Assembly: GCA_907163375.1 (NCBI GenBank)
Contig: CAJQUW010001464.1
Span: 221,965 to 285,964, forward strand
Source: Prostheceraeus crozeri
Taxonomy: Eukaryota > Platyhelminthes > Polycladida > Euryleptidae
DNA length: 64,000 nt
Direction of reading: 5' to 3'
A model generated the notes under the pieces. The model was not told the origin of the DNA, did no database searches, and worked only from the letters and a program-made list of their open reading frames with translations. Below, piece after piece: positions 1 through 64,000 of this stretch. The first letter of the stretch is position 1, and each line of letters opens with the position of its first letter. Both the position numbers and the translations under genes were made by a program.

Positions 1-780
1 TTTCCTGCAACTATTTTTTGATAGCGCATTTATTTATATATTTCTGAAGGATATTCTGAGGTTGATTACGATTGCTCCTCGAAAAAAACAGACCACGCTT
101 GTAGCGCTAATATTTAATTGCCGCCTTTTCTTCCTTCCCCAAGTGTCTTCGCTCTGCATACCTGCTACAGTTCAACTGAATATGTTGAGATATCGAGGCT
201 TGTAAATTCTAGGAGACTTTATAAAGTTTGCACTTGCACCTATTGTAAAATTTAAATTCATTGACAGATTTAAATAGGGGTTCTAGAAGAATTCAAGCGC
301 CTTTTCTTTTCAGAGGGATAAATAATGCTAGTTCCTTGATTTACATGTAGAATTTCCCATCAGCAATGTGATTGGGGGTGGAGGTTGATGTATACAACAT
401 GTTTAAGTATAGGAAGCAACGCACTATCGACGAGGTAATTTGAATTGCGCACTTTTTGAAAATTTTAGCACAGCTGATTGTGAAGTTATTGCAATTGCTT
501 TTCATTTACATGGCTAAAATGTAATTACAAATACAAATTACTCATCAGATAATGTACGAATGCAATTGATTGTTATTACTAATTACAGCAACTGCGTTAT
601 TATTTCAGCGAAAATTACATAAATATATTTGAGAAACATGAATTACAGGAGTGAACAATAGCTGTCACGAATAATACATCTGCAACAAAAACAGAATAAT
701 CCAAAAGCGCACAGAATACTTTCGAAGTCATATGTAATGACGTGAACAAGAGAATCGAAAAGCAATAAAATCAACACGAC
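1..780. other. No gene recognised
   Basis: AT-rich sequence with no open frame or repeat that I can assign. Confidence 0.5.
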
Positions 781-1128
781 ATGTTTCGACTGGCCAAAGG
801 TAACCCAGCAAGTTACAATTCTGATGACAAATCAATCAACAGATCAGCCACGGTCTGGTCGATCACACGATTACCAGGGCAAGCGAAGATTGATCACGTG
901 ATCCTTTTGCTTACACAGATCCGGACAGTCACGTTTAATATGCAGTGTCGCAAGAATGCGTAAATTGCGATCGTTGTAGGCACGGCACACTCTGAAGCTT
1001 GCTGAAAGGGTCATCAGGAACATTGAAACACCTGAGCACATGCTCGGTAATGGCAGAGCGAGACATTCCCGGGCGACCGTCTGAAAATCTATCAATGAAT
1101 TGCTGGCCAAGTCTGCTCCTGCAGCCAA
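781..1128 (-). pseudogene. Penelope-like element, C-terminal tail fragment
   Basis: The minus strand encodes the typical end of a Penelope-like polyprotein downstream of its GIY-YIG endonuclease: a conserved stretch with RAYNDRNLRILATLHIKRDC and QKDHVINLRLPW, followed by a stop. The 5' part (reverse transcriptase and GIY-YIG core) is missing. About 250 nt of the sequence, including roughly 100 nt past the stop, is repeated in opposite orientation at about 1.29-1.6 kb, so the two tails point away from each other. Fragment only; no function is expected. The assignment rests on its matching the end of the adjacent GIY-YIG-bearing copy. Confidence 0.65.
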
Positions 1129-1134
1129 GCCGTC

Positions 1135-1640
1135 TTGATGTTCAAGACTAACTTCATTCCCGTTGCTTCTCCTAAAGAACGTCTGCCGGTGGCCGCCGCG
1201 TCCTCTGTCATATGTTCTTTTCGATGTGGTTGTGAATCAACCTATATTGGAAGGACGTCGCGCCCTCTGACTGTTCGATCAAGGGCGCATATACCCAAGT
1301 GGTTTTCAGACGGTCGCTCGGGAATTTCTCGCTCTGCCATTACCGATGTTCTCAGATGTGGTAATTACCGATGCCATTACCATGTGCTCAGGTATTTCAA
1401 TGTTCCTGATGACCCTTTGAGCAAGTTTCAGAGTGTGCCGTGCCTACAACAACGATCGCAATTTGCGCATTCTTGAGGCACTGTATATTAAACGTGACTG
1501 TCCAGGTTTGTGTAAGCAAAAGGATCACGTGATCAATCTTCGCCTGTCCTGGCAATCGTGTGATTGACCAGACAGCGGACGATCTATTGATTTATCTGTC
1601 ATCATCAAGGATCTGGAAATCAAAGAACGCAGTTGAAAAA
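1135..1640 (+). pseudogene. Penelope-like element, GIY-YIG endonuclease and tail fragment
   Basis: The frame at 1138-1476 carries the GIY-YIG core as CGCESTYIGRTSRPLTVR followed by HIPKW and SAIT, the signature of the endonuclease domain of Penelope-like retroelements. A frame change follows, and the tail (YNNDRNLRILEALYIKRDC-like, then QKDHVINL) continues in another frame to about 1555. The reverse transcriptase is absent, so this is a 5'-truncated copy. A more complete relative lies at 58.6-59.8 kb. The GIY-YIG domain nicks target DNA in these elements, but this copy is broken. Confidence 0.75.
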
Positions 1641-2091
1641 CAGATATCAACTCACTAGAGATGAACACTGCATCATGTCTCAGCAGATGTGGCGAATCTA
1701 AGTGGTTAGGAAAATTTCCCCGGAGTTTAGATAAAGAGATGGAGGAAGAATGCAAGTGGTGCTACTTGGTGACTTAGACGGTGGAATACATATTATGAGA
1801 GTGCAATGCCAGGAGAAGACACAGTATCACCGATAGGTAATGGTAAATCTCTTTTCTTAAAAGTATTCGAATAACTGTTTTTGATGATTGTTATTGTTTT
1901 CCTTGAATCTTTGTTTGTCATTGTCAGCGTATGAGCCTATTATGTCTATTCATTGGTTGCAGCTGCGCAAAATTAAATCTAATATCTATGACTTTGAACA
2001 CTCAACACGTAGCACGTGGGTGATGTGATACGGCCTTGATAGATTCTACATGTATTTGCAGTCTAAATTCGAAGAAGTCGGTAGGCGTACA
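1641..2091. other. No gene recognised
   Basis: Short AT-rich interval between the Penelope-like tail and the first 0.5-kb MITE. Confidence 0.4.
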
Positions 2092-2100
2092 CGTTTTGAA

Positions 2101-2622
2101 CACAGAATTAGACAGGTCGTCTCTTCTTCCGTTTGACCAGAAGGGAAGCATTGGAACATGTAACGTTATTGAAATGGCACAATCTCCTGACTAAATACCA
2201 TAGCAATCGAACAATGAACAGCCAGTTCAACATTAAACACGCCAAATTGTGCAAAGTTTCAGTGACTGTTATCAACCGGATCACACAGCAAAGAGACACA
2301 GTCGATCTCAAGTTCTACAGAGAAGTTTGTGAACGTTTTTTCATGCGCCTGCTAACTTTTTTGAAAATGATCGGAGGGCCCAACATTATCGAGAAAACTT
2401 TTGCGCAATGATCTAAATTCTTCGAATCTGAAGGAGTCGTGGCGATCCGAGCATTTTGAAGGAATTCAGAGCAATCCGCAAGCGACGCACGACTATTTTT
2501 CCTATCTCTGCAAGGTATCAAAAATTTCTTTTTGCCCACTTATTAAGTTCCTGCATGTGCCATCTGTTTGAATCAGATTGCACTTCTAGCAAGGTGATAC
2601 GATTAAACAATTTAATTCTGTG
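2101..2622 (+). mobile_element. 0.52-kb MITE family 1, copy 1
   Basis: The element begins CACAGAATTAGACAGG and ends in TTTAATTCTGTG, a short inverted terminal repeat. It is flanked by a perfect 9-bp direct repeat, CGTTTTGAA, at 2092-2100 and 2623-2631. The same sequence recurs inverted at 4155-4678 and, rearranged, at 13371-13995. It encodes nothing convincing. A target duplication of 8-9 bp points to a hAT- or Mutator-type transposase acting in trans. Confidence 0.85.
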
Positions 2623-2631
2623 CGTTTTGAA

Positions 2632-3739
2632 AGTTGTTGGCTATCAATTGTCAGATGCCCATCAGTCGACGTAAATTCACTCTTAAAATTTTCTTCAAAT
2701 GATTGATAGATGAAGATGTTGATGTTTCCGTGTCAAACAGGTTGACACCTTTCTTATGAGGTCGCTTTGCCTGTTGGGGTCATTCTGTCGAAGACAGGCG
2801 TGCTGAGATAATATCTACACAGACTGCCACCACAATTACTACCCTTTCATGCAGTAATTGTTTTCTAGAGAATGCAGACAATCCATATTTGGTATTATTC
2901 TAAGAGAAGATCATTCTGCGAGGGCATTTCAGGTCATTGTTTTGAAGAGTATGTACATTTCATCGTCGATGTATGTTGTTCATCGATAAAAATGTATTAT
3001 TATATTATAAAGTGTGAGTCTATTTAAAAAGAATAAATATTATAAAATTATTATAAATTGATTACTGTAAAAATAAAATGAGTAAGTTTTTTTATTTGTA
3101 CGGAGCTGACAGTGAATCTTGAAAACGGCTCGCGTGGCAATTCACGGACAGAGACAGTTGGTTCTTTTCTAGTTTTCCCTCACCAGTACCATATGCACTT
3201 CTCGCGTTGTGAGAGCACCAGGACCTTCGAATGGCACTACTGCAGCTCCGATTTGCATGAAAAATGCCTTTATTCTGCAGGTATTGGACATCAGATGTCT
3301 TGTCGGAGACCTGGTTTGCAAAGTGAATGATTAATGCGATGACGAATACAGTAAACTCGTGCAATAACTTGGGCAACCCAAGGTGTTACCTAAAAATCCA
3401 AATATATATCCTCAAAAAGTGAAAAATTTACCCTTATGTGACCTAAGAGGAGGATATTCCGATTCGGCAATATACCTTCGAAATTTTGCGGCTTTATATT
3501 TGTCGCATAAGAGATTCATTTAGGGCCCCAATATACGATACAGGCTTTTTTCTTAGTTAAACATGCATCTTTCTTTTGAAATTCACTAATTTTCACACTT
3601 TCTTTAAACAAAACAGAACAACATCTTTAATATGCAAACTTATAAACTTTACTATAAAAACGGTACAATTGCAGACTGCAATATCTTGCATTATTATTGT
3701 ACATACTGTAACATCACACGTAGGTCTACATATGTACAT
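2632..3739. other. No gene recognised
   Basis: Includes a very AT-rich patch near 2990-3080. No assignable coding sequence. Confidence 0.4.
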
Positions 3740-4154
3740 TTACTCATTTTTTACTGAATTGTAGTGAAGTACAGCGTATTTCAAAATGTTTTCTGGAAGA
3801 AGGTTGCGATCACTTGCTAGCAGCTTTCTTGGTATGTTAAAGCTTCTTTCAACGGACACAGAAAGGGACTGTGGCCGAAGTAGCTTTGCATACAAATCAG
3901 GAGAAGCAGAATCACATGTGTAGTCTGAGATTTGATTCCTTTGAAGACGTGTTTGAATGCATGACAATGCTACAAATGTCATTTTCAAATGTGAGTTCGC
4001 TACAATCGCGATAAGCTTCAGCAGCAGCGTAGAAAGCGGATTCTATCTTGCGATTCAATTCTATTAATTGCGCATAGTTTGACTTTATAATTACAAGTGA
4101 ATCACACAGTGATGGCTCTATAACAGATTCCTTGGCATTTTTGACGGTTTTACC
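3740..4154 (-). pseudogene. hAT-type transposase, 3' end relic
   Basis: The minus strand carries a hAT C-terminal dimerisation signature, SLSVSVERSFNIPRKLLASD, followed by LLPENILKYAVLHYN, close to the usual SVDVERSFS...LSDRR...LVIHYN pattern. A frame change near 3950 separates it from the upstream part (SLCDSLVIIKSNYAQLIELN). The coding frame is interrupted at 4155 by the MITE at 4155-4678. Removing the MITE and one 8-bp duplication joins the frame to sequence at about 4679-4720. The catalytic core is not visible, so this is a dead remnant. Confidence 0.65.
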
Positions 4155-4678
4155 CACAGAATTAGATTCTTTAATCGTATCACTTTGCTAGAAGTGCAAA
4201 CTGATTCAAACAGATGGCACATACAGGAACTTAATAGGTGGGCAAAAAGAAATTTTTAATACCTTGCAGAGATAGGAAAAATAGTTGTGCGTCGCTTGCG
4301 GATTGCTCTGAATTCCTTCAAAATGCTCCGATCGCAAAGACTCCTTCAGATTCGAAGAATTCAGATCATTGCGCAAAAGTTTTCTCGATAATGCTGGGCC
4401 CTCCGATCATTTTAAAAAAAGTTAGCAGGCGCATGAAAAAACGTTCACAAACTTCTCTGTAGAACTTGACATCGACTGTGTCTCTTTGCTGCGTGATCCG
4501 GTTGATAACAGTCACTGAAACTTTGCACAATTTGCTTTGTGTTTAATGTTGAACTGGCTGCTCATTGTTCGATTGCTATGGTATTATGTCAGCAGATTGT
4601 GCCATTTCAATAACGCTACATGTTTCAATGCTTCCTTTCTAGTCAAACGGAAGAAAAGACGACCTGTCTAATTCTGTG
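4155..4678 (-). mobile_element. 0.52-kb MITE family 1, copy 2 (inverted)
   Basis: Reverse-complement copy of 2101-2622, with CACAGAATTAGA at one end and CTAATTCTGTG at the other. It is flanked by the direct repeat GTTTTACC at 4147-4154 and 4679-4686. It inserted into the hAT transposase relic. Confidence 0.85.
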
Positions 4679-4686
4679 GTTTTACC

Positions 4687-5412
4687 ATTACCTTCATTGC
4701 TTCCAACGATTTCTCGTCCACGGGGTAAATTTGCCGAATAATATATAGCGGCTTTCAACCACGTTCCCCACCTTGTACTGGTTCAGGTGGACAACCGATG
4801 TTAAGAATCTGTTATTGAGTCATATTATTACACTCTGATCACAAACATTCAAGTTTCGGAAACATATCCTTTATTTTTATCTAACATTAAGATTGCAACT
4901 TTATATAATTTTATGTTACTTTATACTACTTGGCTTGCCCTAGTAACAACTTTCGCCCCTCTGGAAGCGCCCGCCCCCCTGTACTCAAGATTTTATCTAG
5001 CTCCTGAACGAGGAAAGATACGAACTCCAAACTTTATATAGCTTGTCTTTTATGTATTCCACAGATTTCCATCAATTTTGAATAACATCGGCTCACTAAT
5101 TTCGTCACAATAAGATATCAGGTATTTGAATGTCCGACAGATTTGTCGAATTTTGCACTATTTTTATTTTGAATGCTTTCAGGTGCCCTTATATAATATT
5201 AAAGCCATTTGAATTTAAACGAAAGTGTTCTCGTGTCAATTTGAACAGAAAATGATAATTCCCTAGTAGATTCTATTTAGATTTCGATATTTTGAATTCA
5301 AAATTTAAAATTGCAAAAATATCGCAATTGGATCAGATTACAAAAAACAAACTTGCTAATATTTATTGGTATTTCTAATCTCGACGTTATACTTCTTGCA
5401 TCATTTTATCAT
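4687..5412. other. No gene recognised apart from a short hAT continuation
   Basis: The first few tens of bases continue the hAT frame on the minus strand (PRGREIVGSNEGNG). Nothing else is assignable. Confidence 0.4.
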
Positions 5413-5625
5413 GCAATATTCTGATTCGTCATCATAGGAGCTTTCATTTGGTGAATTTTGTTTTGAATTTGGTCAAATGGCTTCTAAGATAGGGCAAGAA
5501 ATATAGCAAAAAATATTGACCTTTGACCTTCACAGTGACCTTGAATATCAAAACAACAGTAATATTCTGATTCGTCATCATAAGAGTTTTCTTTTGGTGC
5601 ATTTTGTTTTGAATTTCGACCTTTA
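5413..5625. repeat. Partial tandem duplication, about 146-bp period
   Basis: The block ATTCTGATTCGTCATCATA followed by a TTTTGTTTTGAATTT stretch occurs at about 5415 and again at about 5561. Between the two lies the TGACCT-rich segment listed separately. Confidence 0.6.
5517..5541 (-). promoter_or_regulatory. DR1-like nuclear-receptor half-sites
   Basis: TGACCTTTGACCT is a perfect reverse-strand direct repeat of AGGTCA spaced by one base, with a third TGACCT at 5536-5541. This matches the DR1 pattern bound by RXR/HNF4-type receptors. The same DR1 occurs at 52920-52932 inside another dispersed repeat, so it probably travels with repeats. Function is inference only. Confidence 0.35.
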
Positions 5626-5917
5626 GCTTCGGAAAAAGGCAGGGACCCCAGTCGAGCGCGTTTGTCAAAACACCGTATTGGTGCGAGGGTTGAACTTCCA
5701 TTGGAGGCTAGTCCACCATCAACAAACAGCTGTTGTCCATTCTAGTGCCATGTACAGTGTTCAAACAAAACGAAAATTCAGATCTCTGTGGCTAGATCAC
5801 TACAATATCGATTGAATGTAATGCGTGCAGACTTGTGAGCAATTTTCATACACGGCCGAAAAATCCAGCTGTTTTCGCAAGACTAAATGCATTAATGCAT
5901 CGCACCGGCGGTGTATA

Positions 5918-6373
5918 CAGTAGGTGAAATGCCACGCGTAATTCACGCGTAATTTCGGAACACCCCAAACATCCGTGGTTAAATACATTCTATTCTTCTA
6001 CGCGCGCACATACGCGCTGCACTAAGAGTCAGAAATCACTTGATCTGATGCTGATGAAACATGAAGAATTTTTATGAATACGCGCGGGCGAGCGTTTATA
6101 CTTTGCGCTTCGTCTACGGTTGTCTGCGTTGCCGCTTGAACCACGGATGAACCGCTAAGCATGTTCTGTCTTCCCTCAGCATGAAATTGAGGTCCTATCA
6201 CATTGTTTAGCCTCTGATACATACAGACACATGAGACGCAAAGTTTATATAACATGACTGCCGACAGATGTTGCAGCAATGTCACGCGTAGCTACGGATG
6301 TTTAGGGTCATGTGTAATTACGCGTAGTTTGTGCGTGAATTGCGCGTAATTGAGCGAGGCATGTCACCTGGTG
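5918..6373 (+). mobile_element. TA-flanked MITE family 2, copy A
   Basis: 456-bp element with inverted ends CAGTAGGTGAAATGCCACGC and, read inward from the right, CACCAGGTGACATGCC. It is flanked by TA at 5916-5917 and 6374-6375. Two further copies lie at 28975-29425 and 53679-53969. TA target duplications point to a Tc1/mariner-type transposase in trans. Open frames inside it are shared only because the copies are related. Confidence 0.8.
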
Positions 6374-6375
6374 TA

Positions 6376-8040
6376 GTCTTCGGTACTTTGCTTCATCAAA
6401 GTATAATGAAATCTGGTCAAAACCTTCCTCTATGGATACAATGGACAAGCCACGGATATTTGACATTGATTGATGCAGACGAGCTTTATTTGAGTTATTA
6501 ATTATGCAATAAAGTTGAGAAACATATAAGTGTATTGAATATAGGAAGTCATATAAGTGTCACTTTGCTACGTTGATGTGTTTACTTTGTCAAAAATTTG
6601 CACTTTAAATGCAGAACAAGTGGATTTACATGTGATTGGCCCATGTAAGTTCATTGACTGAAACAGTGAAGTTGATAAATGGGTTGTCGAGGTCAAGAGT
6701 TTTCAATAACTTGCTATGCTTCTAAAAAATGCCATCGACATTAGGAAACTCGAGTAACTTGGTATTTTACAAGTGCATGCACATGTTTTCGACCCAGTCA
6801 CTCAACAAATCTACGACGGCCCAAAATCTAAAATCTGTTCTTAAATATAAATCAGAATTCCTGCAAAATTCGGTGCCTTTATCACAAAATGCAGATTTCT
6901 GCAGAAAGGCGGCCCCAAAATATGTGTGCGAAAATGGCAACATCCAAAGCAATTTTTCTTCTCTTGATTTCATCACTCCACTTGTAATAATAATAATGCG
7001 CTTATTTTCAAGAAATGCCTCAATATTGAAAATCTTGAGGCAATTGACAAATTTCAAAACATTTCATATAAATCACATAAAAGAAAAAGTAACATGACAT
7101 CGGACAGTGCAACAGTGAATACTGGGAACCACTATCTGAAGCCGGCATTTGTAAGTCGAATCATCGTTAGGATGAAAGTGTTCTGTCTGAGGATCGATTT
7201 GCAATGTGGCACACAATACTTATTGGTATAGAGCAACCTTTGGGCTCAAGAAAATGCAGAGAATGCTCCTTAACTTGACACATTGAGTCGAAAAGATTCA
7301 AGCCAGTTATCCTAAGGATTCAAAAAGAGTCGAAAAGATTCAAGCCTTATCAATAATCAAGTGAAAGTCCCACAGGCATTTGAAAAGGGAAACATTCGCA
7401 TTGCCTTAAAATTCTAAAGAGATATCCAGACACATGATTTTTCAGTCAAATTCATCTTAGCTGCTTTCATGAACTTGCCTGCTTCCGCAGAAACATGTCT
7501 GATCTGAAGAATATGCTGTTATCCCTTAATCACCATTGCATTTGCTTTGATGTGTTGTTGTTTATTTCAGAAATTCTATAATTAGCATTTTATCGCTATT
7601 TTAATTATCACATCGGTCAAGAAGGATTTATCAGATTGTAATTCCTTCCTTAACAAGTTGCGCAATCCCTCGTCTTCTTAAGGATTGAATGTTTATGTTT
7701 GCAATGATTTAGAGTGATGCATGGATGATAACCATTTATTTCAAACCAATTGCGAGGTTATTACATCCCTGGTAGTGTCAGTGACGGTATTTTCGCTTCG
7801 AAAATTTATGAATTATTATAGTCCGTACATTCCAGTCGCATCAGAAACATTATCTAACTGTCTCTAGAGATTGCAAATACAACGTCGAATAACACCGCGT
7901 GAATAAGTAAATATGATGCGGAGAATTTATGAGGTTAAATTTATGGTCAGTGATTTAAGAAAAACATTTAATATGTATTCAAATAACTTCATGACATTTT
8001 ACATTGCACAACATTGCTGACGAATAGGAGAATAGTAGAG
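6376..8040. other. No gene recognised
   Basis: AT-rich. A 20-base block (GAGTCGAAAAGATTCAAGCC) is duplicated at 7285 and 7327. Overlapping open frames on both strands near 6.7-7.1 kb match nothing I know. Confidence 0.4.
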
Positions 8041-8540
8041 ATCTAATTAGATTTCATAGTGCTCCATGCTTGCTCCACTGCACGCAGATGGCCTCGACTC
8101 CCTCCTCCATCTTTCTGGATCCAGTTGATTCCGCTCTTTTCCTCAATATCGTCTCTCCATCTTCTCCTTGGCCTTCCTATTTTCCTCGGCTAGGTGTCCT
8201 GCCCAGCGTCCCTTCGTTCTGATTTTGCCGTTATGTCAATGATTCTCGTCCTTTCTCTGATGTTCTCGTTCCGTATTTTGTCCTTCCTCGTGATGTTTAA
8301 CATTGCTCTTTCTATACTTCGTTGTGCCACAGCCAGTTTTCATTCTTGTCGTTTTGTTAGTGTCCACGCTTCTGCACTATACGTCATTGATGGCAGTATG
8401 ACCGTATCAAACAACCTTCGTTTCAGAAATATTGGGATGTTTCTGTGTTTGAGTAGTTTGCTGTATTGTCCGAACATTCTCCAACCAGTATTTATTCTGT
8501 GATCTATTTCTCTGCCAATTTCGTTTACCTGTCCATTCAT
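8041..8540 (-). pseudogene. Non-LTR retrotransposon, reverse transcriptase C-terminal fragment
   Basis: The minus strand encodes the region after the polymerase domain found in many metazoan endonuclease-reverse transcriptases: KLLKHRNIPIFLKRRLFDTV, then ILPSMTYSAEAWTLTK. After a frame change comes a stretch like VAQRSIERAMLNITRKDRIR, then RWAGHLAEENRKAKEKMERR and DPERWRRESRPSA. The endonuclease and polymerase catalytic motifs are missing, so this is a 5'-truncated dead copy. RTE-like affinity is a guess from the tail. Confidence 0.7.
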
Positions 8541-9507
8541 TTACTTCTTCCAGTATTTCTCCATCCATTTGAATAACGATAAATCAAAATAAACCATCTT
8601 ACCGTAATTCTTCCGATACGTTACCCGGTTAAGTTGCGGTCACCGAGTATGAGAAACTGACTTTACTAGGTCCTCTCAGTCCATGTCTATTGGTTAATTA
8701 GATTTCATTTGGTAGCTGTCAGCCGCATTTAACATACGTAATTGTGAACTTTTGAATCCTTATCTGAGCTGAGCAGTTTGAACAAGCGCATTATGCTGAT
8801 ACTTTATTTGTATTCATTTTCGTTTTTCAGATTTGTTTTTAGGTAGCCGTGTAGACATTCTTGCTTTTATAGATTTCTTTTCCACTTGTCTACATGGCAG
8901 CCTACAATTATTCTACCCTTGATCATTTTGAATTTAAATGCGAACAGTGAATGCTTTAACAATCTAACTTCTAACTTCTTTACTCGTGTTACCATGAGGA
9001 CTGTCGAATACTCGCTGTGTAAAGCAAAGAAAATTGTGTTATTATTCTCTAAATTTAGAAATAGTAATGATGGCTATTCAACTTGAAAGATTTAAATTCA
9101 TTGTCTTCAACTCAATTTCGAAATGAAATACGCTGAAATTACATGACTTCTTTGGTTAAATTAGTTACTTGCTTTAAGACGTGATTGTAAATATTTGGTT
9201 TTGTGCTTATTACAGTCAAACACCAAAAAATGAATTGATATTTATCACTAAATGAAAAAGAAAATCAAATAAAGGAGAAAAATGATGTTGGCTTCTAATT
9301 AAGAAAGTTAATGATGGAACGCTTCATGAAAATGAACAGACGTGATGTCCATTATCAAAAACATCGGATAAGAATGTGCACTAGAATCTTTTTAAGTCTT
9401 TTCCAAGGGGGTCTATACATGTACATGTAGGTACTCATATGTCATTACAAAATCCCTATTTTGTGAAATGATTTTGAAGAGAAAACTGAGGATGCACCAC
9501 GTACTTG
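8541..9507. other. No gene recognised
   Basis: Short open frames only; nothing assignable. Confidence 0.4.
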
Positions 9508-10449
9508 CAGAATGCCTTGGACGAGCACACTAGAGCAACACCTTGGACCAGTAAAACACCTCAGCAGTTCCTTGTACGAGTATACCTGAGCAATGTCTTG
9601 GACGAGCACACCTGAGCAATGTCTTGGACGAGCACACCTGAGCAATGCCTTAGACGAGCATACCTGAGCAATGCCTTGGACGAGCACACCTGAGCAATGC
9701 CTTAGACGAGCATACCTGAGCAATGCCTTGGACGAGCACACCTGAGCAATGCCTTGGACGAGCACACTTGAGCAATGCCTTAGACGAGTATACCTGAGCA
9801 ATGTCTTGGACGAGCACACCTCAGCAGTTCCTTGTACGAGTATACCTGAGCAATGTCTTGGACGAGCATACCTGAACAATGCCTTAGACGAGCATACCTG
9901 AGCAATGCCTTAGACGAGCATACCTGAACAATTCCTTGGACGAGTATAGGCCTACCTGAGCAATGTCTTGTACGAGCACACCTCAGCAGTTCCTTGTACG
10001 AGCATACCTGAACAATTCCTTGGACGAGCACACCTGAACAATGCCTTGGACGAGCACACCTGAGCAATGTCTTGTACGAGTATACCTGAGCAATGTCTTG
10101 GACGAGCACACTTGAGCAATGCCGTAGACGAGTATACCTGAGCAATGTCTTAGACGAGTATACCTGAGCAATGCCGTAGACGAGTATACCTGAGCAATGT
10201 CTTAGACGAGTATACCTGAGCAATGCCGTAGACGAGCACACCTGAGCAATGTCTTGGACGAGCACACCTGAGCAATATCTTGGACGAGCACACCTGAGCA
10301 ATGTCTTGGACGAGCACACCTCAGCAGTTCCTTGTACGAGTATACCTGAGCAATGCCTTTGACGAGCACACTTGAGCAATGTCTTGGCCGAGCATACCTG
10401 AGCAATGTCATGGACAAGCATACCTGAGCAATGCCTTGGACGAGCATTC
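9508..10449. repeat. 26-bp minisatellite array, about 36 units
   Basis: Tandem units of 26 bp with consensus near CTGAGCAATGTCTTGGACGA plus GCACAC. Variants carry TTAGACGAGCATAC or CAGTTCCTTGTACGAGTATAC, and they are interspersed in a pattern suggesting higher-order repeats. Because 26 is not a multiple of three, three units make one 26-codon protein repeat. The minus strand stays open in all three frames through much of the array (213 codons from 10421 to 9780 in one of them). I treat these frames as by-products of the unit sequence, not as a protein gene. Confidence 0.95.
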
Positions 10450-10450
10450 C

Positions 10451-10516
10451 GGCGCTATGGCCGTGTGGTAGAGTGCTCGTTTTTGAGTACGAGAGGTTTC
10501 GCTCATACATTCCAAC
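10451..10516 (+). other. tRNA-like segment, possible SINE head
   Basis: The sequence has a D-arm/A-box-like stretch (TGGCCGTGTGGTAGAGTG), a possible anticodon stem CTCGT/ACGAG and a weak B-box-like GGTTTCGCTC. The acceptor stem does not close, so it is not a functional tRNA. It directly abuts the minisatellite. Confidence 0.3.
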
Positions 10517-10544
10517 CTCAAATAGAACCATCTCCCACATGTAT

Positions 10545-13370
10545 TAATTAAGAGTCTTTTACGAGCTTTCATATAATTGAATTTGATTAACTTTCATTAA
10601 GATTGTGAATTTAGCCGACGAAAGCGCGATCACATTGCTGTGCATGTAAGACAGCCATAAAAGATGTAAAATAGGGTATCACGGTTCAAAATATCTCTTG
10701 TCATCGATTCAGAATACTATTTACATTATATACATGTTGTTACAAGCATAATCGCGATGTAATTGAACATCAATCGTAGACGCCTGTCATCTGTTTTCAT
10801 CAAGTAACTACAAGCTACATTGCTTCATCATCAATTTACACGCATAAGAACCTTTTACTTGTGAATAATGAAACAAGCTCTAAAAATCTTTTCTGTCATC
10901 AAGTATTCATGTATATGGATGGATCCATCAAGCTTAATGTTGGATAGATATTTTGATAAAGGTTAATTCTCTTTATATTTTTTACTCTCTGCCAATTGTA
11001 TAATCAAACTTACTCCCGCCTAGACGTTGTTACGAGCACTTCTCACGCTGGCTGGAGCTACAGTCATTTCACATTACCTATGCGGTCAATTGGAATAAGA
11101 ATGCACTTCTTCAACTCCAGTTGTTTCATGCACCTCTTTCACGTAATTTCCAAGTGTATGATCGAACAATTTAAGTGCACTTCACTTCATGTACAGAAGC
11201 AGAGAGCATGCCCAGAGCAGAGATCACGCTTAACATGACACTTTGACGTGACTGTTTCTCCTACTTCTTTTACTTGTTCAGAAAATTGATTCTGCATAAT
11301 CTAGAAAAAGTTCTTCATAACTTTCCCAGGAATATCAGCCGTTTGTAAACAACGTTCCGAATCTCAAAGACGGCCACATGATCTTGTTTACTGGTAGAAA
11401 CACCTCCTTCAGTCTTCTTGTTATTCCCTTTTCTCTGTCGGTCTTCCGCTCTCTCACTGAGCCAAAGGAACAAGAAACAAGACCGACATGAGTAAAAAAA
11501 GTGACAGTTCTAATCTCATGCCAATATTCAATGTTTTGCACCTGTTAACAACGTGTATTATTTTTTCTTCATAATCTCCATTCATAATCTTCAAATCTGC
11601 GGTCGTGAAGAAAGAAGAGATTCATCAGAACTTTCTAATCCGCTTAAACGAAACTCCTACAATTTTCTAAAAAGTTGCACTGGATGCCATCAGGTTATAT
11701 ATTCGAGTCAGTCTCGAGATGCGATTTGCAAGTTCATGCCATGAACGCGCAATAGTTATCCTTATTAGGTTGCACCCAATGCCGTCAATTATTGCCATAT
11801 TTGGAAAAGATGAAGAAACCGCGGGTTGGTCCCGACACTCAGACCATATTCATCCGAAAAACAACAATGTATTAAGAATGGTTCAAGCACCGCCCAATTT
11901 GCATTATAAAAGAAGTCGCAGACAAAAAATGTCAAGTACGTACTCGATGACACGAAGCAATAAGTAAGCAGGCTGTGAAATCTTCAAAAAAACAACGCCT
12001 TTGATTAGCCGGACATGAACCTTGTCGGAAAGTGCGATACAAGTTCTATGTCTGAATTCATCTCAATTTGAGAAGGCGGTTCATTACAAGATTTGCTTGT
12101 CTCTGTGCATGTGTTGTATATATCCTTTTACTTTATTGAACCTGTGATAGAGATTATTGCCATCGACGGTGATAACATTTACTCCAATCATGCACTCCTA
12201 GATATATAAAACCTGGACTGTCAGCAAAGATGTAAGTTGTACATCAAGGGCCAATCTCTTGTACATAATGTAATAAAACAATTAACGTTTTTTTAATTGA
12301 CAAGTGCATGATAAGTAACATCAACACTTTGGGCAGTAATGACAAATATTCTATAATTCCATATCAAGAATATATTTCCTCACTTTAGCTGTATATTTGG
12401 AAAATACACCCATGCATTCTAAATACTTGTAAATGTATTAATTTTGAGATCGGTCTTTAAAAGTTAAATATTTATATTTCATTTCTTGAGCCAGATGTTG
12501 CCATGCTTCGAGCCATGATGCAGCCATGCAGCTCTCCTAATAATTAAATTTGGGGGTAGTAGGCTCAAAAAAATTACGCGATGTAGGCCTAATGTACAAA
12601 CAGAAATTGAAAGGTACCGGTATGAAAGCTGATATTTTTCTAAGATTTTGCATTGCATGTGTGCATTGGATACTAGCCAGTTCATTTGTAACTTAGGATT
12701 GTCTATAAATCCCTATCGCACCATAAACAAAAAAACAGTTTCAAGAGAATAGAAGAAAATTTCAAAGAGATTAAATCCAACTTTATGTAACAATTCTGTA
12801 ACTTCCAAGACAGTATCGTGTAGGGTTTTATCATGCTACAGATCACAGTGTACCTGACACATCAGCAATGCCTTTATCATTCCATAAAATCTATTTCATC
12901 ATGAAACAGCATCGTCCTTCCAATTTGATTGTCTGAATGAATTCTATAGCACAGTATATTCGACTGCTCGACTCTTTTGTAGTATATATTTCATATATTA
13001 CTTGCAAAGCCACATACCCATTGTTCGAATAATTTTGCATAGCAGGAGAATATCAGACTGATGCACGGGGCTAGAAAATAAACCAAATAAAACATATATG
13101 AACACGAAAAGATTATGAAAGTTTAAAATTGAATCTTTTTTTCTAACTTGCCCAAAGGAAGAATTTCTTCGCGCCATTTTGAAAAACAATTTGAATTTCC
13201 CGCCAAGTGGACGAAGACGAAAAGGTGATTTGGCATCACCTTTCCTGAACATCGTTCTAAATTCTGCTCTATCAAAAAGAAATAATCCGAAAAATGAGTT
13301 TTCACTCTTAAAATGAAGCATAAATGGAAGTAAGTTACTTGATATGACACCCGCGTTTAATGGGTTGATG
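10545..13370. other. No gene recognised
   Basis: AT-rich, unannotated. Short open frames at 10.99-11.97 and 13.0-13.35 kb show no recognisable motifs. Confidence 0.4.
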
Positions 13371-13995
13371 AACAGAATTAAATATTTTGTTTATCTGCTT
13401 CGGTTTGCCAGAAGTGTGATTAATACGAAATCGCCGGCACATTGAGGAACCTATTCAGTGGGCAAAAAGGAATTCCTAATACCCTACAGAGATAGGAAAA
13501 AAGTCGTGCGTCGCTTGCGGATTACTGTGAGTTCCAGCAAAGTGCTTCGATTGCCAAAATTCTTTCAGATTCGAAGAATTCTGCTACATTGAACAGAATT
13601 CGTTACATTGCGCACAAGTTTTCTCCATAATGTTGGCCCTTCGGATCATTATTAAAAAAGTAGCAGGCGTGCGAAAATTAGTTCACTTGATGATTTCACC
13701 ATCCTCTCCCCCGCATTCCTCACTACATAGTGCAATAAATCGAATGCTACCCTCACAGCGATGTGTGTTTTGGTGTGTGCGAAGTGATATCACAGCACGC
13801 ACGCATCTCTCACTGGCTCTGGTGACCTCTGCTGACAGCTTATTTTTTGCCATTTCCAATAGCAAGCGATACACGAATTATCCATTCGAGAAGGAGCAAG
13901 TTGTCTAATTCTGTGATGTGCCATTTCGATATTAAGGTTACATATGACTTCCTTTCTAGGAAACCGAAGCGCGCGCAGATGAATCTAATTCTGTG
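13371..13995 (-). mobile_element. 0.5-kb MITE family 1, copy 3 (rearranged)
   Basis: 13440-13680 and 13918-13995 match copy 2 at 4155-4678, ending in CTAATTCTGTG. The middle (about 13683-13915) is unrelated to the other copies. The left terminus is degraded to ACAGAATTA. GTTGATG precedes the left end and follows the right end, consistent with a target duplication. Confidence 0.7.
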
Positions 13996-14319
13996 GTTGA
14001 TGTGTTGTCGATCATCTGGTCTGTAAGAATTCAGACTTGAATTTGCATTATGATCCAATGAAAACTTATCTTCTTGCCCCTAGAGACTAGTTTTGACCAT
14101 GAGTATTGAGAAACGTCATCTCTAGACCCAAGCACGCAGACAAAGCAATTTATCTCCGTCGGGTTGGACTAGAGAAGACAATCCTCAGCCCTTGTATGCA
14201 TTGGTAGCAAGCGATAGAGATTGATATTCGTCTCTCTTTGGCTCTTGTGACTGGCCAAGCCCGACCGATTGGCATGTGGCCGGCGTTTAGCAATAACTGC
14301 GGAATAATTGTCGTGTTAC
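13996..14319. other. No gene recognised
   Basis: Spacer between two MITEs. Confidence 0.4.
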
Positions 14320-14323
14320 TTAA

Positions 14324-14626
14324 CCCTTAACTTGTGCAGTGGGGTAAAAAGTTTCCAAGTTCACACTATACAGGATTATTCAGAAAAGAGGATCATTAAC
14401 TCGATATCGCTGCTTCATATACACCTGAATGAATATATAAGTGGCATCATTTAGTAGCAAATGCTTCATCTGAATAGATTAAACATCAATTTTTGACGAC
14501 TTGTATGCATTCAAAATGAAGTACCGGTATAAGAGCATGAATATATGACAGAACAGATATCAATTTGAGTAAAAAAGTACTTCACCGCACTAGCTATGCT
14601 ATTATTTTCACCGCAATAGTTGAGGG
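14324..14626. mobile_element. piggyBac-type MITE
   Basis: 303-bp element flanked by TTAA at 14320-14323 and 14627-14630. The ends are inverted: CCCTTAACTTGTGCAGTG on the left and, read inward, CCCTCAACTATTGCGGTG on the right. A TTAA target and CCCT ends fit piggyBac. It has no coding capacity. Confidence 0.75.
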
Positions 14627-14630
14627 TTAA

Positions 14631-15445
14631 ATGTCAAAAGTGATTTCATTCTTCTGCTCAAAAAATATACCTGCGCTCGTAGTCAACATATTAAGCAACC
14701 TTCTAACATGTACGTGTAGAGCTCAAAGTCGCAAATACTTCTATAATTTGAAGAACATCAATTAACAAAAAGTTAGCAACAGTTGTTCAAGATCAATGCA
14801 ATGTCCTGAGTGTGATATTCAAAGCTATATTTATTTACAACTCAGGAAATCCGTCCTAAGTCTTGTTAGAGTCAATTCCGTGAGAGATGAAATACAATAT
14901 GTCATTCTCGTATTTTCTGTCTCTTCATTCTATCGTTGATTTTCTTCATGAATAATTCTTTCAATCGCCCATCAGTCACGACTGCTTTGTATTGGATTGC
15001 TAAGTCAATCATTTCCATGATGGATGGCCATCATTGACGCGAATACAAGCAAAACGGCCCCCGAAATTCGGTTACTATTTTATAAGCATGTTTCTCCGAG
15101 TAGATGAAGCGTTTCATCGAGCATGTGTAAGATAACGTGACTCTCATTGTTATTACAACTGAAGATCATGCGACCTTCATTAAGGGTGTCGCTATGATGG
15201 TCCTATTACTCAATCAGAATTGAAATGATTTGCGAATTTAAAGCGAAGTGGCTCTCAAACGTATTTGTTTATTGTGTTGTACAGACATTGTCCTGCTATA
15301 CTTCGATAGTCGTCATGCCGTCTGATTCCAGGAAACACTTCGCCGTCATTTACAAGATTGCGAGATAAAAATCAAAATGCAAGTGCAAGCAAAAGTATAT
15401 TTAACTCAGATATTCAGAGTGCAGGTATTTCCGAATCTTCAGTCC
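14631..15445. other. No gene recognised
   Basis: AT-rich, nothing assignable. Confidence 0.4.
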
Positions 15446-15838
15446 TTAACCCTCGCCCCAACGAATACATTTGCAGCGACGCACAGACGGAGAGGGGGTA
15501 ACTAAATACCCCATCTTACTCCCATAATGATTTTCAACCTAACGTGATGTTGCCATCAATATTAGCTGAAAAACTAATTTTCAAATATACTGACGAAAAA
15601 CTTTTACTCAGAAAAATCTTGTACAAAATATATGAAGTGAATCCCAAGAAGAACAAATGACACCCAAATGGACTTTGCAAAGAAATCGTTTGCACCGTGT
15701 GGAAACCTTCTTGCATTTTCTATCAAATGCTCTCGGGCAGATCAAGCACCTCCTGGATTTTACATTTTGTTGATGTACATGTAGAATCAAGCCTACTTGA
15801 TATGCTATCGTCAAAATCACCTTTGTGCTCTTTGCCAC
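15446..15838 (-). pseudogene. piggyBac-like transposase, C-terminal fragment and element end
   Basis: The minus strand encodes a cysteine-rich tail, RRCLICPRAF...STRCKRFLCKVHLGVIC, resembling the zinc-binding C-terminus of piggyBac transposases (CxxC...CxxC...LC..C). About 150 bp downstream lies TTAACCCTCGCCCC (15446-15459), a typical piggyBac terminus with its TTAA target. The catalytic DDD domain is not recognisable upstream. I read this as the 3' end of an otherwise decayed element. Confidence 0.45.
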
Positions 15839-18800
15839 TGTCTCTGCACTGTCTTCAGAATTTTCTTTTGGGGTCTATCATAACACCATCCTCTACATCA
15901 TTAATTAGATCACAAAGAGCATGAACCGCTGATGTTTTTGATCTACACATGTAATTCGATCGAAATCGGAAAATCACTGATCGTGCCAAAGTTTCTGATA
16001 TCTAAATCGGGTGATCTCTATCCATGTATTCCAGATTACAAAAATCGATGATTACTTTTTTCGTTTGATTTTCACACGAATCCACCATTGTTGCGGTAGG
16101 AAATGAATTCGTGGCATTAATGTGTGTCAAACAGTATATTCCACTTGCTACTGGGAGCATGCAAGTGTGGCTGAGGCCTAACATGCACGTAGCATACCCT
16201 ACTTCATTGAGAGGAAAGCCCATAATTGCTGATATCGCCACATGCATGAATGTCCTGCTTCAAATGAAAGAATAAACAGATGATGTTTAATCGGAGACAT
16301 GTTTCGCACCACTGTCAGTATATATCATTTTTTCTTTTATAAAAAGTCTTGTGGGCTCTACTCACATTGAAGCAGACAGTATTATAATTCCATTGTTCCA
16401 AGCAGTAGCAGATGCAAATAAAAAAACGCTATCTAAGAGTAGGCTAGACGACATCCAATAGAATTGTAATTCAATGTTCAAGCACAATTATCTAGGGCTT
16501 TACATTCGATGAACGCTTGAAAGGAACCGAAAATCTACAGAATCTAGAACTGATTTTTGACCCACCTGCAAAAAATGTAAAGATTTGTACAACGAATCTC
16601 AAGTTCGACTTCGAACAATTCAGTCGGATCCATTGAGGTGCATTCGAATATTCGCACCCATCTATGGTTAAGTCTAAAAATAATTGTCTCAACTACCCTA
16701 GAATTATATTTCACGTTCAGTCTAATGAATCTGTCTTCCAATGCACTATTGATGCACTGCCAATGCGATGATAACTAAAATTGAATTTCATGAAGAAACA
16801 GTTTTTTGTTGATTTTGTGAAGCATTCTTTTATAATGACGATAATCATCAAAGCAACGCAGCTTATTGTTTCCATCTAGAACAATGGGATTCTGTTATTC
16901 CACCTTGGGAAAATTTTCAATCTGAATTGGAGCACTATTTTGCATTTTATGCTAATGATTTAGAAACTTTGAAATCATATTTTCTGTGTGAAAATCGCTA
17001 TTTACTAAATAGACTATCTGCCATAATTATTATTATTCAGAAAATGGTGGTCAACGGATCCAATTAATCTACATCATCTGAGGGGTAATCAAAAATCATT
17101 GTAGTTAGACAAGGCGAAGCAGTCAATTAGCTTTAAATATTTACAGCAGGAAACTATCAATTAATTGAAATTACTCGATGTCAACAATTAATTGATTCAG
17201 TGTCATCAATCAACTAAAATTATTTGCATTTAGCCATATTTGCCTCAGGCGTGGGGGGCAGTATCACACTCGGCTTATTTAATCTCACGCCGGAATGAAT
17301 AATTGTTTGGAGTTCTCCTTCTGTGACTTTTCTTATTTTCTGTTGGCTTTCTCTGAGAGGTAGCTGTTTTTTGTGGACATTTTCTCGACATTTTGGATTT
17401 TCACCTCTATTGATAAAATATTTTGAGTTTTAAATTGATTTGCAACTTCTACAGCTTGCCTGCTCAGTCAAGTAAATATAGTCAAGTAATTATGTTAATT
17501 GACACTCAGATACTTGTTACCTCGTTCTACTAATGCGTTTGTTCTATACACACTACTTATAAATACGAACTTTAAAAAAATTGATTGTTTGAATTTTAAA
17601 ATGCTATTCATAGTAACAAGAACCGCTTAAAATCCAAAATTGACAGCATCACCTGACAGAACATGTGTTAAATAGGTTCTGATAAAAATTTCCATGAAGT
17701 TCTGTCAACTATTTTAGATACAATTACGAAATTTCTAAAAAAACGATTGTTTGAATTTTAAAATGCTATTTATATAACAAAATGAACTTGGAATGACAAA
17801 CTGATACCACCTTTGGATAGAGCATGCCCAAAATGGTTAAACCCTTTTCTGTTATGCCATACAAGTTGATGCTTTAGAAGATGTTAAGCAACCCCCAATA
17901 CTTCACCAACAAGAAAAACCTTGAGTCAAATAGGTTTAAATAGACTTGATGCTGAATTGTCCACTTTGATGCCTCACTTCAACATTTTCTGCATGCAGCT
18001 TTCCTATTTCGATGCAACATGACCTATTGTTTGAAATTGAAATCCAAGTGCAGTGTAGACCTACAATGTACATGGTGCTATAATTGGACGTGAAGATACA
18101 GTCGGAAATTTCCTTTCTTCACATAATGAAATCAGTCGTAGTGCAAACACAGTTTCACTAATTTGGACTCACCAATCCGGGAAACATGATTTTTGAAAAG
18201 TGATGCCTGAAATGACAACTTCAGGCATTGCCCAAAGACAGTCAAGATCGCAATATACTTAATTTCAAAATTACATAATGTGTACTTGTTGATGGTTGAA
18301 TGCTTACTGATTATTTCTGAAATGCCTTAGACTTGCCTGTATTAAAACAGAATTCGATATTGTAAGTTTGACTCTTGAATGCCATTATCTCACTACTTAC
18401 AAAACAGCAGTAAGTACCGTGCAACATAAGTGTGATCTTTATTGACAAAATACCTTAAATCAACATATTTTAGACACCATTCATGCTTTCCTTTAACATT
18501 GTGCTGGTATGGCTTTAGTATGTAAAGCATATCACACTCAAGTAGCATACGAGAGGCATACAAATAGATTCAAAAATATACCAAAAAAACATTTTGGTAT
18601 GCATCCCTCGTATGTGATTGGCATTGAGCGATTTACAGAGCAATTGTTCTTCAAGATTGATTTAATCCCTTCCTAATAAAAGATTTATGAAGTCTGCTCT
18701 GGATTTTGTGTTCACATTCGTCCAACCAAAATTCGATGGCAAGGTAACCAATGTTATGCTGAATACTTATACAAATACTTGCGCGGTTACATTCCAAATC

Positions 18801-20332
18801 ATTGCATGACTGCTGGAATCTTGAGAGTGCAGGCAAGGTTCAGGCATGAAAATGAACGAAGACAACATAAATTCTCTTGCTTTGTCACCTTGAATAATGC
18901 ACAATGATAAACTATGCAAGGCTGACAATGAGGGACGTAGACGAAAATCTACAAGTAATTGAAATAGAGTATCTCCTCCATTTCAGAGCCTCTTTCAGGC
19001 AAATAGTCTCTCATCCTTCATGTTGTCTCAATGATTACAGAAAATTTCTATTCATCGACAGAGTGTGAATACATTGTGATTCCATTCGATATAGGATAGC
19101 CCTTTATGTGTTCACTCAGTAGCCAGATGTCGCGACGTCTCTCCAGATCTGTTTACTGTCTTTACAGACACATTGTGATTTCATTGTCGAAAGGTTTCTG
19201 TTCTTGTTGCGGAAAAACATTGACTTTGATCACTCGAGACGCCGTTCGGGTAATTTTCAAGTAGATTTCTGTAGATTTGATTAACCTTCTATTTGAAGCA
19301 TTTTCTTTACTTTGAATTATAGGAAGCATCCAATGGACATTTACTTCTTTATTATTAGATAAAAGTTGTCATTATATTCATAAAAATTCTAAAAACAATT
19401 CGACGCGCGGTTGCAGCGGAATAGGAAAAATGATATTTCTGGAATTTATGTATCCCGGTGTATTCTATGATAACTTCGATTAAATAACATGATTTTCAAG
19501 CAATTACTTGAGAATTAGCTTATTTAAAACACTTCAGTCTTTCATATATTTTTCAAAATTGAGAACTTTTAATTCTCGTGTATACTTGTAAGATGTCATT
19601 TTATTATGACCAAAGCGTCTTGCCATTTTTTTATTAATGTATTTTGTTTGGAATTCGATAGATAAGGGCGCTTTATCACCAAAAGAGACTTCAAGAACGC
19701 TTTACAAATAATAAAAATCTAAATAAAACATTTGTTCAGTGGGTCATTAAAAGTCTCTTAAAATGCTGCACACAACCATCGTATGTCGGGTGGCAATTAT
19801 AAATTTATGGATATAATGAGCATCTCACGTGGCAAGCGAGATTGATTATATAACATTGAAAGACATTAAGAAAATACAGTAAAGGAGATTAAAGATAATG
19901 AATCTGCGGGGACTTTATAGGCCGAAAATCAAACCCAAGGACGGCGAAATTTCGATCCTCAGCGACCGTCTGTACCAAAGTGCACCAAACCTGATCAATG
20001 AATGTATGCACAACTGTTCATCAATAAGAAAATGAAGTATTTCTAGATTCGATACAAAGATTTTCAGATGTTCAGTGGGCAAAAGTTTGTAAACACGTTC
20101 ATATACAGTGCATTAATGCAATCATAAGTCACCTCCCGAAATCGTATAGAGTGGTCTGCAGTCGTCTATTAAGGACCTTAATAATCAATTAATTTATATG
20201 CCAAATCAAATCTAGCATTTTAACCATAGAAATGGATCTTCATCTCATGTTTTTGTCTTCCAAACGTCTACGGATAACTATGTAATTTTTCACTACTTCA
20301 TAGTTTTGGCATAGCTATTCAGTCCCTTCCAT
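15839..20332. other. No gene recognised
   Basis: A 35-bp block (TTGTTTGAATTTTAAAATGC core) is duplicated at about 17.58 and 17.74 kb. An imperfect inverted repeat with GCATACGAGAGGCATAC lies near 18.54-18.61 kb. No coding sequence can be assigned. Confidence 0.4.
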
Positions 20333-20457
20333 TCAATATTTCAATACTATTCTGTTGTCAATTGCGATATCAAATAAAACTGCTTATAAGAGCTGGCGAA
20401 AAAGTAATATCATAGCTGTCGCCACAAATCAACCATTGATTCCATACTTCCCTTATA
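20333..20457 (+). repeat. 125-bp direct repeat, left copy
   Basis: Begins TCAATATTTCAATACT and ends ACTTCCCTTATA. It matches 23795-23919 at 124 of 125 positions (one T/C difference). The pair brackets the P/THAP and tyrosine-recombinase segment. Confidence 0.97.
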
Positions 20458-20977
20458 CCATTTTCAGTTCCCAGTGCTATGTATTTTAGAGTGCTATAAC
20501 TACCTTAAAACAGTGCAGTATAACGAAGCTTATGATATCTATGTATAACGAAGAATCTTATATACAAAATATACATGCACATCACTTTCTGTAAACATAG
20601 AAGCATGGACAGCTAGAATACTATCACCTGGACTGATCGCTAAGGCAATTTATCAAATTTCTAATACCACTGAAGGTCTATGATCTGGCAATGATAATTT
20701 TACATAGCTTCCTACAAGTCATAGTTCTATGGTATTGCTAATTTCTATGGCTGTAATGCAATCCATTTTTTTAAGTCAAAGCATTGATATCTGCATGTAG
20801 ATATTCGTGGTCAAAGACTGCTGTAGTCATAGAAATAGACTTTCTATGGTATTGTTAATGATGATGAAGCTATGGAAATCGATAGACAAATTCAGGGAGC
20901 TGTGAATTTTAAATGTGGCACATTGTATCAGAAACATTACTTTGATAACAAACACAGCCAGTAGAACATCGCAGAGA
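20458..20977. other. Leader of the P/THAP segment
   Basis: No coding sequence. Several CATAG/CTATG-containing motifs (for example CTATGGTATTGCTAATTTC near 20731) recur here and resemble ends of CATAG-type MITEs elsewhere in the window. An original P-type terminus may be among them, but I cannot pair it with a right end. Confidence 0.35.
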
Positions 20978-22675
20978 ATGGTAATTAAATGCGTTGCAGT
21001 GGGCTGCAATAATGGTTCTGCCTCATCGAATTCGAGTGACAATAAAGTCACTTTCCATCGATTTCCGAAAGATCCATGCATTTTAAGGAAATGGTTGAGT
21101 CGGATAAATCGGAAAGATTTTACTCCATCATCTCACAGTCGATTATGCTCCACTCATTTCGTTGATGGTGATTTTATAAAGAAGAGAAATGACTCAAATA
21201 AGTCGTGAAACTCTAAGAAAGACTCAACTCCAAAGCGAAGACTATTGAAATCCGACGCCGTTCCATCAGTGTTCCCAACTCTCCCAAAATACCTTGCCTC
21301 CTATGAAACGCATCGTAGAGATGATCCACCTACAGCTGAGAAGCGTAGGGCAGCGATACTACAGGCTAACGAAGAATTGACTAATTCATTCCTGAAGGAT
21401 GATGTTCTTTCGTCAACATCTGACTTGATGTTGAAGCTCTCAAAATTATCAGCTGAAATCCCTAGTGGATTTTTATTCACTAGGTTGCCGGACGGTATTC
21501 TGATTTACACGATCGCCGTAGAAGAGATACCAAAATTTCTTGGTTCCATCACAGTCTCCGATGAGATGTACATAACGGTTGTCTGCAGTGAAACCATCAT
21601 AAAGAAGAGTGAATTTTCACATATTTCTTCATCGGGCAAGGTAACGCTATTTTCTCAAGTTCTCAATCTGATGGCATTTCTCAAGTCACTCGTTTGGAAT
21701 GACAGCAATCCCGAATCGTCGATTGAAAAGGCCGTGTCGACATTGAAAGAATTTTTGTGTGAATCCAATCCTGATTCTGACAAGCATCGTACCGTTGAAT
21801 TTGTCTTAGAGCAGTTAGAATTGCTCAATTTGTTGAAAAATCGTAGACGTTTCTCCCCAGGTTTGCTTCTGCTAGCTTTTACCATTTACACAAGTGGTCC
21901 ATCAAGCTATTGTGCCTTATTATCGCAAAACATTTCAACGCTCCCTTCTGTTGGCTTACTTACCAAACTAACCAGATCAGTTAGAAGTGATCCAGGAATA
22001 TGTGATGAACGGTATTTGACAATGCGGTATTCAAAATTGAATGATATTCAACGTCACGTGATGATCATCATCGACGAAGTCTACTTTGCGAAGAGGGTGG
22101 AGTTATCGAATGGAAAAGTCATTGGTCAAAAAGATGTGTTGATATGTCAAACGATATGTCAAAAAGAAATGTTGTATCAAAGGTACTGAGCTTCATGATT
22201 AAATCTGTCGCCGGAAAGTACAGGGATGTTGTCGGTTTATTTCCGATGACAAAACTAACCGCTTCTATGCAACATGACATTTTTCTTTCAATTCTAAAAA
22301 CGGTGAGTGATATAGGATACAATGTTGTCTGTTTCTGTCGACAACCATTCAGTAAACAGATCGTTCTTTCGACTTCTGTGTGGAGGTGATCTTTTGCCTG
22401 AAATCAAACATCCTTTTTACAACGACAGGTCAATTTTTCTTGCATTTGATCCAACACATTGTGTAAAAAATATATTCAACAATTTCCAGCGCAAAAAAGG
22501 TAAAAAAGAGGTAATTTCAGGGAACACTTTATGTTGTAATGGGCATGACATTCTGGTGAGAGTTTTTATCTGTTTTTTTAACTGTGTAGCAAAGAACCTC
22601 ACTAAGGATCTTTCGGAATCCAGCATGAAGGAGAAAAATCAAAGCAAGATACAAAAGCTACGTGGCAATTTTTGA
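20978..22675 (+). pseudogene. P-element/THAP9-like transposase, broken
   Basis: From the ATG at 20978 the frame encodes a THAP zinc finger: C-x4-C (CVAVGC), FHRFP, KWLSRINR, C-x2-H (LCSTHF) and the closing AVPSVFP box. A TGA at 21206 falls inside this domain. The same frame then runs to 22189 through the P-type catalytic region, with a first acidic motif in IIDEVYFAKRVELSNGKVIG. Frameshifts near 22.15 and 22.33 kb follow before VDNHSVNRSFF and FDPTHCVKNIFNNFQRK. The rest of a P-type transposase is absent, and the gene overlaps the convergent recombinase ORF by 74 bp. One stop and two frameshifts make it inactive. The usual role is cut-and-paste transposition in the nucleus. Confidence 0.85.
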
Positions 22676-23798
22676 CTTTCTTTTCACATCTGTCTCTGAA
22701 AAAGTTTGATAAAATATAATTGTTTTTGATTACTTGACTTTTAGTATAGTTGACCTCCAGTGGTATTGCCTGGATATCTGCGATCAGTCCATAGATTTCT
22801 AGCTGTCCATGATAGAAGTAACAATTATAAAAGTTCTGAGCTGGTTGTGCGATTCCAGAATAATTTTGATTGTCGTTTCTGTTCGAAGATTGAGGAGGGG
22901 GTCCACATTCCATTATTTCACTGAAGAAAGTCGGTTCTAAATCTTCAAAATTCGGTTTTAACTCTGGGGTTGGGATTGAATTTGGTGAAACTTCGGGAGG
23001 ATTCAAAACAATAGAGGCATTGTAATCATCATCTCGTCTTCGTTTGTATGCTTCTAATCCTTTCGATGAGCGATTTCCGAGTCGCTTTTTAATTATTTTG
23101 TCGTCGAGACTATTTTCTGACAGTCTTGTAGCACATGTAGCCTTACCCGAATGGCTAGTATAATTCCCTTTCAAATTCGCCCTTGCTGCAAGGATAGGTA
23201 AAATTTTTGAGAGTGTATTCACTCCAACACGCTGTTTGCCAAAGCGAATTGAGTTCATTAAGTTTGGAAGAGTCCTCAAGTAGAATGGGCCTTCAGTTTT
23301 CCCCAATGCTTGAAAATATTCTCTGTACAAAGATATGATAGACTTTCTCCCTTCAGTGTCATAATGTTTGATAACTTTTGGTTTAAAATGTATTTGCCTT
23401 AGACCACCATTAAAATTTTTTCTTGATCTTGAGGTGTATTTAATATACACTTTTCCATCACTATCATCTCCAATGATGAAGTCATTGACTTGCAGGTCGT
23501 GGTGCTCTTCCCTTCCACGTAGTCCGAATAATTTGCAATTATAAAAATATACGGTGTATTGCAATACTTCGCTTGAACAATTTCCAAAAACACCTTTCTG
23601 CCACATTTCGACCTCTTCCGCTTCAGAAAACACATCTGCTTGTTTCGTTTCAATACCAATACCTCGATACGTGAGATCTTTCATGCGACTATCGAGAGCA
23701 TTGGTGAAATATGTATAATGGTTATCTCGAAAGTCTAAAATGTTTTTATCTTGTATTCCATTATCACGTAAGTGTCTTAATATTCCACATGAGATCAA
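22602..23798 (-). CDS. Crypton/KIAA1958-type tyrosine recombinase (DUF3504-like)
   Basis: An uninterrupted frame of about 398 codons on the minus strand. It has the core-binding remnant (GILRHLRDNG), then DSRMKDLTYRGIG, KQADVFSEAEEVEMWQKGV, the likely catalytic arginine region LFGLRGREEHHDLQ, YTSHSGKATCATRL (H-x-x-R position) and GLEAYKRR with the candidate tyrosine. The expected arginine of H-x-x-R reads K, and the usual second histidine before S..L..Y reads N, so activity is doubtful. The C-terminus (FYNCYFYHGQLEIYGL) has the NC-rich strand seen in KIAA1958-like proteins. No ATG sits at the 5' end: the frame opens at a stop inside the 125-bp repeat, and the first ATG codons are internal. 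It is thus 5'-truncated exactly at that repeat. It is tail-to-tail with the P-type gene. Confidence 0.85.
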   Translation of the reverse strand: MISCGILRHLRDNGIQDKNILDFRDNHYTYFTNALDSRMKDLTYRGIGIETKQADVFSEAEEVEMWQKGVFGNCSSEVLQYTVYFYNCKLFGLRGREEHHDLQVNDFIIGDDSDGKVYIKYTSRSRKNFNGGLRQIHFKPKVIKHYDTEGRKSIISLYREYFQALGKTEGPFYLRTLPNLMNSIRFGKQRVGVNTLSKILPILAARANLKGNYTSHSGKATCATRLSENSLDDKIIKKRLGNRSSKGLEAYKRRRDDDYNASIVLNPPEVSPNSIPTPELKPNFEDLEPTFFSEIMECGPPPQSSNRNDNQNYSGIAQPAQNFYNCYFYHGQLEIYGLIADIQAIPLEVNYTKSQVIKNNYILSNFFRDRCEKKVKNCHVAFVSCFDFSPSCWIPKDP

Positions 23799-23919
23799 TA
23801 TTTCAATACTATTCTGTTGTCAATTGCGATATCAAATAAAACTGCTTATAAGAGCTGGCGAAAAAGTAATATCACAGCTGTCGCCACAAATCAACCATTG
23901 ATTCCATACTTCCCTTATA
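23795..23919 (+). repeat. 125-bp direct repeat, right copy
   Basis: Second copy of 20333-20457 with one mismatch. Its left edge coincides with the 5' truncation of the tyrosine-recombinase ORF. Confidence 0.97.
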
Positions 23920-23954
23920 TACTTACTTTGGTCTGTACAAGATGAATGGAAATA

Positions 23955-25073
23955 CAGTCCGTTTCATAAAAAGTGGATCATCCTAAAATTTGACTAAATA
24001 AAACATAAGTATGATACAGAAACATTTTTCATGTTATTTCATGTCCCTAATATATTTAAATGTCCTTATATAATCTGATAAGCTATGATACAGTAACGGT
24101 TCTTAAGAAGCTAATATTTTGTGGCCCTACCCTTATTGTCAATGACATTACCAATTCGTCTAGGCATTGATTCGATGATATCGTTGATTTTTGACTGATC
24201 TAACTTTCTCCACTCTCTTTTTAACAGTGACGTAAGTTGTGACACGCCATCTGAGAGGGCCTCTTACAGCTCTTGAAATTCGACTCAATAAGTCTTCTAC
24301 GAATAGTGGACTTAGAAATAGACGAGTCTAGTGCAGCCATCTCAGTTAACGAGAGACTTGGATCGACTTTAACAAATCTCAAAATTAGGCGGTCTCTACG
24401 TTTGAATGTTTTGCGTGGACGGCCAGAGCCCTCTTTACGACAGAGTCGAAAATCATCATCATGCCATCGATGCACATTTGTGTAAGGGACACTTAGTCGC
24501 TTGCTTGTAGTTCGCAAAGAAAACCCTAGTTCTAACAAGGCTGACACTTTGCCTTTTGTGAATGCGATCTCGTTATTGTTAATTTGTGCTTTGTATTGTT
24601 TTTAACCGGTAAGAGATAGATTTTTAGCTGAAAGCAATCAGGAGTGCTGCCAACACCACCGCAACGAAGTCAGGAAGCTATGGAACATGAAGTCCAGTTA
24701 ATCACATGTAGCAGATACATTATTGTTGATGAATAATGGTGCTATACTGGCTCTGATTGACCGATTTTTTTATTTTTGTTTTGCTTGATAGCTTTTGGCT
24801 TGTAGAACAACATATTACACAACAAAGGAAACAAATGTAATTTTATAAGAGTGAGGTATGATTTTGTGTAACATTGCTAAATGAAGATCAAATTATCTAC
24901 TACTTTTTTATCTATAACAGGAAAACAACTCAATATTCATGCTTGAAATTTCCAACAATGATATTAGTAAGCACAACTGATATATCTTCCAAATTTCAGA
25001 GAAATTCGTTCAAGTTTCGCGGAGTTAGACAAAGTTGAAGTTAAGGATGATCCATTTTTTATGAAACAATCTG
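23955..25073 (-). mobile_element. Tc1-like transposon, internally deleted
   Basis: Inverted ends: CAGTCCGTTTCATAAAAAGT... at 23955-23983 and its reverse complement at 25045-25073. With the flanking TA, 27 of 31 positions match. TA flanks both sides (23953-23954, 25074-25075). The transposase gene on the minus strand lacks its catalytic middle. Confidence 0.85.
24111..24577 (-). pseudogene. Tc1-like transposase, N- and C-termini joined
   Basis: The N-terminal bipartite DNA-binding domain is present: a helix-turn-helix (LELGFSLRTTSKRLSVPYTN), the GRPRK hinge and a second helix-turn-helix ending STIRRRL. After a frame change the frame resumes with EWRKLDQSKINDIIESMPRR then VIDNKGRATKY and a stop, which is the normal C-terminal end of Tc1 transposases. 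The DDE catalytic region between them is missing. The product could at best bind DNA. Length is about a third of a full transposase. Confidence 0.8.
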
Positions 25074-25075
25074 TA

Positions 25076-26149
25076 GTTGAGCGCCTGAAGAATTATATTT
25101 ATTAAGCTTATTGATAAAGATGGTGATGAGCATGACTAAGTCTTTAAATCATCACAAATAGGAAAGTGTTTCAATGAAATAAATCTTAAGTATTCTACTC
25201 AAAATTGCCAACTCTCAGTCTCACCGCATTTACGGAGACGTTTAGCCATGAAGCTGTAAAGCGGTGATCATCTTGATCCTCTTTAACATGTTTTTTAATT
25301 ATTCTTGGGCAGATCAGATGTGCGTTTTGAATTTTTCTATATCAGCATCATCTTCAATAATTGTACTTCTATGGGCGCATGTGTGATGAAAAAAGCATAT
25401 CATTTTGACCTTGAAATAGAGAAAATTAATGTACCTTAAAAATGTAGCTTCCATGTATTTATGCTTCTACTGTATTAGTGGTATATGAATGGTGCATGAA
25501 AAATATCAAATTCAAATGTCATCAGTACACAAGACAACGTTGTGTGCAAGTTGAGGTTTCAACTTCTTGCTGTCAAGCAGCGCAAGGATTCCATACTGCT
25601 GGTAGAAAGACCAAATAGACATCAAGGCGGTGCGGCATTTACATTTTCAGCAATTCACCAGACAGACTCAACTGAAATGTTCACTTCATCGTGCGTGGGA
25701 CTGATTCTTTCCTGCCTGTTAGGTGCATGATGATGCTGAAGATGATTTGTGCATTTGTAGCCGTCGCATCACGAATATCGATTGTCTTACATGTATGCTG
25801 TATGCATGTGCAGACGTCTACTTTCACCAACCGACAGCACATTTGTATGAGGACATTAGCTTTACATTACGGAATTGCATTATCTAAATATCCTGATCCG
25901 AGTACTTTTCTATGCTTTACAGACAGTGCATTCATTTCTGTCTCAAATGAGGTCGGCTGCTGTTGGTATCGGTTAAGCAAGAGTGCTGGTCGGATGAGCA
26001 AGGTTGATATTTGAAGATGATATTTGAAGTCATTAGGAAAATGCAGGAAATAAGAGGAGAGATATATCTATATTCTATATATTTATATTTTAGAGAGATA
26101 TATACTTTCTTGAGTGAAGAAATTTCAACTTTTCCAACCAAGCTCTCGC
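25076..26149. other. No gene recognised
   Basis: AT-rich, with a palindromic AT stretch near 26055-26100. Confidence 0.4.
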
Positions 26150-26611
26150 AGCTCACAGTAAGTTGGAACGTACGGGTTTAATTAAAAAAATTCCCATGTG
26201 ATTTCTCAACGGTTTTGGGGGTATTTTTCCAATGACATATTTATATGAGAAAAACAAATTTCAGTCAAAATTATATGTGACGTCCGTTGGAAGCCAATAT
26301 GGTTCTGAGAACTCTGTTTCCGTTATTTAATTTGTCACAGTCTTTCATTTTGTAATTTTGCCAGAACTCGTTGAAGTTCCTGTGAACAGATTCTGAGCTT
26401 TTTTTGCAGTACTTTCCTAGTCCTTCATATTTTGAGAGACAAAATTCTCTCACGTGGTGAAAAATTGCGTAAATCTCTGGCGTCACCGTTGTGCATGAAA
26501 GAGAAACAGCTGGCCGCGACATTGCTCAAGCTTCGGAATGCTTTAACAAACGGAAGACATCCAAGTGGACAGCTGACCACCAAAATATCAACTTCCACAA
26601 GAAGTTACCTG

Positions 26612-27991
26612 TGGCCTGTTTCACAATACAAATAGAAAACAGTAAATAATAAGTAGTAAGTAGTAAATTGTAAATAGTAATTACTGTTCCTGTTTCACAA
26701 ACGAATACAGCTTCCTGTTGCAAGTAGTGAATTGGGAAGTTTACTACTTGTCATGTAAGACCTATTTTTAGTAGTTGTTGTGTAGCGAGCGTGCGTGTCC
26801 AGCCCAGTCACTGGGAGTTTCATTGGTTCATCATATCAGTGTGTATCGTTCACAGATGATAACAACGCAAGGGAGGCGAAGGGAGGTGTGAAGTTGATAA
26901 CAAGAAGCACTTTCTTCAACACCCATAACAGTAGTGAATTGTTTACCGACGCGCAATTAACTTTCAAACGAAATGAATAGCGACGAAAAAGTGCTTTTTC
27001 TTACGAACATTAGAGAACAGAAAGATATTCTGTTCGGAAAATTCTCGGACATAATTACGAGGGAGAGGAAGTTAGAGGCGTGGAAGTCACTCGTAGAGAA
27101 TCTTCGCCACCATGGTGTACGGTACGACTCGCCCTCGAGAAGGAAGTAACATATTTTCGTGACTCAGTGTGGCCGAATATGAAACGCTACACAACCGAGA
27201 AAAGGGACAAGAAGAGTGCCACTGGTGCGGGAGGAGGAATACCTGCGAAATTAACGAAGGTAGACGAACTAGTGTTGGATATCATCGGAAAGGATTGACC
27301 GCAAATGGATGGACTAGACGTTAACGAAACGTGGATGAAAGAGAACGATCCTCCCTTGGTGGACACATCATTGTGTGATCAACCTGAGTCGTCCAGTATA
27401 AGCAAGTGCGTTATACAAGCAGCTCAAACCAAGGTGAATTCAGCTTCTCTGAAACGGAAAGCAGCGTGTGATTCCTTCACAGAACAGTTTCGCAAGAAGA
27501 AGATGGTGAAACTTGATCTGGAGATTGAGAATTTGCGTCTTAGAAACGATATTCTTCAACGTCATCTCGAAAAGAATAAAAGTGATGAGTTTGAAGAAGA
27601 AGGTGATTTTTTATATGCTATACTTCACTGATGTTCAACTTATTTGTTATAATAGACTTGTTCATGATGTCTTTAATTGTAGGAAAGATACATAAGAAAA
27701 CATAAGTTCTTCTTCACTATCACTTGAGCTCAGCATATCTATCACGTTGACATATAATGATGATTAGGAAGCGATTACCTGTTGATAAATAGTAAATAGG
27801 AAGTAGGGAATTCTAACTTTAATAATTTTTTTACCATTTGGAAGCAACATTGCGAAACCAGATTACTATTTATCGATGCCTTTTCACTACTTGCAAATAG
27901 ATATTTGCTATTTGATTGTGAAACCTAAATTACTATTTATTACTTACTAATTGCTATTTGCTACTTACTATTTGTATTGTGAAACAGGCCA
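26612..27991 (+). mobile_element. PIF/Harbinger-like element with only the Myb/SANT ORF
   Basis: Perfect 24-bp inverted ends start TGGCCTGTTTCACAATAC, followed by degenerate AAGTAGTAAGTAG-type subrepeats at both ends. CTG flanks it on both sides (26609-26611, 27992-27994), a 3-bp duplication as in PIF/Harbinger although not the usual TWA. It contains a Myb/SANT-type ORF but no DDE transposase, so it depended on a partner in trans. It splits the CACTA-like gene. Confidence 0.8.
26973..27631 (+). pseudogene. Myb/SANT-like DNA-binding protein of a Harbinger-type element
   Basis: From the ATG at 26973: LEAWKSLVENLRHHGVRYDS, a one-base frameshift near 27.13 kb, then VTYFRDSVWPNMKRYTTEKR and TGAGGG, a TGA at 27296, then MDGLDVNETWMKENDPP. 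It ends in a charged heptad-like coiled coil (KLDLEIENLRLRNDILQRHL). Order and length match the Myb/SANT or zeste-like accessory protein of Harbinger elements, which binds transposon ends and brings in the transposase. One frameshift and one stop inactivate it. Confidence 0.75.
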
Positions 27992-28541
27992 CTGGAAAGG
28001 AACCGCTGCCGTGGTAGCAACAGGGCTTGATATAACAATCAATCAACCACTTATGTGCTGCCTCAAGAAAACGCTCTTCCATGCGTTTGTACAGAGTTGA
28101 TACAGAACCAATCAACAGATGTCTCTCGTGGAGGCAGTTGATCGATGATGTATTCTGAATCGGAACTTTCAGCTGTTGCAACAAGCGGTGGATGGATAGC
28201 GTTGCCGAATGTTTTTGCATTCTGCTTGCTTCCTCAAGATACATTGGATTGCCAAAATTAGTTCGTCCTTCTCCAACATTTTAGAGGTTATGTTTTGAAA
28301 CGTTGCACCAAGAACAAGGATGCAGCTAAGACTCATTAGTGCGAGAATGAATTTGCAGATTTTGCGATCAGCTGCGATGTAAATATTAATGCTCACAGTA
28401 TGCAGAGCAAGCATAATCCAAATGTATTTGAAGTTTGCGAACAATTCTTCGATTTCAGGCACAATTGCGACGATAAAGAGCCCTTTGACACCAGAAAACT
28501 TTGGTAAATGACCTTTTCGAGGCACCATGGACAAGCAAAAT

Positions 28542-28632
28542 TTCAAAAAAAATTGCTTGAAGAATCGATTCCAATGTTGATGATCACGTCATCAACATTG
28601 GAATCGATTCTTCAGGCAATTTTTTTTTTGAA
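28542..28632. repeat. Long hairpin, about 42-bp arms
   Basis: GAATCGATTCCAATGTTGATGA at 28562-28583 is mirrored after a 5-base loop by its complement. Outer flanks extend into matching A8/T10 runs with one G/T-type mismatch. It sits where the N-terminus of the CACTA-like gene should be. Confidence 0.9.
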
Positions 28633-28974
28633 CTTTTGTTTTGTATTGTATTGCAATTGCATTGTAAATGTCCATAATAAATTCAAGATCTCTATGAAAC
28701 ACTACAGGTAGAGATTGGCGTTGACAAAATCGTTGAGAAACCACATGAGAATTTTTCTAAATTCGAATAATTAATCGGTTTTGTTTTCGACGGCCGCCAT
28801 TTTGTTTTTTGCATATAGAAAAAAAGACGTCGATGAAAGATTTTTGTGATGCCAGATTTGAAATCAGCACTATCGAATTACCCCAAGACCGTTGAGAAAC
28901 CACATGGGATTTTTTAATTAAACCCGCAAGTTCCGACTCACCGTGAGCTATGTTGTACATTAGGACGCGAGCTA

Positions 28975-29425
28975 CACTAGGTGACATGCCACGCGTAATT
29001 CACGCGTAATTACGGAGCACCCCAAACATCCGTGGTTAAAGACATTCGTTTCTTCTACGCGTGTACATACGCGCTGCACCAAGAGTCAGAAATCACTTGA
29101 TCTGATGCTGTTAAAACATAGGGAATGTTTATGAATACGCGCGGGCGAGCGTTTATAGTTTGCGCGTCGTCTACGGTTGTCTGCGTTGCCATTTGAACCA
29201 CGGATGAACCGCTAAGCATGTTTTGTCTTCCCTGGGCATGAAATTGAGGTCCTATCGCATTGTTTAGCCTCTAATACATGCAGACATATGAGACACAAAG
29301 TCTATATAACAGGACTGCCAACTATACTAACTTGTACAACAGATGTTGCAGCAATATCCAGCATAGCACGGATGTTTAGGGTCATGTGTAATTACGCGTA
29401 ATTGAGCGTGGCATGTCACCTAGTG
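28975..29425 (+). mobile_element. TA-flanked MITE family 2, copy B
   Basis: Inverted ends CACTAGGTGACATGCCACGC. TA at 28973-28974; the right flank reads CA, a decayed TA. It lies only 25 bp from the CACTA-like right end. Confidence 0.85.
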
Positions 29426-29689
29426 CAATGACACTTTCTTCCTAAATTCGCGCACAAAGGGCTTAATAGCATGGATTTGTAGATCTTGAAACGGAGAATA
29501 CTTAAGTCAAATTCTTGAGGGTCACAGCCAGTAGCTTTACAGCTAGGTTACTGATATGTAACCCACTAGAAGACATGAAATATGCCTATGCCCAATCTCA
29601 GATCCATTACCATAGATCTATGTTGCGCTCTATAGATCCATTTTGATAGCAAACTTAGATATTTCAATGAAACACAAACTTAGCAGTAT

Positions 29690-30775
29690 CTTGGATGTAA
29701 CCCACTCTGACGATGAATTACCCTGATATCTGCTTAAAATTCTCACTATATATTTCTCCGGCCAAAAGACAATAGATATGTCAAAGTAGTAATGTTTTAT
29801 AACATTGGAAAGAAGGTATAGTACTATGTCATCTGCATCACGTCTCTGAGATCTCATTGCTTAGAAAAATTGTTGCTTGTTGTAGTATGTCCACGGCATT
29901 GAAAATTTGCATTTGATAGCAACTGTAAGATGCAACCACAATTGATCCATCATTCGAAGGGGAACTGGAATTAAAACAGAGTTATAAGAATTAGAACAAT
30001 TAGAATTGTTAAGAAATGTATGGTATTTTGTAGTCAAAGAAGTAAAGTCAAGAAATATATTACAGTATTTGCTATCCTAATCTGATGCCATTGATCCTAC
30101 CATTTGTATTTTGGAATGAAATAATAAGCAAATAAATAAAAGATGGAATACGTTCCGTTACCAGTTTATGTTGCTTAAATGATTTGCAATATATGATACT
30201 TAATTGCTCAAGCTTTTGGTGTTGAATCAAAGATACCTGTGGACTTCTATAGGAACATAAATACAAAGAGGCAATTTTCTCTGTGTGGGCAGCATATACA
30301 AAATATACATTCATACTATATATATTTACAAGACTAACTTCATTTTCGTTACTTGATACTCATACACTAAGCACTATTGCTCGTTGGCCAATGATTTCAT
30401 TTAATCATGAATACATTCCAGCTATCATGCGACTTTGCATGTGTTTTGTTATGTAGGCCTAGATATAAATTTCTAAATGTCACAAAAAATGAACTATTTG
30501 CAAGTTAAAAAATTCTAGCATGAGTAGGTAAATAAATTAGAGCAAATGCAATTCGTGTTCATTTTAATCCATTCAGTAGTTTAGAATTTAGATATTGAAA
30601 TGGCAAGAATAAATGTGATGGAGACTTACTTTTTGCTGTTGAGGTGGTCGTCAACTCAAAATGGAACCCTTCGGTCATCGTCCCTTCGTTTAGTTGAGAT
30701 AATATTGTTACAGAAAACATAAAAGATTTCCATGGAGGAAGTGGATGCAGATCGCCATTTTGTTTCTTGAGCTCT
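29690..30775. repeat. Inverted duplication, copy 1
   Basis: About 1.1 kb here is repeated in opposite orientation at 37558-38735. Identity is near-complete over the last 250 bp and lower toward 29690. It ends at the same GCCATTTTGTTT boundary in both copies. The preceding stretch, 29426-29689, has no gene; part of it is repeated inverted near 31245-31350. Confidence 0.85.
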
Positions 30776-30831
30776 ATGAAGAAGCAGTCAAACAGATATT
30801 TCATCTCCATCTTTTGATAAGCAATCCTCAT
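30559..30831 (-). other. Exon-like frame of unknown function
   Basis: Minus-strand frame starting MRIAYQKMEMKYLFDCFF. It contains KQNGDLHPLPPWKSFMFSVT and MTEGFHFELTTTSTAK, followed at once by GTAAGT, a consensus splice donor. The KQNGD...TAK part is repeated at 37558-37700 with a single V/I change. No recognised domain. It could be an exon of an unknown element gene or chance. Confidence 0.3.
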
Positions 30832-31872
30832 TCAGTTCTCTTGATACCTTCCTCTGGTAGTCACGAGCCACTTTCCATTAGTCATGCCTTCTCTTGAATC
30901 AGTTGAAGTAAAGTATTGAGTATTGAGTTCGTCTTACTGTTGAGTCTGGACTTCTTTCAATTCCTTTCTTATTTGATCGTAACCTTTTCTACTGCTTTTC
31001 CTCAATGTCAGAGTTGAACAGTTCATCACCAAAGTCCACTTGCATAGTTGATGACCGTGCTCTTCCTCTCCTATTTCAAAAAATAATAGACTATATTTGA
31101 CCTATCTTGTGGAATTCATAGATTTCCATGATACTACTATTTGTGTTTCTTCGCTGAATTCAAAATCAAGTATTTCTTCGCTGAATTCAAATTCAAGTAT
31201 TTCTCCGCTGAAATCACTGTGATATTTAAGATATTGTTAAGTTTGTGTTTCATTGAAATATCTAAGTTTGTTATAAAAATGGATCCATACAGCGCAACAT
31301 AGATCTATGGTATTGGATCTCAGATTGGGCATATCAGTAACCTAGCTGTCTACTCGGAGTTACACAGAAATCTCCTCGCCTTCGGCTCGGAGATTCTCAC
31401 CGTGTAACTCCTCGTAGACAGTAGGTTACTGTACATATCATAGTGATTTCAAAGGAGAAATACTTGAATTTGAATTCAGCGAAGAAACACAAATAGTAGT
31501 ATCATGGAGATCTATGAATTCCACAAGATAGGTCAAATATAGTCTATTATTTTTTGAAATAGGAGAGGAAGAGCACGGTCATCAACTATGCAAGTGGACT
31601 TTGGTGATGAACTGTTCAACTCTGACATTGAGGAAAAGCAGTAGAAAAGGTTACGATCAAATAAGAAAGGAATTGAAAGAAGTCCAGACTCAACAGTAAG
31701 ACGAACTCAATACTCAATACTTTACTTCAACTGATTCAAGAGAAGGCATGACTAATGGAAAGTGGCTCGTGACTACCAGAGGAAGGTATCAAGAGAACTG
31801 AATGAGGATTGCTTATCAAAAGATGGAGATGAAATATCTGTTTGACTGCTTCTTCATAGAGATCAAGAAACA
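30761..31872. repeat. 1.1-kb palindrome
   Basis: Arms 30761-31226 and 31435-31872 are near-perfect inverted copies. The left arm carries one extra 27-bp duplication of a GAATTCAAAATCAAG-type unit. The 208-bp spacer holds a second hairpin. No gene. Confidence 0.9.
31330..31439. repeat. Nested hairpin with GC-rich core
   Basis: CAGTAACCTAGCTGTCTAC and GAGTTACAC pair with GTGTAACTC and GTAGACAGTAGGTTACTG around the core TCTCCTCGCCTTCGGCTCGG. It occupies the spacer of the larger palindrome. Confidence 0.85.
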
Positions 31873-32990
31873 GCACTGTCTGTCAGTGCTGGTTGTGTCG
31901 CTCTTCTCTCTCTCTGATATCAGTGAAAATTTCATGATTTGGATGGTTTTCTGTCACCTTCAATGAAAGTGTTTGGTATCGTTTGGTTCCTTTGGTCGTC
32001 GCCTTTCTGATCGTGTTATTTACATGTACATTCTCCCTGGTTGGATCAATTAAAGACAATCTCAGTTTTTGCATATTTTTGCGCTGTTGGCCTCGAGTAG
32101 TGTTCAAAACATCACTTCGGTTGCTATTTGGTCTCTTGAGGTTATTGGATTTCCGCAGTGTCCCTGCAACAGCGAGTGATTCTAAAATTGGAATCTAAAC
32201 GTCAGTGCTCCCTCGTCCGCATGATGCAGTGCATGTTCGCTTGTTTGCAGGCTTGGGTATTGTCCAGCAATTGAATCAGCTGTTATCCGTCCGTTATCCT
32301 GGGGAACCCCTACCGCGTTTTCAGTGAAATATTGATTTTTCATCACGTGATCAACGTCATCTCAGTGCGAATTAATTACGTTCTCAATACGTCAGCCATA
32401 CAGCCAAACTGTCCCAGATAATCGCGATCTCTGTTGTGAACTTTAACTGTCATGGATAAGCGAAGTACACGCTCGAATTCAACAAATAACCTAGTAGAAT
32501 CAACAATAAGCCTAGTTGATACAGTGCGTTCATAAAGTCACTGTGCACCTAATAAGTCAATGCATGCGCAATACTTTGTCGCTTAGAATTTGCCACGGCA
32601 CTATAAAAAGTGGAGTTTATCTTGTAGAAATTTCGACTTCTGTGTGATCACAAAATATCTATTTACATACTACAAAAACATTTGAAAATGTCCACCCTGT
32701 TCACGAATACAAATGTCAATTCAACGTCTCATATTCTCAAACATTCGGTGAATTTCCTCGTGCCTGATAGCGTCAATTTGCTGTCGGCTGTTTTCTCTAG
32801 ACTCCTGTAGATTTCGTGACCTGCTTCCGTAAACCTCCTGCTTCACCGCTAACCACCAGTAAAAGTCCAAGTATTAAAAGTATTGTATTGTATTCACGAC
32901 ATGTGACATGCATGTGACTAGTCTAAATACAGTAAATTCAAACGAACAAACTAGAAAACATGGAGTAAAAAAAGGAAACTAAGATAGAGT
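31873..32990. other. No gene recognised
   Basis: Short frames only; nothing assignable. Confidence 0.4.
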
Positions 32991-33959
32991 GAACTTGGAA
33001 AGTCAAGTCACGATGCAGTAATGCCACTTTGTCTTTGAAGGTAATTCAATTCAAGACATTCAAATCCGGGATCTAGGATGCCAAACTCTTTCAGAGATAA
33101 CTCTTGTTTGAAATATTCCACTAAAATATCGAATTGAGGAATTGGCGGTATGCGCAGTTGCTCCATCTTGCTAGAAATAAGTAGTCAAACTTTCATCGTC
33201 ACTTAATTCGTCAACGAGCGAAGCAATAATTTTGTCAAATAATTTTTGCAATAGTAGTTGAATATCGGCCCAAGCATTTGTAGTCTTGACATAAGAGAAT
33301 GTAATGGCTTCTCAACAAATTCGTGTGGGTTTTTACTAGACCATATGCGGGAACTCTGACTACTGAAATGCCTTGATAGATGAAACCAAGCTTCATCAGA
33401 AAAGAAAGTCTTATCGAGAGCATTATTTACATTTAGATTGTCCTTGAACCAAACACAGTACTTGAATTACAAACGCTTGTCATGATCGGCATCATTCAAT
33501 TCATGTTGGCCAGAGATGCGGTACGGATATAGGCCTATGTTCTTTCTTACAGCAGGATGAGCCGCCCCGAGAGATAGACCCACTTCTTGTGATAAGCGAC
33601 GCATCGACTTGTTTGGGCAATGAGTCATAGCTTCAGAAATAACATTTTCAGGAATAACTTTTTTATCACTTAAGATTAGGGCCTAATGGTCGATCTGAGC
33701 GTGATGGATCGTGCACCGAGTCAGCTTTTCTGAACTCACTGATTGGACTCCAATCAACATTTCGATGAGGCAAATCAGATGTAGGAAGTCTTTCTAAAAA
33801 CCCCTTCTTCACCTCATTATTATATTCCCCATTGGCGCGAAAAACATTTTCGACCAAGAAGTTCTTCTCTCGCATTGACAGCATACCATGCCTAGCTTCG
33901 AAATGCAACGTACTGATTTTCACCGAGTTAGTAGCTGACAAATGTGAAGTTAAATTCAA
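32991..33959 (-). pseudogene. Tc1/mariner-superfamily transposase relic
   Basis: The minus strand reads, across several frames and stops: an N-terminal helix-turn-helix (MREKNFLVENVFRANGEYN ... SEFRKADSVHDPSRSDRP), then MRRLSQEVGLS, then the first catalytic aspartate in FFSDEAWFHLSRHFSSQSSR followed by IWSSKNPHEFVEKPLHSL, LGPIF, and the second in QDGATAHTANSSIRYF, then WHPRSR. This is the normal domain order of mariner/Tc1 transposases of the type often annotated with DUF4817. At least two frame changes and three stops make it a fossil. Terminal inverted repeats were not identified. Confidence 0.8.
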
Positions 33960-34107
33960 ATTCTAGATCATGTTGAATGTCGCAAGCTACTCAATTGCGC
34001 TTCCCAAACGAGCCAGTGACTCTGTGCATGTGATAGATATCTACAATTGTAAGATTGCGACTGTTTTCTTTGGCAAAACAAAGTTAGAAGAGGTGCACAG
34101 TGACTTT

Positions 34108-34747
34108 ATGAACGCACTGTATAAAACAACTTATACAAGATTCCAACTCGACGCTTATACAGGCTTTAAACAAGATAAATGACCGTCTCGACGTCATTTC
34201 ACAACGAATTGATGACACTGAACAAAAAACAGTAAAGCATAAACAAGAAATAAAGTGTATACAGGATGTTTTAATGACATTTAATACTGAATTTCCGAAT
34301 AAAATGTTCCACGAGATGGAAGATCGTCTTCGTCGTAGGCCGAATCTGATCATATCAGGTACATCCGAGAAAATTGATGGAACTATTACCGAACGAAGCG
34401 AACACGATCGTCAAGAAGTAGAAAGTGTCTTCGAGTCCATAGACGTTGAAGATTTCAAGTTGCTTCAAGTAATAAGAATTGGAAAACCGAGAAACGGAGC
34501 TCCGAGATTATTGAAAGTGATATGTGATGATGCAGACAAAAAGTTCGAAATCTTGAGGAAAGGGACAAATCTAAGAGCTTCAAACTTGAGAAGGCATTTC
34601 TATATCAATCCAGACTTAACCCTTATACAGCAAAATGAAAACAAAAGACTAAGAGAAGAACTGAATTCGAAGAAAAAAGATGGGAATAATTGGGTAATTC
34701 ATAAGGGTGCCGTTGTTTTGAGAAGTCAAGTAAAAAATTTTCATTAA
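34108..34747 (+). pseudogene. LINE ORF1 (coiled coil plus nucleic-acid-binding domain), 5'-truncated
   Basis: After a TGA near 34115 the frame encodes a coiled coil (LIQALNKINDRLDVISQRID), a basic patch (EMEDRLRRRPNLIISG), then IRIGKPRNGAPRLLKVICDD and FYINPDLTLIQQNENKRLRE. This is the architecture of ORF1 proteins of CR1/L2-type LINEs, which bind the element RNA. The first ATG of the frame (34274) lies after the coiled coil, so the true start is lost. ORF2 follows after 23 bp. Confidence 0.75.
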
Positions 34748-34770
34748 CTTTTTACACTATAAAGAAGTAA

Positions 34771-37397
34771 GCTATACGCTGCCGAGTTTTGTTCCTGACA
34801 AATATTCAATCCCTACGCCCCGAAATCGACGAACTGTCGATTTTTGCATCTTCCTGCAAGCCATCAATTATCGCAATTTGTGAGTCTTGGCTGAACGCTA
34901 GCATCGACAGCAACAACATTCACCTCCCGTACTATTCTGTACCTGTTCGCTATGATCGACAAGATGGTAGACATAGAGGAGGGGTCTGTGTTTATATTCG
35001 TAATGACATTTATTTCAAAGAAATCAAATATTTGCCAGCTCCTCCTTCATCTATTGAATGCGTTTGGATACGGATGCGTGAAATTATTCTACTTGTTCTT
35101 TATGTACCCCCGAATTTGAGATCTGCCGATTACAGTATTATTATTGACTTTATCATCACTAACTATGACCTAGCTTCTGATGATGTTGCAGATTGTAAAT
35201 TCATGATCGCGGGTGATCTTAATCAATTGCCTACCGACTTGCTCGAACAAAATTTGGGGCTAGCGCAGATTGTTGAAGTAGCGACAAGAGGAGGAAGTAT
35301 TTTGGACAAGGTTCTTATCGACAATCACATGAAAGAAAATTTTTGCCTAATTGGGCCTAATTTTGGTAATGCTGACCATTCGACTGTTTTTGTCAAGCCA
35401 CTAAATGCCAAGTCATATTGTACATCTATCGTCAAATTGTATGATTATCGCGAGACATTCGTGAGAAGATTCTGTGACTTTTTAAGATCAATTAATTGGA
35501 GCTACTTTTACAAACTGGATGTACCGTTACAACATAAAACTGATTTGTTTTATAAGATAATTAATGATGCGCTGAAAGAAATCCCATTCAAGTACGTTGA
35601 AATGATGAGTACAGACAAAGCATGGGTAACTCCTCTTTTGAAGCACCTTATAAACTGCCGATATCAAGCTTACAGGAACAACGATCTCCCTCTTTACAAT
35701 CATTATAAAGTAAAAGTGAAGTCAGAGATCACGAAAGCCAAATGTATTTGGTCCAAACATCTGAAAAATAACAAAGGTAGTGTTTGGAAAATTGTGAGGA
35801 CGGAAAATCCAAATAATTCGCGAGCTGGATCTAATCTAGATAAATTACTGCAGCAGTTTCCAAATTATCAGTCAGCAGAAGAGGCTATTAACAGCTTCTT
35901 CTCGAGTGTGTTTTCAGCTGCACCAAGTTGGAACGATATTGAGTCCCACTTTCCAACCATCACTGACCCTTGGCTACCAGATATTAGTGTTACAAAGACA
36001 TACGAAATGCTACGCTCTTTAAAAGTCAACAAGTCGTCAGGCTGTGCCTCTCTTTCTCCTCGACTTCTGCGTGAGGCTGCAGGCATACTATCAGGCCCTG
36101 TATCTCACATGTTTTGTCTCTCCGTCAGTGTAGGTGTTGTTCCTACTCAATGGAAATTGGCGAACGTAATCCCTGTCCCCAAAAATCCAAATCCCAGTGT
36201 CAACGAACTGAGGCCTATATCTGTTCTTCCAATTTTGGCCAAGCTTCTAGAAAAGTACGTACTAATGTCAATCGAAGAAAGACTCTTGTCCCTGTATGGT
36301 GATAACCAATTTGGTTTTCGTCGCGGATCATCGACTTTATGCGCTAATATTCAATTACACGACTTCATAACATCTAAATTGGATCGTGAAGATATATCAG
36401 GAGTGACAGTGATATCATTCGATTTCAGCAGAGCATTTGACCGCCTACAGCATGAGAAATTTTTTGCTTATCTGACATCAAAGCATTTGCCAACTAAATT
36501 TCTGGAATGGTTAGCAGATTATTTCAAAGATCGATATCAGAGAGTTTGTGTGAAGCATATAGCAAATAGCAATTTCCGTCAAGTGACTTCAGGCGTTCCT
36601 CAGGGGTGCATAATTTCACCACATATGTTTGCTGCTTACATGGGCTCCTTAAACTCATTCTCTAATGACACGATGCTTATCAAGTACGCAGATGATGTTT
36701 TAGTTTCAATTCCTTTCTCTACAAATGATGATGTAAACCATGCCATTCAACTGGAAGCAACCAACATAAAAAGCTGGTGTCGTGATCATGGTCTGATATT
36801 AAATGAGCAGAAGTCAAGAGTGATGATTGTCAAAAAGCGAAATACTCCTATCATAAACGTATTGTGTATGCCGCAAGTTGATCATCTAAACTGTCTTGGT
36901 GTAACTTTCTCAGGAGATCTCACTTGGATTAAGCATGTTGACTCAATATGTAAAAAATCGAGCCGTCGTATTTTTCTCTTAAAACGTTTAAAGAAATATT
37001 CTGGACTTCAGAAATCCGATTTGATACAAATTTATCATAATATGATTCTTGGTATACTTGAATACAATTCCGCTGTTTTTGTATCGCTTAACAATAAAGA
37101 ATCAAAAAAAAATTGAGAGAATTCGTCGACGTTGCCATAACATCATATGTGGCTTTAATTGTGACTGTGGTATGTTTCCATCTACTAGGGAAAGACGCGT
37201 TTCGCAAGCATTAAAGACATTCAAGAAGCTTGAAAAACCCGAATAACATTCTGCATCACCTATTTCCACAGCGACTCACCTATTCCGGTTTGCTTCGCCA
37301 GCCTATGTGTAAAACACATCGTAGAATCAAATCATTTTTTCCGTATTGTATTCCTCTCTATAATACTTCATTTTCTGGATCGAGAAAACAAGGATGA
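34771..37397 (+). pseudogene. LINE ORF2: apurinic endonuclease and reverse transcriptase
   Basis: The frame opens after a TAA at 34768 but has no ATG near its start. The first residues (LFLTNIQSLRPEIDEL) are already endonuclease, so initiation is unclear. Endonuclease motifs are ICESW, GDLNQLPTDLL and NADHS. Reverse-transcriptase motifs are NELRPISVLPILAKLLEKYV, QFGFRRGSST, SFDFSRAFDRLQHEKF, SGVPQGCIISP and KYADDVLVSI (36682-36711). A slip in an A9 run at about 37107 and a second one-base shift near 37241 split off the tail (IERIRRRCHNIICGF; YSGLLRQPMCKTHRRIKSFF). It is otherwise intact over 775 codons, so it was active recently. CR1/L2-like affinity is inferred from motifs. Confidence 0.9.
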
Positions 37398-37557
37398 CGT
37401 CCATGATGCTGTTATTGTGCTACTGAAGTGATTTTCGTTTATTTTGTTAAATGACTTATCCGAGTTTGTACTTGTACTATTTTTCTTCACTTATAACCTG
37501 TGTCTTTTTGCTCAAAGCAATGTATGATTTTCATTCTGAAACAAATATATACGCTTA

Positions 37558-38735
37558 TTATAAACAAAATGGCGATCTGCATCCACTTCCTCCATGGAAA
37601 TCTTTTATGTTTTCTATAACAATATTATCTCAACTAAACGAAGGGACGATGACCGAAGGGTTCCATTTTGAGTTGACGACCACCTCAACAGCAAAAAGTA
37701 AGTCTCCATCACATTTATTCTTGCCATTTCAATATCTAAATTCTAAACTACTGAATGGATTAAAATGAACACGAATTGCATTTGCTCTAATTTATTTACC
37801 TACTCATGCTAGAATTTTTTAACTTGCAAATAGTTCATTTTTTGTGACATTTAGAAATTTATATCTAGGCCTACATAGCAAGACACATGCAAAGTCGTAT
37901 GATGGCTGAAGTGTATTTATGATTAAATGAAATAATTGGCTAACGAGCAACAGTGTATAGTGCATGAGCATCAAGTAACGAAAATGGAAGTAGTCATGTA
38001 AATATTCAAAATATGCATGTATACTCGTATATTGTACAAATACCCAAAGAGAGACATATTTGTCTCTTTATATTTATGTTCCTATAGAAGTCCACAGGTA
38101 TCTTTGATTCAACACCAAAAGCTTGAGCTATTAAGTATGTGGTGCAAATCATTTAAGTAATATACCCTGGCAACTCAACGTATTCCATCTTTTATTTATT
38201 AGATGATAACAAATAATAGCTAAGCACATCATATCATGCTTATTAATTCATACCAAAATACAAATTGTAGAACATTCAATTGCAGCTGATTATGATAGCA
38301 AATATAATAATACATTTCTTGACTTTACTTCAATGAATACAAAATACCATACATTCCTTAACATTTCCAATTGTTCTAATTCTAATAATTCTGTTTTGAT
38401 TCCAGCTCCCCTTCGAATGATGGATCAATTGTGGTTGCATCACACAGTTGCTATCAAATGCAAATTTTCAATGCCGTGGACGTACTACAACAAGCAACAA
38501 TTTTTCTAAGCAATGAGATCTCAGAGACGGATTCTGACATAGAAATTAACAATACCATAGTGTACTATTATCTACTTCTATGGATTCAGATGACATAGTA
38601 CTATGCCTTCTTTTCAATTTTATAGAGCATAACTACTTTGACATATCTATTGTCTTTTGGCCGGAGAAATATTTAGTGAGAATTTTAAGTAGATATCAGG
38701 GTAATTCATCGTCAGAGTGTGTTACATAATATAAC
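37558..38735. repeat. Inverted duplication, copy 2
   Basis: Reverse complement of 29690-30775. It begins right after the LINE 3' tail and ends at the insertion site of the 2.1-kb element at 38736. It carries an extra 45-bp insertion (38538-38582). Confidence 0.85.
38538..38582. mobile_element. 45-bp micro-MITE
   Basis: Present here but absent from the matching place in 29690-30775. Ends CATAGAAAT and ACTTCTATG are inverted. It is flanked by GATTCTGA and GATTCAGA, an 8-bp duplication with one mismatch. Confidence 0.6.
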
Positions 38736-40847
38736 CATAGACTTCTAAATTTCTCTGGACAGATAGGTTGAAATTGGCCTCATACATGATCAGGTCAGCA
38801 ATCCTAAATTTGACTACCCTACAAATAGAGAGTCATCAAGCGTTTTCAAATGTAGAGAACGCATTGTCAGCACAATGCCGGTGAAGAACAGTATGTATGT
38901 ATATTTATGTACATTGGCAGTTAGGAAGCACGGGACTGCATGTTTATGCGTTAAACTAATGTGCTAGACCTCGTTTTTTTGCTAATTTTGCGATTTTTTC
39001 ATGAACAATATTTCGATGTCATGAACACATTTCTTGCACATGCTGTTGAAATATTTCATTGAAATTCGGCAATCTGATTCATGTCTGCGTGTACAGCGAA
39101 ATTTTGCGAAGTAGTAAGCGGGAAAGCCACCAGGAGAAATGATATATCGATATTCTGAGCACATTTTTTCATTTTTAAAGTAAGAAGCTATTTTCTTAGA
39201 CAGCTTGATCTCATAGAATACCTTCCAGCAAAGAATGCACGGTTGAAGCACAGATACGTCTGGAGGAAAGACATAATAAATTTTAGTCAACAGTTTTGCA
39301 ACTTCAAGGATGTCGAACATTGCCAATTTAATATTTCTGACATTGCATTCACAACAGGAATCACATTTTTTTACATTTCAGAAGTGAAAGGCAACACGCA
39401 CCACTCACATCATCTCAATTATTGGGATGCATATTGAAATCAGTTTTTGCATGCAAACATTTACATCCTGTGTACATTTCATCTTCTGTGGTTGACTGCA
39501 TGATATTTTGTTATCAGCATTTCTCAGACTGAGTCCGGAAAACTTCAATAAAGAAATTGTCTTTATTTTCTTGTCAATCTCTGTGCGATGACACGTGGAG
39601 ATAAAATAATTTGCTCCAGTAATTTGATCTATCCAGTCAAAACACCTCTCAAGATAATGCACCTCTCAACTGTGCTTTCTCGAGTACTTGTTATTTATTG
39701 TTCTCAGAAGAGTCTCCATCACAGGTCGGATCGCTGAATATCTGTTCCAACCCCTCAGAAGTGGCTGATCAGGTTGGGAATGCTTATTGTGTCCATCATC
39801 ATTGTTTTCATCGAAATATAAGAAGGAACTCCGTTTTCTGTTCCTCTTGATCTCAGCACATTTATAATGTGGGAATCTGCAGCTTCTCTTTTCCACTCGA
39901 AATTGTCCCTTACCATGTTCAATGATATGGGTGGATCTAGCGTTAGTCTTCCGTCCGTTGACTTCGGCTTCACCATCAACTTTCCCAAGTATTGAATAAT
40001 GTACATAATTGAATCCAATTTCGAATTTCCATTAGTGGCTGGTCATCCAGATATACAAAAGTCATCAGATTGATAACTTTGGAAAACTTATGATAGATGA
40101 TATGTGCTTGTTGGAATGGATTTCTCTCTACGTGATAGATGCGAATATTCGCAGAATTTTCGACAGTCAATGATGCGACGACGCTGAAGGGAAGATGTAT
40201 ACTCATGATCGCCATTTTTAGCCCATGATCGCTTTGAGATATCGCAAACCCAGATGAAATGATTTCCTTGTAGATTTTAGACAAAATTGTCATACCAAAG
40301 AATCTTCCGAATGTGCGTCCATTGGTAGAACATTTACTTGAAAACGTGGCGATACCGGATCGCGGTTTGTAGTTGTTTGGAAAAGCATCTAGACAGATAA
40401 AGGAAATTTGGCTGAACTGTCCTTTAGATAATGCTTTTTCATTTTTTAGTTTTCCTTCTTTGCATGCGATAATAATCTATGTCCTCCGTGGTGGCATTGA
40501 AGTCAGGTTCGAGGAAGTGAAGGTTACACAAGACGGAATGCTTAGTTGGGATATAATACTTTCTACTAACTCGATGCAGCTACAAATTCAAATTTCCTTG
40601 TTATGCAGAGGAATGTATTGATGCTACACCATCATTGCATTTCGGTTGACAACCAGCTGTGGCATATTTGCTTGGTATTTTGCATTCGATTGAATCGCAG
40701 AGGAGATAAATTTAAAATAGTCATTTGTCACTTCGATTAGCTGCAAAATTCGATCTTCTGTAACACAAATGTTGGTTGGCCTGAACATGTATAAAATGAT
40801 TTCAAATCTTGCTAACCTATCTGTCCAGAGAAATTTAGAAGTCTATG
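38736..40847 (-). mobile_element. 2.1-kb DNA transposon, superfamily unassigned
   Basis: Perfect 34-bp inverted ends start CATAGACTTCTAAATTTC. A 7-bp direct repeat, ATATAAC, flanks it at 38729-38735 and 40848-40854. Minus-strand frames (for example 40293-39976 and 40018-39755) could be remains of a transposase, but I recognise no family. Ends beginning CA with a 7-8-bp duplication fit hAT or P types. Confidence 0.75.
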
Positions 40848-40858
40848 ATATAACATTT

Positions 40859-40949
40859 ACATAGATTTTTGGAGGGGAACAATGTAGGACATTTGAGGGC
40901 GCGCACACGCCTGAAAATGTCCTACATTGTTGACTGAAAAATCTATGTT
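40859..40949. repeat. Inverted repeat
   Basis: Arms with CATAGATTTTT and AACAATGTAGGACATTT pair across the GC-rich spacer GAGGGCGCGCACACGCCTG. Confidence 0.8.
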
Positions 40950-40954
40950 AATAC

Positions 40955-41128
40955 TATTGTGCGTAATTGAAATGAACTGGGCAGCAATGCTATGAATACA
41001 CATGTAGATACACGCTGATTGAGATTTCAAAAATGTATTTTACATGTATAGATAGAGAAATCATCATTGCGGTATGCATTGTTGCCTTCCTTTTGCCACA
41101 TTGCACCATAACTCAATTACGCACAATA
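40955..41128. mobile_element. Short MITE-like element
   Basis: 174 bp bounded by TATTGTGCGTAATTGA and its exact reverse complement. No target duplication is clear. Confidence 0.5.
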
Positions 41129-43516
41129 TTTCTATTCATGGACTAGGAATAGACCTGGGCTAGTAAACATCGCAAAAGAAGAGTTTTGAATTTAAATTTA
41201 TTCAGAATTATATCTTAGTGTCCACCATTTGTTAGATTCCACTGACTAACCAAATAGCAACCTAAACATGGTAAGAAGCGCAATAATGATAATAAATGAG
41301 CATAAAAGTTCACCATGAACTGCACTTGACTGCAAGGAGTGCTAAGTTGAACAGGGTCTTCAAAGTGCTGACAAAGAGTTGTAAAGTTGAAGAGGGACTG
41401 TAAAGTAATGCTCATGCGCTCAGAGAGCTAAGGTAATATCAACTTTTCAACACATGCACATAAACACACCATAAAGCCTACTGGCGATGCATTTAGTTGC
41501 TTTTCCGTGGTATGACTTTAAATTTAGTAAGAATCCAGTCATGCTATCATTAACACTTATTTCATTGTATTAACATTAATAGACAAACAGCATTGTTTAA
41601 CAAAACAAGCTTTGACAATTCACCGTTATGATTTTAATTTCTGGTTTATTGAATCGAGTCTCAGCCACTGTTTGCAATAAACTTGTCCTGATATCGACTG
41701 CTATGATGGACGGGTGGCAGCAATCAAATACACGCTTCATCAACCTATTTGGACAAACACTTGTTTGATCGAGAGCGCGGTACAATGTTACTCTTCAGTG
41801 ACAGTGGTGGCAAATCCGGGGAACGAGCGGTAACATTTAAAGCCTGACCATCAATACACATCTGAATCTTAATTGTCTGTTTCACGATTCAACACAGTAG
41901 GTTAATGGTTGACAATAAAACAGAATATGGCAATCTTTTAAACAGTGACCCCACAGCTTTGCTTTGTTAAAGACATTGTAAATTCAAGACAGGGCCCCTG
42001 TGGCGCCAAGTATAACGAGTGTCTTGAAACAGTCCGATCGTTAATGTGACCAGTCTTGACGAGGCATGTGCATATGCTAAATGATAGTGAATTTAGGCTG
42101 TAAGTAGAGCAACGGACAGGCTCCCATTTCCAAGATGTAGGTCTAGCTACTCATTAAAGACAGTTAGCGTATCAACTGTTTCTCAAACATGTTTTCGCAG
42201 CTGTGAAATGATTAAGTGACAAGTTTCATTTACCAAATTTGTCAGATATTTAGTTGCATTAAAATACTTCGTGAAACGGTTTAATGACTAAGTCGAATGA
42301 CACAAGTAATTTTGTGTCATTATTCCAACGACTTATTTGACACTGTATTCACTATCAATGTTCTAAGGACAAAAGGACCAACGCAAATTTGTTTTGGGAC
42401 GAGGTCGCAGCATTTCAAGTGAATATGAAGTCAAAAATTGCTCATACGGGCTGCGCAGAATCTGACCAAAGTCTGTATGATGACCTGTCAGAACACGACA
42501 CACTAACCCTCGCCCCACTAGGGGAGCGCGGTTTTCGCCCACACACCGGGCAATTTTTTGAATATCTATTAACCCTTGTCAGGTCAGAGTTTCGGAACCT
42601 CTTGTTGGCCAAGTGCTTGCATTTTGTCAACAACTTAACTGGTCAGAAACTGACCATTAATTTAATTTCTTAATGAAGGAATGCATATGTCAATGATACA
42701 TTATCACGATGACGAATATGTAGTAATTGGATATGTATAACATGCTATGTGCAATAGGCCTGACGCACAGTTTTATGCGTAGGCCTACTTTAAATAATTT
42801 GCAATAATTTCGATACTAGGGTACGAGCAATTTTGTCTTCAATTAGGTTTATTTTTTTCAGTTCATACAAAACTTGCTTACCGATCACTGAGGCTTTGAT
42901 GTTCATGATGATGGCTATGCCAATCATCAAATTAAGCTGGTGATAATATGCCCATATAAGCATTTTATTCCAAGAAATATTCACTAACAGCTTTGCAAAA
43001 TTTTTTATTTTGACGTCGTTGACGGGAAAAACTTGTATTTTACATAAATAATTGCACATGCACCTGCAAAAGTCGCGGATGAACATCGATTGGCTATCAT
43101 GGCTCCTATCAATGTGATTCCCAACCAAAAGTTACAGCAGTCCAGGCAAAATAGCGACATATGAATGTCTTGTCCAATTGGCCTGTATAAGGCAGATTCA
43201 ACAACATTATGCCTACTTTTATCATTGGCAAGAATATTGCGGTGTGTCGATAGTATTGTAATGCCACGTAACGCACTATCTATAGAGAATCTGGGAGCAG
43301 TAAATCTGGAAGAATTTAGCACCGAATTACACGATTTCTTTCGCATATTGGACCAGATTGCATTTTTGACCATTATATTCCACAAGTTGTTCATTTGACA
43401 GTCAGTGGCTGTTCTGGGAGAATATACGTCGATGTCTTGAGTTGAACGACTCCAACAAGCTTCCGAAAGATACGCCACTTCGACGACGGCCAAAACGGTG
43501 TACACCAATCAATGAC
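41129..43516. other. No gene recognised
   Basis: AACCCTCGCCCC near 42508 resembles the piggyBac-type end at 15.45 kb but lacks a TTAA. Minus-strand frames at 42.79-43.5 kb match nothing I know. Confidence 0.4.
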
Positions 43517-43520
43517 AACA

Positions 43521-46500
43521 GGGTCATTCCATCGTGACGAACGGGACACTTTTTTCGACTTTTTATTTTAATTTGAGTATTTCAAAACCTTTCATTGTAT
43601 TTTGAATTTCTCTAGGTAGCCAAGATAGCTAGTGAAACTCAACAGATCAGTCATGTGAAATTTCATTTCTCAGCTATTACTACACTCGCTACCAGAACGA
43701 TGCAAAGTTGCGCGACGAACGGGACGCGCTGTGACGTCAAGAAATTCGACCTTTTGTTTGGTCAAATACTTATTCTCTGAAGTGAGAGGCTATTTTTCAC
43801 CGAAAACTGTTTGGTAATTAAGTATTGGGTATCAAGCTAGCATACTGTGAGTTTGCAGAAATTCCATTAATTAGATGGTGTTTAAATTTTGATGTCAAGA
43901 AAACAAGTTGCGTGACGAACGGGACCATCAAAACAACTATATTCCAATCAACCTTATATATTAACTATCATTAATCAATAAGATGCATTAGGTGTTATCC
44001 TTCATTTGATAGTCATTTGCACAAAAGTACAAATTAGGAAAAGTAAAAGTGTAAGTGATATAATAAATAATATCAACATTTATCTTTCATTTAGCTTACT
44101 GATGTGTAAACAAGAACAGTTAGAGGTTCCGCCGGGCCTCGCTTATCAACAGACGAAGGTCAGAGGCACTAAGAATGTCTTCATCGCTGTCGTTGACTTC
44201 ATTAGAAGGCTCTGAAGATGGTCCTGGGTTGGCAGAGGGATGGGTTGGTAGGCCAGCGTTGATGTCAAGAGTTGTCATGATGATGCGATTGGGACGACCA
44301 AGCGGGACCGCATCACTTGTGTTCATGAAGAGTGAGACGCACGACTCTCCTACTTTGCGAACTTGGTGATATGCCTTTATTCCAGGCAATTGAGGAAATG
44401 ACATACCCTCAAACCTTGGGATTGAATCCTCGGAGATCATGATCGCTTCCACCACATCGATTGTGAGCGCGATTTGATAGACGTCCATCGCACTTCGGAC
44501 AATAGCGCTGCCACGGAGCACCTGGCGCCAGACTTCGCGCTTAACGACCGCTCCTGAAACCGAAGGGATTTGATGTTTTGATCGAAAGCAAAGGATTTTT
44601 ACCTAGGCCTAGTACCGTTAGAAAATCGAAATGAAACTGACCACAATTAATAAGTCTTCATGTTGAAAATGTACCACACATGTGCACTTATAATTTGCTC
44701 AAAATAAACAATGTACGTGTCAATTAAAGTAAAACTTTTACTCAACACCAGCTAAGCTTAGTATGTTGTAACTGAACACATCAATCGTTCATTATGATCT
44801 AACGATAAATATGTACAGTTTTTTATCTATACCCGCAGATTTAAACACCTACCCATCTAAGCGGTGTATCCTACCTGTATAATTTATTACACTTCATTGC
44901 ATGTGGATGTACGGTACCTGGTATGTGGTATATGAGAAAGCATCAATAAGTTACAAACTCAAACAGGTACTTAACTACATTAAATTTCATTCAAGAATAT
45001 ATGAAGGCCTACTTGTCCATGCTTGTACATCACGCTTAATATCAATACCAGTAAGTATGTATTATTACACTTTGATGCAATACCAGTACTGAATATCTTT
45101 ATATTTTGTCATTAACTTACCAATTCCGTCATGCGGTCCTTTTCCATGGTAACTCTCGAAGAAGTTCCAGGAGGTGATGTCGTAATTAGATTTCAACATG
45201 TGACCCATCGTGTGCCGGCATTTGAATTGCGCAGCAGCTCCATCCGACCACACCATGACTTCCTCGACCTTTGTAATCTTTCTGATGTCGTCCAGGATTT
45301 GTTCGTTGAAGACTGCAGTTTCTCGATGGGTATGATGGAGAGTGTCAGAAATGATTGCATGCGCCTTATGGATCACTTTGTGTCAACTCCAAAAGTACAC
45401 AATGGATGTGTAGATTGTGACCTGACCCCTGCAGTCTGATCTCCAATGAGCAGCCATGACCTCCCGTTGAATTCGAAACTGGAAATTCTCGCTGAAATCA
45501 CATAGCATGATCACAGAGCCATCTTGCAGATCCTCTTTCGCTTTCCGAAGCTCTTCATGCTGTCTGTGATTGACATACACATGCTGCTTTAGTCTCTTGA
45601 TGCTGTCTTGTGTATCGGTCTTCATTTCGGAACGAGAGAACATTACGAGAGGAAAATAGACATGCACCTTGTATGTAACCAAGGCCTACCAAAATATGCG
45701 GCTGTTACACACGTGTGAATATTCGCATTGAGCATTTAGTTAAACTGCATCATTCATACATGTATTACCGATAGCATTATCCACATTTCAATTTTGCATG
45801 ATAGTCCTTACTTAAATAATCAGTTCACGCATTGAAATTTAAATTTCTCTCAAACAATAAATCACAATTACAAACTAGACATACGATTGCCAAAAATAAT
45901 TGCAATGATATTTTATTGATTCTATGTATTACATGTACATGTGCATCTTTTTAGAAATTATAGCCTCTTGCCTACATGCATCAATAGTCAAACTACGGGT
46001 TTATACGTGTACAAGGCATAATACATGTATGATGAGAATAAGCGTGAACAACACAGGGAAATGATAAGAGTTAATACGGTATAGTGCCGAACTTATACTA
46101 CATGAAAGTGCAAAGCATCTTTTGAACTTACTTTATCAAGTTTGGGCCCTTTCCACATGAAGACTTCGTATGAATTCTTGTCCACCACTGCTTCAACGTC
46201 GATAGTAGAGCAAAATCCACATCGTGAGAACATACAGTCAGCACTATCTGCGTTGCAAGAAAAGTCCTCCAGAAACGACTCGACGTTGTTCCTGTACCCA
46301 ATTGCTTGGATCATGTATGCGAAGTTCTCGTGGTAAGGACAACAGCACACGGTGAGGTCCTTCTCATAGACAGTTTCAACAAATGCTGGTCTAACCTCAC
46401 AGAATTTGGATACTCCGATAGAAACGTCTGGGTTCTTTTGCTTAAACAAGCGATAAGCGTCGTGTAAATTGTACAGCAGCAATCTCTTCTGCACCCTTTC

Positions 46501-47801
46501 TTTCGTTCCATCAGACTTTCTCACCTTCTTGGATTTTCTGGTGTCAGCGTAGATTCTTGAAGTCAGATCATCGCAGTAGAACTTCTCTACTACCTCTTTC
46601 GTCTCTTGAGACAGGGCATGTCCATTGGAATTTGACTTTGGGATCTTCTTCTCGAGTCTCTCCTCTTCCGCCAATCGCTTTACAACTTCTCTCCGACGCG
46701 TGGGACTTCTCGGTAGAGTGCATCTCATACGGGAGACGGCTTTCCCTTCACTTTGAGGAGTCAGGAATGCGGAGGTGTCGGCCCTTTCTTTTCTTTTCTT
46801 TTCTTCTGCCGCTGAATTCTCTTTCGCATCTTCTCATATTCCCATTGCTTCATCGTCTCACTATTCGATCGCATTTGCTTCACCGTTGCTCTTCTCCTCT
46901 TCATTCGCATTGCCGCTTTCTTGTTTTCTTCTGTTTTCATTTCGATGGTCATTCTGGCTCTCTCAAGGCGCTTCCGCTCTGCTGCTGTTGAAGGCATGAA
47001 GTTCGTGTCAAACGTCCTATTCATTTTCTCGGTAATCCCCTGTCTGGCAACGGCGCTTCACCTTGCATTCGACGATGTAGGATATCTATGAATGTCGCCA
47101 GCCGCACAATGATCGCGCTCACTTGCTCTGTCAAGCACATTTCGGCTGGCTATAAGTCTGAACAAAAGTGCATTGCCATAGACTTAGTCCTGACAGTCGT
47201 GAAAATTAATTTAACAGATGTGTATGACGAATGGGACAATTTTCAACTATCCGGTAGAGATAGTTGAAATGGCGATGTCCCGTTCGACACGCACCTCAGC
47301 TACACCCATTACATCATACTTGTCTGAAATTAATGTGGTGTCTAGTCAGGACGTTAGTTGACAAATAGAGGGCAACCGCTAATTGAAATGTTTCATACTC
47401 ATTGAATAATAAAAACAATAGATCATTTCGAGACGAACGGGACAAAGCTATCTATGTGCACTTTAAAAGCCTATAGAAGTGACACAATTTCAAAATTTCA
47501 TTATTCTTTTTTACAGAATGTAATAGTACGATCAACTATTACTAAAAATGGAGTTGAAGATCATTTGCCAATGCTTTTTCATTATCAGTTTGACAACTTA
47601 ACTCGGTGGAAAAAAATCAAAAAATTAAAGAAAAAAGGACGCATTTCTATTTGTGTGTAATTCTAGTAGAATTAGCCAAAATTTTGAAATCGATGTGAAA
47701 ACATAAACTTTTGGTTATATACTTCTCAAATTCACCTTTAGTGGTTAAGTTAAGTTTCTTTTATTTTTGCACATCTATGTCACGATTTCATGGAATGACC
47801 C
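43521..47801 (-). mobile_element. 4.28-kb DNA transposon with 4-bp target duplication
   Basis: Ends GGGTCATTCCAT (left) and ATGGAATGACCC (right) are inverted, and AACA flanks both sides (43517-43520, 47802-47805). A 13-bp box close to TGACGAACGGGAC occurs six times near the ends: 43535, 43713, 43913, 47225, 47278 (reverse) and 47431. These are likely transposase-binding sites. The interior holds one split gene on the minus strand. A 4-bp duplication with a DDE-type protein is compatible with Sola-type elements, but that name is a guess. Confidence 0.85.
44120..47024 (-). pseudogene. Three-exon DDE-type transposase of the 4.28-kb element
   Basis: Exon 1 runs from the ATG at 47024 to 46132 (donor GTAAGT). 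It encodes a very basic coiled region, a frameshift in the purine tract at about 46780-46800, then AVSRMRCTLPRSPTRRREVV and a Cys-rich stretch (DLTVCCCPYHENF, CMFSRCGFC). Exon 2 runs from about 45667 to 45121 (donor GTAAGT). It carries MLCDFSENFQFRIQREV, HWRSDCRGQVTIYT, a TGA at 45383, VWSDGAAAQFKCRHT and WNFFESYHGKGPHDGIG; the acidic residues are candidates for the catalytic triad. Exon 3 starts at 44553 (GAVVKREVWRQVLRGSAIVR) and ends at 44120. The motif set matches an uncharacterised family seen in many marine invertebrates. One frameshift and one stop make it recently inactivated. Confidence 0.8.
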
Positions 47802-47805
47802 AACA

Positions 47806-48311
47806 GACAAATAGATGCCATAAAAATATCTAAAAATAGTTGATTTGTCGCTGTTGACAAAATTTAAACGCTTAGCCTAAACGCTTGATATGCAAGTTGA
47901 GTTTGCATAAATTATTCTTCCTATTAATAAGAACATATTCACAAATGCAAAGTTTTTGAATTTGAAGTCATGTGAATGAAATTTGAAATTAAATTTTGAT
48001 GACATTTTCCATTTCTAATAGTGAGCCAATGAAAGTTTGTCAAAGTTTTTGTTTTACCTTTGGCCTTCTCCTCAGTCAATGGATGGCTTTAAAAATAAAA
48101 ATGATTCTGTCTTTCTGAATCTCCCTTCAATGCCCCTTCGATTTATGTGCGGTTTGGAAAAATTGGTGTAATAGTTTGGGAGATCAGCAGGGGGAGGTAG
48201 GGGAAGGGCTAAATAGCGTCCTAAACACAGCGGTTAGTAAATGAACCTTAGTTAATATATAAGCCTCTGTAATATGTAGGCAATAACATATAGTAGGCTA
48301 AACCATATTTC
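47806..48311. other. No gene; diverged dispersed repeat
   Basis: About 48010-48240 is a diverged inverted relative of 52750-52960 (shared CCTTTGGCCTTCTCCTCAG-type and GGGAGAT...AGGG stretches). Confidence 0.5.
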
Positions 48312-48319
48312 GTCCAATG

Positions 48320-49886
48320 CATACAGTAAATATATTAGGTAGAGTGGTGACTCCGCATTTATTAAATCCACAATGTGCATACACTTCCGATTTTATTAAA
48401 TGAACTCAAGGGAGATACAGGTGGTATTGTCACCAAATGTGAGATATGCAAATATTTGCAGTTTTGCAGAAATTACTGTGGAATTGAGTGATCATGATTG
48501 TAATGCAGAAGGAATGATAGTATTTTACAGATCCTCCGTGCTATGACAGCCTTGGAGAGGCAATGTTTGTTAAATTAGAAATTCGACAGGTTGCTATACT
48601 TTCATACTCAACATCGTGCTCAACCTCAAGTGTCTTTTCTTTAGCGTGATCATATCACATGCAACCTGCCATGGCAGAGCAAAATCACATAATCAAAGAC
48701 AATGATTTCATTTAGCTTTGAAAGATGTAAATGGTTCCACATCATAGTCCGGCAGCCAGAACGAGTTTCTGCAGGGAACGAGGCCGAAAGTGAGACTTTC
48801 ACAGAATGATGTACACCCCATGCCTACTACGAATCGGCACGTCTGTCGAGTTCAAGTGAGTTCCTGTTCTTGTCAGACAGGATCAAAGAGAAACACATGT
48901 AAATCCAATGGGACGCAGATTGAAATCTTTTGGTTTAAATGAAATTTTCTATGTTTTCTCTAATTAAGCGAAAAGTATTAAGCCTAGAGTCATGATTTTT
49001 GACATGCAATGTATTCAGGTCATTTCCCATGATGTGCATGTGCGTTTATCATGCGTCTGATCGGCAATGTATGTGAGAATGTGGATAAAGTTGCTCAAAA
49101 TGTTTGTGTTTGACGACATTAAGAGGCTCGCCAAATCGAAATGTGTTTAGTTTAAAGACAGGGGTGCATGATGATGAAAGGAAATGACCTGAAGACATTC
49201 CATGTCAAAAATCATGAGTCTAGGCTTAATACTTTTCGCTTAATTAGAGAAAACATGGAAAATTTCATTTTAGCCAAAAACTGCAATCTGCGTCCCATTG
49301 GATTTACATGTGTTTTTCTTTGATCTCGTCTGACAAGAAGAGGAACTCACTAGAACTCGGCAGACGTGCAGATTCATAGTAGGCATAGGGCGTTCATCAT
49401 TCTGTGAAAGTCTCACTTTCGGCCTCGTTCCCTGCAGAAACTCGTTCTGGCTGCCGGACTATCACTATTCAGATTCTAGAAATGAAACATGAATTTAGTG
49501 AATCATAGAATCATGCCGATGAAAATTGAATTAAAAAATTGAAATTTCAGCCAACAAAGCACGAATAATATCGCGACTTTCATTGCAATACGTATCATGA
49601 AATTCCCTTGATAATCAGTTTGATTTCCGCTTAGTTAGGATGCTTATTAGCAAATATTCATTCCTTTTGATATCCAACTTGTTTCATACTATATACTGTA
49701 TATATAGGAGAGTCATCTCGGTAGTATATAAATTGGCAAATTTTGACTTTTTTTAAAACTGCTCAAATAATTTTTTGGACCATGGGAACGTAATCTCCGC
49801 AAAAAACTGAATATTTTCAAATGAAAATTTTCTTTGTATACAGATACTTTTTTGAGTCGACACTCTACCTATATATCCCTACTCTG
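48320..49886 (-). mobile_element. hAT-type MITE family 3, copy 1, with nested foldback
   Basis: Inverted relative to the copy at 55764-56602. It starts CATACAGTAAATATATTAGG and ends in CCTATATATCCCTACTCTG, with internal AGGTAGAGTG at both ends. A perfect 8-bp duplication, GTCCAATG, lies at 48312-48319 and 49887-49894. 717 bp of its length is the foldback element at 48745-49461. Confidence 0.9.
48745..49461. mobile_element. Foldback element, copy 1
   Basis: Arms of about 285 bp start TAGTCCGGCAGCCAGAACGA and fold back around a spacer of about 150 bp. TCA flanks both sides (48742-48744, 49462-49464). The uninterrupted site is visible in the related copy at 55764-56602 (CCACATCACCATTCAG). No coding sequence. 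Confidence 0.9.
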
Positions 49887-49958
49887 GTCCAATGGTTGAC
49901 TTTTCTCATTATTTGCTATATCTAGCTTTCCCACATCAACCGATGATTGAGATGCATT

Positions 49959-50219
49959 CAGGGCTGGGATCGGTTGACCGAGTTACACTTTCTTTTAACC
50001 GGTCAAAATCGGTTACGATGTTTGATTAGATTTATCTTGTATAATGAAATATTGTCGATAATTGTGAATGAATAATTGTGATAATGAATGAAAATTGTCG
50101 ATAAACCTTGACAACTAGATATATACTGGGAATCCTCATTTAACCGAATTTAACCGGTTGGCCTGTTAAAATTATAATCGGTTAACCGGTTACAAAAAAA
50201 TTAACCGGTCCCAGCCCTG
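49959..50219. mobile_element. hAT-type MITE family 4
   Basis: 261 bp with inverted ends CAGGGCTGGGATCGG and, read inward, CAGGGCTGGGACCGG. Flanked by a perfect 8-bp duplication, GATGCATT, at 49951-49958 and 50220-50227. The interior is rich in CGGTTAACCGGTT-type palindromes. Confidence 0.9.
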
Positions 50220-50227
50220 GATGCATT

Positions 50228-51518
50228 GCAGTGATCATCAGAGTAAATGAATAGAAATACATGTAGGAACATTCAGCAGTTGACACACATCATAATGATT
50301 CCAGAGTGCCAGTTCGCATAGGCATTGAGTAGAAAGATGCCCTCATATTTGAACAATTTAAGCACAAAAAGTCCTTGGGAGCCCTAAACACTGCGTTTCA
50401 CCTCGCAAGGCTGGAGTCACACACGATAAGCCTTCAGTCATAAGACATAAACCAAGGTCATTTCACAAGCTGTTAACCGGTTGAGAATCTTTGAACCATT
50501 ATCCTCAATAGAACCGACGTTGTGATATAATGCGTCATTCTTCATGCTACAATGATTCAGCCTTACAATGATTTCTACTCTTCCAATTATTAGAAAAATG
50601 TCATGAATTTTCTTCTTCTGCCTGCTTGTATTGCCTTTCATGAGAATAAGTATAGGATATCACACTGATTTCAGTAGATAAACGCTGAGAATCTACGAGT
50701 ATCAAAAGCTATCTATTCTCCGAGCCGGAGGCGGAAAGTGTGATATCCTAATTTATATGACCGATATCTTAAAGGGAATAGAAATTCATAAAACTCAAGC
50801 GTTTAACACTGCAAATCTTGACAACATGAAAGACATGTTCAGTGGAACTTTCTCAAACTGTGTATTCAATGTCAAGTTTGAGAAGTAAGAGACAATGTGA
50901 CATGACTCATCATAGCATAATACTTATTGTTGATAAATTATTAAAATTTGTTCAATTTACTAATTTATCATAGTTTTCAATATTTTACTATGGATCTATG
51001 TACCCAGTAGAATAAACGATTATATTCCATCGTTAAATATCTAAAATTCTACTGATATCGGTCATGATGATTTGACTCATGACTTTTGGATTGTGAATTA
51101 TGGTTCATGACTTGTGGCTTATGGATGATCGTGACGTGACTTGCGAATGGTGGCTTATGGCTTATTCCGTGTGCCTCCGGCCTAAGTGCGCCTCAGAATA
51201 GCCTTAGAGTAGCATAGGTAGAAACGCAGTTGATAGTTGACACCCACCGAGATTGAATGTCACTCATGTTGTTCATTAAAAGTGAATGTAGAACGCAAAT
51301 TCAGTTTTCACCACTTAAGCTGTTAAGATCAACTGTTGAGAAGACCGGCCAATAAAAAATCTGCAAATTTTGATTTTGAATCAAATATTTTTCGATCAAA
51401 TTATTGGAGAGCTTCTTCTGCTTCTCATTTAATGTAAACTGTATAGCGCAAATCATGCTTGAATACATTTATGAAAGTAGCGGATGTTGGCATCCTTTCC
51501 TTTCACTTCATTTTCTTG
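50228..51518. other. No gene; inverted repeats
   Basis: TAGGATATCACACT at 50652-50665 is mirrored at 50737-50750 around CTCCGAGCCGGAGGCGGA. TGACCGATATC near 50758 is mirrored by GATATCGGTCA near 51056. Degenerate TGACTTGTGGCTTATGG-type units lie near 51.08-51.17 kb. Confidence 0.5.
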
Positions 51519-52222
51519 ACCAGCAGCCTGAGCAAGTTTCTGCAGGGAACGAGGCCGAAAATGAAACTTTCACCGAATGACGTGTGCCCTATGCCTACTA
51601 CGAATCTGTACATCTGCTGTATTCAATCCGGTTCCACCTCTTGTCAGACAGGATCAAAGAAAGCACGTGTTCTTCAACTGGGAATCAGATCGCTGATTCT
51701 GGCAAAAATGTAATTTTCTATGTTATTCTCTTATCCATTGAAAGGCACTGAGTCTACAACCATAATTTTCGGCATGATGTGTCTTCAGGTCATTTATCAT
51801 GTGTATGTGACATTATCATGCCTCTGATCGGTCATGTATGCGAGAATGTGGTTCAATGAAGGTTAAGTGGGTCAGTATGTTGGCGCTTGTCGACAGTAGC
51901 TTCATAGAGTGCAGCTTCATAGATAAATGTTCATGAACATGATAAGAAATTGCATGACGATATTCCAAGTGAAACATGATGACTCTGTGCTTAATACTTT
52001 CCAGTTGATAAGAGAAAACATGAAAAATTATATCTTTCGTGAATATCGCGATCTCTGTTCCATTGGATTAAGAGACGTTTTTATTTGATCGTGTTTGACA
52101 AGAGAAGGAACTATCTGGAACTCGACAGACGCGCAGATTCGAATTGAGCATAGAATGTGAATTATTCTATGAAAGTCTCATTTTCGGCCTCTTTTGCTGC
52201 AGAAAAGCGTTGGCTAAGCTTC
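51519..52222. mobile_element. Foldback element, copy 2 (diverged)
   Basis: Shares GTTTCTGCAGGGAACGAGGC, TTGTCAGACAGGATCAAAG and the mirrored right arm with 48745-49461, but with many substitutions. An older copy. Confidence 0.8.
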
Positions 52223-53678
52223 CTCACTGTGGTCATCACTGCGAGCAATTGCTGTTTCATAGTTCTATTTCTTCTGTCTCATTTCATGATTTTGTCCAAA
52301 TATTTAGCAATAGTCTTCTATAAATTTTTGAATCTGTAATTTTGATGGATTTGAGCTAGATTTCAGGCACAGGATCGTCTGCAGTTATGAAAGCAGATAT
52401 AACCCAATGGGAAAAATTGAATGAATTTTGGAATGAACTCATTCGAAATAAATCAGAAAACGCTCCCAGTCAATTTTATCGATATAAATACAGTTACCGA
52501 TAAATCCTTGCTAATTTATTTGAATTCCACAATTTACGTTATTGGTTGCACTACTGGAAAACACACGATGATCACAATATTGATGCTTCTAAATCACGAC
52601 ATGGACTACATTTGTTGATTCGTGTGAAAATCCTCACAAGTGAATGGAAATGAATTTTTCTGGTCCGTTTCACTTGCAAGTCTTACTCGTACAAGTCTTG
52701 CAACAAAGTCTTGTCACCAAAGTCGACAGCCGATCCCATCGAATTGCCAGTGTAGAATCGGGCTCTTGTTGCTTCCTCCTAACCCTTGCCCCTTCTTGCT
52801 TATCTCCCAAACTATGATGCCAATTTTGCCAAACCTTACATCAATTGAATGGGCATTGAAACGGTATTCAGAAAAACAGAATCATTTTTATTTCTAAAGT
52901 CATCCCTGGGCTGAGGTGAAGGTCAAAGGTCAAAAAACGTCAATTTTTGATCAATTTCCATTATCTCTATTTGAAACTTAAAATGACAACAAAACCAATA
53001 AACCAAATACCAATCGAAAGATCTGGTCAAGTTGGTTAATAAAACGACGATTACTCTGAGATTACATCACTGTATTAGACGAGGTCTGAGGTCAAATAAT
53101 TCAAACTTTTAGTTCAGCTCAAATATCACTAGAATCGCACATTTTAGTAGGCCTATTTAGTTTCTGCAGGTGAAGAAGCAACCCAACTCGGTGACTTTTA
53201 TCGAGACACTGAGGCTAAAAGCAACATGATTCTGAAAAATTTCAGAAATTGCAGATCAGATGCTGAGCCAAAAAGTACCATAATAATAAAAAATCGTGTT
53301 TGAAAATTGAATTGAAATGTCAAACATTCATACATAGTAAGTAGATAACATCAAATTCAAGGATTTTGCATTTGTGAATTTCTCTATATTCATAGGGCAT
53401 CCTTTATGTAATCTCAACTTTTTTCTTCAAGAAATGATGCCGCAACATATATTAGCTGTATTCGTCAATATACCGAAATCAGCCAAAATATTCCCAACAT
53501 TCTAACTTTAAAATAGCTCTCACGCCAAAAGTGTTGTGTCAAAGTCATACTTCTGTCAAAAGTATCATAATACGTTGGAAGCAAGTTACTAGAAATCCGA
53601 TGCCGTAGCTTGCTTGGCTTTAAGGATATTCAAAAAAATCGTTAGAGAGTGCTAAAAAAGGGTCCCCCACATGGGGGA
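52223..53678. other. No gene recognised
   Basis: Contains the repeat at 52750-52960 with the DR1 motif. Otherwise unassigned. Confidence 0.4.
52920..52932 (+). promoter_or_regulatory. DR1 nuclear-receptor-like site
   Basis: AGGTCAAAGGTCA, a perfect one-base-spaced direct repeat, inside a dispersed repeat. Compare 5517-5529. Regulatory use is untested inference. Confidence 0.35.
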
Positions 53679-53969
53679 GTTTGCGCGTCGTCTACAGTTG
53701 TCTGCGTTGCCGCTTGAACCACGGATGAACCGCTAAGCATGCTCTGTCTTCCCTGAGCATGAAATTGAGGACCTATCACATTGTTTAGCCTCTGATACAT
53801 GCAGACACATGAGACACAAAGTCTATATAACAGGACTGCCAACTATACTAACTTGTATAACAGATGTTGCAGCAGTGTCCCGCATAGCCACGGATGTTTA
53901 GGGTCATGTGTAATTACGCGTAGTTTGCGCGTGAATGACGTGTAACTGAGCGTGGCATGTCACCTAGTG
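53679..53969 (+). mobile_element. TA-flanked MITE family 2, copy C (5'-truncated)
   Basis: Matches the right two thirds of 28975-29425 and ends GGCATGTCACCTAGTG followed by TA. The left third is missing; the junction follows TCCCCCACATGGGGGA. Confidence 0.85.
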
Positions 53970-53971
53970 TA

Positions 53972-55755
53972 GTATTCTCCATGTCATCAGTGGACCATTT
54001 ACTTAGCCGCAAATCTTCCTGTTTTCAGATAGTGATGTAATTTAGACACTTTGAAGAGATTTCAGCGATATGAAATTACGACGCAATACAACGAAATGAA
54101 GAAGTAATCTTTTATCGATGTCTCATGACATTATGAAATTGAAGACATACTGATGTGTCTTTGCGAATCCACTCAGCAGCTGCAGTACAAATGCACTCAC
54201 GATGAAAATTAGAAAATACGAAAATATTACTTGCAATGCATCAGTTAAGTAGTTAAAAGGGAAATTTGCAGTAATAATATGAATCTCGCCTACGTGGAGT
54301 CAAAATAAGCCATTTGGATTGTCCAGGCTTTCCGCAAATCACTCAAACATGTTGGAAGTAGACTCACTCGTACGGCGTCTAATGCATCTGTAGTCTACAA
54401 TATGCAATGTTTGTTACTTGTTTTCATGCTGTTGACCCATGCCTGGAAAATAAATTCTCTCATTTTCCCCTAAAACACCTTATATAGAACATTACATCAT
54501 CTGATTGTCGATTTTTGGTTTTTGGCATTATAACATAGAAATCGAAGTCGTGTATTATAGTCAACGCTGTGTGAGCCATGTGTGAGCTATATTGTCAGTG
54601 TACACGATTAATGAGGGATGCAATCGCGAAAATGCATCATGCAAATCATACGCATGATCACGATATGTCTGCATGTATACACTCCATGCATATTATGTGT
54701 GCTTATGCTAACATTTTGCAGGTTTACCGTATGTACATTTGCAGAATGTCTGTGCTGCATGCGCGATTGCATGCGTGTGCCCCTATAATATAAAAGATTC
54801 ATGGGTTAGAGTAATCTCTCGACCCTTTTTACAATTGGACAATTCATAACTAAGGCGAGTTGCATGACTAAAGATCGATTTACTAAGTCAGTGAAATTAT
54901 AATAACCTGCTATAATCTGTTGTAATTATCAATTATAAAAGATGTCCGCCTACGCGTATGTTGCAGTCCATAATAGTTTTACTAAGGATCCATAGACTAC
55001 TAAGCAAAGGTTTTTTTATTTAGGTCTGCATAAAGGGAGCTGGCGTGACAAGTGAAATTAAATATTCATTTCAGTCCATGAGATCCATATGTTAACTTAT
55101 ATGCCTATATAATTCCATTGAAATATAGGCATACATGTACAAGCGTATCTTCGATATTCCATATGTTGCGCATATAGCTTAGATGGGCTGTACAATGAAG
55201 CAATGACGCTTAACAAACATTCTTGTGATTTGAAATTGTAAACAACTAATAAAGTATTTTGTCTAAAAGTGCAAGAAATATATAAATTTCTGAAATAGGC
55301 TGCACTATTTAAGTGTAAAGATAACAAGCCTAGTGTCAGTTTAAGAGAAACGTTCCCACTCATTAAGTATTGGTTGGTACGTACATGAAGAAAATCATAC
55401 TTTCTCACAACTTCAGTGTATTCATGTTATTAAATTTTGTGGCAAAAATTCATATTATGTATGTCTGTTAGTTGAAGTTAGCAACGAAAATATCGATGCG
55501 CGAAACATTAAGTTGTATTATCTCAATAACTTATTCGTCCGTCTGTCTGTTCTCATATCTGCGTAGCGTGGACTATAGTCTACAGAAACTTTGAAAGTTT
55601 GTTGAATGCTTAAGATTTGGAACAATTGATTTCTTTATCAAAAAAACTTACTTAGCAAACTGTATGAAGGAGTCATTTTGAAATGACAATAATAAAATCC
55701 AAGATTTTTGATGCTATCTTGCTATTAGTCAACGAAAGATGATGGTAAAAGGTGA
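53972..55755. other. No gene recognised
   Basis: Short frames only. Confidence 0.4.
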
Positions 55756-55763
55756 CAAATAAC

Positions 55764-56602
55764 CATAGAGTAAGTATGTATAGGTAGAGTGTCGACTCAA
55801 AAAAGTATCTGCATACAGTGAAAAATTTTATATGGAAAGATTCAGTTTTTTGCGGAGATTACGCTCCCGTGGTCCAAAATATTACTTGAGCAGTTTCTAA
55901 AAATCTAAATTTTTGCCGTTATATACTACCGACATGACGCCCCTTTATAAGTAGTATGGAACAATTTGGATATCAAAAGGAATGAATATTTGCTTATAAG
56001 CATTCTAACTAAGCAGAAATCAAGCTGATTATCGAGGGATTTTCATGAACCGCATTATAATGGAAGTCTTCATGAAAAAGTCGACATCTTATTGTGCTTT
56101 CTTGCCTGAAATTAATTGTTTTTAGTTCTATTTTCATCGGCATGAATTTATGATTCGATAAATTCATGTTTCACTTCATGAATCTGAATGGTGATGTGGA
56201 CCCATTTGCATCTTTCAAAGCTAAATGAAATCATTGTCTTTGATTATGTGATTTTGCTCTACCAATGGGAGGTTGCTTATGATTACGCTTAAGAATATTC
56301 TCTTGATGTTCAGCATGAAAGCAATATCAGGTCATCGAGTTGCTAATTTACCAGACATTACCTCACCAAGGCTGTCATGACACGGAGGATCTGTAAAATA
56401 CCATAATTTCTTCTGCATTGCTATCATGATCACTCAATTCCTTGGTAATTTCTTCAAAACTGCAAAAAATTTGCAAATCTCACATTTGGTAACAATGTCA
56501 ACTGTATCTCCCTCGAGTTAATTTAATAAAATCGAATGTGTATACACATTGGGGATTTAATAAGTGCGGAGTTACCACTCTACCTAATATATTTACTCCA
56601 TG
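55764..56602 (+). mobile_element. hAT-type MITE family 3, copy 2
   Basis: 839-bp uninterrupted copy. Starts CATAGAGTAAGTATGTATAG and ends in CTACCTAATATATTTACTCC then ATG. Perfect 8-bp duplication CAAATAAC at 55756-55763 and 56603-56610. It supplies the empty site for the foldback insertion in copy 1. Confidence 0.9.
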
Positions 56603-57038
56603 CAAATAACTGAATCTTTATGCAAAAAAGCTTGTTCTGAATCAATGGTGAAGTGCATTCTAAACTAGCAAGTAGAAAAAGACGGGGCATAGAGCTCTTC
56701 TGGCAGAAATGAATTTGGTGTAGACTATAGTCGACGCTAAGCATACATGAGTTGATAATAGTGGAGTTAATAAATTGACAAACTATAGTTTTGAAGGCAG
56801 GGTTCTACGCATAGCTGTCAAAATATAAAAAAATGTCTAATTTTTATTTCCGCAAATTGCACGCATTCGAGCACTTCCCGGTTTGCAGCATTCTAAATTG
56901 ACGATTGTATTATATTATATTCGAAAAGCACGCATCTCTTCTCAAACTAAACTTTATGAGTGAAAATGAAAGGAGTTTTTTTTTGAATATTTTCAGGGTG
57001 TTCAAAAACCAGAAGTTATTATAAATTTTCTTCGCGGA

Positions 57039-57252
57039 CATAGAGTAAGTACTATGTTAGGTAGAGTGGTAACCCCGCATTTATTGAATCCCCAATGTGT
57101 ATACACTTCCGATTTTATTAAATGAACTCAAGGGAGATGCAGTCAGAATTGTTTCAAAATGTGAAATATACAGATTAATGCAGTTTTGAAGAAATTACAA
57201 CGGAATTGACACTTTTTGAGTCGACACTCTACCTATACATGCTTACTCTATG
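57039..57252. mobile_element. hAT-type MITE family 3, copy 3 (short)
   Basis: 214-bp internally deleted copy with both ends (CATAGAGTAAGTACTATG and its inverted partner). Perfect 8-bp duplication TTCGCGGA at 57031-57038 and 57253-57260. Confidence 0.92.
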
Positions 57253-57291
57253 TTCGCGGAATCTTGTCGTTGCCTCTTACACGCTAATGCA

Positions 57292-57659
57292 GCAGAAAAG
57301 TGACATAGATGTTGAAAGTGAGCCTTGATAAAGCCAGAACACGTACAATGACGTCACACAGTGCAGCCGGATACATAGAGATATAAAGACCAGAAGATTA
57401 AGAAGCAAATGCAGCACGTGAAAGACATATGAGGCACTACATTAATCAAATGCATATGGGAAAGGATACATGCATAATACAAATAAGATATTGGATGATG
57501 AAGTATAGTGCTTAGAACAAGGGATTACCAGAAGGTAAAGGAAGCTTCACTTAATCTTCTGCATTCATTTCGTTACGTATACGGCTGCACTGTGTGACGT
57601 CATTGTGCGCGTTCTGGCTTTGTCAAAGTTCATTTGCAATATATATGTCACTTTTCTGC
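57292..57659. mobile_element. Long-inverted-end MITE
   Basis: 368 bp with imperfect ends of about 80 bp starting GCAGAAAAGTGACATA and sharing TGACGTCA and CAGTGYAGCCG-type blocks. No target duplication seen. Confidence 0.7.
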
Positions 57660-58607
57660 CGTGAGAAGTGAAATGAGAAATTGCAAAGTAATGCAATAAT
57701 GCAATGGTAATGATTTATCGCAGGATCAGCTTCAAAGTGTTGTCTCAATGAGAGCAGAAATAATTTAGCAAGGAAACATTCGATGAAAATTTAAACGTGC
57801 AGAAAGGGCAACAAGAATTCAAAGCAACGACTGAATATTGACTTCCCGAAATAAATCCATAACCGTACGTCAGATTCATTAAAAATAGTTTTTGCAGTTC
57901 CTCTCATGGTTGCAGTGAATGGACTATTCGATTGCTTTAATTAGATCAGCGAAAGGCATTTTTTATCTTTTCCTAACAGCTGAAAGATTTATAGAATGTC
58001 TGATGTCTGTCTACAACTCCTGAAATAGTTCAAGGACTTGTGCAATTTAAAAGTTTTGCAGAACGGACGAAGAAATTGCAGTTACAAACTGGACATGTTT
58101 TTGGGCGTGCGGCGTAGGCCACAGCCTTTACTGGTGAAGATGTGAAAGTTGCAAATGCAGCCATTAGTACAAGGCTGGTCAGCCCAACGTCTAGCAAGGA
58201 CATGCAAGCGTTCTGAATTTCCCTTTACTAATGTCGAACATGACTGGCCAACAAAAAATCATATGACAAAAGACAAAAGCCATGTAAGCCTGCTAAATAC
58301 CGGGACTACAATTGCCGTTCAACATCAAATTTTTTACAAACGACATAGCACAGCAACAACGATTATACAAGCTATCAAACGGCAAACTCCAATTCAAATC
58401 ACAGGAGAAAAGAACACTCAAAATTTTCAAGTACTCAACATTCTTAACAGTAAAATTATCAATGAAAATGGGCAAACATGGCGGACGAAAGTTTTTGCAT
58501 GACATGGTAAGACATTTCGTCTTATCAGCATTAACAACAAGGTTATTCTTTTCGACCCGATAACAAAACTATCGATAGAGAGTTGAAAATTGTCAACAGC
58601 ATTCACA
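57660..58607. other. No gene recognised
   Basis: Frames near 58.15-58.56 kb match nothing I know. Confidence 0.4.
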
Positions 58608-59870
58608 TTACCGAGATGATTTAGGGTGACATCGCAGACTTAGCGAGATTACGTGTTCCTTTTGCACACACAGTGCAGGCTTTTCTCTCTTAATGAAAAG
58701 AGCCTCCAAGACCTTCAGTTCTCTGACAGATCTGACCCGTCTGACAATTTTAAATCCATTTCGAGGATCTGCATGCGGATGTGCGCAGAAGGAGGTGTCT
58801 TGTGATGGCTGAGGTACCTGGCTTTCTTTTATTGTCCAAATACCATTTTGGCACATGCTCCTTTATTCGGTCGCCCAGTCTCCGTTTCGTCCTACCAATG
58901 TAGTTGTCACCGCAACTATAGCAAAATCTGTAAATGACGCTTGAGGTGGCAGGCATCAGAACGGGGTCCTTGAGCGACTTTGACAGAGCAGGCGCTGTGG
59001 AGAACATCACCATGATGTCAGCTGCATTGAATGCATTATTGATTGCCATTTTAATCTCTTCTTGTGATTAGCTGATTGCTCACCGAGAAAAGGGATTTTG
59101 ATGTATACCTTCCTCTTATCTGGACCTTCTGTGACCTCTTTATCTTTGGCTTTCATATATTTATCCACGAAATTTGCAGGGTAACCATTTTGCCAGAGTG
59201 TCTTGCGCAAGAATTGGACCTCTTTGTCAATCATATCGCTTGAGCAAATCATCCTTGCTCTGTGAAACAGACACTTCACCAGGCCAACTTTGTAGTGCAG
59301 TGGCACGAAACTCCGAAAATGTGCGTAAAGCCCCGTCCAAATTTCCTTGCGATAGACTGATGTTCGGATTTCACCTCCTACCGAACGTTGGACCAATACA
59401 TCCAAAGAGGCCAACTGATCACTTGCTTCTGTTTCCAAAGTTACCTGTATGTTTGGATGGAAACGGTTGAAGGCTCTCAACACTTTCTCTATGCGAGAAA
59501 AATCTTTTGCCAGTATGAATGTGTCTTCCACAAAGCGAGTATAAAATTCGCAGGTTTCAGAAATAAGGTCAAGATATTGACTCTCCATGTATGCCATAAA
59601 TATGCAATCCTCATAAACATCATAAAATCCTGCAACTCAGGGGACTGCCCATACAGAGGCCATCCACTTGACGAGAATTCCTCTCGCTAAAAATAAATGG
59701 CACATTCTCAGTGCAGAGATTCAAAAGCTTTTCCAACTCCTCTGTCGATATTGGCAAATAAATACCATGGTTACACACGGTTTGAATTATAACTTCAATA
59801 GTGTAATGAACTTTGATTCTTAGACAGTCATGTTCTTATTGTTTATGCATTGCAAGGTTGTCGAGATATC
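58608..59870 (-). pseudogene. Penelope-like element: reverse transcriptase and GIY-YIG endonuclease
   Basis: The minus strand reads PISTEELEKLLNLCTENVPF and VDGLCMGSP (the RT motif usually GVAMGSPLSP), then after a frame change FYTRFVEDTFILAKD (the YVDD-type motif, here VEDT), VTLETEASDQLASLDVLVQR, and VGLVKCLFHRARMICSS. A second frame carries VIYRFCYSCGDNYIGRTKRR, EHVPKWYLDN and SAITRHLL, the GIY-YIG endonuclease. A third ends VLEALFIKREKPALCVQKEH. These are the two diagnostic domains of Penelope-like elements in the right order. The 5' half of the RT is missing, and three frame changes plus the altered catalytic box show it is dead. Confidence 0.85.
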
Positions 59871-59931
59871 CATGCCGGTCGTGCATAATTCTTTTGGTAA
59901 TCCAAATGCTGGACATGTACGGACATGAATT

Positions 59932-60168
59932 TTAGTCAGTTCTTAAATAAATAACTTTATAAATATTCGTCAAAGGCACAGCAAGTATAACGGCAATCGA
60001 GCGAAAGAAGAATCCTGGGAAACCATCTGGACCAATCGAGTTCGCCTTACATTGTTTAATCATAAGAGCAACCTGCAATGGACATACTCGTACTAAAGGG
60101 AAGTTTGGAGAAATCGGCGGACGATCCTCAGAAAACAAATGCAAATCCGGATTTGAGATTGCAGACAC
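59932..60168 (-). pseudogene. LINE reverse-transcriptase N-terminal fragment
   Basis: Encodes ALMIKQCKANSIGPDGFPGF then FFRSIAVILAVPLTNIYKVI, the first RT block of Jockey/CR1-type LINEs (K...S.GPDG.P..F...A..LA.PL..I.). Only about 75 codons remain, abutting the Penelope-like piece. Confidence 0.7.
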
Positions 60169-61373
60169 AAAAATTGATCATTGAGAGCTATAGCAGAGGT
60201 ACCACCAGTACCTAAATATTGCCAACCACTGGAAGTCGCAATCGCTTAGGTGACGTTATCAAGAGAATACATCTAGATTCACTGCTTCCTTTAAATTTAA
60301 AAGGATTTTGATAAAACAGGTACAAGATATCGTCCAAAGAAACCAAAGAAATCCGACATCTTTTGTTTTAAGCTAGCTAGACTTAGAATGCACAGTAGCT
60401 GTTTGTTGACGGTTTGATTTTTTCAGTCGCTCGTCCATACGCCGATTGCTAGATCGTTAGAAGGAGCTCATTACTGATACATGCAACAATTGTAGATTCA
60501 TGTCGCGAGGCGATTTATTGTAATTCAACGTAGCAAAGTGCGTCAAGGTAACAAAAATAGAAAAAGCAAGCTAACGACTACTTAATTTTTAAAAGGCGCA
60601 AAATATGATTTAAAAGAAAATTATTATATCCTTAAATCTCTAAAAATTTAAAAAGACTCACTAGAAGGACACAACGGCTCTTCTCTTCTCATGTGGGATG
60701 AATTGGCGTGTAAGTCGTTCTGTTCAAAATTATGTTTGTCACTTATATATTGAAAAGATTCTAGTTAACAGTCTGCCCATTCAGATGATAAGCGGACAGG
60801 TCTGTTTCCAATCAAAATTTCAGATCTAGCTAACACAGCGGGATTAAGCTATCTAAAATCTACCAGGTGTGTAAGACAATTAATATTAATTCCGTAAGCT
60901 AAAACGTGAAATGAAATTTACAAACTATGCATACAAATTATTTGACTATTCTTAATGAGGTCATCAACAGGAACTTGCTCAGGACGATCACGCTTCGATC
61001 GCTAAATCCTGGACGCTCAAACCCGACCAAGCGCGATCCTGTACATTAAAGATGCACAGCCTCAAAAATTAAATCTATAGTAGAGAAAAGTAAGCATCTA
61101 CGAAAAAAATAGAGTCGCTATTGACTGAAATGTAACTCAGGCATTTGAAAGAAGTATAGAGTCCAGCCATTAGAGGTCAAGAGACGGGGACATAATCCAC
61201 CTTCAACTGAAGACGTGCTGCAAAATAAATTCAACGTAGCAAAGTGCGTCAAGGTAGCAAAAATAAAAAAAAAACAAGCTAGCAACTAGTTAATTTTCGA
61301 AAGTGTTTTTTGAATATAGAGATATGAGGTAACCGTGAATATTCACAAAGTGCACTGTTACGCTGCCAGTGAC
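60169..61373. repeat. No gene; 60-70-bp direct repeat pair
   Basis: 60532-60590 and 61228-61298 share AATTCAACGTAGCAAAGTGC, then GTCAAGGTA and CAAGCTA. They lie 700 bp apart just left of the palindrome at 61.4 kb and could be remnants of a terminal repeat. Confidence 0.6.
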
Positions 61374-61635
61374 AGTGCTTCATGTTATAACGAATCCTGG
61401 ACAGTACCACCGCAAAAATCAAAACTATAACAGTACGCGAGGCGCCTTTCGACCGAATCGCTCGGACATCATCAGGCGTATGATTATACATGAATAAATC
61501 ATACGCCTGATGATGTCCGAGCGATTCGGTCGAAAGGCGCCTCGCGTACTGTTATAATTTTGATTTTTACGGTGGTACTGTCCAGGATTCATTATAATTT
61601 ACAATGACCACGCTGAATGAGTAGTGCTTCATGTT
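61374..61635. repeat. Near-perfect palindrome flanked by a 13-bp direct repeat
   Basis: Arms 61385-61485 and 61497-61597 match at 98 of 101 positions around an 11-base loop. AGTGCTTCATGTT stands at 61374-61386 and 61623-61635. Each arm, read outward from the loop, contains CTGATGATGTCCGAGCGATT then CGGTCGAAAGGCGCC. No coding sequence. Confidence 0.95.
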
Positions 61636-63800
61636 GCTAACCACTTTAAGCGGCCACCGTTCAGGCGCCGTTGTCATGAAAACACATATCCATGACGTTC
61701 TGTTGTTTTCAATCAATGTCCATGATCGTTCTACTCCTTTTCTATCATAGACTTTCGGATTCTTATGCCACGAGCCTCTTACTTCTGCATGTTTCACAAA
61801 AGCATTCTTTTTTAGATCTAGCAACATGTAGATTTGGTCCTACTCGAGTAGCAAAAGCGATCATCAACAAATAGCCATTGTCCTTTTTTAATCCCACTGA
61901 TTGAAACAAAACGAAATTCGTGTTTCTGTGTCTTGAACATGCCCGATTAGAATAAACTTTCACAAGAATGATACTTTTTGCCAATTGAGGATCGCAAAGC
62001 AGCTCCCTTCTATCTCACTATAAAAGTGAAACAATTTCGCTCGACTTTCCTGCCGACGGGACCAAGGGTAAAACAGTACAATTTACAATTTTGGTTGAAG
62101 CAGAATAGGGGTTGCTCTTCGATGCTCAGTGAGTAAAATTGAAAACAGCCTTCCGTTTGCCGCTATACACTAGATGATAATTTCGTGTTTTTATCCCTTG
62201 ACTGAATTGTAAAATGTTAGTAAATTAAGAATTCCCCTTCTGTGCCTTTGCGGCCCGTAGATGTTATCAGACGTCGAAGATATGTTGACATGGAATGGAG
62301 AGAAAAACTTTGTCATTCTCATGGAATATTGAAAGATGTTGTTTATAAACTATTCTTGATTGCCTTCAAATGAATGTAAGAAGCAATGAGCTCCATTCTT
62401 TGTAATTCTATTTTCTTTGCAAGGTAAAGAAGACTATTGGAATTTGTCTTCAGATAATGTGAAAAAGTTTTGGTGCACCACGTTTCAGATTATTTGCCGA
62501 CTTAAAGACGAGAAATTTTTCTGTACACAGCCTCATCAAACAGAGAGACAAACTCAAATTTCAAAATGTAAATTGAGGAATCGTAGATGTCTGATAGCGT
62601 TCAGATTAGTTAATATCAGCAATCTATTACTTGTGTACTTTTTCATTTAGCAGAGAAGTTTTTCCGCCACCTTTTTATGCATTATCGAGTTGATCTGTCT
62701 GCTAGACAAATAAAGAACATTAAGACTTGCTACCTTTTGTTTCTTGTACGAAACCTATGTACGTGTAATGTAAATGAACCAACGAGATGTATTGTTGTAA
62801 GGTGCACATCTTGAGGAACATGATCAAAACAAAGATAAAGATCGTCATGCTTTGCAACAATTTTTGTGGTGAAATGTAAATGATTTGCAAGAACACATTT
62901 GCCAGTGATCTTTCGCTTCAATTCCTAATAAAATGAATTTATACATTTCCACACACCTTCAGTTCTCATTGAATTTCAAAGGGATCTATTCAATTAATTT
63001 CTAAATAAAACGCTAAAGTAAATATTAAACACTGCTTGTAAAGTCCTAGTCGAACTTGTGTACAAGAGGATGCTGCTCGAAAAAGGATATCATGATGGGG
63101 AGCGGCGCGTCCTAAAAACGCAAAAATAAAATTTAATTTACCATATCAGTGATTTTAGTTTGATCACTTTTTGTTTTATAACTTAACGCCGTAATCAAGC
63201 GCTACATATTATAGTTTCAAATACTCAAGTATCAAAATTAGCTATGTCCAAGGACTAAACTTTCCTTCCGTTAAATTATTGTTATTGGCGTTTGCGTCTT
63301 TGGAATTTTGCCAAAAATGAATTTTAAAGTATTTGAAAAAAACCTTAAAAACGAATTATTTAAAAAAAGAACGCTGTAATTTGTTGTAAATGAAATTCAA
63401 GTGAATAAAGAAGTTTCAAATTTTGCTCATTTTTGGCTGATTAAATAAATACATGTACAGCCTATTAGTATCTATTTATGCAACCAGTGCATTATTATGT
63501 AAATATATTAATTGCTAAATATAGATTGCTATGGACGCGTCACGGGAATTCCCTCATTTTCCAAATAAGGTATATGTGACTTTTTCACATTCTGAAAATC
63601 ATCTTTGATATAATTCCATATCAGTCTCAAAACAACTTTTGCTTGTTCAAATATTTTATTCAATCCAAATGGTGTAGTTCAATGATATATTCGAATATTT
63701 TGAAGAGATATGTACTATGATGAGCCATGGAAAATATAATGAGGCTAATGCGACGCTTATGACATTATGATGCGAGTCGAAGCGAATAGAAGTAGTGTCA
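61636..63800. other. No gene recognised
   Basis: AT-rich; nothing assignable. Confidence 0.4.
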
Positions 63801-63974
63801 CTTAGTGTCATAGTAGAATTCAAATCTACAGTACTATAGTTTTTTCGCGCCACGGGTCCCCTGGTTGGTAACGGGACCCGTGACCTTGGACACGTCCCGT
63901 TGCTAAGCAACCAGGGGACCCGTGGCGCGAAAAAACTATAGTACTGTAGATTTGAATTCTACTATGACACTAAG
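63801..63974. repeat. Perfect palindrome, 67-bp arms
   Basis: CTTAGTGTCATAGTAGAATT... at 63801-63867 is exactly mirrored at 63908-63974. The 40-base spacer has AACGGGAC mirrored by GTCCCGTT. It probably belongs to an element continuing past the window edge, where CCTCGTAGGGAACGGGTC follows. Confidence 0.95.
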
Positions 63975-64000
63975 TCAGGTCCCCTCGTAGGGAACGGGTC

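Follow-up and report, generated by a model that had tools for sequence, protein, structure and literature searches.

Transposons of the P superfamily, such as the P element and Galileo, are recognized by an N-terminal THAP domain in the transposase, an RNase H-like catalytic domain, terminal inverted repeats (TIRs) and a short target duplication. For Anopheles P elements PMC1562414 gives 8-bp target duplications and autonomous copies of 4178–7545 bp, and for Galileo PMC4168063 reports target duplications of 7 or 8 bp. Cryptons use a tyrosine recombinase, and according to PMC3212892 they lack both inverted repeats and long direct repeats: their terminal direct repeats are 4–6 bp, and none were found in animal Cryptons. 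The same paper contains two arrangements that are close to the one considered here. Its Table 2 gives medaka Cryptons with another transposon, piggyBac-N1_OL or RTE-1_OL, nested inside the Crypton sequence, and it describes MarCry-1_FO from Fusarium oxysporum, in which a Crypton recombinase and a DDE-type transposase (Mariner) lie in one block. Because its 16-bp TIRs and TA target duplications are seen in four copies, MarCry-1_FO moves as one unit.

The locus analyzed here, part of a 64-kb stretch of DNA (the window), likewise brings a transposase and a Crypton-type recombinase together. An earlier note on this DNA had described a P/THAP relic and a Crypton-type recombinase, with ORFs that overlap by 74 bp, between direct repeats identical at 124 of 125 positions. 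All of this is borne out: the repeats lie at 20333–20457 and 23795–23919, a profile search identifies both genes (PF05485 and PF21787 for the P relic, PF12012 for the recombinase), and the overlap is at 22602–22675. The features are, from left to right:

20333–20457, no strand assigned: left copy of the 125-bp direct repeat, from sequence comparison
20458–20603, minus strand: stretch that separates the left repeat from the P element and ends in ATAGAAG (20597–20603), one copy of the 7-bp target duplication
20604–22811, plus strand: P-superfamily DNA transposon of 2208 bp with TIRs starting CATGGACAGCTAGAA, from the TIR alignment and ATAGAAG at the outer edges
20906–21208, plus strand: P transposase ORF that encodes the THAP DNA-binding domain (PF05485, E=1.1e-15), ending at an in-frame TGA (21206–21208)
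21209–22189, plus strand: continuation of the P relic past the TGA without a change of frame, lacking a confident Pfam match
22045–22389, plus strand: RNase H-like part of the P transposase, in another frame (PF21787, E=1.6e-7)
22316–22675, plus strand: final open piece of the P relic, back in the first frame, with no Pfam match
22812–22818, no strand assigned: ATAGAAG again, the other copy of the P target duplication
22812–23794, minus strand: coding sequence of a Crypton-type tyrosine recombinase (DUF3504), probably without its N-terminal part, from Pfam and the open frame
23795–23919, no strand assigned: right copy of the 125-bp direct repeat, with no target duplication around it

The ends of the P element can be placed. 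The terminal inverted repeats are perfect over 15 bp and imperfect over about 75 bp, and the local alignment of the two ends scores 42, compared with a maximum of 31 in 500 shuffles. Directly outside them lies the 7-bp target duplication, and a match of at least 7 bp abutting a random 2208-bp interval occurs with a frequency of only 0.0001 (20,000 draws, no slack). Since the TIRs have ATAGAAG immediately outside on both sides, the element spans 20604–22811. Inside these limits the matches to THAP and to the TNP-like RNase H domain are both above the Pfam cut-offs, the latter covering profile positions 52–121 of 137. Five PDB sequences match the THAP piece, including THAP1, THAP2 and THAP11, and none matches the RNase H-like piece at E up to 1. 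The copy is thus like the P superfamily in its N-terminal THAP domain, its RNase H-like catalytic domain, its TIRs and its 7-bp duplication. It differs in being defective, with an in-frame TGA and two frame changes, and in its length of 2208 bp, compared with the range given above for autonomous Anopheles elements. Unless the frame changes are due to introns, the transposase is broken, and read without an intron model the copy is neither intact nor autonomous. The length of the target duplication, 7 bp here and 8 bp in Anopheles P elements, was counted against the nesting account given below.

The listed recombinase ORF runs from 22602 to 23819 on the minus strand. It matches DUF3504 (PF12012, E=1.6e-16, above cut-off) over profile positions 1–158 of 162 and, further on, Phage_integrase (PF00589) at E=9.6e-5 and 22.7 bits, which is under the cut-off of 27.1 for that profile. 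The frame is open across all 326 codons of 22815–23792, whereas across 2000 shuffles of the recombinase DNA the longest open run averaged 56 codons and never exceeded 166. Candidate catalytic motifs, assigned by eye, are LRGREEH for the R, HSGK for the H (with K where the second R is expected) and LEAYKR for the Y. In the DUF3504 match, the weaker Phage_integrase match and the candidate R/H/Y motifs the gene is like Cryptons and Crypton-derived DUF3504 genes. It is unlike them in that the N-terminal part is probably missing and, should the 125-bp repeats mark the element ends, in the length of these repeats, where PMC3212892 describes 4–6 bp or none. A structure prediction made without an alignment gave a mean pLDDT of 31.4 and no usable fold, and a search of the PDB returned no match at E up to 1. 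Relatives were sought in collections of viruses, plasmids and prokaryotes, which have little bearing on eukaryotes: ten pattern matches in viral contigs and 70 in genome contigs yielded no confirmed relative, and no plasmid matched.

The relation between the two genes can be read at the edge of the P element. The recombinase frame is open up to this edge and then runs for 210 bp into P DNA (22602–22811), and joining the P flanks extends it by four residues, with codons in 20458–20603 on the minus strand, to a stop. Because the frame is open to the P edge and the joined flanks extend it to a stop, we conclude that the P element inserted into the recombinase gene; the ORFs overlap by 74 bp only because P DNA happens to be open in the recombinase frame. 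Chance alone often gives a stop this early, and the join does not prove where the gene originally ended; the insertion within the ORF is independent of that position. We favor, with a probability of about 85%, a reading in which the two genes are independent elements that came together in two steps. A Crypton-derived recombinase gene, directed right to left, would have been at the locus or have been brought to it, probably as a fragment without its N-terminal part, and a defective P-superfamily element would then have inserted by cut-and-paste in the 3′ part of the recombinase ORF, with a 7-bp duplication. The insertion itself, its target duplication and its place within the ORF are seen directly in the sequence; the cut-and-paste mode would follow from membership of the P family. 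The presence of two enzyme classes in one block is then that of one transposon landed in another's gene, an ordinary nested insertion. It is like the medaka Cryptons of PMC3212892 in having another transposon inside Crypton sequence, and differs in that the guest is a P element.

Nesting in the opposite sense, with a Crypton inserted into a P element, had been one of two proposals of the earlier note. The ends and target duplication that belong to the P element itself lie within the recombinase ORF and speak against this nesting, which is rejected. The same proposal had the block captured by a recombination that duplicated 125 bp, and this part may still hold. The other proposal was a composite transposon in which the two genes would move together, and with the nesting reversed the case for it is removed; we regard it as extremely unlikely. 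Both genes do lie between direct repeats, and a Crypton–Mariner composite has a precedent in MarCry-1_FO (PMC3212892). However, unlike in MarCry-1_FO, the transposase ends here are internal, where they have a target duplication of their own, and the P frame is broken. The whole unit, moreover, has no target duplication outside the 125-bp repeats, where the flanks match over 1 bp without slack and over 2 bp when 2 bp of slack is allowed, and no single pair of outer ends with a target duplication encloses both genes. The statement that no described element combines the two enzyme classes holds to the extent that a literature search of limited coverage found, among the titles and abstract openings listed, no description of a P element combined with a Crypton, but it must be qualified for DDE transposases in general, given the Crypton–DDE fusion in MarCry-1_FO.

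The opposite end of the recombinase gene is less sharply defined. It had been described as cut off exactly at the right repeat, for which the support is weak: the ORF ends near the repeat edge but stays open for 25 bp into the repeat (23795–23819), and the profile match at the edge is at chance level. Specifically, two queries that include repeat sequence match QRICH1 (PF25561) at E=0.08 and E=0.29, below the cut-off, the second of them carrying more repeat and flank sequence than the first with the same match start. The match begins with the codon lying across the repeat edge, which aligns to position 78 of the 115 in the profile, and a query starting past the edge gives E=0.14 from profile position 80, again below the cut-off. 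The unrelated DUF4278 does slightly better than QRICH1 in all three queries (E=0.062 and 0.13 in the two with repeat sequence), and for the whole recombinase ORF QRICH1 is not listed at E up to 1. Profile positions 1–77 of QRICH1 were not found in the repeat, beyond a neighboring Tc1-like element or in the left flank, and six flanking minus-strand frames (three beyond the Tc1-like element and three on the left) gave no Pfam match at E up to 10, with the proviso that the HMMER filters drop most weak matches and a very diverged N-terminal part could escape them. A recombinase gene that continues through the right repeat, as coding sequence or across an intron, was also considered and found no support. 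The repeat has stops when read in the recombinase frame. Read alone in that frame, the repeat has no Pfam match at E up to 10 and does not raise QRICH1 above chance. From the sequence, the N-terminal part of the recombinase is likely missing.

The two copies of the repeat differ at a single position (T at 20413, C at 23875) and are identical over stretches of 80 and 44 bp. In 20 windows simulated from a second-order Markov model the longest exact direct repeat was 15–17 bp, and by this comparison the 125-bp repeats are not due to chance. One difference in 125 positions corresponds to a 95% interval for the divergence of about 0.02% to 4.4%, and the earlier inference of a recent event is in this respect fair but loose. 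No convincing third copy is present in the window: nhmmer at E up to 10 returned two hits, both of them the known copies, and a permissive blastn search with the repeat gave 14 further short matches of 11–30 bp, the best at E=0.25. A 23-base piece of the repeat likewise has no match in viral contigs or genome contigs, in collections of viruses, plasmids and prokaryotes. The four flanks of the repeats, were compared over 200, 146, 200 and 200 bp, the Tc1-like element being skipped in the last. In none of the 12 comparisons does their similarity rise above the 95% level of shuffled sequences. With the four flanks unlike each other, there is no sign of a tandem duplication of a longer segment.

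Whatever bracketed the recombinase fragment with the 125-bp direct repeat would have been a separate, third step. The simplest single event would be the insertion of the fragment, with or without the P element, into a break whose widely staggered or re-copied ends duplicated 125 bp of the target. We hold this account tentatively, at somewhat less than an even chance. The unlike flanks fit a foreign fragment inserted into one target, whereas a target duplication of 125 bp is unusual and the pentamer CCATT, which stands on both sides of the left copy (20329–20333 and 20458–20462, with the first base of the repeat counted as flank), hints at a small insertion that consists of the left copy alone. 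Long target duplications are reportedly the subject of a 2009 title by Gladyshev and Arkhipova on rotifer R9. Under insertion into a break neither enzyme needs to have acted on the whole unit, and the P element may have inserted before or after the repeat event, the sequence being compatible with either order. The CCATT hint leads to a different account, which we consider possible but doubtful, in which the 125 bp belong to a family of short dispersed repeats: the left copy would have inserted with a 5-bp duplication, and the right copy would have inserted in the recombinase gene and then recombined with a copy elsewhere. The flanks of the right copy would then come from different places, and the gene would for that reason be cut off there. 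The right copy has no flanking match comparable to CCATT (at best 2 bp with slack), and exchanged target duplications after ectopic recombination between copies have been published for Galileo (PMC2775673). Against this stand the lack of a convincing third copy in the window, the absence of inverted-repeat ends within the repeat (best 5 of 12), the absence across the window of Rfam matches that reach the gathering threshold, and the post hoc choice of the CCATT match. A match of at least 5 bp with 1 bp of slack is reached by 1.2% of 20,000 random 125-bp intervals.

An unflanked right copy could also arise in assembly, if reads from different loci that share the 125 bp were joined there or if one copy was doubled, in which case the truncation of the gene would not be biological. 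The exact runs of 80 and 44 bp could conceivably mislead a short-read assembly. However, the T/C difference means that two distinct sequences were assembled, and with no direct evidence of an artefact we think this unlikely. Site-specific integration receives less weight again, as quite improbable: a circular Crypton-like DNA carrying the 125 bp would have recombined with a chromosomal match, and the repeats would be the left and right attachment sites. A tyrosine recombinase between near-identical direct repeats is the general geometry of such integration, but the Cryptons described in PMC3212892 have no repeats of this kind, the recombinase probably lacks its N-terminal part, and the repeat contains no inverted repeat resembling a recombinase core (the best, at 6 of 8, is equaled or exceeded in 297 of 300 shuffles). 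We give similarly little credence to the broader reading in which the repeats are duplicated attachment sites, produced by a Crypton-type recombinase or by homologous integration of a Crypton circle. These accounts by dispersed repeats, assembly and site-specific integration compete only with insertion into a break as the third step, and not with the nesting of the P element in the recombinase gene. Finally, two near-identical direct repeats about 3.3 kb apart might be taken for the long terminal repeats (LTRs) of a retroelement or something similar. LTRs usually begin with TG and end with CA, and the repeats here do so on neither strand. Among the five ORFs of the unit Pfam finds no reverse transcriptase at E up to 1, the sole integrase-like match is that of the tyrosine recombinase, and the outer target duplication is missing, all of which makes an LTR origin exceedingly improbable.

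The block thus clears up an apparent oddity, in that the two enzyme classes amount to a transposon in another's gene with its footprint intact. What keeps some interest is the origin of the 125-bp direct repeat, itself a modest feature. Further such units or empty sites, if the genome contains them, would bear on Crypton-type integration in animals. Should the attachment-site reading be true, long direct repeats would accompany integration in some animal relatives of Cryptons, in contrast to the Cryptons of PMC3212892. The window as a whole appears eukaryotic, to judge from its remains of P, Tc1 and non-LTR elements, and has a G+C content of 37.6%.

Immediately beyond the unit, 36 bp rightward of the last base of the right copy of the 125-bp direct repeat (23795-23919), begins an element with a target-site duplication and inverted ends:

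23955-25073, Tc1/mariner-like element, with TA duplication and inverted ends

The TA duplication flanks the element at 23953-23954 and 25074-25075, and the inverted ends form 46-nt arms that are 80% complementary. Within it, an open reading frame on the minus strand (24221-24601) matches the HTH_Tnp_Tc3_2 profile at 1.9e-6, with a score of 28.5 bits that lies below the cut-off of 31.5.

Two further stretches of the window resemble the P relic, the defective P-superfamily element at 20604-22811 (+). The first, a decayed THAP-like stretch at 40499-40639 (-), matches the relic in tblastn at 2e-4 with a stop within the match. The other, 31 bp at 18008-18038, is 77% alike to 22263-22293 inside the relic; it may be a small remnant of a different P copy, or the likeness may be due to chance.

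A non-LTR retrotransposon open frame of 781 aa occupies 34771-37113, with reverse transcriptase (1.2e-30) and endonuclease (4.9e-7) domains. Inverted repeats are found at 30761-31189 / 31444-31872 (~420 bp, identity 98-99%), adjacent to, or sharing bases with, a stretch that has a further match at 37562-38200, and at 2101-2625 / 4152-4678 (~525 bp, 94% identity, copies 1.5 kb apart). Finally, 9502-10464 is a head-to-tail tandem array with a unit of ~26 bp, as estimated from self-match offsets; the ORFs on its minus strand, 154 and 224 aa long, look like a reading of the repeat.
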